Assembly: GCF_016906535.1 (NCBI RefSeq)
Contig: NC_057371.1
Location: 620,001-684,000 of the forward strand
Direction: 5' to 3'
Origin: Rhizoctonia solani
Taxonomy: Eukaryota > Basidiomycota > Agaricomycetes > Cantharellales > Ceratobasidiaceae
DNA: 64,000 nt
A program made the position numbers and the translations under genes. Under the pieces are notes generated by a model. It was not told where the DNA came from. It worked only from the letters and a program-made list of their open reading frames with translations, and made no database searches. This document shows, piece by piece, positions 1-64,000 of the stretch (its first letter is position 1; each line of letters starts with the position of its first letter).

Positions 1-443
1 TTCCGATTTTAGTATTAGCATTGGGTTAGCTTTTGCCCATAAGAAGACTTCATACCAATGAAGCTTTGGAGAGCTCATCAAGCTGACTATACGGTGTATC
101 ACTTTGATATTGCCCTGGTAATGGATATGCATTATTGTTGCAACCTAGGAGTAACTCCTCGTCTTGATCATAGTCTATTTTCATCCTTAGCATCTTCATA
201 AATTGAAAGATTGGTACAAGCATGTATTTACCTTGCTTATCTTTCATATCAGTAGCTGGAGTATTGTCGTTGATGAAAAGGTTGCCACTTTGCCACACAA
301 TCAGCTGACGAGATCGGTCGGTGGCATGACGCTGGGCGCTTGTCTATTCTCTTCAGACTCGAGGACAGCACAGCCCAAGATCGTGATAGAAATTGTACCT
401 TCTTTATCGAACAAGGGTCAGAAGACTTAGAGAGCCATATCAC
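1..443 (-). other. possible 3' part of an unidentified gene, running off the left edge
   Basis: On the minus strand an open frame reads from about position 330 down to the window edge without a stop. It gives a hydrophilic protein segment containing WQSGNLF, FQFMKMLRMKIDYDQDEE and a stretch rich in Q, Y and P. A second frame upstream (443-249) stops in the middle of the first, so a splice site or frameshift would be needed to join them. I do not recognise a family. It could be the end of a gene lying outside the window or a decayed insert. No promoter or start codon is visible. Confidence 0.2.
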
Positions 444-878
444 TACTTTCCCTAGTTTGGTAAGTTGGTACCAACTTTGTAATGCTGGTAATTACGTTGT
501 CTAACGGCTTATGTATAAGAGTGCAACTATGTATAATAGAATAAGAGAAGCTACAAATTTCATTTCAAGAAGAAAAGTGGGTTCAGATACGTTACTATCC
601 CCACTCTTCAAGGCAACTCACTCAATAATATACTATTTAGACAAACATAGGCGAAGACCTATTATCTGTTATGAAAATATAACATCCACCATTGCTCCGA
701 CCCAGTCTAGAGGTATCGGACAACAATATTACCGGCTTTAGAGGCCTTACCAACATAACACAATATCAGTATCATATGTGCTGTCCTCAGAAGTTGATTT
801 ATACTCGGCGCTTATATTCGCTAGTACCACGTGACCATAGGCGTTTCCACCCATCACGACCCACAACCAACGAGCATC
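444..878. other. intergenic, coronin 5' flank
   Basis: No convincing coding sequence is seen on either strand. The last part is the 5' flank of coronin: the bases just before the start codon (a run of ccac and aacgagcatc) resemble those before the second coronin copy at 6547, so the duplication reaches at least into the leader. Further upstream the two flanks are unrelated. Confidence 0.4.
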
Positions 879-2695
879 ATGTCGCGTTTTGTACGCCCGT
901 CCAAGTACAGGTAAGTACCATTTCACACAAAGATGACCATGACTAACTGTTCAAAAGGCATGTTTTCGGCCAATCCGCAAAGAAGGAATGGTGCATTGAG
1001 AATGTCAAAGTCTCGAATAGCGCCTGGGACACTAATCTGATCAGTGCCTCTGCGGTAGGTGCCATACTAATGACTCTCTACGTTGAATTAAAAATTATAT
1101 GCAGTCATACGTTGCGCTCAACTGGAACTCCTCTGGAGGAGGCGCGTTTGCCATTCTACCAGTCGCGTCCCCGTTCCGCCCATTGCCCCACAATCTCCCA
1201 TACAAACTCCCGGATATCATCCCGCTTGCCCGTGGTCATTCCGCCCCGGTACTCGACACCGACTGGTCGCCGTTCAACGACTCTGTTGTAGCTAGCGGTG
1301 GTGAAGACGGACGTGTGCTCATCTGGAAGGTCGAAGAGTCTCAGTTCGAGAACTGGGGCGCCGAGAAATGGCAGCCACGTGACTTTGATCCTGTCGCGAC
1401 AATTACTGGCTCGGGCCGTAAAGTAGGCCAGGTCTTGTTCCACCCGACAGCTGAGAACGTTCTTGCGAGCTCGACTGTCGGCGATGGGACCGTCAGGCTC
1501 TGGGACCTGGCTGACACGAACGAAGCCAAGATTGCGCTCACGGGACATACCGATACGATTCAGTCGCTGACCTGGAACCCGACTGGAACGCTCTTGGCCA
1601 CCACCTGTCGCGACCGCAAGATTCGGCTGTTTGACCCTCGTGCTGGCAGCGAGGCGGTACGGATTGGTGACGGACATGCAGGTATCAAGGGTGCGCGCGT
1701 TGTGTGGTTGGGCGGACATGATCGTATTGCAACGACTGGGTTCAGCAAGATGAGTGAGCGCCAGCTTGCCCTTTGGGATACCAGCTCGCTGGCAAATATC
1801 AAGACTGTCTCGATTGATCAGTCGTCTGGTGTGATCATGCCGTTCTGGAGCGACAATAATGTTCTGTTCCTGGCTGGCAAAGGGTGGGTGCCATTCATGC
1901 ATCTGATGGACCCAAACTTATGTTCGACTATGCAGAGACGGTAACATCCGGTCGTACGAGTACGAGAACGACAACCTATACGAGCTGTCGGAGTACAAGT
2001 CGATTGATCCTCAGCGAGGAATGTGCTTCCTTCCTCGACGTGCACTTAGCGTGTCGGATTGCGAGATCATGCGAGCGTACAAGGTGTACGGATCGACGAT
2101 CGAGCCGATCGGGTTTGTGGTTCCGCGCAAGGTTTGTATTGCGTCCAATATGGGATTATATTACTGAGCATGTTGACTAGTCGGATCAATTCCAATCCGA
2201 CATCTTCCCGCCTGCACCATCGAGCGAACCAGCGCTTACTGCAGCTGAATGGTTCACGGGTAAGACTGCACCGCAAAACTTGGTCGATTTGGACACCGGA
2301 ACCGTTAGTGCGGCACCTGCTTCTGCTCCGGCTACATTTGCACCCCAGCCGACTCCCGCTGCCGCAGCCCCACCTCCGGCGGCCGCACCGAAGCCAGTTG
2401 ACCCCCCTACACCTGCTTCGATTCCTATCCCACCTACACCTGCGGCGGCTCAAACGCCAATCGCGACCGAGGCAGCTTCTCCATCAAATGAGGTGCGTTC
2501 TATGTAATTGGATGGATCACTCTGTTAAAACCAGAGGCGTAGGCGAACAGCGCATTGGTTGAAGAAAATTCCCGCCTGACGAGCGAGTTACGCGAGGCTC
2601 GCGCTCAAATCCGTAACCTCGAACTTCAGATCGAGGCCATGAAGGCTAATGCACAAAAGGCGGCTAAGGCAATTTTGGAGGCTGGTGGGATTTGA
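879..2695 (+). CDS. CRN1: coronin, actin-binding WD40 protein
   Basis: Six exons: 879-910, 958-1054, 1105-1883, 1936-2131, 2181-2492, 2543-2695, giving 522 residues with all phases agreeing. The N-terminus (MSRFVRPSKYRHVFGQ, then AWDTNLI and LNWNSSGGGAF) is the invariant coronin start. WD40 blades follow (SGGEDGRVLIW, GDGTVRLWDL, RDRKIRLFDPRAG) and then the conserved GFVVPRK segment at the end of the propeller. After this comes an Ala/Pro-rich linker (about residues 370-470) and a C-terminal heptad coiled coil (about 475-520), the usual oligomerisation tail. Coronins bind F-actin and coordinate Arp2/3 and cofilin at cortical patches (family knowledge). Compare the truncated paralogue at 6547-8996. 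The start is the only ATG giving the coronin N-terminus. Confidence 0.95.
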
Positions 2696-3250
2696 GTAAA
2701 TTCAAGATATAGACTCGCCTGGGGCGACAAAAACGGAAAGGAACTGGGATAGAATTGATAATTTTTTCATGCCTGTATCATGACGCGATGATGCAATGTC
2801 ACTACTTGACGAAACTCGAGGTAGTCGGAGGTTAATGACGGCCGGCGAGGGGCGATGATGTCGGTAGGGTCTCGGCCTCAGAGGATAAGTGTCCGTCGGC
2901 GCCCGCGGCATGGGTCGACTACGCTTGGCATAGCCACGTTGGCGCTTATGAACGTGGGCCATCGTGTATCATCTTCTCTCCACCACGACCTGGTTTCGGC
3001 CACATCACCTTTTTGAGAATTCTACTACAAGTTACTTCTAGGAATCGTCGCTGGTGACTCGATTTTGAACACCACTTGTGGCAACCCGTTGCTGTGATCT
3101 TCTTGGAAACAACACAGTATCTCGGATCCTGATCGACGAACGAGCACCAGACGATAAAGTGGTCTCGCGCTTACGACGTTCGCATTGATTTATAACTCTC
3201 TGCTGGTACTAGGCTCGACTATTGCATTTGGGTTGTGCACACCAGGCCTC
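2696..3250. other. intergenic between coronin and HUA1-like gene
   Basis: This stretch holds the coronin 3' region and HUA1-like 5' flank. I see no supported coding sequence. An in-frame TTG-initiated extension of the downstream gene exists (from 3185) but has no ATG and is hydrophobic, unlike the rest of that protein. This segment has no counterpart in the second copy of the block; it lies within the deleted part. Confidence 0.4.
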
Positions 3251-4738
3251 ATGGCTACCTCGCTACATCCTCACTCTTCCAATCCCTTTCGAGATCCTAA
3301 TAGGACTCCAGCAGTGACGCCGCAAGCTACGGGGACATCGACCACTTCGTTGAACCCGTTCTTGCATCCAGCTGAAACGGTGACGCCACAAGCAACAGGT
3401 ACAAGCCAGTACTTTACTCCTCAACCCACTGGAACACTATCACCCCAAGCAACCGGAGCGCATTCAACCGCTGCACCCATCGAAACACAAAGCACCGGAT
3501 CATACTATACCCCTACTTCCTCGAACTTGGGGGCCGAATCTACTACGTCGTACACACCACCCAGCGGCCCTCCTCCCTCAGCAACTCCCACACCCAGCTC
3601 CCCACCCAGATCTACATATGCACCACCAGAGGGGCCTCCTCCGCAGCGATATGCACCTCCATCAGGTCCACCTCCACAGCCTCGAGCACCATCCCCGACT
3701 CCGACTATAAACGTGGAGCCACCGCCTCCTTATACCCCGGCAGCCGATGTTCGGCACGGAGAAATACCACTCGAAACTGGTCCTCGCCGCGCCTATGCAC
3801 CCGATTGGCACCCAGACGGACGAACATGGCGCAACGAGCATGTGCCCGCACCCACTTCACCCAGTCCACCCGCCACAAGGACGGAAACACAATGGGATTC
3901 GCTGGCTTCCACCTGGAGGCGACCGAGCGCGAGCGCCAGTTCACCCAATCTGGCTACTCAGCAGACAGGATCGAATAGCTCGTGGAGCGAGTATCCTGGG
4001 CTGGCACGGCATGGGACGACGGTTCGGCCTCCTCCCAGGCATCCTTCTCAGCCTTTGGAGCGAGCGAACACAGCTGTTGGGACTGGTTCGTCTCGCGTTG
4101 GGCCTGGGCCGCCGACCACGACTCCGACCCCTGGGCGAGCTTTGCTGCATAACGGCAAGGTCCTGGCTTATCCTGCTCAATACGAATGTAACAAATGTCA
4201 GTATAGGTTTTTGATGGCGTGTTAGCTGGGTGCTGACTTGAATTTAGGTCACCTTACTGGTTACGTGGCCTATGATCCATCCAATCCGTGCCGCGAATGT
4301 TGGTCGCTGTTTGCTCAGCCTTATGAAGGAGTACTGAGCTTTGCGCCTTGGGACTCTCCTGAGTCTGTTACTTCGGATGAACAAAACCTCCAGCGACCTC
4401 TACCCTCGTCTAGTTCTCCCCGGACCCAGTCGAGGCCTCAACGACCCTTGGCCAGTTCATCGCGCCCCGTCTCTCATCCCCAGCATTCGTCCTATGGACC
4501 AGGGCAACCTCTCGGATCGTTACCCCCTGCTGGCTGGTCGTCGTCCTCGAGCTTGAGACCCTCGGCTACATTATCCTACGGCCGGCCTCCTCGGGGAGCG
4601 CTCGTTGTTCGACCGGGTGATCCTAGGATAGGCGGAAGAGTGTGTTGGAAGTGCAGTGGCGATGGTTGGCAATACAAGACGATGGGGTTGGAGACCAAGA
4701 CGTGCTCGGCGTGCAACGGGCTGGGCAGGCTATTTTAG
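3251..4738 (+). CDS. HUA1: HUA1-like proline-rich zinc-ribbon protein
   Basis: Two exons, 3251-4196 and 4248-4738, split by a 51-bp intron; 478 residues. The N-terminal two thirds are disordered and Pro/Ser/Thr-rich, with two NPF motifs (residues 11-13 and 35-37), five hydrophobic-x-x-Q-x-T-G motifs (VTPQATG twice, FTPQPTG, LSPQATG, IETQSTG) and one PPPY motif (EPPPPYTPA). The C-terminus holds cysteine pairs ECNKC and CREC, then VVRPGDPRIGGRVCWKCSGDGW and CSACNGLG, a DnaJ-like C-x2-C-x-G-x-G arrangement. That tail and the PPxY match yeast Hua1, a cytoplasmic protein linked to Rsp5 and actin patches (family knowledge). NPF suggests EH-domain partners. The start is the first ATG of the frame; an upstream TTG extension is hydrophobic and was rejected. 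Confidence 0.8.
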
Positions 4739-4778
4739 GAGAGTAAGAAGTAGGGCAGTTTGAGATTAGATGAATCAG

Positions 4779-4803
4779 TTGGGTTGGGTTGGGTTGGGTT
4801 GGG
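4779..4803 (+). repeat. five tandem TTGGG units in the HUA1-like 3' region
   Basis: TTGGG is repeated five times without interruption about 40 bases after the HUA1-like stop codon. The equivalent place after the second copy (about 9036) has only a diverged sequence, so the array expanded or decayed after the duplication. It is not the TTAGGG fungal telomere unit. Confidence 0.9.
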
Positions 4804-4885
4804 AAGTTGTTTTTTTCTGTCTGATAAGAAGTGCACTGTATCGTTTTGATCTGTAATATACGACGTGTGATTTTCCGCTTTTGTA

Positions 4886-6546
4886 CGAGAGAGCTGGCAA
4901 TCGAATTGCTATTGGCTGCCTAAGGTTGTGATTTATGTGACTAGTTGTATCTCTAGTTCTTTTTATTTGTGCTCACAATGCCAGTGCAATTGACTCTTGT
5001 CCACTAGAATAATGCTTTTACTAAACCTCTATCTAGCATTGCTGATATAATAGAGTTTGAAGAGTTTGATCTAGGTGGATTTGATGAAGATAAAAAGACA
5101 AACAAGCAACTTGCTTGTGAGCCTGTTGATTGAGGGGCTCTCAGTGCTCAAGACTGGATGGATAACTTCAGGTACACCATCTAGAACCTCTATAATATGC
5201 TCTCAACTAATAATCCTTTACCGGGTTTACTGATTTTAAAGTGTATAAATTGATTGTAGCATTGGACATACCTGATTGTATGCTGTGTGACAACAGTGCT
5301 TCTGTCCTAGACACGCTCATGACAGACCAGTTGCAAGTGGTTACATACTGGCTCAAGCACGCACACAGGGGCTAGCAGGTGTGATTATATGTATTGCTTC
5401 TCAACGGAGCTGGCTCCGAGTGTGGCTACTATAATACTAAAACACAATGTGTGCAAGGCTATCAATTGAACAAGAATGCATGTGCATTATATACATTATA
5501 TATTGAAGGAGATCTAAGCGCGTGAGTAAAACATACGATACGAATAGAGATAAGACTGTGTATAATATGGGGCACTTTGACACAGTACCATGGTCCAGCA
5601 ACAGGTCTACCATTCGTGGAAGAAGAGGACACGGCCGAACCCACATCTCCGGCCAGCTCCGGACCTTAACCAGACGGGGGTGATTAGGCTAACAGGTCAA
5701 CAACCTGGCGAGGAAGCTATCTCAAGTAGTCCTCTCCAGTGTCTTCTTAGTAACCGAGACGGCAAACGAACGGGCGAAGAGTTTCCGGCAAGGGATCTTG
5801 GACAGGGAATAGAACATCATCGAATGTATGCCTCGGATCGTACTCGGATCTCTAAGGATAGAAGAAAAAGCGAGCTACCCTCGAAAACTACTCAGGAGGA
5901 GCTGACCCTAAACAGCGTCCGAGACGACCCGGATGTCCGCGATGCTACTCACCATGTTGCCAAGTAAACCCACCCCCGGAACGGATGTCGAGACGCGAGA
6001 CGCCAGTAAGGGGCTCAAGACCCTCGACCCAGAACAGCTGTGTATCTTTCTGTGAGAGCTCGAGCTCAAGCGACCGTCTATGCTTCAAAGATCTGATCGA
6101 AATGAAACGAAAGGGGAAAGAAGAGGTGAGGGAGTGAATGGAGTTAATTGATTGAGATGGCCAATACTATCTGGAGGGCGAATGTAACGGGTGCGCGATA
6201 TTGGCTGATTGATCTCGATTATATGCGCGGTCCCTCACGTGACGGACTCGCCGGCCAGCCTGCCCCTCCTGGCTGTTTGTGTTTGATTCCTAACTGTATA
6301 ACCTCGTTTACTTTGTTTCGCTTGCTGATGTATCACTCGTGGCAACCTTATAAGGACCCGAGACAAACCTCCTCATCCCGATCTTTACTTCGAACCACAA
6401 CGATCGAGTGTTCTACGAATTGTCATTATCTTGGCAATTCGGTGGCGATTGACATTCGTGGTTTCAGTGGAATATAAGTAGAGACCCCACAGAAACACAA
6501 TAAATACCGTTATCACCTACAGCCCTTCCCACGAACAACGAGTATC
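4886..6546. other. spacer between the two coronin/HUA1 blocks, with possible relic coding sequence
   Basis: The duplicated 3' region ends near 4886. The rest contains no complete gene. On the plus strand 5590-5967 is an open stretch rich in charged residues, and a second frame at 5942-6054 ends in a segment reading GLKTLDPEQLCIFL before a stop. These could be remains of a transposable element gag-like gene, but I see no reverse transcriptase, integrase or terminal repeats. The last 150 bases before 6547 act as the leader of the chimeric gene and are only weakly similar to the coronin leader. Confidence 0.3.
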
Positions 6547-8996
6547 ATGTCACGTTTTGTACGCCCGTCCAAGTATAGGTAAGTAGCATTGCACATAAAG
6601 ATGTCCATGACTAACTATTCAAAAGGCATGTTTTTGGCCAATCTGCAAAGAAGGAATGGTGCATTGAGAATGTCAAAGTCTCGAATAGCGCCTGGGACAC
6701 TAATCTGATCAGTGCCTCTGCGGTATGTGCTCCATCAATAGCCCTTTGCGTTGAACTGAACATTATACTCAGTCATACGTTGCACTTAACTGGAACTCGT
6801 CTGGAGGAGGTGTATTCGCTATTCTGCCAGTCGCATCTCCATTCCGCCCATTGCCCCATAACTTCCCATGTAAACTCCCGGGCATCATCCCACTCGCTCG
6901 TGGTCATTCTGCCCCTGTACTCGACACCGACTGGTCGCCTTTCAACGACTCTGTTGTGGCTAGTGGTGGCGAAGACGGACGTGTGCTTATCTGGAAAGTC
7001 GAAGAGTCCCAGTTCGAGAACTGGGGAGCCGAGAAATGGCGGCCACGCGACTTTGATCCTGTCGCGACAATTACTGGCTCGGGCCGTAAAGTCGGCCAGG
7101 TCTTGTTCCACCCGACTGCTGAGAACGTTCTTGCGAGCTCGACTGTCGGCGATGGGACCGTCAGGCTCTGGGACCTGGCCGACACGAACGAAGCCAAGAT
7201 TGCGCTCACGGGACATACCGATACGATTCAGTCGCTGACCTGGAACCCGACTGGAACACTCTTGGCCACCACCTGTCGCGACCGCAAGATTCGGCTGTTT
7301 GACCCTCGTGCTGGCAGTGAGGCGGTACGGATTGGCGACGGCCATGCAGGTATCAAGGGTGCGCGCGTTGTGTGGTTGGGCGGACATGATCGTATTGCGA
7401 CGACTGGGTTCAGCAAGATAAGTGGGCGCCAGCTTGCTCTTTGGGATACTAGCTCGTTGGCGAATATCAAGACGGTGTCGATTGATCAGTCGTCTGGTGT
7501 GATCATGCCGTTCTGGAGCGACAACAACGTTCTGTTCCTGGCTGGCAAGGGGTGGGTGCCATTCATGCATCTGATGGACTCGAACTTATGTTTGGCTATG
7601 CAGAGACGGTAACATCCGGTCGTACGAGTACGAGAACGACAACCTATACGAGCTGTCGGAGTACAAGTCGATTGACCCTCAGCGAGGAATGTGCTTCCTT
7701 CCTCGACGTGCGCTTAGCGTGTCGGACTGCGAAATCATGCGTGTGTACAAGGTGTACGGGTCGACGATCGAGCCGATCGGGTTTGTGGTTCCGCGCAAGG
7801 TTTGTATTGCGTCCAATATGGGATTATATTACTGAGCATGTTGACTAGTCGGATCAATTCCAATCCGACATCTTCCCGCCTGCACCATCGAGCGAACCAG
7901 CGCTTACTGCAGCTGAATGGTTCGCGGGTAAGACTGCACCGCAAAACCTGGTCGATCTGGACACTGGGGCGGTTAGTGCGGCATCTTTCTCTGTTCCGGC
8001 TATATTTGCGCCGCAACCGACTCCCGCTGCCGCAGCTCCACCCCCGGCGGCTACACCGAACCCGGTTGACCCTGCTTCGATTCCTCTCCCGCCTACACCT
8101 GCGACGGCTCAAACGCCGGTCCCGACCGAGGTAGCTTCTCCATCAAATGAGGTACGTTGCATGTAACCGGGTGGACCACCCTATTAATACCAGAGGCGTA
8201 GGCGAACAGCATACTGGCTGAAGAAAATGCCCGCCTGGCGAGCGAGCTACGCGAGGCTCGCGCTCGAATCGTTGGCCTCGAACTGGGGGTCGTCCAGCCT
8301 CCTCCCAGGAATCCTCCTCAGCCTCTCGGACCGGAAATTAAGACGGTTGGGACTGGTTCGTCTCGTATTGTGCATGGTCGGCCGACGACGATCCCGATGC
8401 CCGGGCGAGCTTTATTGCATGATGGAAAGGCTCTGGCTTATCCTGCTCAGTATGAATGCAATCAATGTCAGTATTAGGCTTTTTGATGGTGCTAGCTGGA
8501 TACTGACTCAGACCCAGGTCACCTTACTGGTTATGTAGCCTATGATCCATCCAATCCGTGCCGCGAATGTTGGTCGCTGTTTGCTCAGCCTTACAAAGAA
8601 GTACTGAGCTTTGCACCCTGGGACTCTCCTGAGTCTGTTACTTCGGATGAACAAAACCTCCAACGACCACTTCCATTGTCTAGTTCTCTCCGGCCCCAGC
8701 CGAGGCCTCAACCACCCTCGGCGAGTCCATCGCATTCCCAGCATTCGTTCCATGGACCAGGGCAACCTTTTGGATCGTCATTCCCTACGGGCTGGTCGTC
8801 GTCCTCGAACTTGAGACCCTCGGTCACGGTATGCCGCGGCGGGCCTCCCCCGGGTGCGCTCATTGTCCGACCGGGTGATTCTAGAATAGGTGGAACAGTC
8901 TGCTTGAAGTGTAGCGGAAACGGCTGGCAATACATAATGCTGAAATTGGCTACCAAGACATGCTCGGCGTGCGACGGGCTGGGCAGGCTGTTTTAG
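6547..8996 (+). CDS. chimeric coronin-HUA1 fusion gene
   Basis: Seven exons: 6547-6578, 6626-6722, 6773-7551, 7604-7799, 7849-8151, 8202-8466, 8518-8996. They total 2151 nt, 716 residues, with consistent phases and no stop. Exons 1-5 match coronin closely. In exon 6 the coronin coiled coil starts (NSILAEENARLASELREAR) but near 8283-8295 changes without loss of frame into the HUA1-like protein (PPPRNPPQP, then PGRALLHDGKALAYPAQYEC). The 51-bp intron and last exon of the HUA1-like gene follow. The protein therefore keeps the WD40 propeller and linker, loses about half of the coiled coil, loses the NPF, QxTG and PPxY motifs, and gains the cysteine-rich tail (CNQC, CREC, CLKCSGNGW, CSACDGLG). Both parents are actin-patch proteins, so the product could be functional; expression is unknown. 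Confidence 0.85.
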
Positions 8997-9896
8997 GAGA
9001 GTAAGAAGTTGGATAGTTTGGGATAAGATGAATCAGTCGAGTCAGGTTGGAGCGAGAGGTTTTTTTTTGTCTGATAAGAAGTGCACTGTATATGGTTTTG
9101 ATCTGTAAGATACGGCGTGTGATTTCTCGCTTTTGTATTCTTGGGCGTAATCTTCAAACATAATGGATTCCTAGAGAAGGGTATGGTGCCGCGCGTGTAG
9201 AACCATTCGGCTGACTCTTGTATCTCACGACAGGGCTTAGCCGGTTTGCCATGGTCGTTATGAACGTGATTTTGCGAGAATTTGTCTTGAAGCAGCTGAA
9301 TTAATTGCTGTCATTAGACCCGGAATGGTAATCATATGTTGGATGATCTTCATGATGCTGATTTGTAATTGCCGATATTCCTCCCGACCACCACGACTAG
9401 TGACAGACATTCACCCTCAATGATCCACTAAACTTTCTGTAGCCGGCTCACTTACCTATACCAACGTTACCAACACTATTCCAGAGAACTCACGCGGATT
9501 CGATTCTCGTCACAAATCAAACATTTCGTTCGATCTCTCGATCTGATGAATTAGCGCGTAGACTGGAAGTTCCATAGTTCCGATCCACTCGATATATCGA
9601 CGTCTATTGACGTCTTCCTTTATTAACACTACGCTCGCGTGACCCTCGGCACACCTCGGACCGGGCATGTACTCTGGCCTGGTGACCATTTAGAAACTTT
9701 CCGGAACCACCATGCATGCGGCTCTCTGTATGCGATTGGGTCAGTTTAATCGGAAACTTTGGGTTTCGCTACCGACGTCTAGAAACATGGACATCGTGTC
9801 TGAGTTTTTTCTCTTGAGTGTTCGATAAATCTGGGGGAGTGTATATATAAGACTTGGAGTCCTGCCCTCTGGGACGGTATCGAAAGTTAGACAAAG
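8997..9896. other. chimera 3' region and amylase promoter region
   Basis: 8997-9137 is the duplicated HUA1-like 3' region. From there to the amylase start there is no supported gene. The final part is the amylase promoter and leader. A CTGGGG hexamer, which fits the carbon catabolite repressor consensus SYGGRG, lies near 9831, but so short a match could be chance. Confidence 0.4.
9841..9850 (+). promoter_or_regulatory. TATA box of the alpha-amylase gene
   Basis: The word gtatatataa lies 47-56 bases before the amylase ATG, a usual distance for a strongly expressed secreted-enzyme gene. This is the clearest TATA element in the window. Confidence 0.6.
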
Positions 9897-12800
9897 ATGA
9901 GGCCATCTCGACTTTTTTCCCTTGTGCTCACGCTTGTGAGCTGGGAATTCGTCTCTGCCCTTGTGGTAAGCTTCTGGTTGATTGGTGGTTTGGGTTGGTT
10001 CTCAATTAGGTTTTTTTTTAGGTGGACAAGCGTCAGAGTCTTCCGACTTCAGAAGTCAAGCTACAGAGCTATACCCTCAATGGTAATAGCTTCTCTGGTA
10101 GCATCTACGTTAGTATATACTCCTCGAACACATTTCTTGGGCAAATAACATCATGTTCTACAGATCAAGAATATTGCCTATCAGAAAGTGGTTACCGTCA
10201 TCTATTCCAACGCTGCCAACAGCTGGGTCAGTGGTCAATCGGTTTCGGCGTCGTACAGCGGTTCTATCAGCGGCTCAAACTATGAGACTTGGACGTTCTC
10301 GGGTACCATTGGCTCTGGTGGCATCAAGCAGTTTTACATTCGCTACGATGTTTCTGGCACTTCGTACTATGACAATAATGGCACTAAGGTAAAGCTGTTC
10401 AGAAACAACCCCTTATCTTGTGCTAATTAGTGACTTTTAGAACTACGATGTAGGTACTACGACCACAACTACTACAGCGCCGAGTACGACAACCACCAGG
10501 GTCACCACCACAGCTGCTACCACCACTACCACAGCTATCACTACTTCCCGCGTCACTACTACTACTTCGGTAGCTACTACGCCTACGTCCACCGTCAGCA
10601 CGTCTTATATCCCCACGCCGTCCAACATTCCTCCTGAACTTACTCCTTGCAATACTTGGAATGGACAAGACGCATGCAGTGGATCTCAGGTCGAATACCC
10701 TGCCAGCTGGGATGATCGCAAAGTACGTTCAAATTTCCTCAAGATCAACTCTTTTCTAATCAGAATACGCAGTGGCAAACTCCGTCTCGCGGAACCTCGG
10801 CCTGGTCCTCTGGTTTCCAAGATTACCGCGAGCTCACGGGTTACGTCGACATTTTTTACAACTCGGCCCGTACTTCTGCAACCGTCACCGTCAAGGCCAA
10901 CTCTCGCACCGGAGTTGCGCTTTCGTATAGTTTCAATGGCGGTGCTTTTGGAAGTGGCGCATCCGCAACTGTGACTAGCTCCTTTACTGGCCCATACGCG
11001 ATTTCGGTCAAGGATGCAAACGGCGCCACCTTGGCTTTCGACGGTGCGTTGCCCAAATTCTTAATCTCATTTGGTCGGCTGATGTTAGATTAGCTACCTA
11101 CTTTGTCTGGGATGCCCCCGCTGTCAATCGTCCCGAGACGAATGGTGGACAAAAAGTCGCGATTGTCGAGCTTTTCGGATGGCCATACGCCGATATTGAG
11201 AAAGAATGTGTTTTCCTTGGAAAGGCCGGTTATGGTGGTGTAAGAATCTGGCCTCCATCTGGTATGTTCATCCGTATTGGGATTGCCATGAGAGCTTATT
11301 CTCTTTGCAGAGGCGGTTACTTCTGACTGGTGGCCCCAATCAAACGAGCTCAAGTGAGTCATTTTCCTATTTGTTTTATCATCTGATATTTATGCCGTTT
11401 CCTTTAGCCCCTGGTGGTTCGTCTACCAGCCTGTCTCCTATCGTCTTATTAGCCGCCATGGCACCCTCGCTCAGCTTCGAAGCATGATCACGACATGCCG
11501 CGCAAACGGTGTCCGCGTATATGCTGATGCGGTCGTCAACCACATGGTAAGCTAATCCCCTACGCCAAATGACTTGTTCCTGAAAGATTTTGTTCCTAGT
11601 CCGGAGGCGGTAACGATATCCAAAATCACCGTGGCTCTGGCTCGGCACCCACTTGTGGTTGGTATGGACCCAAGAACGGGACCGCTGGAAGCCCATTCTT
11701 CACGCATACATCAACCTACCAATACAATACTCAAACCGGTTTGCGTCCGGCGATGGAATACCCCGCTGTTCCTTACAGCCCGACCGATTTCCACTGTGAC
11801 CGCTCGCTAAACTCGTTTACCGATGGCTTCATCCTCAACTACGGTCAGTTTTCTTTTGGTTGGAAATTATATATTCATCATCTGATATTATATAACACAG
11901 GCTGGTTGGTTGGTTTGTCCGACTTGAACACCGAGAAACCATATGTACAAGAACGTATTGCAACCTATTTCGCTACCCTTCTCAGCGTCGGTGAGTCTTT
12001 TCCTATCGTTATCGGCCTCCGACGGCTAACAAGTGCGGTATTTCAAAGGATTCAGCGGATTCCGTATTGACGCTGCAAAGCATATGGGCCCTAAGAATAT
12101 TGCTCAGATTCTCGCACGCCTCAAGACTAAAATGGGTGGTTCTCTACCGCCAGATTTCATCACTTGGCTCGAGATTATTCTTGGAGGCGAGAAGGACCTT
12201 CTCGCATGCTCGTACAAGTGCGTATATCTTGGCATACTATTTTGCTTGCATACTAATTTGCGCCCCAAGCGATTACAATTGGTATCAATACTTCAATGAA
12301 CAAATGTCAGCAGCCGGCTTGAGTTCCACTGAAATTGGATATGTTAAAATCTGGTCGTCAGATTACCCCAAGGTTTGTGACGCTGCAAGTGGTTTGATTG
12401 CCTGCCTAACACCCATTACAGGAATATCCCATCTGTGGATCGTGGATTCTGCCTCCTTCCCGATTCGTCATCCAGAACGATGATCATGACCAACAAAATG
12501 ACGGTTCCAGCTCGCGCGATATGGGTGACAAGGCAAGGCACTATTCTGAATATCTCAAATTATTCTAACCTCTCATATAGGGCTCCGTACTTATCAAAGA
12601 CAAGAATATAGCCACCCACCGAAACTTCGAAGTCCAGCTGTTCACCCAGACTGGATTTAACGCAAACGTTAGGAACATTCTGTCCTCGTATTCCTTCAGG
12701 AGCAACGGCGCCAAGGTTTGTTAATTTTGCCAATTCGGGAGCTGGTGTAAATGCTAAATGTTTTGCCAATAGGGATTCCCTGACGGCTATTCTGATTGCT

Positions 12801-13018
12801 CTCGCTTCAAGGGAACCGGCACCTGCATCTCTATGCCCTACTCTGCAGCCTACAATGCCAATGCTTGTGGTTACAGTGTAGCCCAGGGTGGATCTTGGAC
12901 GGAGGGTGTCTATACTCGAGTTCACCGTGACATGTCGATCGTGAATGCCATGCGTGGATGGATGGGACTCGGGTCTACCACGGCATCGGCCGTGGGCCTT
13001 CCGTCCGGCTGTACCTAA
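9897..13018 (+). CDS. secreted GH13 alpha-amylase with N-terminal CBM21
   Basis: Fifteen exons, 793 residues: 9897-9965, 10022-10108, 10164-10388, 10441-10722, 10773-11043, 11094-11261, 11311-11353, 11408-11546, 11600-11843, 11901-11990, 12049-12217, 12270-12372, 12422-12532, 12581-12715, 12773-13018. A signal peptide (about 1-21) is followed by a Lys-Arg (VDKR) that fits Kex2-type processing. Residues about 30-130 form a CBM21 starch-binding domain (VKLQSYTLNGNSFSGSIYI), then comes a Thr/Ser-rich linker. The catalytic part has GH13 region I (VYADAVVNH), region II with the nucleophile Asp (GFRIDAAKH), region III with the acid Glu (TWLEIILGG) and region IV (IQNDDHD). The intron at 12533-12580 has a GC donor. 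It would hydrolyse starch outside the cell. All phases agree. Confidence 0.9.
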
Positions 13019-13580
13019 TGGATAGTTCTACGGGAATCGCAGGCTATCATTTCTTGTAGATGCTGTAATAAATATATGTGTAGAAATTTCATTTCGTAAA
13101 TGGTATATTTGATTCAAGGCTACCCAGCCCCCGAGGCAAACGTGCGTTGCCGATCGCGATGCGGCTAGGCAGAAGCAAATTCTAGGCTCAGGTACATGTA
13201 CATGTTTTACTACCGGCAGACAATCCGGATATATCCCGGCAAATTCCACCTCAGCTGACATTCAACAACAGCTCAATGCAATTCCTGACTTGGCGAAATA
13301 CTAATTTGGCTCATTGAGGAAGAATTGACATGCTAGGAAGCGAACACATATGTCAAGTTACTTCGAATAGGCATGTGGATTGATGAGTTGGCCGAAAACG
13401 GACCGTCCTTCCGCCTGGAACGAAGCTACGTTTTGCACGTCGCTTGACTACGTGTTGAATGTTTTTCAGATCAGCGTCGTAGCGCGGATGCACAAGTGCT
13501 TCTCATTCTAGTTTTTCTAGTTTATAAAGCCTCTGGTATTGTTGCAAACGTATCACCTGCCCCTTCACCCGCTAAGCTCA
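13019..13580. other. intergenic, RG acetylesterase promoter
   Basis: No gene is seen. A TATA-like tttataaag at 13521-13529 sits 52-60 bases before the next start codon. The upstream 400 bases contain no recognisable motif. Confidence 0.4.
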
Positions 13581-14903
13581 ATGAAGTTCTTCGCTGTTTC
13601 TGCGGTCTTTGTGTCCGCCATTTCGGGCGCGCTCAGTGCGTCGCTTTACTTGGTTGGCGATTCGACCATGGCTTCCCACAAAGCCTCGGAAGGTATCGAA
13701 GGGTATGTAGTGTTTCAAATTCATTCCCGGAGGACCCTTTGGACTCACATCGTCGTAGCTGGGGTGTTCCTTTAAACAACTATTTGACTGGTATCACGCT
13801 TGTAAACAAGGCCGTTAGCGGGCGTAGCGCGAGGTCCTATTGGAGGGAAGGAAAATGGGCTGCCGTGCAGGCCAGCTTAAAGTCTGGGGACTGTGAGTAT
13901 TAGCTTTATTGTTGCTCAATCGATGGGTGTTGACTTCAGTCTGCGCATTTAGTTGTAGGTAAGACGAACGATCTAATATATCACCAGAACATTTGCTAAA
14001 ACGAGACAACTCCCTCCCATCTCCTCAATCTATCCTTCGCCTATGGTTCAACCCACCGCCTCATTTTTGTGTTGCGCTCGATCGACACGATTCCACCCGC
14101 ACGCGCATTCCCACAGTGATTGAGTTTGGTCACAATGACGGCGGATCCCCGTCTACCAGCGACCGCGCATCAGTAGTGGGAGAGGGAAGCGAGACCCAGA
14201 AAGTGAGTACATACATACCACAATTTGGAGCGCTGTTCACAGCATCAACAGGTTACCCTCTCGGATGGAACTGTCGAGACCGTCTATACATGGCCCACCT
14301 ATGTTAAATGGATGATAGATGGGGCTAAGAGCAAAGGAGCCACTCCAATCATTTCTAGTACCACTCCCAACAACCCATTTGAAGGAGTCTCCAAGATCAA
14401 CTACACTCCGGGTCGTGTAAGTTGAATATTACCATTCAGTCGATCATTAATTCACAAATATTTACACACCAGTTCGTTACTTATGCAAAGAATGCTGCAG
14501 CCGCCAAAGGTGTCCCTTACGTAGATCATTTCACAGTAAGTTCATGTGGGTCAATTAGCACGCATATACTCATCCGAATTAGGCAAGCCTATTGTACTAT
14601 GACAAACTCGGCAAGGGCGTCACCGAATCATACTTCCCCAACGACCATACCCATACCAACGCTGTGAGTGTTAAAAGGATTTAATGAATAATCTTGTAAC
14701 TTAATTGAATGCTTGTACAGGCTGGTGCGAATGCGGTTGCTTGGGCATTCCTCTCAGCTCTCCGATGCCCTTCTGCCAAGGGTGTATTGAGCCAGTACAT
14801 GTAAGAGTCATTTCTGCCTGAAAGTTGTGGCACTGACATTTTTTTTTTGTTTCGAAGTAACTCTTCCGGCCAAGGTGCAGGCGCTCGTTGCACTGCTCCG
14901 TGA
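13581..14903 (+). CDS. secreted rhamnogalacturonan acetylesterase (CE12, SGNH hydrolase)
   Basis: Nine exons, 260 residues: 13581-13702, 13759-13892, 13953-13958, 14117-14202, 14252-14416, 14473-14535, 14583-14663, 14721-14800, 14858-14903. A signal peptide ends near residue 20. The catalytic Ser28 lies in VGDSTMA, block III is FVVIEFGHND (residues 86-95) and the Asp213-x-x-His216 pair is in NDHTHTN, as in fungal rhamnogalacturonan acetylesterases, whose usual length is about 250. Exon 3 is only six bases (TTGTAG, flanked by gcatttag and gtaagac); without it the conserved FVVIEF segment cannot be read. The enzyme removes acetyl groups from the pectin backbone. Together with the neighbouring amylase it suggests growth on plant tissue. 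Confidence 0.85.
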
Positions 14904-15701
14904 GCGTGGCATAGTCCAAGTGTCATGTCCATTACTTCGGGTGTATATCGTATCTATTAGATCACTCGAATTAATCTATCATCATATCAGACTCAATGTA
15001 TACGTGATATAGTATCGCTTGAGTTGTCAAGGACTCTAAGAACCTTGCGCTATCATAATCAGATAAGCTATGGGTTTAATACGTGCGCGCATACTCGTTC
15101 GTTCAGATACTTAGCAACCGAAGCTTAAGTCCCCTTACAGCCGATAAGATACCATGCGAGCAGTTTTAGAACTTCCTACTAATTTTACACATATTTTGGG
15201 AGACTGGTAGTTTTGGTATTTGCTACCTGCTGCTGGTCCCTCGCTGTCACAACCCAGAGACAGAGTGCTCATATGACCTCGCTTATTCAATTCATGTTAC
15301 GTTGATACACTACAGGGGCCTACTTGAGCACGGCTCTGGTTTAAGTACCTAGGATAAGAGAGCAATTGTGTTGACGTTGAGCTCGTAACTTAGAATTTGG
15401 CACTGATTTTGAAATAGCTCTTGATTGGCCTTGGTTCAAATGTGATAACCTTGGTACCTTCCGAGATATAATCAGTGAATACATGCGTGAATATCACTTC
15501 ATCTCTATTTTTGTCAACCATAAAAACCCTCGTGCTGTTCCCGGTTTTTTTTTCAACCGGCCTTCACAGCCAATTTAAACAAAGTAGGTGCCATGTCCGA
15601 ATAATGTGTTACTGTATTTGAACAACAGGGGCCCCACTCCATGGCCAGTGGCACCAGACGTTGGTCCACTCAAATTTGCTGAATCGATAGAAAGATTAAC
15701 T
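14904..15701. other. intergenic
   Basis: About 800 bases between convergent genes. I see no coding sequence, RNA gene or repeat that I can support. Confidence 0.4.
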
Positions 15702-17543
15702 TTAAATCATTAACCGCGACATTCTAGTTCCTCGGACTACTTGATATCTGTGTGTCACGAACATCATAACGAGAGCCCACTTCATCCTGTCCAATATCAA
15801 TACGGTGAGTCGAGCCTTACCGGCTATTCCACAGATAATGAAATTTCTTACACATTTCAGACTGATGGTATCGGATAAAGCCATATCCAAGTTATCATTT
15901 TTGGATTCTTCGCGTTTGATATTACTTGTTACTGACTCGGTCACTGTTCTGAGTTCAACCGTTTCGGCATGTACCTGTGTTGAGAGTTGGATTCTGAAAC
16001 TGTTTCGAAATAAGAGCTAGAATGTACTCACAGTTACATGGACTGCCGGCCAATCGGATCGGGACGTTTGGTTTGTTTGTTTCTGGAACCATGTCTCTCT
16101 CGGGGGGGAAGGGGTATTCCATCGTCGCTGGAATTGCTGGCGAATGTGTTCTTGGCTATGGAGTTAATTTGTGATTCCGACTCAATGTTCATAACTCAAA
16201 GCCAGTAGTGTTGCGATACGGACTCACCCGACTACATTAATCATGAGAGATAGCACGTTAATCTTTCCTATCATACAAGTAAGCTCTATTCATGATGGTT
16301 TGCGCTAATGATAACCTCACCCATCATGGCAATCGAAATAACCCCGACCACTTTTGAACTACCCGGAATCTTAATTTGGATAATAATCAAGCCTATGTGT
16401 TTCGAGCTCAAATAGATCTGCACCTACCAGATAACCATCAACAATACTGATAGTAACAAGTATCAAGGGAGGGGCCGCCGAGGCCTATACATGGTGTCAG
16501 ACTACTGTTACCGGCTGATGGCATGATTCACATACCCATAGAACTTGCCAAACGACTACCAAGACACAGTGGTTAACTTTTAGTTCTATGAGTCCAGGAG
16601 GCCGAATCGCGTCAATGTCCAAAGTACTCTATCCCATGCACATTACCCTTGCGAACTCGGAATAAGTACAGTACAGCTACGTTATTCAGTACACCATCAC
16701 TTAACCGTCCAAAGTACTCACTACTGAGGGTTGTGATAACATCGAATGCCAGAGAACTTAATGACCAAACCTCGCCTAGTAGATCTAGGGTGAGCGGCGT
16801 CCAGGGTCATTCCAGATATATTGTAAATACGCACTCAAAATGTCGACCTGAGATAACATGAGCATGCGGATCCTCAAGCACGTATATAAAGCGGACTTAC
16901 AATGCGCATTGCCTGCGAAGGAGGACGAGCGAATGTTTGGGCTAAGAATATACCCTGTAGCTAAGATGAACATCTCTGAAATAAATAATGATAGGCTATG
17001 GCCACATACTAGCGAAATTATAGAAACGAAGGAGGTTATCCATAGTAGCACCAATGGAATGACCAGAATTATGCGACGTTGGTATATTCTCCAGCATCTA
17101 TGCATAAAATACGGTTGTACTAAGGCGGAAATAAGGCCAGTTAATACAGGAGCTGCAAGAACCAGCTTCTTTCAGACTTTCAGTGTGATAATACACCAAG
17201 CTCATATTCTGAAACCCTACCTCAGCTTGAGGAATAGCCGAATCGATGCTCTCGAATGCTTGGATCACATGGATAACTGTTTGCAATCCCGTCAGGATAT
17301 TGGTAAAGATAACATATATCTTCAGCCAGATTGGATGGTTGGTTTTGGATGTAAGAAAATTCGAAAGCAGTGCCATAAGCACCCCTGTATATTGGTGTGG
17401 AGTTAGTATTGTCAAGGTATGAGTGCCTTAACAAAGCGGCGAAGCAAGTATCATCACTGATCTTATTTACCTTGGATAATGCCTTGCAGAAGCGCCAAGC
17501 AAACTAATGCATGACTGGACAATCCATAAGCTCCGACTGACAT
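15702..17543 (-). CDS. seven-helix membrane protein, DUF6534-like
   Basis: No long open frame exists, but ordered short exons on the minus strand spell a basidiomycete DUF6534-type protein. Exon 1 is 17543-17471 (MSVGAYGLSS...), exon 2 17384-17221 (TM segment, HPIWLKIYVIFTN), exon 3 starts at 17168 (PVLTGLISALVQPYF, then RCWRIYQRR and a TM helix). Further down are EVWSLSSLAFDVITTL (about 16770-16725), YLFRVRK (about 16660), a hydrophobic LILVTISIVDGYL (about 16470-16430) and GKINVLSLMINVVG (about 16270-16230), which correspond to family landmarks WL..D, YYL.K, and GK.Y.NSLL. The tail near 15985-15860 is hydrophilic (VHAETVELRTVTESVTS). The middle exons (17030-16790) and the exact stop are uncertain. 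The function of the family is not established; these are membrane proteins expanded in Agaricomycetes. Confidence 0.5.
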
Positions 17544-18225
17544 TCTGGATTGAGCTGAAGTAGAGAGCAAATAAACAAGGGATGGCAGGTATACCAGTCC
17601 AATCGCAGATGTTAGCTCTCACGCACACGCTTATATAGCATCAGGTCTTCTGCGCAGAGTGCCAAGCTATGAAAACCCGCAGCGTTCTGTAACCAGCATT
17701 GCGGACAACTCTTAATTCTATTCGGTGGCGGGTAACACATGTTGGAAGGCCAGGAGGGTCCTGATTGCGCAACGGATCCCTGGTCACGGAGAAGCATTTT
17801 TTCGTCCCGTTGTTTCTAAACTCGGACATCCGCAGAGATAAATACTCATATTATCAGATCGTCCATCAGTGGGCTGAAAATTTAAACCCACGTATGTACA
17901 ATTACTTAACGGTATAGTTATCTTGGCGTTGTTTGATTGTTTATAGTCAACTCCAAGAAGCTCGATCTTTTACTATCGAATAAAAGTATATCTTCAAATA
18001 CGACCCGCCAACCCGTGATACGGTGTTGACTGACAGCCCACATAATCAAAGGTTATATTTTGATTTCAAACACCTTGATGCGTGTAACTTCTTTCTATCA
18101 CAGCTAAATAACAGTACTGCATCCGCCTTCACCAATGCGCCCATTCATCCTCGGGCGGTAGTAATGACTTGTTCTATTTTATAGGAATAGCGCAGCCTTT
18201 TTTTGGACCCACTTATAGTAATTTT

Positions 18226-18270
18226 GGGGCAGAGCCCTATGTTAGACTACAATACACTGGGCTCTGCCCC
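18226..18270. repeat. perfect 12-bp inverted repeat (hairpin)
   Basis: ggggcagagccc at 18226-18237 is followed after 21 bases by its exact reverse complement gggctctgcccc at 18259-18270. It could be a small mobile-element end pair or a structured transcript end; no gene ends next to it. Confidence 0.6.
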
Positions 18271-19122
18271 GCCGAGGCGCAGCATCTTACGACTAGTTAT
18301 TCATACATTCGTTTGGTCACGACTCTAAGTAGATGATCAAACTTAAGATAATAGGTTGTCGGTGGCGTATTATCTCTCGTAAATCCACTCAAAATGCCAT
18401 GAGATGAACAATCCGGCTTGGAGAAGTACACATTTCGACGTCGGCATATGCATTGGATGGAGTGGGGCAAATTCAAATTTTAAACTCTGTCTTATCCGGC
18501 GCCGTATACGTCTCATCCCGTGGCAGCTCCAAACTCAATGAGAACATTCTTGGACAACTAGGATCAGACGCCACATCGTGGCCAACCATAGCGGTCAGAA
18601 GCAGCACGGCTACACCCACACCTGGGCCTACACCAAAGACATTATTTAGGATTACTGTAAGGTATACGTATGATAATTATGCTTGGATGCCTGCTGCACA
18701 CTGCGCATGCTCGGGCTTAGTAGAGATGACGACTTGATTACATTGAGCTGAGAATAACTTCGTCGCCCCTTGCGATAATTTCACATTTGAGCCGAGTCTA
18801 AGCACTTCCCTGCGCCTTGAGCTTGATCCATGTCGAGGCAATGGCTCACCAATTTGCTTCTTCTCGCCCGTTCACATCGACATCCATGAATTTAAGCATA
18901 TGTGCTGGGTCTGTCTAGAATAAATTACACTTGCTGAGACCAGATATATGGGGTAGGGTTTGGAATTGCTATGAAATTCGAGTTTACAGGCAAATCGCCT
19001 CCTCATTACCAGTGTGTCAGTATAGGTGGCATTCTCGTATGTTAAAATCAGATGCATTCAAGGGTGGTAAGGTCAGTTCCACCTCTTACATACTCTCATT
19101 GGTTCAACGCGTGCTCCCGTGT

Positions 19123-19336
19123 CACGGTGGACCCCAAAAGTGCGGATTTTTTCTGAACGTGAAAAATCGCGCATTATATGCGGAGTGTTGGCAAAATCCG
19201 ACCAGTTTTTCCATGAATCCGCATCCTCAACTCACCCCTGTGTGTCGTCGAGGTACGGATTCTGCGATTTTAGGTGCGGATGTCTGGCAAAATCTGGAGG
19301 TCATGCGGATTTTCCGCACTTTTGGGGTTCACCGTG
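19123..19336. mobile_element. 214-bp MITE with 24-bp terminal inverted repeats
   Basis: The left end, cacggtggaccccaaaagtg at 19123 continuing cgga, is matched as reverse complement by the right end finishing at 19336, with one mismatch in 24 bases. Similarity then fades. The interior repeats gcggat/atccgc words and has no coding capacity. GT lies directly outside both ends, too short to call a target-site duplication safely. Size and structure fit a non-autonomous DNA transposon; the superfamily is unknown. Confidence 0.75.
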
Positions 19337-20371
19337 GTACTCATCAAACCGGGCAATCACTGGGGCTTAGGGCGCAGGATCGGCTTGATTCCAATGGACT
19401 TGTGTCAGTTTTATGGAGGGTGTTAGAAAAACAGCCTGTGGTACGGTAGTGTGTGTGTAAGGGTTGTGCATGGTAATCAGACAGTGATCGTGAGATTATA
19501 GTCAGCGCTCTTCTGAGGGTTCTATGGCTGATAGTATTCTGATCCATAATTATTGCTCATCACAGATCCCATGATGCTGTAATTGGTTCTCGCAGTTGCA
19601 GAGTAGAAACATCGACTAATAGATTCTGGTAAAGTTAGGTGTACATTCAAAAAGAGGTAGAAATAGTATCCAGTCCTCCATGCTGGCCTTAGTTTCGCAA
19701 TCACCTTGTAGATAGCACAAAGTCCTTGAACTGGCCTCGGCCCCCAAACGGTCAGATTTTTAGTGGAATTTCCCGACGGAACCTGTGGAAGCCTCAAAAC
19801 TTATACTGGACCGCCCAGGGCGAGACATGGATTGCCGCTTCTCACCTATGTATTATATTTGTCCCCGTTTGGTAATACCATGGCTCAACACTTGCGCCTC
19901 TAGTGGCTTTCCTTCCTTACCACATCCTACGATCTCACTATTGCTCACTGTTTTACTCACCCGTTCCCCCCCCTTTTCTGTGGGTCCCGCCCGCCCTCAC
20001 CTCGACTCGTTTACGACCTGGTCCGGCCGCCCACCCTGCTCGCTCGGTAGCGCGACCCCGGTGGCACCCCGGTCCGGTATACCGCCTCTCCGATCCCCAC
20101 CCGTCTTCGCCCGCCGGTCCCGGTCGTATCCTTTATCCAGTGTACATATATCCCCCTCCCTCTTCTCGCGCTGCACCGGCCCAAGGCCAAGTATGTAAAT
20201 TATGCACGTGAGTCGTCTCCATAATTGACAATTGCCACGTGACCGCGAGGCGATTGTTTGTCCCCTCCACCAAAGACATTCACATTGTGAGCTGTTATAG
20301 CTCAGGAGATCCAGGATACGATGAACTCATATTAAGCAACTTGTTACTCAACTGTCTACTGAACTAAGGCA

Positions 20372-23300
20372 ATGGAGAGCTCTGACGATGAAATGGACAT
20401 TATCGAGCGTGCCCCACCCAGGTCCCGTGTACCACCGAGCAAAGATTTAGTCTTCAACGAACGGGACCAAGGTCTAGACGATGATTCTGAAGAAATCTTA
20501 ACTTCTGATCCGGAAGAACTTGCCGAGATACTAGCTAATCGCTCTCTCGAAAAGTATATCAAGGAGAAATCTGGTCCTTCCAGTCCTGATGTAATTCATC
20601 CGAATCGGGAGATTATTGAGAATGTGGGTCTGATTTGCTCGAAGGCTTTGCCGACTAAAGAGAAATAGGGCTCTCAAGAGCAGAATTTTGATACAAGCTT
20701 GCCTAAAGTAAACTTGTCGAACTCATTACCTTCGTTGGGATCAATACGCTCCCCGCCTCGAGATGCTTCGCAAACGTCTAGCCCTACTCAAGCATCGCAA
20801 TCCTCCGTGGATAGCATGACGCAGTATACATATGATAACAACGCCGAAGCCCCAAGCACTCCACAGCCAGCCCCTCCGAATTCATCACCGAATTCGACTA
20901 GGATCAGGTATTCCCCTCCTGACTACCTCCAGTATTCTTTACGGCGCACCCCAGACCATAGTGGGACAACTAAACAAACGAATCCAGAAGGTGATCCATT
21001 GGTAGGTGGGCCATCCCCAATCCACGGAGGAGGTCTTAAGTTGCTTCAGGCGAACTCTCCCCGAACGGAGGATCATTCTCGGATCGAGTCCACTCGACCG
21101 CTAAGTCCAAGTAAGTAAAACACTTGCTAAAATTCACTGGTAGATTTTAATTTATTCCAAGTGTCCTTGGACGAACCGCACCTCTCTTCTCAACTTTCTC
21201 GCGCCTCATCGCCCACTTTACCTTCGCCCACTCAATCTTCACCAGCACCGATACTTCATCCACAAAATGAGCCATCGACAAACGACAACCAAACTCCAGC
21301 GCTTTCTCCGACTCGTTTGGTCAACATGATGAGAGGGGACATGTCTGCTGACATTGTCGAAGCACAAGGCGTCCCAGATGAACTGCACATCCCCGTTCAT
21401 GGTCGAACTCTCCGTACTCGCACCGCTCGACAACAGCATCCATATGCGATCGAGTATGCTCAGTACAGACGCACAATGCTCCAAGCGGGCTTGAATGATG
21501 CTATCATACGGCCACAAGTGCGCGATTCTCAAGATCCTCAAGGTGTCATTCATGCAAAACACCCCAGGCCTTTGGATCCAGAAATGAGAGAATTTATTGT
21601 CCCCGAGGATGAAGAATCTCAGGATTTGTACGTTCCTCCCCCTTCTCCCCAACACGAAAGGCGAAACACCAGGGACGAGCAACCTACGGTGAACATGGAT
21701 GATCTGCTCGCAGGTTTTGGTGGAGCTCTGTCTGACGACGATACGCCAACTAGAAGAGCCGCCAGAAAAGACAAGGGAAAGGAAAACGCGGGATCGAGCC
21801 CAAAGAGGGCACCCTTAAAGCCGAAACCTTTCCCGCTGAACGCGAAATCTGTATGTCAATCTACTTGCGGAGGTTTGGCTGCATCTGATGTAGTGGGTAT
21901 AGGTAACAGCTGATGAAGCTCGCCGGTCGCCGAGTCCAATTACGCGAAAGCATGTCGCCCCATCCACGCTGACTCCTCGCATTCCTCAAAGTGATCGGTT
22001 CAGAAGATCTCCAGGGTCCAGCTCGAGCGATTCTAACATACTACCCGAGTCCGACAACGACTCTGATTCATCGGCTACCGTCTCTAGCTCAGGTTTATCC
22101 GATTCATTGGAGCGAAAAAGAATGCGAATTCTCAATAGAATGATGCCTGCTGCTTGGGTTCGAAGACAAGCAGAACGAATAGAAGCTAAACGGGACAAGA
22201 CATTGAACCCTCCAAAGCGACAGACATTACCACAGACCGGAGGCACCAAACGAAACCTTGCTAACTTACAGCGACCGCTTGTACTCCTTGGAGACTCTGA
22301 AAGTGAAGACGATGATAGCACAATGAAACAAGAGGATGACCAACTCAACATTCCCCCCTCTCCAGTGACTCACTCTATGGACCGATCTCCAGCACCCGCC
22401 CCCCTCCGTCGGCGCCAGCGTAAAACTCAGGTTCTTTCAGATGATAACGATGGCGATATTGTCGAGATATCCTCTTCAGATGAGCGCTCCATTTCATCAA
22501 GTGCCATAGTGCCGAAGCATATGGATGACGATGAAATATCTTCCTGGTTGACGAGAAGGAGCCCAGTGCGATCAGGTGTTGGTGGAGATCTTATAAACCG
22601 TATGCTCAGTAGAACTGGAGAATTTTCGCGAAACACCAAACCTACGCCCAAGAAACGAGCAGGATACAAGCAAGATGGAACAAAAATGAAGCAGGCGAAG
22701 CTCACATCGATGTTTCGCGCCTCCAGTCAAGACGGAGTTATCGAACTTTCCTCTGAAGACGACAGGCCGCGTGCGAAACGTACAAGCGTTCGGATCCATC
22801 TCGACATAAGCAGAAATCAAGGGCACAAGAGTTCCCAAGCCCGGCGGACTTTCACCATACGCGGAGATTGGGCAGACCTTCTCGATGGGACGGTAGCTCC
22901 TACGGCCAACACTCAAAAAGCCAAAGACAAAAAATCTGCATATAACCGGACTGCATCCACCAGCAATTTGCATATTCGAGAGGGGCCTGGTTCTGCAACA
23001 CAAAACAGCGGGGCCGGCGAGCGGCCTCAACATACACGCTCATTCGATCACAAAACGGTTTCCACAGACTGCGGGATACTTCCATTTGTTCCGCATACGA
23101 AATTTGCTCCTTCGACTTACATCGGACGTGGGTTTCTTCAAAACTTGCTGGATGCGGTAACGACAGTTGATACTCCGCCTGTTGAAGCGACTCCTGTCGT
23201 CGTTTTTGGAGAACATTTGGATGTTCGGATCACAGGATCTGAATTTGTGGAGAAAGTACGTTATTTGGTACTCAGATGGACTGGCTGGCTACTTGGTCAA

Positions 23301-26178
23301 GAGAGCGAGACTGAGCTAAACGTCCAACGGAGTTTTCGCTACGTAGCGCTAATGATGACCCACATTCTTGAAGGCTCATCTAGTGTAACTCCGCTCAACT
23401 CTGAATCGATCTCGGTGTCTCTGGATTTTTTGGAGGAAGATGCAACGGAGATCCTCGCATTGATTAACTCGGTCTCCCAAGGTGATCCGGCTTTCAAGAT
23501 TCGACCATCGAATCAAGCATCAATTGGCTATCATTTCATTGGTTTTTCGTTGAACTTGCCGCTCGTATCGTTTGCGGCAATCGTCGACGAACTCTGAGAA
23601 TATCTACTTCAGCCGATTTGGATTCAACACAGTTTGACTCTGCCGTCCAAGTTTTGATTCGCGCTTTGCTGAGCTATAGCATTTCAGATCGCCTTCAATA
23701 TTCATATAGCTCGGTTAATGATCTCAACGATCCCATTCTCGAAATATGGGTATGTCTGATTTATTTGGTCGATGAAACCCGAGTTGCTGGTGCAGTCAAT
23801 TGGAAACCACTGTGGATACATGTCGAACACGTCCTAGATACACCAACATTTTCCCTCCCTTACAAAGTTTTTGAAAGCGAGAGGCGTTGGGAATACATTT
23901 TCGCCTTTTCAGCACTCAATATGTTCTCGAGCCAAACTGGCCGATTAATGCCGTCACATCCACCTATCTCGCGTTGGGCATGGGTTTGCAAAACCATTAA
24001 GGACGTTCGGCTCAAAGAAGACAGCAATATTGCTGGAGCAAGCGCCAGGCAACAACGAATTGACTTCTATGTGCGCACGGTAATGGCTCGGTGCTGGCTC
24101 TTGCATACAATGTGGGGTTGGAATTACCAGCATTACGACCGTCTTTTCACGCTTATCTATCCTATATTCCAATCTCGAAAGTTAGCCAAATTGAAGGACG
24201 AAAAGACCGATTTTCCTCCCTTTATTCGCCACCTAGATCTTGAAAGCCTAGATCGCTTCAGCAACGGCGACTCTGCATGGAGCATTTTCTTGAAGATATT
24301 TCGCCGTGCTATTGTTGACAATCCCGGTGGTGCGCGTAAGCTATATTCAACATGTATGCCCATCGGAGTATTGAATTTTACGGACGAGAACCCGGCCACC
24401 GACATGGACCTTTCTCGGCTTTTAAATCGATTCGCCATTCTCTTGGTAATCCTAATCACCGAGCCCACTCAAGACCGCGCAGTGGATTGCGCCAAGAGGA
24501 TACAAGCTCTAATTCCATTCCATACTGCAGATATGCGCTCGCGCGAAGCATGTATTCGCGCTTTTCAATACGCCGGTCTCCTGCTCAAATTCTACAAACT
24601 GGATTTTGCCCCGCTCGCTTCCTGGATGCGTAACATGGTGACTTCATTGCAAGAGGGCATGAAAAAGGCCACGTCACTTCCTCAGCGTAACCGTCTCGCA
24701 GTCTTGGTATTATGCTTACTTCGTGGCGTTTCCGCTGTCGTCAGCACAGCGGGCTTCGATCGGGATACTACGCTTGAATACCCCGAGACTGGACTCCTTA
24801 TTCCAGGTAAGTTGGAGGTACAAGCAACCCATGAATGCGCCTGACCTTCTTCAGAACTTTTTCAATTGATATTTCAGGTGGACATGAAGAGTAATCCGGC
24901 CGCCCGACGAGAGATAAGGCTTTTCTTGGAAGCTTTTTGCAATGCTCGTGAGGCGTTTATTGCACGACTTCCCCCAAAGCCCATCCCACCCATTGTTCAA
25001 GATGAAGAGAGCCAAGAAAGCTACGGGTTTAACGATTTCGAACTCGATTTGAATGATCCAGATGTGCTAGCTGGCTTAGACGCGGCCGAAGGAGATGAGG
25101 TGCTCCCAACAAATAACCCAGATCCCCTAATAACAAAAGAGAGGAACTTTGCGGAAGTAGGTTTTACAAACGCATTCATACTCGGACACCAATTCACAGT
25201 TGCGAGCAGCTCGTCAGGACTACCATTTCCCCTGTCATTTTCGAAAATGTGATCCTCGGGCTCGGACTTGACGACCGCCGATTGTCGGTGGCCCCGGAAC
25301 GCGAAAACGACCAAAGTGAAGAATATGCTTGGGTCAAAGTTTGGGTTAGCTGTGTTAAGATTGTCGTAGAGAATCACCAAAAAGTAAGCATGTCACAAAT
25401 AACGTATACCGTGCTGAACCTTACGGATTTTTAGACTTGGTGGGATCATCTTGGCAATTGGGGTGGTGCACACCAAGAACGGATTTCACGAATAATCGAC
25501 GTCGGTGCCGAACGACGTGTGCGTATACAATTCTGCTACCTTGCTATGAAGTGCGCCCCAAACCTAGTCCGACAGGCCAGTAGGGTGAGTCGTATAAATT
25601 TAATGTGTAACCGTACTCACAGTTCTTTGACAGGAACAAAAACATCTGCTTATATTGCCGTGGTTTCAATGCCTGCCTCACCATCGATACACTGTGGAGC
25701 ACAAGTACACAGCTTTGATATGCGACCGTGGGTTGACTTCTAATCCCATCCTGGAGGGGCTGCCGTGCCGATCAAACGACAAAGGCGAGCACTATGTTCT
25801 CAGCACTGAATTAATGGCAGAGCGCCTTGAATACGTCCGCCGTACGTTGCTCCTCCTAACCTAACCCTTGTCCCTCTCTAACAACAACACTAAACAGGAG
25901 TTCTGGGGAACTTGAATAAGTTAGCGAGAGATGATGAAGGCAATCCCATGTCCACGCATGTAACACGGGGGCGAGAGTATATTGCTAAATTCTTCGAAAC
26001 AATGAAGCATACCTGGGAGTATTTGGGACGGCCATTAGCGTTCTCGGCTGACTGCGGTTTGGTTCCCTCGTACTTGGAATTTTGCAACGATGTCAGGAGA
26101 ATTACGGGAGAACTCTTACTTGAGGCTTCGGTCAAAGACATGTCTCTTCGGCTTTCTTGGGTTCCTCGACGTTTGTAA
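20372..26178 (+). CDS. MMS22: Mms22/Mus7-family DNA repair protein
   Basis: Large gene: exons 20372-20623, 20669-21110, 21162-21850, 21903 to about 24806, 24855 to about 25155, about 25211-25383, then three further exons ending at 26178 (TAA). The N-terminal 700 residues are disordered and acidic with many SD/SE pairs. Recognisable family landmarks are VHGRTLRTRTARQQHPYAIE and QYRRTML, EESQDLYVPPPS, and KRMRILNRMMPAAWVRR. The C-terminal half is helical and carries the Mus7/Mms22 domain (WLSFHWFFVELAAR, ETGLLIPELFQL, WWDHLGNWG, FSADCGLVPSYLEF). Mms22 is the substrate adaptor of the Rtt101-Mms1 ubiquitin ligase at stalled replication forks (family knowledge). Near 23491-23495 the frame shifts; one extra T in the gctttc run restores it (DPAFQDSTIES), so a base is probably missing from the sequence. 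Confidence 0.8.
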
Positions 26179-26766
26179 ATATAGTTATCCTCGATATTAT
26201 GTTTTACCCCTCAAGTAGCTCCATTTTTACTCGTTTATTCGCTTTCGTTGTCTTCTCATAGCTCATGATAACGTTTTTGCTTATTCTATCGCCACATGTA
26301 TTGCGTCACTGTTCCGAAGAAATGCTGTACTATACAATATGATCTACACCCTTTGCCAAGCCCGGAACAATCCTTGTCCTATTTATGGAGCCCCGCCTTT
26401 TCTGCCTCCTCGATGATTCATCAGTAACATAGCACACTTCGGGGGGAGGAGATTCGAAAAAATTATTAGCAACCACATTCATTGAATGACAGCGCAAACC
26501 TCGTTGGTTGGTTGAACCAGGCCTCCTTGGGGAATTGTGAACTGGGGAGAGGACAAGGCGTGGCCAAGACTAAAATATGAAAACAGGAAGACCCTGACTT
26601 CTTTTGCTTTTAGAAGGTGGTCGCCGATGCTTCTTGAGTGAAATAAGTGCCATGGTTGATTGAAAAGTGAAACTACAAAAGGCTGGGCGACAGACCCATA
26701 GTAACCCCGTTCCCTATCTCTCCCTCTACTTTCTTTTTTGTTCTACACACTCTTTTATATACCACC
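26179..26766. other. intergenic
   Basis: The 3' region of the MMS22 gene and the promoter of the next, secreted-protein gene. A pyrimidine-rich tract (26705-26760) directly precedes the start codon. Nothing else is seen. Confidence 0.4.
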
Positions 26767-27658
26767 ATGTTGTTCAATCGCCTTTTCTCATTTATTGCTT
26801 TGGCTTCACTCGCAGTTCCGATCCTGTCTGCGCCCCTTCCCCTTCCCAAAGAATTCGAGATCGAGCACGGTCCGGTTGAAGTGGAGGTCGAGTGTAAGGG
26901 GAAAAAGTTGGAAACGGAAGTGGAGATCGAGAGACGCTCGCCGGAAACTGAAATCGAGACCGAAACAAAGAGCGAGCTATTCAAACCCGTGTGCGCGACA
27001 CTGGATCACGTGAAGCGAGCGCAATCTGACCGCTCAGTAGCGGCATCGGTCCTGTCGGCGCAAAGCAAATTGGACGATCTGAAGCCGAAATTTGGCAAGT
27101 AGTATTAGCTGGCGTTCATTGCGATGATTTCTGACTACTCCAAAGAGGAAGCTCTGAATGGTCCTCTTGGTTCTATCGAGAAAAAAGTTGGCACTCTAAT
27201 GGGCGAGGTGCATGAGGGTGTCAATGCTCTCAACAAAGATATGAAGTCATTCATTGGTGCGGATCAGAGCACAGTTTATGGAAACCCGTCGGGCGGAGCA
27301 CAGCTCACCGGCACCGAGCTCGCTAAAATTGTTTCTACATATTTATTGGTAAGTGGGCTGGTATCTTAATTATACTGCGATTCTTAACTTGTTCCATTAT
27401 TCTGTACAAAAGCACATCGCTCAAATAGAAGATGCCACTAAGCATGTTAGTGGATACAAATTCACCTCGGCGCAACATAAGATTCGGTTAGTTGATCGAA
27501 ATTTTCATTTAGTAAACCCAGCTGACTCAACTAACCTGTGCAGCGAAGATCTTCTGTCAATGAAGAAGACTCTGGGTACCATTTCCCCAGAGGTGCTAGG
27601 TGGTACTGCGAACATGATGTCGGCGGCCCTTAGCATGGGCCACGGTTTTATTGCCTAG
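26767..27658 (+). CDS. small secreted protein with alternating Glu/hydrophobic tract (family copy 1)
   Basis: Four exons, 26767-27094, 27146-27348, 27413-27486, 27544-27658; 239 residues, phases consistent. The first intron has a GC donor (gcaagt). A signal peptide MLFNRLFSFIALASLAVPIL ends at LSA. The mature N-terminus alternates Glu with hydrophobic residues (EIEHGPVEVEVEC, ETEVEIE, ETEIETETKSE), then continues into a helical part with AQSKLDDLKP, GSIEKKVGTLMGEVHEGV, KSFIGADQSTVYGNPSGGA, HVSGYKFTSAQHKIR and MKKTLGTISPEV. I do not recognise a described domain. Two relatives lie in this window (43508-43753 and 52429-53298). It is probably a lineage-specific extracellular or cell-wall protein. 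Confidence 0.7.
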
Positions 27659-29369
27659 GCTTCTACCATATCCTCCGTTCCTGCGTGTTCCGTTGGAGTT
27701 GATGTAGCATATATAGACATTGGTTGAAGTACGTACTAGTACTTTCCTTATAATTGTTGTACATCCACATTCGTGTTATAATCTCATTCATTATTTCTCT
27801 GTCCGGGATAGTCTTGTGGATTCGATTGTTCTGTTCGACGGGTCATGTCTTGAACACTTAGAGTAGTCGAGATTTAGGCGGCGATAGTATTGCACTTCAT
27901 TGTATTCGCCAAGCATGCCACTAGCTGCAGCACTTCCATGTATACATGCGTCACCGAACAAGTGATTATCCATCCACTAGAGTAATGAATACATTTTATC
28001 ACCATCTATTGGTATCGAAGGAGTCTTCTAGTAGATCAGTAACTGAAGAAGTACGAAGTACTAGGACAACTGAATAGCATAATCTCGAGAAAGGTGGGGC
28101 TCATGGACATCTTGACCGAAACGGGGACAATATTATAGGGAGGGGTTTGCCTATTTTTTTGCCATTGTGACGGAGGTTTGGCAGGATGCATACTATTATA
28201 GGACATAGGACCAGCAGTACTAGGCCAGGTGGAACGGGCAGAATGCAGAGCGAGATGACGAGCAAGCCGCAGAATTGCCAAACCAACAATCGATACAGAC
28301 TTTGCAAAATTCAATCCAGGTAATGTTGCTGTAGTATGCTTCCCGGAGCTCCTAAACAGACTTATAACTTGAAGCACACAAGCACTCTGACTTCTATGCT
28401 TGCATCTTCTTCCAATGGCGTGCTTTCCTTTTTTGGAGACGGTTGGGATGCTTCGGCACAAGGGTACGGTTAGGAAAGATTCCCAGATACATTCTTTACA
28501 CGATTTATTTAATACTGTTTTTAGCACTAATAAAGTAATTTACTGACTTATATGTGTATAGTTGACACCTTGAGTACTCCTAGTTTCGAGCATAGAAACA
28601 AGAGCGCTTGGTTATCGACTGGGTTTACCTCAGTAAGTCAGTAGTAGATCTAATCAGGATCACTACTACTCACTAATAGAAGTTCTGGATACAAAACTAC
28701 CCGACGGTTTCTGTACTTGATCGGGTGCTTGTGGTGTCTTACACATTGTAAAAGAGTCTGTGAGTCAAGTCAATACCACACAACTAAAACTAATTAAAAA
28801 ATACCAACCAAGAGTCAGAGAAAGGTAATTTAAGGATGTGGAATATGGAACAAATGGGAGATAACCGGGTGACGGTGAAATGGGATACTTTCGGGAAAGG
28901 CAAGGTCGAGACGCATATGACGAGACCAAGTACCAGATTTGCGCTTTAGGATAAGATTCGACGCATGTAGCCTGAAGATTCCAATAAAGTCTTCAATCAG
29001 AGTTAACCGAATCTCGAAAATAAGAAGCTTACCGAGCACCCGCCGGCATTAGCACCACCGTGAGGTAATCGATCATCAATTTCAGAGGTCAGGAATAATA
29101 GGGTACTGAAAGAAAATGGGCAAAGGGAGACCAAGGCATAGATTAAAACCGGTAAAGTGAAATGAGCAAAGAAAAATGTCACAACAGTTTTTTTTTTTTT
29201 TTTTAAAAAAAAAAAGGATTTCTTCTTGGTTTTTCTTGGAAATTAGGAAACAAGACCTAAAAGAGACCGGACCGAGACCAAAACGAATCAGGCAGAAAAA
29301 GTGGTTGATGAAAAATGATGCGTAATAGGAGGAATGTGTGCATGCATTTGATTGTAAAATGGGCGTCGC
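27659..29369. other. intergenic between convergent genes
   Basis: About 1.7 kb with no supported gene. A minus-strand open frame of 163 codons (28527-28036) shows no family signature, coding bias or relative in the window. A T18 run followed by A11 at about 29187-29216 could be the trace of a poly(A) retroinsertion or simple slippage. Confidence 0.35.
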
Positions 29370-31315
29370 TCAACAAGCAACCCCAATCTCATCGGTGTGC
29401 AACTCCTCGGGAATGACAGGCGCGACTACGATATCATACCCGTCTCCAAGGTAGTTGCACCTCGCACGCCATCGGCGGTCGCCAGGCCCTTCCATAACCT
29501 GAGACTTCTCAAGTACGTTTGGCGAAAGAGAAAAGCCATCGATTGGAGTACCAGGTCCAGATGAGTCAGAAGATGAAGTCGAATAGGTAGGAGAGGGGGG
29601 AAGGGCGAAGGGAGGTGAGAGGATTAGTGACGCGCGGAGCATCGGCCCGGCTTTCTTCGCCACATGCTCAGCCACTAGGGGGTTGCTACCGGCACTAATA
29701 GTTGCGAGCCACTCAGACATACTTGCTCTGTTTTTTGCTGAGTACTGGCCTTGCTGGACTCGTGTTGTATCCTCATCCTTGGTGTTACGTCTTGGAGTAG
29801 ATTTGTTGAAGGGTGTGTGGTATAGGACCGGTTTGTCGTAAGTGTCAGGGATAGAGGTTGACGTAGATATGAAGACTGGGGGTGATGATGATTTAGGTAT
29901 TGCTTTAAAAAGTACTTTGGGTGGGATGTAGGGGCTACCGGATTCATTCTGTTCTCGACAGGCTAAATCAGTGGTCATAAATCCGGGTTTCTTACGAGCT
30001 CTCACCTCAGTAAAGTCTGCAGAGGTATCGCTCGGTTCGCTAATTTTGATGGTCGGGATTTCCATTTGTCTATTTTTCCTCAATCCACTCATAGGCCCGA
30101 TCGCAGTTTCTCGCCGGGCTTGATGCACTGTATGACAGTACTGCAAGACTCCTGGCTCGTTCCTGGTTCTGGTTGTAGGTGTATGAACGAATATGCCGCT
30201 GCCGGCTAGCTCTCTTACGCAATACTTGTCGCGTTGAAATATTTCAATAGTTACTTCTTCTTTAGCTTGCTGAATCAATAGCTCATTTCTGGTAGTGTTT
30301 TGGTGTAAGTCAAAGGTCATAAATAATACAAATAAGATGATTTAGCAACAACTCACTCGGTGGGCGGATGGATAGGTCGAGGTGGCTTTCCAGGAAGCTT
30401 AAGAGTCTGCATCTTGGCGTACTTGCGAACCCGATGCGATTTACTGCTGGAGCGAGATGCCGAAATGAGACTGACGGTAGTAATTGAAGTTCGATCTACT
30501 TGGGTGGTCTTATTGTTAGCTGGGGCCTTGGGTCTGAGATATACAGTACATCTGTTTGGTCAGTTCTGTTCTAGCGGAACTAGAGTAGGAGGCTCTCACC
30601 TATCCAAGCTCCCATTTGGGAGTCGGACATGCCGGCCAGTAGGGATGGTGTAATTGGTTTGCTTGGCGTGTTGATAACGAGATTGTGGCCTGCTGCTGGC
30701 GCTACTATCCCATTAGTCTGGCTCGTTGCGCTTATACAAATGCTACTCACCCTGGAATTGTGTTATTGTCATCGGTAAGAAAGATATTTGCACTTTGAGA
30801 TATGTGTGCTTTGATGTCCACCCACTCTTCGACTTGGGCATCCAGAGGGTATGCGCCTGGGATGGTATGACTGCCGGTGCCGCTGAACGTAAACACCGTC
30901 GCCACTGACTCCGTGAGCACCGCTAGCATCTCACAGTAGACTTCGACTCCATTCCACACCCACTCTGCGACCTTGCTTCCGCCAGGAGTATACCACGCAG
31001 CCATAGAGACCACACATATCACCACCGCCGCACTGTACCATCCCAGCTCCGAATGCATTGGAGTCCGGTAGATGCTGAGAGCACACATGTTCACTGATAC
31101 GCTTGCTTGTTCGAGATGCCAGGTGGTGGTCAAGATTGGGTACTGCTATGGCCGATGTTCGATGTTCGATGCTGGATAGGGGTTGACGCATTGCCGAGAT
31201 ATACTTCCGTTATTGGGCCACGAGCCTCAGCTGAATAGGCAGTGTGCCTTGAGCCAATAGTAGCCCATAGAAAGTGAGATAGGCATGCAGAGGCGAGAGA
31301 TACAATGATAAGCAC
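29370..31315 (-). CDS. orphan single-pass membrane protein, copy A
   Basis: Minus-strand gene with several exons that join in frame. The first part has a hydrophobic stretch FVLIIVSLASACLSHFLW near 31320 and a GPITEVYLGNAS segment. Next is an exon with SVSVNMCALSIYRTPMHSEL and a likely membrane span YSAAVVICVVSMAAWY, ending NTIPG; then GASSRPQSRYQ to LPNGSLDR, then CTVYLRPKAPANNK to LKLPGKPPRPIHPPTE. The last exon is about 30307-29370, basic and Ser/Pro-rich, with FQRDKYCVRELAG, MSEWLATISAGSNPLVAEHVAKKAG and a C-terminal HTDEIGVAC. I found no ATG in frame at the 5' end; 31315 is a GTG, so the true start is probably in an upstream exon. No known domain is recognised. An inverted second copy lies at 45628-47523. 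Confidence 0.5.
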
Positions 31316-31571
31316 GAAGGGAACTGGGACTCCGTGCGCATATGGGAGAGCAGGAAGCTCAGCATATGGGGATCGTACCTCGAGACTGGGATGGGGTAGT
31401 ATGCAGCCTTGTATGATAACCTTCTATGGGAAGAGTTACAGGGGTAGAGATCTCATGCTGAAAATGATGGTCAACACGGAAGGACGAAAGAGTTGCTGAG
31501 TGTGAATGTAGATCAAGGGTGAGACACAGGGGAGCTGTCCGAAAATGGAAGTGGACTAACCATATAAGCAC
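29370..31571 (-). repeat. inverted duplication, arm A (arm B is about 45383-47523)
   Basis: The reverse complement of this segment matches 45383-47523. Over about 30930-31571 the match is nearly exact apart from scattered substitutions and small indels (for instance the shared words ggttagtccacttcc and ggagctgggatggtac); towards the gene's 3' end the arms are alignable mainly as protein. The arms lie about 14 kb apart. Confidence 0.85.
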
Positions 31572-33271
31572 TACAAAACTATTTTCTCCGCGGGCTTAGG
31601 AGAATTGTAAATTAAATTCGTACCAACCAGTACTCCTAATAGCACTCTGGGAGATATCCACAGAGTAATATTCGGAAGACTTATACCCATCTTATATCTC
31701 GAGCACAATAAAATGACTACGAATAATACTAGAGCTGAGGATGAAAGAGGTATAAAAACAACTAATATTGGGAGCGAAATGGGTGCATCGGGGTGAACAG
31801 TTGGTAGTAGAGAGATCGTTCGGGCAAGTTGGTTCAGGAATGGGTCGCCAGCCTACGTATTTATTACGGCTGATTCTTTTTTTGGAAATATGATAAGTTG
31901 CATACCTTCACTTTTATACCATTCCTGCAGGTATAGTGTCAATTCCATCATTTTTTATGCGCATATAGACTCATCCGCGCTGGCTCTTTCGATACTGAAT
32001 TCCTGGCAATGAACGGTCGACAAAGACTATCCGATCTCAAAATTTACTACCAACAACAACGATGCACATTTAACCTTTCCATTCAACCACACACGACAAG
32101 AACACTTGTTTCTAACTACAAATACACCAACCCGCCAGAACCCAGAGTTACACTAGCACTTCATTTTATACAATTAAAAAATGGATGGGCGTCGTTGGAC
32201 GTTACATCATAACAGACAACTCATCAAACGAATTTGGAGACCTTGGTGAGCCACGCGGTTCGAGAACACCGGTAGGGGTACCAGTAAGGTGGGAGACACC
32301 CGATACGTGATATTATATCTGGTCTCATCCCGTTCAAGCTCAGATGTTCTCGGCCACGTGGCTATCGTGAAGCAGGAGTTGAGGCTAAGCTGGGGCGGTT
32401 GGTTTTAGAATGCGTAGAGACGGCTGGAAAAGAGTAGTTTATACCATTTCCCGCAGGCGCGGTGGTGCCTCCGGGGTTGGTTTCTCCAGATGCGGGTGGT
32501 TTAGGTCTGTAAGCGCTGGTTAGTGCACATACTTGGACCAAACCATGCGCGAAACATACGATTCATGCTTCACTCCAGGAATGCCGTGTAAACTATTCTT
32601 GAGCGACATGAGAAAAGATTGCCAGGGAGGAGAGGCGACACTGAACTCATGACCGCCAGGTCATTCGCTATAAATATATGACTTCACCCATTATTGTCTT
32701 ATTTTCTGAGTCCCAGTGGATGGGCGAGCGACTTGTTCATCTCGACCTTGACCGAAAATGAAAGGCACTGAATTCGAATTACAAAATGCCTCCGGTATAC
32801 GCGTGCCCCGCGTCTAGCTTGATTTTACAGGCGCTCAGGGGTAATTCATTGGAGAGTGGGGGAGAGACGTTCGCTTAGATACTTCGCTTTCTAGCCAATC
32901 AAGCCTTGCGATCTGCTTACGACTAGAGACCTGGTTTCAGGTTCAGGCCAAACTACGTAGTCCGGGATTAGCACAGCATATGTTTTACGTAGTCCGGTGA
33001 TTCAGAATGAGTTACCAAATCGCTTAGGTTTATTCATGATTCAGTCGTTAATTGACACGTGTCGGCATCGCTCGTCTCATCCAAGCACCAGTAAGGACCG
33101 ATGCTTCAGCGATATCCCCTCGCCTTGTTGGGTCCATCCGGAACCACGATAATTTTGGGGGATTTGAAATCTTTAACAACGTCAGTCGAATGCCGGTAAT
33201 ATTAAGAAATCCAAGTTTACCTCTTTCTCACCATCCCTGCATGACACCACAAGGCCACTGCCGTATGCTTA
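31572..33271. other. intergenic
   Basis: About 1.7 kb without a gene I can support on either strand. AT-rich around 31580-32200. No RNA gene or repeat is recognised. Confidence 0.4.
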
Positions 33272-34048
33272 TCAAACCATACTACTAAGCAAAAGCACCC
33301 CGGCCTTGACTCCATCAACGATCAGAACCTTTTCGGCCAGCTTCTCGCCAAGAGCTTGCGTGATAGCTTCTTCCATCCCTACCATCCCCGCACAACCAAG
33401 GCAAATAGCGCTCGCGCCCCGGTCCTGAACAAGTACCTTGGCCGCCTGACCTATCTTGCGATACACCTCGGCCTGAGGCACCTGATGAAGCTCGATTGCA
33501 GTGTACCCCGTGGACATGACACCAGCAAACCTTGTCGAGTCGCGTGCACCCAAGAAATTGGCGAGGGCGTTGGTCAAGAGCGTTTCCCAGACTTGGCCAG
33601 TGGTGATGATACCGAACTTGTCCGACGGAGTCGTGTGGGCTAGAGAGTACAGGACCGAGGCCTCAAAGATGCCCAGAGTTGGGACCTTGCCTTGAGATGC
33701 CTCGCGGAGAAGCCGAGGGAGCGGGTGCTCGCTGTAGCAAGCAACGAGATAGCCATCGTATTCTTGCGCATGAAGACTAGGAAGCAGCTGTGATAAGCAG
33801 ACCCTTGCCGAGGCATGACATCCTTCCTCATCATCAATAGATTTGGGGCATTCTGGGGGGCCGGTGAAGAAGGACAAGGTAACGTGTGCAGGGGGAGGCC
33901 AAGTCTGGAACATGGTCACGAGTGATTCGGTCATGCTTTGGGACGAATTAGGGTTGATGACTAGGATTTTTCCTTCTCTTCGCCCCCTAGCATTCCCCAT
34001 GGCGAGTACCGAAGACATGGCGCCGGAGTGGGCTGGGCAGTATCTCAA
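33272..34048 (-). CDS. Asp/Glu/hydantoin racemase family protein (Dcg1-like)
   Basis: A single uninterrupted frame of 258 codons. KILVINPNSSQSMTESL is the family N-terminal motif. The two catalytic cysteines are in LVACYSEHPL and CLGCAGMVGMEEA, and GIITTGQVWETLL and LIVDGVKAGVLL match the conserved glycine loops. Members interconvert stereoisomers of hydantoins or amino acids; yeast Dcg1 is a related protein under nitrogen control (family knowledge). The family usually begins a few residues before KILVINPN, so M11 or M17 may be the true start instead of 34048. It lacks introns, unlike its neighbours, and stands alone, so the substrate cannot be inferred. Confidence 0.85.
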   Translation of the reverse strand: MRYCPAHSGAMSSVLAMGNARGRREGKILVINPNSSQSMTESLVTMFQTWPPPAHVTLSFFTGPPECPKSIDDEEGCHASARVCLSQLLPSLHAQEYDGYLVACYSEHPLPRLLREASQGKVPTLGIFEASVLYSLAHTTPSDKFGIITTGQVWETLLTNALANFLGARDSTRFAGVMSTGYTAIELHQVPQAEVYRKIGQAAKVLVQDRGASAICLGCAGMVGMEEAITQALGEKLAEKVLIVDGVKAGVLLLSSMV

Positions 34049-34951
34049 GGATGGTGTGGCAAGAGTATTGACGTCAAGCTCAAGTTGACAGCGCTAATCA
34101 TTAATTTACCAATTCGCGTAGCTCTATCCGATTGGCGCCATCCATGCCCATGTATTGCACTTTTTTGGGACACAGTGTATAGGACAGTTAATATTTCGTG
34201 CCTTTCTTGAATTGCGGTTGGGGAAATCGAATCAGTATGTTTGTTATCTCTTATCTGGATGAGCGATACGCGCTCGGGATGATCTAGGGCGGGATTGCCT
34301 ATGTGGTGACTGCGCGATACAATGCATGAGAGGTTCCCTTGGCTGCGTAGTAGTAGTCAGCCTGAGGGGACTAGCACGATGAGCTATACACGTGGGTCTA
34401 TAGTTTAACAAGAATTTTACCTCGAGAGTAGTAGAATAAATCGAGTAATATAGCCGGAACTTCTGAAACCGGCAGAATCGGCTCGCGTGTCTCACAATCA
34501 ACCCCCAAAAAGAATTTGAAAGGGAAAAAACTATTTTAAATCGATAGCACTAACAATCGTAACAAAAAGACAACGGTACGAGGCGACACGAGCAAAAGAA
34601 TCCATAGCTGCGAGATGTACGTAATATGCAAATGGTATGTGTATGGGGGTTGTGGGATAGATGCGGTATGTGAGTAGGTAAGGAAAAAAGAGAGAAAAAA
34701 GGGTACAAATCGTAATTTAGAGTTTTTTTTTAAGAAACTGTTCAAACGTGGATCATAGATCATAGGTCAAATCATGAAAATCGTCGGGTTCGAGTCTATT
34801 GTCCTCTATCAAGGTCAAGTAGACCTGGTCGTCGGCGGAATACTCGCGCTTTTGTTCTCCTGCTGATAACCACCTCCCCTCCTCCCCCTCTGACCGTGCC
34901 CCTACCCCCACCTTTTCTACACACTTTCTCATCCAAGCACCGACCACCACA
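34049..34951. other. intergenic, 3' region of the Cdc4-like gene
   Basis: About 900 bases with no supported gene. Pyrimidine-rich tracts (34670-34730 on the minus strand) are present. Two small minus-strand open frames (34501-34244, 34763-34536) show no recognisable composition. Confidence 0.4.
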
Positions 34952-37213
34952 TCACATCTCCTCGTCCGTCGGCCTAAACGTCCAAATTTCCATCACCGTC
35001 CGACCAGACCGACGACACATCATAACACATTTATCGTCTCTGAAGCTGACGCGCCAAACCGCCTCGCACGGAGTCGTCATCTCACGTACAAACTGGCCAG
35101 TCTTCATGTCATACTATTCCAAACATGTCAGCTCTATTCTAAAAAAAGGAATACTTTCCCATCTGGGAGAAAGAAGTAGCAAAAAGAAAGAGAGAAACTA
35201 ACCATCTTGACCGATCCATCGCTCCCTCCGCTAACCATATACCGTTCGTCAAACTGTAAGCAAGTGACACTGTTATCGTGCGCACTGATCCTATGAACAG
35301 TTTCGAGCGTGGCAGTGTCATAGACGATCACTCGACCGTCTGAGCCGCCTGTGACGAGAATGTTGCCGAGCAGTTGGATTTGGCCCACGAGGGATGTGTG
35401 TCCTTGCAAAAGGGCGATACAATCTCTGCCAATTAAGGTAAGTGGGGTAAATGAGAATGGGGAAGCGGGGGATTTACCCTGTAGAAGCACTCCATATCCG
35501 GACATGCGAATCCAAAGAACCAGTGGCCAACAACTCGCCATCAAAGGCAACTGAATAGACTTCATGATAATGGCCCCTGAACTCGTAAACATTCTCCGGA
35601 ATCAACATCCCACAACTTTTTCCTTTTCGTTAGTCCCGTTCTCGAAAGACAAAAAGAAAGGGAAAACAAGACGTACCCGACAAGTTGCGTCATAACTGCC
35701 GCTTACGGCCAATTTGCCTGCAACCTCCAAGCATCGGACCGAATCTGTATGTCCCTGGAGAACATGAACTTCCCTGCCCGCGCAATATCCCAGACTCGAA
35801 CAGTGGTATCTCGAGAACCAGAGACAGCGATCGGGCGTGAGTCGAGGACTTTAAGGCATCGAATGGTGGATGTATGTCCTTTAAGGACATGCAGGCAGTT
35901 GCTACATAATAACGCAAAGAGCTAAGTTGAAATACAGTGAGGGAGCAAGAAGAGACTAACCCAGTTGTAAGATCCCATACTCTTACTTCCCGATCGCACC
36001 CTCCCGAAACAACAATCGCTCCATTCTGACCCCACCCAGCCGAAGCATTCGACGCATCTGGCTGACCGTTTGTTCGACTCTCCGTGTTCTCTGTCGAACA
36101 CCCTCCCAAAAGCGACCGGGCGTGACCTGGGCATCACACGCAACTTGCTCGGGCGTTCGTTCTTCCTCTCCTTCCGCCGTTTTCAAAACACCACCTCGAC
36201 TGACAAGACCGAGCGTCCACACGCCAAGCGTATGCCCTACAAGTGTTCGGACGAGCCGACCGGTTCGGGAGGAGAATACGTGGATCCGGTGGTTTGCCAA
36301 ACCAACAACGATCCATTCGTCATCCATCGCGACAGACGTAACGACCCCATCGTCTGAAGAATTGTGCGCCCGAAGGATCCGACCGCCCTTTAGCCAATTG
36401 CGAGCAGTAAGATAGGCCAATTTGTAATGATACTGGTGCGTAAGCTGTCTGGGTATTGATGAAGCCGGGAATGGATAGCAAGGCATATCGGACGATGGGC
36501 CGGATCCGGGGGCAGTGGTAGTAATCGACAGTCTCCTCATCCCTCTCACAAGTTCATCATACCTCGGCACAGGACCCATACCAGGACCGGACTTGGGACT
36601 ACCATAGCCGGCCTGGTCGCAGAGGACCTTCCAGGTCCACTCGTCGGCAACAAGCGCATTCCAGAAACGGCTGACCTGAGCGGCCCTAGCGAGTGTCTTG
36701 GCATCGCCTATGAGACTAAGCACGTAGAGCGAGACCTCGAGCGGAAGTTCGCGCAAAAAGTCTCGCTTGAGTCTCGGCTGAATAAGGGCGTTTGCGTGCA
36801 CGAGCTGGTCGACGTCGCATGCTTGGATAAGCTGCGTGACGAATTCCCGCCGCTGGGAGGGAGAGAGGAGGTAGAAGTACGGCAGGACGTCGCGGTTGAA
36901 TGAGATCGGTGCTTGGTGTTGTTTGTGCGAGTCTGGACGGGGAGAAGGGGCCGGCGTTGGGGGAGAGAAGACGGGAACGAGCACAGTATTCGGTGACGAG
37001 GGGGTGTGGATTCCAGGCGATACGGGGGGAGACGGTGGTGCTGGCGGAACTACGGCCCACTCGCTGCACCAGCAACATATAGCATCGAACACGCGTCCCG
37101 TTGAATAGTATTGTACGCAATACACGACACATCTCGTCAGTCCACTCCCGATAAAGATATGCCTCTGCTCACCCGACAAAGTGCTCAGCCGCCATCTGTG
37201 CGTACGTGCTCAT
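34952..37213 (-). CDS. Cdc4/FBXW7-type F-box and WD40 protein, SCF substrate receptor
   Basis: Exon 1 is 37213-37173 ([14 protein letters not shown]) and exon 2 starts at 37063. Order: Pro-rich region, a helical segment before the F-box ([18 protein letters not shown]), F-box ([32 protein letters not shown] split over about 50 residues), a linker with [12 protein letters not shown], and WD repeats ([95 protein letters not shown]). It ends FRPTDEEM at 34952. Such receptors deliver phosphorylated cell-cycle proteins to SCF (family knowledge). Two frame breaks, near 35777-35779 (one base short in a G run of the sense strand) and 35578-35588 (two bases short), interrupt otherwise good WD repeats and look like sequence errors. 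Confidence 0.8.
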
Positions 37214-37461
37214 TTCGAAGTATTAGGTAGTCAAGTAAACAAGTAACCAGAAAATGCAATGTGTCTATACAAACAGATCGGGGTCAACACAAAGGGGAGA
37301 GGAAAAGTCGTCAGAGCCCGTCGTCGTCGTGAGGACGCCTCAAGTTATTATGTAATCCCATCTGACAACCAACATTTGTATCCTCAATCATCCGAACATG
37401 AAGCGAATCTAAGCAAACATCTCGTGCAATCGAATTAATCCCAAATCTAGAAACACTCGTT

Positions 37462-38267
37462 TCATGCTCCACGTCTCGTTACAAAATTCTACAATTGCAA
37501 TCCATGCGAGTCAGTTCAACTTTGATCATCTGTATTCTCGACGCCGGGAGACGCACCGACAAGTCATCCTTGGTCGCCACACCCAACACAAATTTGCGAT
37601 TCCAGTCTGTAACTATATCCTCCCTTTCCGTTTAGGCTCCGTGCTTTGTATATTACGAAAAGAGACCCACCGATCGCAAAATCCGTAGTCTCCAAAAACG
37701 CCTCGAGCTCCTCCAACGGCGTCTCGGGCGTAATCACAGTGTACTCCACTCCAGTCCCACGTGCAAATTTAGTCATATAATTCGAGATTAAATCCGACTT
37801 TGGGGGAGGAGGGGAGATTCATTTAATAAATCAGTATGATAAAGCAGGGCAGATCTAGGAACTCACAGGATTGGCGCTCCCTGCCTCCCACTTGGTTTTC
37901 AAATCCGCAACGTTGATGTATCCTACGGGCTTTCTCCTCGAGTCTAGTACTCTAGGAACCCAACCCATCGATTCAGTCTTGGCCATCTCTTGTGAATAAA
38001 TTGGGTAGGACTCACGGAATGTACGAAAAGTCACGATCGTACGCTAGTTCGATGGCCTTGACAACATGTTCGCTGCGAGAAAGAGCAAACGCGGGTGGGA
38101 GTTGTAAGTCCTGCAATTGGTTTATTTTATTGATAAGTAGGAACTCGAGGAGAGTAGGCAAGTACTTCTACAACGGCTCCCCGATACTTGCTTGGTCCAG
38201 CAGACGGTGATCGAGTGTTCGAGCCCAGCGAATTAAGAGATGCAAGAGGAGCAGCTGTCGTCGCCAT
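37462..38267 (-). CDS. CBS-domain protein
   Basis: Exon 1 38267-38166, exon 2 38110-38016, exon 3 from 37951, then three more, ending NFVTRRGA at 37462. The first CBS motif is YRGAVVEDLQLPPAFALS to FSYIPVLDSRRKPVGYINVADL; a second runs from the GVEYTVITPETPLEELEAFL segment to TDWNRKFVLGVATKDDL. CBS pairs (Bateman modules) usually bind adenosyl ligands and regulate a partner; there is no catalytic domain here, so this is a stand-alone module protein of about 170 residues, a type found across fungi. The 5' end lies downstream of the TPR/J gene and points the same way. The last small intron was chosen because it restores the family ending. Confidence 0.75.
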
Positions 38268-38480
38268 ATTACCTAGTCTAACTTTCAATTATATCAATCC
38301 AGGCGAGCTCGGCGCAAGGGATAAGATCGTGGTCTTCCAAGAGCGGATCATCCAACACCGCCACAATCTAATTGTTTCCCCAATAATTACGCTTACTTAA
38401 CCAAATCACGGAATAAAAAATCTAAATTCGCTACAAAGAATAGACTAGCACAGCTGACTATATAAAAACACACGGGGAAT

Positions 38481-40483
38481 CTAAAATCCAAACCCATGCG
38501 TATGTCCCCGCCCGGGAACCCTCCACCGCCGCCCCCTGGGAACCCGCCGCCGCCTCCAAACCCGCTGAACCCACCGAACCCGCCCCGTCCGCCGCCTTGC
38601 ATCTGGGCCAACATCTCGGCGAGGTTCATCTGCATACCCATCATCGGGTCGCCCATTCCGCCCATTCCGCCGCCAGCTGATTCGCCGTCTTCATCTACAC
38701 CCATATCGTAGCGCCTTCGTCTCTGTGGATCAGAGAGAACGGTATATGCTTCGGTGAGTATTTTGAATTTTTCTTCGTCTCCGCCCTAGCGGTAATCATT
38801 AGCCAAGAAGGCTGAAGAGGGAGTATGGACAACTTACCTTGTCGGGGTGGTGAATCAGACTTTCTCGTCGGTATGCTTTTTTGATTTCCGGGTCTGAGCA
38901 GTCTCGCGCGACGTCTGCCAATCGATTAGTCACGAGTAGAGGTTATAGGAAATACACACGCACTTAGGATCTTGTAGTAGTCCTTGGTCTTGCTCCTCTT
39001 TAGTAATACCTCGGCCTTCCTGACCTCTTCTGCGATTGACCGGACTTCTCCTCCCGCTGCACCGTCGCTCTCTGCAGACTCCTGAGCAGCTTTGAAATCA
39101 CGAACAGCATCCTCATAATGTTCCAATTCAAGATGGATCCTCGCGCGCGTCCGTAGGGCCTTGTACGAATCAGGATTCAGCGCAAGAGATGCATTGGTAT
39201 CCTCCAACGCTGGTTCAAGTTGTTTCAACTACAAGTACCAATTAGCACACAGACAAAGGGGGGATAAAAAAATGCACCTTGAACTGAGCTGTTGCCCGAT
39301 TACTCAATAATATAGCCCTCAGATGCCTCCTCCACCTTCACTCTGCGCCTGACCAATTACCTCGAGTGCTTCACCATATCTCTCAACGGCTTCGCCCAAT
39401 CGACCCGCCTTGAAGAACGTGTTACCCTCTTCCTTGACTCGCTCGACTTCCTTGGCTCGTCGAAGCAGCTGACGCGCAGGAGTACAATCCGGGTCCAGGC
39501 GCAAAGCCTGTTGCGCATGCTGAATGGCTTTTGGTATTTGATTCGTCAAGAACAGAATCAAGCCTCGTAGAGTGAGAACTTCTGACGAATTCGGCGCCAA
39601 CCGCAAGGCGTCACTGTGATAATTCAAATTGTAGAGATAGATGAGCTATATAGTAAATTTGATCGCGTGAGACGTACCTGACGGCATTCTGAGCACCAGT
39701 CCAGCTACCACGTGCGACTTCGCACTCGACTCGCCAGCACCTCCATTGAACGGGCACGTCGCCTTCCACAGCCTCGACAGCTTGCTCGAGCGCCAATCGA
39801 GCAGCACCCCATTCGTTCTTGTCCTTGGCATCCTTGAATCTCTTGAGATGCAATTCCAACCCCTCTGCCCGCTTTCGCACATCCTGGACCCCCGGCGTCG
39901 AATCGGCAAATCTCGAAGGGCAGCCAGACATGCGGGAACATCTCCGAGCGCAAGGTGAATCGGGCAAGACGGAGCAGTGTCTTGGGTACTGGATTCGCAG
40001 ACTGTAGAGACGCTGCTGTTTGGCAGTCGGATAGCGCTTGGCTGAACTTTTTGAGCGCCATATACGATGCGGCACGGTTGGTTAGGTAACTCGGTTCGTT
40101 GGGATTCATACCTGCTCATCCTATGCATGAACAACAGTACCAATAGCAGAGTGGTATACGCACTAATAGCCTTTGAATAGCTCTCGATCGCGCTCTCATA
40201 TTGACCCTTTCGAAACTGATCGTTCCCCCGCTCCTTGATGATCTCTGCCTGCGCCGCCAGATCTAACTGGTCAGGACCGGTATCCGTATCTGAAGAGCTC
40301 TCCATCTCGTCGTCGGGAATAACAATCGGCTCCTCTGTCGCACCAGTTGTAGTCGCACTCGCGGCAGCAGCTTGCTTCTTGCGACTAGGGTTTAAAATCT
40401 GCTCATCAGTCCCTTGACCCTGGTTTCGATTTGTCAACTCGTACGTACGCTGCACCAGACTTTTTCTTCTTGTTGCCTGCCAT
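38481..40483 (-). CDS. TPR and J-domain co-chaperone (DNAJC7-like)
   Basis: Starts MAGNKKKKSGAAY at 40483 with an intron at 40444-40399. Several TPR units follow (IKERGNDQFRKGQYESAIESYSKAI, NEPSYLTNRAASYMALKKF, ALRLAPNSSEVLTLRGLILF, EEGNTFFKAGRLGEAVERY, ALNPDSYKALRTRARIHLEL) and then a J domain (DYYKIL, KKAYRRESLIHHPDK with the HPD intact) and a Gly/Phe-rich tail. This is the layout of DNAJC7/Tpr2, which links Hsp70 and Hsp90. Four single-base losses seem needed: near 39959-39964, 39908-39910 (TTT), 39321 and 38506-38509 (GGGG). With the last one repaired the protein ends GHTHGFGF at 38481; as given the frame runs on to 38393. Confidence 0.75.
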
Positions 40484-40952
40484 CGCTTTCGGATACGGAG
40501 TGAGTGGTGGGGAGATGGAGAGGAAAAATAGGTATATCTGTTAAGCGCCCGGCGGGTGGTTCGGTGAAGAAGGTGCTGGAATGGACTGGAAGCTGACATA
40601 CGCCGGTCAGCGTCTATGCGCGGACGGGAACTGTTGAGTATATGCGTTTCGGTCTTGATGATTCATTTTATGCAAATGGCTAATGGCAATTATTAGAGGG
40701 TGAATATATTTGGATGACTCGTGCCCGATCTATGGGACAATCAGAGCCTTATTATGGAGTGTAAAAACAGATTTGAGACATCTGGCGATAAATTTCATTC
40801 ATCCAGTTAAAGTGCGGCTAGTCAACTGAAAAATCGATAAGAGTATTCGTTAATTGATTAAACCGTACGGCATAGAAGATAGAAAACGATAGAAAAATAG
40901 CTAGAAACTAATTTCATTGAATTCATCATCATGTACCAAGAATCTTGCTTGG
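40484..40952. other. intergenic
   Basis: Promoter of the TPR/J gene and 3' region of the F-box gene. Nothing further is seen. Confidence 0.4.
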
Positions 40953-42818
40953 CTACCACAGCTCCCATTCTCTCCGGTAATAGTATGTAGCATGTAAAAT
41001 ACTGTGGTCATCAACCATTCTAACCTCTGGTATCTTATCTCTCAGCCATTCTATCATCTTCACAATTTTTCCAGACCGCTGCGAGTCGGCGATATACAGG
41101 TGATTGTACCTCTCGTCGTTCCGATCCCCAACATACGTGTTGAAGAAGTTGATCCGTCGAAGCGGGTGGCTAGATACCATATTCAGGAAAGAGCTAATGC
41201 TTTGAAGATATACCTCGCAAGAGACCAAGATCAAGTTTTCAAGCGCCGGAATCTTGTCGTCGGGTAAGGAACTCCGCGGGGAGTCTCTCCAAAAGTCGTC
41301 TGGGCTCCGATAGTGATCATTCGCGTCGAATACCCAATCATATAAGACCAGCGTTTTGAGACCCGGTAATCCGCGGAGAACTCTCCGAAGTAGGGCTTTC
41401 CTCAGATGAAACCCCCCTTCTAGTCTTAACGTGTCAGCCTGAACTCGCCCTAGAGCGGCTGACAGCTCGGCAACGTCAAAAGCTTCAACACGGTCATCGT
41501 CACCCATGTATTCACGATCATAAATGCAGGGATGTATCTCCCTTCCTGGCTTCCTTATCCTCGCAAACCTGTAGTCAAACTGTAAGGTTACACGATATTG
41601 ACCAGGGGCAATCAGGGCAGATATTAACTTGAAACTATTGAAGTACAACCCCTGGAGAAAAAGCGTCTTCAGTGTGGGAAAGACGATGGGTGCAAGCGCA
41701 TCAGTTTTGATTGGAGCACTTTGATCGCGAAAAGTATGGACTCTAATAATGTGCAAATCCCGTGGCTCAGGGGCGGAAGAGAGGGACTGTAGAAAGGTAA
41801 CAATAGTGTTATCGTAACCGAGTGTGATATTCCATATCTGAAGCTCAACAAGCCTAGATGAGAATGACACGTTGTTCCAGTTAACTCGAACACCACTAAT
41901 ACGAAATGCAGTGAGGGACTCCAAAACGCGAATAACTGTGGAATGTTGACGAGGGTTTCCGGGAAAGATATAGCCGTCCAAGTCTCTTTCGCCCTCCCGA
42001 TCATCATCAAGTTCATACAGAGGATGATATTCAAGTTTGGGCCGAGTCTTAATCGATAACTCGGACAATGGCCCAGTGGCGACGTGGTTCAGCAGCGTAC
42101 GAACAAAACCTCTGACTCGCTTAAGGTCGTTGCTGAAAAGGTTCACTGTCCGGAACCGAGGTCCATGCTCCGACATAAGTTGCATAAAGGCGTCCTTCCA
42201 ATGCTCAGTACCATCGTCATGTGCCGCCAGGTGCAATCGGCTCGCTCCTGCCCTTTGGAGACTCCGGTAAAAGGCCTCCGGATTCCAGGTATCTTGGCGT
42301 GAGCCCAGAGGTAGCACCGACCATAGCACTCCTCTAGTCATCACAATGTCTCTCCATGCAGAACAGACGCCACACAATGTATACAGGCGAGCATATAGTG
42401 ATGCACGCTATCCTTCATCGATATGTGTACTTGCGGGCCTTGCTTGTAATCAAAAACGAAGCATAAAAATCTCAATAGGATCTCTCTGGGGAAGCGTAGT
42501 ACTGGTGACTCCAGGATATTCCGAGTTCGCAATAGAGTGGTGGTCGTCTTGGGTAACTGGTCGGACATGGCGGTGTGTACGTTTTTGAGAATGGAATCGA
42601 CTCTAGGTCCAAGGTCCTCGAGTCGTACGAACCTACTTAATGGATCGGTGCCTATTTCTGTGCAAGTGTCTACGTAATGGTGAATGCGGTCATGAGGGAA
42701 GCGGCCTCTTCCCACCGCTTGATAGTGGCGTACGATGTTGGTGGCAACTATATGTGACGTCCACCTGTTCAATCGACCGGAGTTTACTACGGGTATAACT
42801 CACATTCAACGCACTCAT
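40953..42818 (-). CDS. F-box protein, lineage-expanded family, copy 1
   Basis: A very short first exon (42818-42804, MSALN) is followed by exon 2 from 42717. The N-terminus has a helical RWEEAASLMTAF segment and LGPRVDSILKNVHTAMSDQLPK; the F-box region is FPREILLRFLCFVFDY to LCGVCSAWRDIVMTRGVLWSVLPL. The long C-terminal part contains irregular leucine-rich segments (LRLEGGFHLRKALLRRVLRGLPGLKTLVLYDW, split over several strands) as in the many Agaricomycete F-box proteins. Alignment with copy 2 (49775-51653) shows that one base is missing near 42393 and another near 42678, since the repaired frames match the paralogue residue for residue in length. The target substrate is unknown. Confidence 0.7.
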
Positions 42819-43507
42819 TTTGTTGAGTTGGTGGTGGTAGATGGTAAATGCCTTGAAGCAACCCATGGCTGGGTCGGCGGGGCCACACGTGATCATAACT
42901 TACAATGAAGGTGTGTCAGGGAGCCTGTGTAATTTGCGAGAGTGGCCGTCACTTACAATGTCTTTCCTAATTTACTAATAATCCGGCGCAACCGGAGGTT
43001 TTTTGTAACGCCGATGAACAAGGAATTGGGATATAACAAGCTATAGCTTTAGGCTACGATACCAATAAATATGAATAATACGGTATCGATATCAAACTGC
43101 ATCAGCCACAATCAATCATAGCTTCGGCTATTTGACCTCACACAATGATACCCAATTGCTTGGACTGCTATGATTGGATGAAACACGCTCACACGACGAC
43201 TACAGAGAGCCCGGCCGGCAGCGGCTGGGAGTGAGAGGCGCAGAGAGAGGCATGTCAAATAGCTTGGCAGAACGGAGACTTGAGAACTAGTTTTCGCATA
43301 CAAGAGGTAAACAAGTCTGTGTATGATATTTTTGAGTATAGTTATGTAGGAATTAAAAAAAAGGGATTGATTTTGCATTAGATTGGATCAGACGTAAAAC
43401 AACAATCCTGTGATAGCTGAGCGTATTCACTTTCAAGCACTAGAGCATGGCTAAATCTAAAGGAACAAGTTAGTCGATATCCAACCAATCAAACCGATGC
43501 CGACCAA
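42819..43507. other. intergenic between F-box copy 1 and secreted protein copy 2
   Basis: About 690 bases. No gene is supported. The same arrangement and similar distance (775 bases) separates F-box copy 2 and secreted protein copy 3. Confidence 0.4.
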
Positions 43508-43753
43508 CTAGCCACTACGAACACCAGGTTCCTTGACCTTGATTTCGACTTCCAGCTCGGAAAGGGGATGTGACCCGCTCCCTTCTTTTTCGATCTCGAT
43601 CTCAACTTCACCGTGCTTTTTTCCACTTCAATTTCGAGCCCACAACCTCGGCTTCAATTCGAAGTCACTGATGGGACGTGGGAGCGGTATCGAAATAACT
43701 GGTGCAATGACTGAAGCAACAGCGATAATGGAGAATAAGCGACTGAACAACAT
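43508..43753 (-). CDS. small secreted acidic protein (family copy 2), frame broken
   Basis: A signal peptide MLFSRLFSIIAVASVIAPVI is clearly related to copies 1 and 3. After SDFE the frame as given stops, but two further segments in the other frames spell the family's alternating Glu/hydrophobic pattern (EIEVEK, then GEVEIEIEKEG and SELEVEIKVKEP) and end with a stop at 43508. One base near the gaattg word and one or two in the A6 run at about 43617-43622 would restore a single frame of about 80 residues. It is much shorter than copy 1: it ends after the acidic tract and has no helical part. It may be a true short variant or a truncated copy. Confidence 0.5.
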
Positions 43754-44595
43754 GATGCGGTACTGGAATAATGATGTGGATGTGCTATAAGCCCTTGAGA
43801 GCGAGAGTGGGAGTGTTGAACAGGGTTTTCGGCATACGTGAGTGCCTTTTTATAGAGTAGCGTTAGTGAAATATCTTGGCTCAAACACCATCAAGGGTAA
43901 GGCTTTGCATTCAAAAGCTTGAGAAGTATAATTCATTTGATACATCGTTCTTGAGCTTGGCGGCTTGTGAATATCGGTGACGGAATCAACATCCCTAGTT
44001 GATGGGTCTGAAGAAGACCCACTTCCTCCACCAAGGATGAAGGCGAGCATAATACACTCTTTATACTGCCCTCGCAGCAGTATCAAGCGCATTGAACCGC
44101 CGATACTTTATACGTATTCTCATATACCCATAGTATATTAGTGGGGTAGCCTGTATTCAAAGCAAGATCGAAGGCTTGTGCTGGCGGGGGACCATAGAGG
44201 TTGACGGTGTTACCTTGGCTCAGCTCCTTTCGTCCCGTACGCCCTAGTAGTCTCGGTCTGCTCGCATGTCTGCGCTTTTTAGTTTTGGCATCTTTTCTCA
44301 TCTCGATTGCTAGTGTATACTGTGACCTGTTCATTCCTCCAACCTGTACACATGGGGTATGCCCCAGTATTTTGTAGCCCAACATAGGGCCTGGCCCTAA
44401 AGTGACTATGCAGAAAAAAGGCGTTGTCGTGTCGTTACCAGGGATGATGTGCGGGCGAAAATGCGCAAGACCAGAGGTGGGGCCTCGAGTTTGATACGCC
44501 ATTCCAGAGGGCAATATAGGGACGACGTCCGGGTGATTCATGTGGCTGATCATGAGGCTTTTGGATTCATTTCCAAGAAGCTAGATAAAAGGAAA
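43754..44595. other. intergenic
   Basis: No supported gene. The minus-strand open frames at 44553-44083 and 44092-43850 have no family signature. Confidence 0.35.
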
Positions 44596-44677
44596 GGCCC
44601 TAGCCAGATTCGAACTGGCGTTACCGGAATGGTGACCTGATCAGAATCCGAGGTGATAACCACTACACTATAGAGCC
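44596..44677 (-). tRNA. tRNA-Gln (CUG) with a short intron
   Basis: Read on the minus strand: acceptor GGCTCTA pairs with TAGGGCC, D arm GTG..CAC, anticodon stem TCGGA with TCCGG, anticodon loop TTCTGA with anticodon CTG, then an intron of about 11 bases (TCAGGTCACCA) one base after the anticodon, and T arm GCCAG-TTCGAAT-CTGGC. The intron position is the standard eukaryotic one. Eighty-two bases in total. Confidence 0.9.
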
Positions 44678-45382
44678 TCTCACGTGACTGCTCTCGGTCA
44701 GGATGGGCTGGCGCCTAATGTACAATTGCTAGCGGCGTCAACGTCATAAAGGACGCTTCCGGAGCTCTGGCAGTACCTTTCCTTCTTAAAGGGCTCTCCG
44801 ACAAAATCCACTGTTTTCGTAAAGAGGACACGGGAGCTCCAGAGCACTCATAAAGATAGGTAGAAAGCACTCGTACAAAAAGGGTGTTCTGTCGAGACCC
44901 AGATGACTGTTTTGAATTTATTAATATTCTATTACATTAGATACAGTAACATATAAATTAAATATCTATGAGCTATATGCATAAAAAAGCTGTGAGCCGT
45001 ACAAGCCTCATGTATTGGCCTATTCATTCGACGTCTTGAAGAATATGATACTGAGCGTCGTGGAATACTAACACCCTTACGCAACGCCCAAGGAAGCCCA
45101 GAGGTTCCTGCTTCCCACAGCAACGAAGAGCGCTCTTTCTAATTACTCGTAGTTTAAATAGTTTGTAAGGTGGTTAGGATCACTGAGCTATGTCAGCGTC
45201 GCTCGAACCATATTTGGATGTCAATTCTGTGATTGATAGACGAAATGAGCTTGGCTACAACATTGGCACAACAATTCTGGGCTTAAGCAAAACAGCGCCA
45301 TTAGATTACATAGGGACTCTAAAGAGGGCGTCCTTTTTACTTGGAAGCGTGGAGTAATGACGTGACTTACTACTCACTTATA
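44678..45382. other. intergenic
   Basis: The tRNA 5' flank and the approach to the inverted-duplication arm. A short stretch around 44930-45130 has no recognisable content. Confidence 0.35.
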
Positions 45383-45627
45383 TGGTTAGTCCACTTCCAT
45401 TTTCGGACAGCTCCCCTGTGTCTCACCCTTGATCTACATTCACACTCAGCAACTCTTTCGTCCTTCCGTGTGACCATCATCATTTTCAGCAGAGATCTCT
45501 ACCCCTGTAACTCTTCCCATAGAAGGTTATCATACAAGGTGCATACTCCCATCCCAGTCTCGAGGTACGATCCCCATATGCTGAGCTTCCTGCTCTCCCA
45601 TATGCGCACGAAGTCCCAGCTCCCTTA

Positions 45628-47523
45628 GTGCTTATCATTGTATCTCTCACCCCTACAAGTCTATCTCACTTTCTATGGGCTACTATTGGCTCAAGGTACG
45701 CTGGCTATTCAGCCGAGGCTCATGGTCCAATAGCGGAGGTATATCTCGGCAATGGGTCAACCCCTATCCAGTATTGAACATCGAACATCGGCCATAGCTG
45801 TACCCAATCTTGACCATCACCTGGCATCTCGAACAAGCAAGCGTATCAGCGAACATGTGTGCTCTCAGCATCTACCGGACTCCAATGCATTCGGAGCTGG
45901 GATGGTACAGTGCGGCGGTGGTGATATGCGTGGTCTCTATGGCTGCGTGGTATACTCCTGGCGGAAGCAAGGTCGCAGAGTGGGTGTGGAATGGAGTCGA
46001 AGTCTACTGTGAGTACTATCAGTGCTCGCGGAGTCGGTGGCGACAGTGCTTGCGTTCAGGGGTACCGGCAGTCACACAATCCCAGGGGCATATCTCCCGG
46101 CAGTCCACACTATTGGAGGCGACGAGCACACTGCTACCCCTATTCTCTCCCAGCAACTTCAAACTAATATCAAACTTAACAGCGAAGCGACGAAGTAAGT
46201 GTTGTCAGCGGCTCCGTTCAAATAACCACACTAACTGTGAGGTAGCACATCACGACCTAGGAATCAAGTCTCGAAGCAAGACAATTCCATCAACGGTCTT
46301 AACTATCATGTCCCTACTTCGGTACGTTTAAATAGGCGAGTGCTACTTATGCTCGTTCATTGAATCAACCTGAACAAGCAAACAGATCCAGCGTTTTGCC
46401 AAAGACCAACGAAGTCAAACCTCCGAGAAACCCTACCCCAAGTCCAGCATCTTCACCCTCCTCTACTAACAATAATGAGCGAGTTCGCAAGTATTCCAAG
46501 ATGCGAACTCTGAGGCTTCCTGGGAAGCCAACGCGCCCGATCCGACTTCCTACTGAGTGAGTCCTATCAAAGTTCGCCATGTACATAGGCTTTGAAGTAT
46601 GACTTATGGTGCTTTTTTTGCTAGAAACGAGTTGGCTGTCCGGCGGGCTAACGAAAGGGCTGCAATCGAAGCATGTCAACGTGACAAGTACTGCGCGAGA
46701 GAGCTAGCAGGCGACGGGCTTTTCATTCATGCGCCAGCCACTAGAACCCGGCCTGAACCAGGAGCTATTGAATACTGCCATGTGGTGCGCCAAACTCGAC
46801 GTGAAACTACAGTCGGCCCGATAAAGCCATCGTGGGGAAATCGATATGCCATGGAAGTCCCGGCGATCACGATTAGGGCCACAGGATACACTTATCCAAG
46901 AAACTATCCATGAATCATGCGCGAAACGGGCTCCACCTCACCCGGGTCGTAGATCCTCAACGTGCGGCAGGATCCATTAACAACCCCCTACATTTCCGAC
47001 TCCAGCGAGCTATCTCCATTTGTCTCCGCTGGATTTTCCTCCTCCAGCATCGATTATACCGAAGACGAATCGAATGAGGATCGTACTCCCTTTAAGGAGT
47101 CAAAACTCGGACACATAGTCAAATATAAACGCAAAATACAAGAGCAAGGAACCAAGCGACTAAACAAGATCCGAACAAACATGTCCGATTGGCTCGCGAC
47201 GATAGGCGCTGGTAACAACAAGCTCGTGGCTGACGATGTGGCTCAGAAGGCTGGCCCTGTGCTTCGTGCCTCGCCGATCCTCACTCCCTTATCAACTCCC
47301 CTTATCCCAGCATACTCGACTTGCTCATCTGACGCGTCGGCTCCTGATACTCCAATTGAAGAGTTCTATCTTGCGTCGCCCATAACTATGAGTGTATGGG
47401 CTGCGGGTAGGTATGCCCACCATCAGCAGTCCGGCCCATGCAGCCATGCATGAGCGCGATACCGTCACAGCAATAGTTACGCCCCGAGAATCCTTTACCG
47501 ACGAGATTGGGGTCCCATGCTGA
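45628..47523 (+). pseudogene. orphan membrane protein, copy B, degenerate
   Basis: This is the inverted counterpart of the gene at 29370-31315. The hydrophobic 5' segment, VYLGN, the membrane span exon, RVRKYSKMRTLRLPGKP, CQRDKYCARELAGDG, MSDWLATIGAGNNKLVADDVAQKAG and the C-terminal TDEIGVPC are all present in order. However, the frame that is open in copy A has a TGA at 45775-45777 (CAG TAT TGA against CAG CAT CGA in copy A), and the exon after the membrane span shifts frame near 46012-46025. The TGA is a substitution, not an indel, so it is less likely to be a sequencing error. The 3' exons may still be transcribed. Copy B lies head-to-head with the secreted-protein copy 2. Confidence 0.6.
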
Positions 47524-49774
47524 GCAATACTCAGCTGAAAGCGGAAGAATCGTTGCCACTCATTTTTGGCATCATTTTGCTCGCCATTTTCATCCGTTTC
47601 TTTTCGAACTCGTTTACACCTCGGCCTTGGCTACCGTTTCGGCTCTGCTTCTTCAAGAAAATACAAATACGAAAAAAAAAAAACTTCAAAATACACAAAG
47701 ATCCAAAAAAAAAAAATCCATTGCAAACTTTCTCTCGCCCTCCAGTCTGCCCTGTTTACTCTACATTTCTGAACTCGTCAATTTTCTCTCTTCTGTTTTC
47801 AGCCATTTTTGTCCATTCTCCATCCATTTTATCCATTCTCGTCTATTTTCAAGCACCCCCTATCTTGTTAATCCTGATCATGTGCATTCGTTATCAGTGA
47901 GTACCCTCTTGGTCCTTTAATTGACCTCTAAAGTTTTCCACTAAAGTGTATAGCCCATAGGCTGAATTCGTCAGAATTTATTCCAAACCCCAAACACTCC
48001 TTGCTCTTATCACCTACACGTTGAACTCGCCTCGACAACCGTAGTTACAGATGCCTGCGACTACGTCTCCCTATCGCCAATATCTCGTCATTCATCGACA
48101 CAATCTTCTCTAGGCTTCGGTTTGGTTTAGCCTTCCTCACCCAAATTTTCCTAAGTGTAACATAGGGAACGTAGAATTTATCCAAACCAACACTCCTTGT
48201 ATCATACACGTTATCGCCTCGACAACCGTAGTTACAGATGCCTGCGACTACGTCTCCCTATCGCTCAATATCTCGTCATTCATCGACACAATCTTCTCTA
48301 GGCTTCGGTTTGGTTTAGCCTTCCTCACCCAAATCTTATCCTAAGTCCTCCAACAAGTACGGGGCACTGTAGCAACCCTATTCATCAGCATTATCGCAGT
48401 GAGTACGCATATGTATCATTATTTCTGCTTATTGACAAGAGAAAAGTGAACTAGCTGTTAGGCTGGGTAGAAAATTATACTCAACGGGCTTATAGTCGAA
48501 ACAAAGGTCATATGCTAATACGGTGCCGTATAAGTACTAAATTGGAAGCATAGAACATACTCAATAATCTCTGATATTTGTGTCCCCTAGCGCACCGTGT
48601 CCCCCCCCCCCGAAAAAAAATAAAATAAACTCTATGATCGATACCGACCTTATCGTTGCATATTCGCTATTATGCAAATCGTAACCAAACACAGTCCAAA
48701 TCGACCCTTCTTACCTCCCCCCCCCCCCAAATGAACTTGGTATTTGCAGCCGCGGTTTCTTGTCCCAATACGTATCCCCAACAGTATTTTCTCATCCTTC
48801 GACTTTGCCCTCATCCTTATTGGTCGAGACCCAAAACGCTTCGCATAGGCCAAACCTCGTGACTCCCAAGGCTGCTCATACTTTTAGGCTCTCTAGGGCA
48901 TTTTCCAGCACGCTTTGCTCATCTCTCATCAGGCCTTGATAGACATTACATCCTGCTTCGTAGATTCCCTAACCAACTTTAGGCAACCCGATTGCTGGGC
49001 GCCACTTTTCTGTTAATCTCAGCCATTGGTCGACATCCGCATCGATATTTTCTATACTTCGTATTTCGGGCCCACCACTCGTGCTCTCCTCGCCTTACTT
49101 CACCAGACCACCTCATGTCCAACCACCTGAACAAGCCTGGGATAGCATCTCCATTTGCTCAAGCAATACAGTTGCTATATTATTTTACCTTGCAGTGTTG
49201 TAAGGCGATTCACTTTCACTACCAAACGCGCTCCGCCTTGCTTGCGTCGTAGCATACTTAAATAAGAGCAATCGAGCCTGCTCCACCTATTTTGGAGTCG
49301 AAGCATGGCTAGTACCCAAAAATGGATGGACCTATCATCACCCAAACGTCACTCAGGCGTCAGTTTCTTCATCGCTACATGCGACTAAGTCGCCTTTCGA
49401 ACTTCTCTATTGACATTACGGCACTTCTCGATTTGCCGTCAGTGCATCCTGACGAGGCTGTCTGCATTTATGGCACAAAACATACCCTCAATCACATTCT
49501 GATAGCTCAAAACTACCTCCAATAATTGAAAAGCATGCCATAGCTAACCTGTAAGTGAGAGAATTTTACATATGTCTGACGATGTTAACTTGTATCAATA
49601 CATTCGTAGGTGATCGTATGCCATTACAATACATCCTCAGCCCTAAATATAGGAATTGGGAAAACCATGGTTTGCAGGTGTCTATAGGCAAAATTAACCC
49701 CTGAATTCACTGGTACCTATACAGTCTATTTAGTCTTTATATGTTCATTATACGAGGGCACTCTGAAGCAGCTA
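47524..49774. other. intergenic, low complexity, with a tandem duplication
   Basis: No gene is supported. It contains A runs (about 47668-47680 and 47706-47718), two C runs of about 11 (48601-48611 and 48719-48728) and the 188-bp tandem repeat listed separately. The small open frames in 47507-47920 lie over the A/T-rich tracts and look non-coding. Confidence 0.4.
47971..48345 (+). repeat. tandem duplication, two units, 188-bp period
   Basis: Two near-identical units (about 47971-48155 and 48172-48345). The word gttacagatgcctgcgacta occurs in both, 188 bases apart, followed by an almost identical 110-base run ending in ctcacccaaat. The second unit has a few small deletions. No protein is encoded. 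Confidence 0.85.
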
Positions 49775-51653
49775 TTATAGCTGCCATGTATCCCATCTAG
49801 CATTGTAAGCCTGATCATATCTGCCAACAAAAACATTCGGTACATTATCCTTCAGCCATTGTACGAGGCCAGTATCTTCTCCAATCGATTCACAGCTGGT
49901 TGTAGCACCTTCCGAGTACTCATTGTCCGATGCTCTCCAAAGGTTTCCTTCAATGCCAATCCGCTTCAGCGGATAACTAGCCACCATCTTCTGGAAAGGC
50001 TGTATGCTATGGTTACCAATTGAGAGGCAGGTTAAATGAAGGCTTTCCAGTTCGGGGAGTAGGTGATGAGGGAAATCTGGCGAAGCGTCATGGTCATGAT
50101 ATCGATCAAGTTTAGTTGCGCTCCACTCTGGGATGGATTCGTCAATTATCCACCTATTCAACTCGAGGGTCAATAGAGCTGGCAAACCTCTCAGGAGTGT
50201 ACGAATCGTATTTATGGTGCTTCCAATCGTAACTTGTCAACATGGGTCGTTCCAAGAGCATTCAGCAGCTCGGAAATGTTAATTGGGTTATCACCGCCAT
50301 CGACATCCATGTCTTCATCACCACTGATATGAGAGTTACTAAAATCATCAGCCGCAACTCCTGGGGGCTGGTTAGTCTCGAAACTTGCACTATCGAGGCC
50401 CAGGCTCAATCGGTGTTTGCCGGGGGCAATCATACGAAGTACAATATTGAAAGTGTTGAAGTACAAGTTATAAAGGATCAAGGTCTGGAGCTTTGGAAGT
50501 TCAACAGGTATGAGGGCAGATACCTTAGGCGATTTACTAATATTACGGAACGTCTCGACTTCGATAACCTTTAGAACGCGTAGCTCGGGAGCAGAAGAGA
50601 GAGTCTGTACGAATGGAACAATTGCATCGTCATATCCGAGTTTAATGCTTTGTATATGAAGCTCTGTAAGCCGAGAGGAAAAGCTAATATGCTCCCAATG
50701 AAGGAGAACGTTTTTGATGCGAAAGACTACCAGTGACTTCAAAAGCAGTGCAAAGGAAGTATGTTGGGGAGAATCGCAAGGGAAAAGATAATCAAACTCT
50801 CTAGGAAATTCTGGGACCGTATAGTCCCAGTCGTGGTGGTCACTATCTTTACGATGCTTGAATCGCAGCTCTTCGAGTGCAACGGAGAATCCAGACAGAG
50901 ATCCAGTGAGATCATGATCTAGTAGCGTGCAGACGGTTTCTCTGACAGTCTCCAAGTGAGTATTATTCAGGATGATGTTAATGGTACGCAGTTGTGGCCC
51001 GTATTCGGATATGAGCTTCGTGAAATCTCTCTCCCAAAACACAAAGCAACGGTGGAATGCCGCCAGATGTAGCATGCCCTTTCCCGCTCTTTGCAGGCTA
51101 AATTCATAGGGCGCTATTTCTCCGTGAGACCGGGTTCGAATCATGGGTATCACCGACCATAGAGATCCCCTATCCATTATGATATCTCTCCATGCGGAAC
51201 AGACGCCACGTAAAGTATGTAAAAGGTCATAGATGAGCCATACACGTTGGTCCATTGGCCGAATAGTGAATAAGTCCGGGCCACCATCATCGAAAATGAA
51301 ATTCGTGAAAATTTCTACCATAATCTCTTCGGGAGAGTGAGATATTGAGGACGCAAGTTTATTTTGGAGTCGAGTTAGAATGGCTGTGGCCTTGGGTAGC
51401 CCTTCGGAAATGGTCGCATGTACTGTATGGAGGATGGACTCGATTCTGGGTGCAAGGTCTTCTACGCTTCCGCCGTCCGTTGGCAATTTAACTATTCCAG
51501 TACATGTCTGCATATTTTTTGAACGCAGCTAACAAAGACGCCCCAGCTTCCTCCCACTCCTTGACAGCAGTATGGGGGGAACACTAGTTCAGTTAATCGA
51601 TTGTTCCTGGATAGGTAATATAATTGAGTTCAACTTACATTCGGTGCATTCAT
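49775..51653 (-). CDS. F-box protein, lineage-expanded family, copy 2
   Basis: First exon MNAPN (51653-51639), then exon 2 beginning EWEEAGASLLAAFKKYAD. LAPRIESILHTVHATISEGLPK and the F-box region HSPEEIMVEIFTNFIFDD to LRGVCSAWRDIIMDRGSLWSVIPM follow, with a leucine-rich C-terminal part (LRVLKVIEVETF, LPKLQTLILYNLYFNTFNIV) and the end DNVPNVFVGRYDQAYNARWDTWQL at 49775. It has the same exon design as copy 1. A frame break near 50217-50223 is repaired by one extra A (GAAGC to GAAAGC), giving STINTIRTLLRGLPALLTLEL, which matches copy 1. Another break lies near 51510-51517. Confidence 0.7.
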
Positions 51654-52428
51654 TCTATCTCGCTGGATGGTATCAGACAGAAAGCAACTTGTAGCGAAAG
51701 AACTAGAGATGAAACACAAGATCGTGGTTTTATTGAGTGAGGTTACTGTAATGGCGTAAGTGTGTAACAGTTACAGTTAAGAAAGGACATACGTGTTGAT
51801 TTGTAAATTCACTGGGCTGGTCGGTTTTAGGCCTAGGGTGCGGTTTAGCTAGTTTGCACAATTCCTACGTTCATTTTGTTAGTTTTATCAACTTCCGCAG
51901 CTTAAGCTATTTCATGTAAAAGAATAGCGCATATCTTCGAAACGTACATGTCTCCACTATTATATAATTACCTGACGTTACCGGTTTCGGCGGCACGCAT
52001 ACATTCATACTGTATAATGTAGCCCAGGGATTTACTTTTGCTTTTTCGAGTATGAAAGTGTTTTCGTTTTACCTGGCTTGTAAGCATGATCGATGACATA
52101 GAAGCTTAATCAACGAGTCTACGCCATCCAGTAAGCATAAGCCTCCGTGGCTTGCATTCCCCACAAGCGAGGCATCAAGCAAACGAGCAAATCCATTGAG
52201 TGCACTATTTTTTATGGTTCATCAACCAATTAAATCAAAAGCCTCGTGCTTAAGAATAGTCCATAGTAGATTTGATACATATTCACAGCCTAATTCTAAG
52301 AAGGATAAGGATATGGGATTCGAAAAAGTGTATGAATGTATGCTACATGTATTCTAAGGGAGACCCCAGAGGAAAGCTCACAGAGCGAGAAAGAGAACGA
52401 AGCATGCAGGGTGAAAGTAGCCAAACCC
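51654..52428. other. intergenic between F-box copy 2 and secreted protein copy 3
   Basis: About 775 bases, AT-rich, no supported gene. Confidence 0.4.
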
Positions 52429-53298
52429 CTAAGCAAGGGATGTATATCCTATGCTAGATATGAGTATCGTGCTTGAAACCTCGTCAGCAAGCTCAGATGA
52501 AACAATGGATAGAGTCTTCTTCATAGCGGTGATGTCTTTGCTGGAAGTAAACGAGTCAAATCAAACGACCCAATATGAAATAAGTCGAGGGACTAACCGA
52601 ATGCTCTGTTGTGCAGATGTGAAAGTATAGCCACTAATATTCTTGACGGCTCCCTCCATCTTCGCGATCTTTGAACCAGGTTAGATAAACTTGTATGAAA
52701 CAGACTAAAGCTGAACTTACTAATAAGAATGTAGAAGGGTAGAACGCGGTTAGCAAGTTGGGTGGTAAGCAGTGCGCCTCCATCCGGGTTTCCATACACG
52801 ACACTAGACTCGGCGCCAATAAACGACTTGACTCCTGAGTGTACTTGCTTGACCTCGGTGTCGATCTCGATCATGATTTTTCCGATCTTCCCCTCCATAG
52901 AACCTATCGGGCCAGCCATTACTTGATCTGCGAACCGATCTTAGTAACCCCTACTAGTAAAACAAATAGTATCCAGCCTACCTATTTCGGACTGTAAGCT
53001 GTCCATTTTACTCTGCGCCGTGACAAAAACTGCCGCCATAGAGCTATTGGCTGCGGTGCGCTCCTTGGGCGCAGAGAGCCTTCAGGTTAACCATCTTGAC
53101 CGACTCCTCGGAACTGATGGAAAGACCCATGCTTTGACGAGCTATAGCGTCTTCGAGCTCTGTATACATTTTATCGCATTCCTCTTGTAGTTCTGCAGCA
53201 CTCAATCCAGTAGCTCTGGGAAATGAGATTGGTGCAGCGAGGATTGGCGCGCCAAACGAAATGAGGGCAGCGATAGGCAAAAAGCGGTTGAACAGCAT
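52429..53298 (-). CDS. small secreted protein (family copy 3)
   Basis: A signal peptide MLFNRFLPIAALISFGAPIL is followed by an N-terminal helical part (ECDKMYTELEDAIARQSM). Segments shared with copy 1 follow in the same order: MAAVFVTAQSKMDSLQSEI, GPIGSMEGKIGKIMIEIDTEV, KSFIGAESSVVYGNPDGGALL, ISGYTFTSAQQSIR, MKKTLSIVSSEL and the C-terminal IGYTSLA at 52429. It lacks the alternating Glu tract of copies 1 and 2. Exon joins are clear for the third and fourth introns (phase and position as in copy 1), but the first join (about 53045-53110) and the one near 52722 do not keep frame without either an unusual donor or a missing base. Function unknown. Confidence 0.6.
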
Positions 53299-54338
53299 GA
53301 TTCGAATAGTATTAAAGGGAGTGTGAAAACAAGTATAGGTCGGAAGGGGAGACGATAACAATATTTGACCTTTACTTTTGGGGGTTCGGCCCTTTTGTAT
53401 CTCAACCGCCCAGCTTTTGACTTTTTGCGGATAAATGTCACAAAATGACGCTACGCGAAGTTACGAATCCACCATTCGAATTTCAACTTATCACTCTTGA
53501 ATCATCTTGGTTGACAGCTCCAAGCCAATTCCCCAGTCGACGGCTGGGAGAATAGAAACCAGAATCACACAGCCTAGATTTCGTAACATAGGGTTCATTC
53601 GCTGGACGTGTCACTCTTTGCCCCGCTAATTAAGTTCTCGCCAAGAAACCAAAGCTTGAAGCACCAAGTCAACACGCAGTTTGAGGCTTTAAGCGTTGCA
53701 CTGAGCGCCTCAACTGAGTTTCTAACAAACCACAAGTTCGGCTGCGGGACTAATGTTTGAGTCACCATGCAAAGCCAGCTTAGCTCTAGTATGTCGGCCA
53801 GCGCCAAGGTAGATCCCAATAAAAGAAAGTCGCATCTCTCTTATGATATTGTGGCGCAACGCCCAGTCCTGGAATTAGAACATTACGACGAAAGAATTGC
53901 GAACTGCCTCAAAGACCATCAATGGCGAACTTCAGGCGCAACTCCGGAAATTCTACATACCCAAGATTATATGCCTTACTTCCTGGTTTCTATAATCAGC
54001 TCAGTCAGCCGGAATATGTGCAAATGTGGGTGAAAATAAATCGATGTACGAGGTGGAGGTGCATGTGGAGGCGTTCTTGGCTCTAGCTCATTGCAAACGA
54101 TGGTATCTAAATTAATCATCGTTTTTGACAATTGACACTCGTCCAAAAGGTAAGCATAAACTCGAGTCACAAGTTGAAATAGTATACGTTAAACAAAGAT
54201 AACCCATTTCGAGGCGTATTTAATTAAGGGCAGGCGCTCGACGGATTCGGACAACTAGTTTGTTGATAACATCAGACTTCCGCGCATGCACGTGAGTCCT
54301 GGGGGACATCCGGGAACCCAAATCTTACTTCAACAACC
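53299..54338. other. intergenic
   Basis: About 1 kb between divergent genes. A plus-strand open frame (53767-54033, 88 codons) has no family signature and I do not annotate it. Nothing else is seen. Confidence 0.35.
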
Positions 54339-55025
<687 letters not shown>

Positions 55026-55148
55026 TGGGGCACCCCGTTTTCGAATTCATTCAGCCAAGCACGAGTGTATGCTCAAATTCAATCAATCAATCTCCATCGT
55101 GAAACAAGCTTATTTTATCCTTGTGTTCCTAAATACAATATCTAACAT

Positions 55149-56625
55149 CTACTCTCCTCGTCCGAGCTTATCCAACGACGCTGCACCACGTTCGTACCAC
55201 TCTTCCCTGGTGACCCAGAACTCGTTGCGTGATTTCATGATATCTGCAAGCACCGCACCACCAAGGAAGACCATGTGCTTTCGGCGAGGAGGGTCCTCAA
55301 TGCGCATTTTGAAGTTCTATTAGCGGAGGATTAGTGGTGTCATATGACATGCTGAAAACCAAACTCACGCGTAGCCTGCTTGTGTCCCCTCCAAGAACTC
55401 GTGTCAAGTACAGTTGCTTCATCTCTTTTTCAAGACGTGAAGGGAGGCCTGGGTACATGCTGGATCCACCAGAGAGAACAATGTGCTTATAGAGTTCGGC
55501 ACGAGTGTCGACTGCAGCTGATTGAATTGTTTGGAAAAGCATTTCTAAGAGGGAAATCAGTTGGATTGTAGGGTAAGAGTGTACAGGCGGAGATTACCTG
55601 CTACACCCGGTTGTTCAACGTCCACGAGATGGGGCTGGAACATGCATTCAGGCGCTTCAAAGCGTTCTGCACCAATTTTGATCGTACGTCCATCGGGGAG
55701 CTTAACTTGGATTAAATCAAAATCCAAAAGACTCGGCATATTACTCACAGTATAACTCTCAACTAACACCGTCGTCTCCTCACTCAGCCTCTGATCCATC
55801 TCTAAATCGTAGCTCACATAGCAGAATTTCTCCTTGATCTCTCGGACGGTATCGAAATCGGCCGTACGATTGAACGCGTACCCACGCATAAGAAGCAGTT
55901 TGATGAGGTAACGCGTTACGTCTCGACCTGCGATATCGAGTCGGCGCGTCAAGTGCGGGAGCGCGAAACCATCGTATACAGGGACAATGTGCGTTACACC
56001 GTCTCCCGAGTCAACGACAACACCCGTCGTCAGACCTAGTATGTCGGTATCCTATCAGTACCCACACATCAAGATGTGATCATCGCGTCTCACCTTGCGC
56101 GTACAAGGTAAGCACGCCTGAATAGCGACGTACACGCTCCCAAATCCATACTCTTCAAACATGACCTGCGCCATACGTTCCCTGTTCCGCTTTGGATTCA
56201 TGGGAGGCTCGGTCAAGAGGATCTTTCGTCCGGCAGGGTCAACACGGAGTTTCTGATCGAATGTGTAATCCCACAGATGTTTCATGTCGTCCCAGTCTTT
56301 GACGATTCCGTGTTCCATCGGGTGGGTGATTTGGAGGTACGAACGTACGGCCTCGGCTTCGTCGCCGACCATGATGTCCTTGATTAGGTGCTGACCGAGA
56401 CGCTCTTCGGCACGGAGAATAGGGCGACCGATGACAGATGGGAAGACTGAGGGACATGTCAATAAATTAAATAATAGTAAAGTAATTTTAACTTGCCATG
56501 TTCGGGAAAGTTGGACCCCGCGTATCCGACTTTGACAAACTGGGAGATATGAGCACAGGGCGTCGCGTCGAGTATAGCCGACTTACGCCAGTTCCGTTGT
56601 CAACGACTAGAGGCGGCTGGTCCAT
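55149..56625 (-). CDS. ARP2: actin-related protein 2 (Arp2/3 complex)
   Basis: Starts [13 protein letters not shown] at 56625; exon 1 56625-56587, exon 2 56539-56497 ([14 protein letters not shown]), exon 3 from 56446 ([15 protein letters not shown]). The intron after exon 2 has a GC donor. Later landmarks are [87 protein letters not shown] and the C-terminal [23 protein letters not shown] split by an intron. These identify Arp2 rather than actin or Arp3. Arp2 with Arp3 nucleates branched actin at endocytic patches. One base is missing near 56115 (IQA to VLTLYAQG; a GG reduced to G would do it). The gene is divergent from the next one, with 174 bases between start codons. Confidence 0.9.
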
Positions 56626-56799
56626 TCTACACTGGTATTAGATTCATTTAAGTTCGACCCAAACGAGCCACTCACTGAATTAAGCGTTAATTATTCGTCA
56701 AGACGGTGGGAGAGGGGACCGAGGCGAATGACGAAGATCACGTGCGTTGTCATTTACGTCACGTGGGGATGAAAGCAAAGGCGCGCATCTTGTCTAAAC
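56626..56799. promoter_or_regulatory. shared bidirectional promoter of ARP2 and the SSX2IP-like gene
   Basis: Only 174 bases separate the two divergent start codons, so both genes must share this promoter. An element tcacgtgcgt near 56739 and a second cacgtgg near 56760 contain CACGTG E-boxes, bound in fungi by Cbf1- or Myc-like factors (family knowledge). No TATA box is seen. Confidence 0.5.
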
Positions 56800-59700
56800 A
56801 TGGCGACGACAGAAACTCCGACGCGACGCGGTGTTCGGTGGGCGTTTGATGTAGCCAACAGTCCGTTTGGCGGGGCTGCCGAGTGAGTTTTCACTCTGAT
56901 GTATTTACCTTTTTTTGTTTCTTTATTTTCTTATTGTGTTTTTGGTTGTGTTGGTGTATTGTAGGCCTTCGACTCCAGAAACGAGCACGTCTTCGTTGGC
57001 GTATGTCAATTCACAAATCATCGCCCATGGATTTGCGCGTGCCCCGTTGGACTTGTCTGAACTTGGACGAGAGGAACAGAACAGGGTGGTCAAATGTGTA
57101 TTGGGCATGCTGTCCCAGAGGGTGGTAAGTATGACCGTACATATTGCTCTTTACTGCTCAACCCATATTATTCTACTAGGATGATATGCAACGTGCCGAA
57201 GATCTGTCGGCCCGGCTGAGAACGATATCTTACGAGCATGAACGAGTGTCTAATATGTTACGAGCTGCAAAGAACGAGGTCCTTCAGGCTGAACGCGAGG
57301 CCGAGGCTGCAAAGACAAAGGCCAAGTTCGTCTCTCGCCCCCCTCACTCCTGTCCTTTCCTGTACTTGAACTTATAGTTGTTCTATAGCGCACTAGCAAA
57401 AGATATCACATCTGCGCAAACATCCCACAACCGTACCGCCGCCCAACTCGCCCAGACAACATCGGCCAATGCAGCGTTGAGGGCAGCCTCGGCCGCAGAC
57501 CTCCGCAAACGCGAACAAGACGTCGCTCGGCTGAAAGAGCGATGGCAGAAGCTTGCTGGCGAGCAGGCTAAGCTCGGGACAGTCGGAGCGGGATGGTGTG
57601 TTCGAATTGGGCGGTGGCGGTCAACGAGCAGTATGTGGGTGTGAGGGGTGAAGGGGAGGAGGCTGCCGAGGGAGCTATGCGGGATGCGATTGAAGCGCGG
57701 GAGAGGCTGGCCGAAGTGAATGACGAGTTTCGGGAGGTGCTTGTTAAGTTGGTTAATGTGGTCGGAGATGGTCTTCGTGAAAAGGAGGTGAGTTTCAATT
57801 CGGGGTTTCATGTTTTTGAGTGGGCGGGATGGAGTGAATGAATGTGTGTATTTTTATTGCAGGTACCGAATATCAAACTTCCTACTCCTGCTGCATTATT
57901 TACACCCCCCGCTATTGAAGATGATGCCGGGCCGGCTCTCAATGCATACCGGACACTGCGCGATCTCATACAACAGCTGGCATCGGCCGGTTCGACTCAC
58001 TCGCCAGACAAGGAGATCGCAGCCCGCGAAGCAGAACGTGCCAAGGCAGAGAAACACCGACTCGAGATTCGGGAATGGGAAGACAAGGTTGAAAAGGTAG
58101 AACGGGAGGTTGCGAGGCTCAAGGGAGAACTAGGTCAGTCTCTTTTAGTTTCAAAATGTGGGGTGTGACCACTGATGGATTAATCGAGGTAGCTGCGAGC
58201 AACGATTTCTGTGAAAAGAGCAGGGTTTTGATTCAGCAGATGGTGAATGATAAGAAGGCATTGGAGAAGGATGTCGAAGACCGTGATTCGTACGTTCGCC
58301 GCTGCCTCTCGGCTCTTTTGTATACACCTAATCCTCAGATGTCCGATAGGAGCGAAGCAGCAACGATTGCCGAGCAACGACAGCAGCTCGAAGACGAACG
58401 GGCCAAGTTTACGGACGCCGCTATTCGACTTGCGCGAGAGCGGAGTGATTTCGAGGTACGTGTGTGCAGAGACCTTTGTTTCGGCATCTTCCCTCGGTTC
58501 AGTTCCTCCGCTTTACAATTATACATGCCATCACGTCTATCCGGGGGTTTTCATGTGAATGGTCCTTACTTTTTCCGTCATGGTGTTGAAACCAAACTTT
58601 ATCGGAACCCTAGATGAACTGGGATGGACACGTTTGTCGGCAGATATATATACATTGCTGTCTCCCCTCCTCCTCACTCATTGGGGGGCCTTGGGTGGTC
58701 ACACTGCCCTCTGCCCCGCTCGTACATTCAACTCGTCCCGATTAAAATAACTAACACACAGATTGGGTAACATTTCCATTCATTCAGGTCGAGAGGCTCG
58801 CGCTGGCTGAAGAAAAACGAGAATGGGCGACTCGACAACTGGAAGAAGATCTCCCGCGGGTAGCAACGTCTGAACCTAATCCTAAACGGCCTGTACCGGT
58901 CGTCGTCGTCGTCTCGGACTCTGGATCGTCGCCTGTTCCTATGCATGTGAGCCAGGAACCGTGCCTCCAGCCCATCGTCGAAGATGAGGAAGATCTGCAA
59001 TCAGAGCCACCGCGAGCCGGAACTGGAACCAGAGCCGGAGCCGGTCGAGCGGAACGGGTTGACGGGACAACTGCGTATGGCGCTTAAAGCTGCCAAAGCG
59101 GCCGAAGCGGGAGAACGACCGAAGAAGAGGGGAAAGGCGGCGGCGTCGACGGCAGCGGGGAAGAAGGAAAAAGAAAAGGAGAAGTCCAGGGTAAAGGTCA
59201 AGGAAAAGTCTGCGGACAAGGCCAAGGCCAAGACGAAAGAAAAGGCAGGTGCCGGCTCTGAGGAAAAAGAGAACCTTGCGTCGGGCTCAGGTTCAGATTC
59301 TGGCTCTGGTTCTGGTTCCGAGTCTGGCTCTGGCACGACATCTGTGAATCCGTTTGCGCCCGCCCCCAAGATCCCTAGTACGCCGCGATCGCTGCACCCT
59401 GCCGCCCAACGCGCACGCGCACGAAACTATGCGCCCGCTGTACCGTCGCCTTGTCGAGGATCATAAGCCTGGCGGTGTCGCCCGGGGAGAAGCAGGTGGA
59501 AGAGGTTGTGCAGCTGCCGAGTAAGATGACGATGACGCTGAGGAGCAGCGCGAATGGCCGAGGAGCGCGATCGCCCCAGAACAAGTCGCCCAAGTCGAGT
59601 GGGAGCCGGTCACCCAAGTCCGGACTTGCGGTGGGCAAGTCGCCGAAAACGGGCCAAGGAGGGGCAGGAACAGGAACAGGGGGAGGAGGGAAATCGACCA

Positions 59701-60148
59701 AGACGAGTGTGCAGTCGGATGTGCAGTCGCCGCTTCAGGCTGGGGCGGGCTCGGGTAGCGTGGTCGTGGGAAGTTTGGCGGAAAAGTTTGCTGCGGCGGC
59801 GGCCAAGGACCGGTCCAAGGGCAAGAGCAAGGGAGCCGACGCCGAGGAGGGTGAGGGCGAGAGCGAGGCTGACAGCGCGGGCAAGTCCAATTCGGCTACG
59901 ACCGAGCGATCGCGCACGGAGCAGGAAAAGGAAAAAGAGACGGCCGGGACTTGGATGTTATTTTTGCTGCACCCAAGGCAAAAGAAAAGACTACGGCGGC
60001 TGGGTCGAGTCGGGCAGGGAAGAGCCGGGTGCCCGTTGCGGCGGGGAAACCGACGCGTGTGCCGGTGGTGGCCAAGCGGGCGCTAATGACACCCCGGAAG
60101 GCGGCTGTCGGGGGAGTGCGGGCAAAGCGAAGCGCGTGGAAGGGATAA
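56800..60148 (+). CDS. coiled-coil protein with Afadin/alpha-actinin-binding domain (Msd1/SSX2IP-like)
   Basis: Starts MATTETPTRRGVRWAFDVANSP. The SSX2IP/ADIP signature follows: SLAYVNSQIIAHGFARAPLDL, RVVKCVLGMLSQRVDDMQRAEDLSARLRTISYEHERV. Long coiled coils extend over several exons (RKREQDVARLKERWQKL, RLEIREWEDKVEKVEREVARLKGEL, EQRQQLEDERAKFTDAAIRLARERSDFE). The C-terminal third is low complexity, rich in Lys, Glu, Ser and Gly, with many SPK motifs and a basic end (KRALMTPRKAAVGG). Fission yeast Msd1 and animal SSX2IP anchor microtubules at spindle poles and centrosomes (family knowledge). Breaks near 57590, 59000, 59451 and 59950 each need a base or two; three lie in short G or T runs. I treat the basic C-terminus as part of this gene rather than a separate one. 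Confidence 0.65.
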
Positions 60149-60335
60149 GATTAGCCACTTGCCACCTGTAATAGTATCCATAGCAATTGGATGTGGTGTT
60201 TGTAGATGTTATGAATTGCATCCGAGAGACACGTGCCGTGCGCCCGAGGTCGCTTGTTAGCTGTCGTCGCCCACGGGTTGGACGAAACATCTGGCGGTCG
60301 ATTGGACTTGGAGTGTTCTGACCGCAGCACATGAG

Positions 60336-63300
60336 ATGGCCTCGAGCCAAGCTAGTAAGCATGTGTGTGGGCAGCATCTGTCGTGTGCTGATGTTGTTTG
60401 CAGCCACCTCTTCTCCGCACCCGCCCCATACCGCGGGCCCCAGCACTGCGTCGTCGAGCACGACTAGTCCGACGGGCACGCACTCTACCGTAGCCACCAC
60501 TATTGGCAATCGCCACCGCTCCTGGGACGAGGACAAGCAGTGCGTAGTCTCTTTTATTCCCATTATCTCCCGTATTTACCCTCCCTAGTCTGCACTTGTA
60601 CATTCTCGACTACTGCCGTCGCCGCAAGTTCGCCGAGACAGCCTCGGCATTCGAGCGCGAGGCACGCATCTCTCCCGACTCCAGACCCAACTTTGACGCC
60701 CCCCAGGGACTGCTATTCGAGTGCGTGTTCGCCCATATGCTCTCTTCCGGTCCCTACTGATACTGCCCAGATGGTGGATTGTCTTTTGGGAGACATTCAA
60801 CTCACAGCGCTCCCACCTTGTTCCCCCCGGCCAGGGCGAGTCGGGTCCCGTCTATGTCAATGTGCGTCGCTTGTTTGTTTACCCATCTCTCTACTGACTT
60901 TTCTCTCCCCATCTTGTTTGTTTTTCCCTTGCGGCGCTGTGCTTGCTCGACTCCCCACCATCGCCAATCCCACGCGCTACCATGCCCGGTCCTCCAACTG
61001 CTGTCTGATCTCCCTCCGGCATCCCCATGCGGCCCGAACACACGGATCACTTTTCATTCCATATCTCCCCCCTCCACCTCCACCCCCATCTATTCACTCG
61101 CTCTCGTATCTCCTTGCCGCGTCTCGAACACTCGCTTCTCGACCGGGATCAAATCCGGAACTGCTTCTCCGCCCGGACACTATTTACTCCGACTTCCCGC
61201 CGGCATCGATCTCATCCGATTATTCTTTTGGGACGACTCGGTTCGTCTCCTCTGTGTGTTTTCGATGACATATGCCGTCCCGACATGTGCGCTTAGACCA
61301 TGGCTCGCCTACGAAAACTCGCCATGCACGAAAAGGATGAACAGAACAGAACACGTTCCATGAGTATGAGCATGACTGGTCACTCTCATCCGATGATGGC
61401 CGGCATCGCCCCGAGCATCAACGGTTCGGGAACAGCCAGCACCATGTCTACTCCTGCCATGGCCAATATGCCCAATCCCTTGGCCGGCCCACGGCCTCAA
61501 AGCCAAGCGAGCGGCAGGATCCCCCAGCAGCCCGGAATGGGCCAGCCCGGTCAACCAGGCATGGGTCCCGGCGCCTCTGGTCAACCCGGCATGGGTCCCC
61601 AGCAGCAAGGCCCAGGCATGCCACCAGGCCAAATGAACGGCCCTCCCCAGCAACCTGGCATGGCCGGCCCCCCACAAGGAATGGGCCTCCAAGGCCAACA
61701 GAGACCGCAACAGCCTGGAATGGGCATGCCACCAGGTCCCATGCAAATGACACCCAGTGCGTTGCTTTTCGCCCAGCCTCAAGGTTACTTATTCACCTTC
61801 CTTTCTAGGTATGACACACGCATCAACACCCCACGCCTCGACGCCCTCGGCTCCACATATCTCTTCTAGCCCGTCTCCGGTCCCGACTCCACCCCAGACT
61901 TTCCCAGGCGGACCGGGTCCTGGGCCATCGCCCCAGCAAACCCAGTTTAATCCACAATTTAATCCTTCGCAACCGCCGTTTTCAGGTCCCAACGGGCCTG
62001 GTGCAGGTCAACCTCCGTTCCCAGGCCAGCCTGGCCAGTTCCAGGGCGGTCCGGGTGGTAACCAACAGCAGTTCAGGCCAGGTCCAGGACAGTCCGGTCC
62101 TCCAGGACAAAACGGACCGTTCCCCTCGGGCTCTGGTCCTGCGTTCCAGCCAGGCGCCAACGGACCAGGTCCGGCCAGTCAGAACTTTGGACCCGGCCAA
62201 CAAGGCTTCCCGCCTGGAGCTCCTGGCTCTCAACCTTTCCAACCAGGTCCGGGCGGACAGTTTTCGGGTGGACCGAGCGGGACTGGCTTCCCGCCCAACG
62301 CGAGACCGGTGCAAGGTCCAGGCGGCATGTTTAACCAAACACCCGATTGGGCGCAGCGGCCTCCGCCCAACAACAACATGGGGCCCGGCGGTCCTGAACA
62401 GGGTCGACGACCGGATGGATCCTGGCCCGACGACGGACGACCGAGGCCTGGTCCGGGTGGGATGATGGGCCAGCCGCCGAGCAAGATGGGGCCGAATCCG
62501 GGCATGCTGAGGTATCCGCCCGGACCCCCGCAAATGATGGGCATGAACGGACCTCAGCCTGGGATGGGAGGAGGGCCGCAACAACAGCAGATGGGCGGGC
62601 CTCAACAGATGGGTGGTCTGCCGATGGGTGGACCCCAGCCTTCGCCGAAAGAAGATCCTCGGAGCATCACGCCACAGCAAACTCAAGCCGGATGGACGAA
62701 CGAGGGTGGAGTGAATATGCAACGGCGGCCAGGTGTGGCCGGCCAGGGGGGTCAAATGGGGCCGTAAGTGTATTTCTGAGCCAAGGCGGGGGGCGAGAGG
62801 GCGGAGTCAATGGAATCGATATTTATTTAATTTTTTTTCTCGTGTGTGTTTATAGGTCTGGAATGCCGGGGCCGGGACCGGGACGAGGGTTTAATCCCCA
62901 AGGTCCGCCACAGGGGCCGGGACAGCAGGGGCAAGGACAGAAACGACCTGTGTCGCCTCCTCCGGCTGCGACCATGAGCTTGGGCGGGTCGCCGCCTGAT
63001 CCTAAGCGCCCGAGACCGAACGATCCTGGACCGGGCGCCTTGGTCGAGTCGAGGACCGGGCCGGATGGGAGGCCCACTTCGTCCAAAGGTGGACCGCCGT
63101 TCCAGGGCATGCAGCAGCAGCAGGGCAATCCGGGTATGAATGGCCAAGGGCCCAACCCCCAGCAACAGCGATTACAAGTGAGTGGCTCGGCCAAGCTAGA
63201 TCAGCGTTGGTTCAACTTACACACAGGCCGATCAGCAATATACTATGGAGATGCGCGGCGCGATACTGAGGCAAGGAGGCCCCCAGGCGCCGCCGTTTGC

Positions 63301-63883
63301 AAAGAACCCGGGCCAGGTGAACGGTGCAGGTCCTGGGCAACGAGGATCGAGGCCGCCTGACGCGCCGTCTCCCGCGTCTGGTGGTGACAGCGCTGGCCAA
63401 CCACGGCAGGTGATGAACGTCAAGGGCCAAGCGAGCGGCTCGATGGGTCCCCCCGCCTCCCCCAGTCTAACGCATCGTAATGTAGGAGGGGTGAAAAAGC
63501 CGGAGAGCGCGGGGAGTAGTCCGGCACTCGCGTCGAGCACGGTCCCGAATGGAATGAACAATCCCGGAGATCGAAGTCATACGCCCGTCAAGCCGTCGGA
63601 TACCCACTCGCCCATGCCGGTGCCCATGGTCCGCCCGCAGAGCGCCCAACCGGCGATGAACCAAGGTCCATCGGGTATTCCCCCTCCACCACCCGGGTCG
63701 GCGCCACCTATGTTCCCTCCGGCCCAGTCCCCATCGAACGGCATCCTCACGTTTGACGGCAAGTTTGGGGACCAGTTTGATTTCTCGGGCGGGATGGATT
63801 TTCCGACCTTTGGGAATGACATTCTAGCGGACATGGACCCAATGTTCGGCATCGACAGCGTTGGTTGGACAAACGACGATTAA
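60336..63883 (+). CDS. LisH-domain transcriptional regulator (Flo8/SSDP-like)
   Basis: Eight exons, all phases consistent, 923 residues: 60336-60354, 60404-60539, 60589-60720, 60771-60861, 61297-61756, 61809-62763, 62856-63177, 63227-63883. The LisH segment LHLYILDYCRRRKFAETASAFEREA is followed by GLLFEWWIVFWETF, the block shared by Flo8, Som1 and SSDP proteins. A basic MARLRKLAMHEKDEQNRTRS stretch follows. The middle is a 500-residue low-complexity region rich in Gly, Pro, Gln and Met, and the C-terminus is acidic and aromatic (DFSGGMDFPTFGNDILADMD), suited to activation. In fungi these factors act in cAMP-dependent morphogenesis (family knowledge). The fourth intron (60862-61296) is unusually long for this window and could hide an alternative exon. 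The ATG at 60336, not 60331, gives the matching phase. Confidence 0.8.
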
Positions 63884-64000
63884 GTTCTTTCGATTTCTTC
63901 GACCTCCCCTCTCTTTGTTTGCTTGTTTGTTTTTTTCCCCCTCCAAAAATAGCGTTTGTTCTATGGCGTGCAACTGTTGTTTATGGTGTGTAGTTCACCC
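63884..64000 (+). other. 3' flank of the LisH gene
   Basis: Pyrimidine-rich sequence after the stop codon, running to the window edge. No terminator signal is distinct. Confidence 0.3.

Follow-up and report, generated by a model that had tools for sequence, protein, structure and literature searches.

We find that Rhizoctonia solani carries, within the 64,000-nucleotide window analysed here (the whole stretch of DNA under study), a gene that joins a coronin in frame to the C-terminal part of its neighbour, a HUA1-like gene (Table 1). An origin as a tandem duplicate that underwent an in-frame deletion is near certain. The role of the product is a more tentative matter. We assign a probability of roughly 0.4 to the reading that this is a chimeric, possibly LTR-driven gene whose protein would tether to actin a deregulated HUA1 fragment, uncoupled from its ubiquitin ligase, and would modulate or compete with both parents.

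Table 1 Features of the two gene copies and of the DNA upstream of the fusion (window coordinates).
Feature	Position	Strand	Description
Copy 1 coronin, parent A	879..2695	+	Intact, six exons, 522 aa after splicing; DUF1899, WD40 and WD40_4 matches
Copy 1 HUA1-like gene, parent B	3251..4738	+	Intact, two exons, 478 aa after splicing
Stretch without counterpart in copy 2	2626..4012 (about)	+	From comparison of the copies; about 1.39 kb
Degenerate internal 3' part of LTR retrotransposon	5653..6182	+	Sense to the fusion; 66-79% matches elsewhere in the genome
Degenerate 3' LTR	6183..6491	+	TG...CA ends; alignment to 8 genomic LTR copies; sense to the gene
TATA-like box ACCTTATAAGG	6345..6355	+	Conserved among aligned LTR copies
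Fusion gene (copy 2)	6547..8996	+	Seven exons, 716 codons after splicing; deposited P0001 identical
Identical stretch, 163 bases	7761..7923 (= copy 1 2093-2255)	+	Includes a whole 49-base intron
Fusion junction	8285..8296 (about)	+	Within exon 6 (8202-8466); coronin coiled coil to HUA1
First HUA1 zinc module	8457..8570	+	C555, C558, C572, C575; interrupted by intron 8467-8517; predicted fold of relative P0003
Second, DnaJ-like zinc module	8901..8972	+	C686, C689, C706, C709

The parental HUA1-like gene starts 555 bases past the coronin in copy 1. It has a DnaJ_CXXCXGXG match that lies under the Pfam family cut-off, and two of its distant relatives bear the name Proline-rich protein HUA1. In the coronin part the two copies are identical at 91.9% of 1738 aligned bases; in the HUA1 part and its tail the figure is 84.5% of 793 bases. 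Such values exclude a chance likeness. Missing from copy 2 are the last ~22 codons and the stop of the coronin, the intergenic DNA and the first ~254 codons of the HUA1-like gene. The initial annotation had proposed a tandem duplication with an internal deletion of about 2635-4025; the intact parents in copy 1 and the gap in copy 2 agree with this, and the limits that we obtained are close to those proposed. A DNA search of the 40.7 Mb genome (16 contigs) found nothing besides the fusion and copy 1 in its two pieces. Another gene lies downstream on the plus strand, at 9898-12070 and beyond, which by eye we take to resemble a secreted starch-binding or alpha-amylase-type protein.

Copy 2 was spliced in silico from exons 6547-6578, 6626-6722, 6773-7551, 7604-7799, 7849-8151, 8202-8466 and 8518-8996, giving 2151 nt that read openly through 716 codons to a stop. 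No stop, frameshift or splice-site defect was found across these codons. All six introns have GT-AG ends and each lies at its copy 1 place, which rules out a processed retrogene. At the junction, residue 500 of the copy 1 coronin (497 in the fusion) is followed by about residue 255 of HUA1, and fusion residues 518-716 align with HUA1. Chance alone would preserve the frame at such a junction about one time in three. The architecture read from the letters at the outset is thus borne out: the frame is intact over 716 codons, the junction, claimed at 8283-8295, falls inside one exon, and the downstream intron (8466/8518) and the stop are retained. The accompanying statement that no such protein was known is incorrect, because P0001, deposited as 'coronin [Rhizoctonia solani]', is letter for letter the spliced product. 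Its public name omits the HUA1 half of the architecture. Among the best matches in the open-access literature we found no description of a coronin-HUA1 fusion, and the text of a paper on duplication in AG1-IA (PMC9890813) contains 'fusion' once, for hyphal fusion, and none of 'fused', 'chimeric' and 'tandem'.

We also examined a second R. solani assembly and the proteins of related fungi. In the second assembly the junction peptide is present in P0012. The contigs of this protein, of P0015, a plain coronin, and of P0002 (tag RHS01_03553), a plain HUA1, are all of 1,783,493 bases; the C-termini of P0015 and P0002 match copy 1. The P0012 and P0015 models skip or misread coding stretches, and the records look mis-annotated. 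Coronin domains occur in three of the 87 HUA1-like matches (7989 candidates scored), namely P0001, P0012 and P0011, the outcome of a search for a propeller with a HUA1 C-terminus that the initial annotation had suggested. P0011 (Ceratobasidium sp. 423, 780 aa, partial) was rejected as a second fusion since it is without the coronin coiled coil but has the larger part of HUA1's N-terminal half; we read it as a model in which the two neighbouring genes were run together. The fusion was found here in two R. solani assemblies only, both probably AG1-IA. An ancestral fusion that later split into the two parents was likewise rejected, as the other Ceratobasidiaceae found have plain coronins (six, of 519-528 aa) and plain HUA1 proteins. 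Another R. solani has the same coronin/HUA1 neighbourhood, with adjacent tags ACGC1H_003876 and _003877. Furthermore, in Heliocybe sulcata and Hysterangium stoloniferum coronin/HUA1-like pairs lie on contigs of equal size (P0029/P0142, 661520 bases; P0115/P0154, 792472 bases), so this linkage may predate the Ceratobasidiaceae; several other species have the two proteins on contigs of unequal size.

The coronin half of the fusion retains three domains of the family. It matches PF08953 (DUF1899) at 97.2 bits (cut-off 20.7), PF00400 (WD40) at 74 (27) and PF16300 (WD40_4) at 69 (27), as in short fungal coronins of the Crn1 type, and residues 3-413 align to solved coronins. In contrast to a Crn1-type coronin, the coiled-coil end is ~22 residues shorter, its core is altered and a HUA1 half is added. 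Of the last coronin exon, the first ~28 residues are retained, and the core sequence AQIRNLELQ, conserved in relatives, has become ARIVGLELG. Class-4 coronins and villidin, as presented in an extract from PMC3203266, offer a precedent for the joining of a coronin domain to another protein after duplication and fusion. In the class-4 proteins, which are described there from several eukaryotic branches, the coronin domain precedes PH and gelsolin domains and a villin headpiece. The fusion differs from them in its partner and in that we found the join in a single species; no gelsolin or villin headpiece follows its coronin domain among the best 25 of 38 Pfam matches.

The fusion resembles HUA1, known in yeast as the Rsp5 adaptor Hua1, in having both C-terminal zinc modules. 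All eight of their cysteines are kept, giving the two-module pattern of HUA1, and we infer that both modules bind zinc. For the HUA1 relative P0003, structure prediction (51 sequences, mean pLDDT 60) gave low confidence in the N-terminal half and two confident stretches, at about 271-340 and 421-471. Because of this pattern, the deletion looks to have cut within an apparently disordered stretch and to have spared both modules.

The N-terminal half of HUA1 is in contrast absent from the fusion, and with it every NPF, Ark1/Prk1-type and PPxY motif of the parent. The parent has two NPF, five [LIVM]xx[QNTS]xTG and one PPxY, against means in shuffled sequences of 0.03, 0.13 and 0.54, respectively. 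Because of the last of these values, the single PPxY is supported by its conservation rather than by its count; its column does not vary among 51 HUA1-like proteins chosen from the matches. In each of eight Ceratobasidiaceae HUA1 relatives there are two NPF motifs and 3-5 matches to [LIVM]xx[QNTS]xTG. A motif scan of the fusion found no PPxY and no NPF, and one kinase-type match, located in the propeller and common to the plain coronin. NPF motifs bind EH domains. The [LIVM]xx[QNTS]xTG pattern is the Ark1/Prk1 consensus given in an extract from PMC4775215, and the motif set of the parent, judged from its sequence, is the layout of endocytic-coat regulators. According to extracts from PMC9105457, yeast Hua1 is one of the PY-motif adaptors that serve the ubiquitin ligase Rsp5 in multivesicular-body sorting, and it is needed for an interaction with the ESCRT-0 protein Hse1. 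The initial annotation had placed both parents in the cortical actin machinery. Its layout of a propeller joined to zinc modules stands, but the placement of HUA1 is too simple, given this adaptor role and the PPxY, NPF and Ark1/Prk1-type motifs of the parent. Because these motifs are lost, the fusion product is not simply its two parents combined.

The homology of copy 2 to copy 1 begins about 20 bases 5' of the ATG, and nothing within 4886-6546 matches the 5' flank of copy 1 (1-878); the fusion therefore has no recognisable coronin promoter. Directly upstream of it lies the old 3' end of a retrotransposon, which the initial annotation had missed. The sequence at about 5653-6492 matches elements in the genome, one of which encodes, in a long frame, an integrase zinc-binding domain (PF17921), and the LTR ends 55 bases before the ATG of the fusion. 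No ATG occurs in the 202 bases between the TATA-like box and the start codon, which holds for 5.6% of shuffles too, and the ATG-free leader is only mildly unusual. From this arrangement, the LTR promoter possibly reads out into the fusion. Two solo LTR copies have 5-base target duplications, seen by eye in the LTR alignment. Elements L021, L022 and L024 (C5, C10 and C6) belong to the same family and are 97-98% alike over about 3.1 kb, which suggests that this family was recently active.

To see how the copies have evolved we compared them codon by codon. In the propeller (400 codons) there are 56 synonymous and 9 nonsynonymous differences, a pairwise Ka/Ks of 0.04 (interval 0.02-0.08), while the values for the linker (88 codons) and the HUA1 part (199 codons) are 0.37 and 0.30 (0.19-0.46), respectively. 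The fusion propeller thus looks constrained overall and the remainder looser, and the low pairwise value supports the view that, since the duplication, the propeller has at some stage been under purifying selection. When polarised with five outgroup coronins, 8-9 of the 9 propeller changes fall on the fusion and 0-1 on the parent; the linker is less one-sided (5-10 versus 2-5, of 15-16). Similarly, against each of ten outgroup HUA1 proteins the fusion has more unique changes than the parent (from 33 versus 5 to 16 versus 7). Four of the nine propeller changes hit sites at least 98% conserved in 106 coronins, close to random expectation (150 of 398 sites), whereas the parent and six close relatives have no changes at those sites. 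Changes in the HUA1 part are rarer at basidiomycete-conserved sites (5/51 versus 38/146, p 0.018), but at the sites that do not vary among seven near Ceratobasidiaceae HUA1 proteins the deficit is not significant (21/119 versus 22/78, p 0.11). The coding indels, of 9, 3 and 12 bases, preserve the frame and the noncoding ones are of 1, 1, 2, 8, 2 and 3 bases, both 3-base gaps being near block edges and the 2-base gap at 8285 being the junction edge itself. The 163-base tract is the longest identical run between the copies (p <= 0.0002 in 5000 class-preserving permutations; mean 67, maximum 159) and is likely the result of gene conversion. Ks therefore cannot date the event, and the pairwise constraint may partly predate the fusion.

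These patterns bear on what kind of gene this is. The main rival to a functional chimera is a decaying duplicate, a by-product that is little or not expressed and under relaxed constraint, yet unbroken by a stop. The predominance of polarised changes on the fusion, the random-like spread of propeller changes over near-invariant sites, the 21 altered sites that are otherwise invariant in close HUA1 relatives and the want of a recognisable promoter of its own all point that way. However, 716 codons free of any stop, frameshift or splice-site defect, the propeller Ka/Ks, the frame-preserving coding indels and the full set of zinc-module cysteines do not fit well with decay, and we regard it as possible, though on the doubtful side. 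Constraint that is so much stronger in the propeller than in the linker and HUA1 part, in pairwise comparison, could also mean that selection acts on a second coronin, useful for dosage or as a sub-functional form, while the HUA1 half is an idle passenger that does no harm; gene conversion, which holds the coronin part near its parent, would agree with this. Against it are the preservation in the fusion of all eight cysteines and of 46 among the 51 HUA1 sites that are deeply conserved, and the altered core of the coronin's own coiled coil, and we consider this explanation unlikely.

Two further alternatives concern the product and the assembly. If intron 8467-8517 were retained, the protein would end just past the junction (..NQCQY) without zinc modules, and P0012 in the second assembly is annotated with exactly that end. 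Since the GT-AG ends are intact, the parent HUA1 gene needs the same intron, P0001 is modelled with the intron removed and the P0012 model, which skips other coding stretches, looks poorly predicted, intron retention seems very improbable. We found nothing in favour of an assembly artefact or a mis-joined haplotype. The copies differ by 8-16%, the DNA between them includes an old LTR remnant, and the second assembly contains both copies and the same junction, so that the misassembly of copy 2 against which the initial annotation had advised a check is scarcely credible.

Our preferred reading remains the chimeric, possibly LTR-driven gene. Duplication of the coronin and HUA1 neighbours, with the loss in copy 2, produced the in-frame join, and the LTR promoter of the upstream retrotransposon end would drive it. 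Yeast coronin Crn1 decorates actin patches (extract from PMC10558290), and the product may be directed to such patches by its constrained propeller and shortened coiled coil, carrying there the two zinc modules of HUA1. With no NPF, Ark1/Prk1-type and PPxY motifs left from HUA1, these modules would escape placement by EH domains, control by these kinases and linkage to Rsp5. Such a protein could modulate or compete with both of its parents.

Chimeric genes that arise by tandem duplication and deletion, or by capture of a retrotransposon promoter, are a known class. The gene described here shares with them the retained introns, the joined neighbours and the upstream LTR, and differs in its pair of partners, coronin and HUA1 being neighbours in several relatives. 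Domain-extended coronins are already known as well; what differs here is the HUA1 partner and the retrotransposon-associated origin. The case illustrates how two neighbours can give rise to a new multidomain protein through duplication, loss of one control region, an adjacent retrotransposon end and an in-frame deletion, and as both parents are still present, the fusion can be compared with them directly. The finding also corrects the public record that names P0001 just 'coronin', and provides a testable link between coronin and a HUA1 adaptor, the HUA1 of R. solani having Rsp5-type, NPF and Ark1/Prk1-type motifs. In its widest form, which we put forward tentatively and think somewhat unlikely as a whole, R. 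solani, probably AG1-IA, would have gained a new LTR-driven gene that places a HUA1 fragment on actin, free of Rsp5 and kinase control, and so rewires the coupling of actin patches to cargo sorting; by the logic that fused proteins work together, it would also indicate that one pathway includes both coronin and HUA1, whose genes lie side by side in these fungi.
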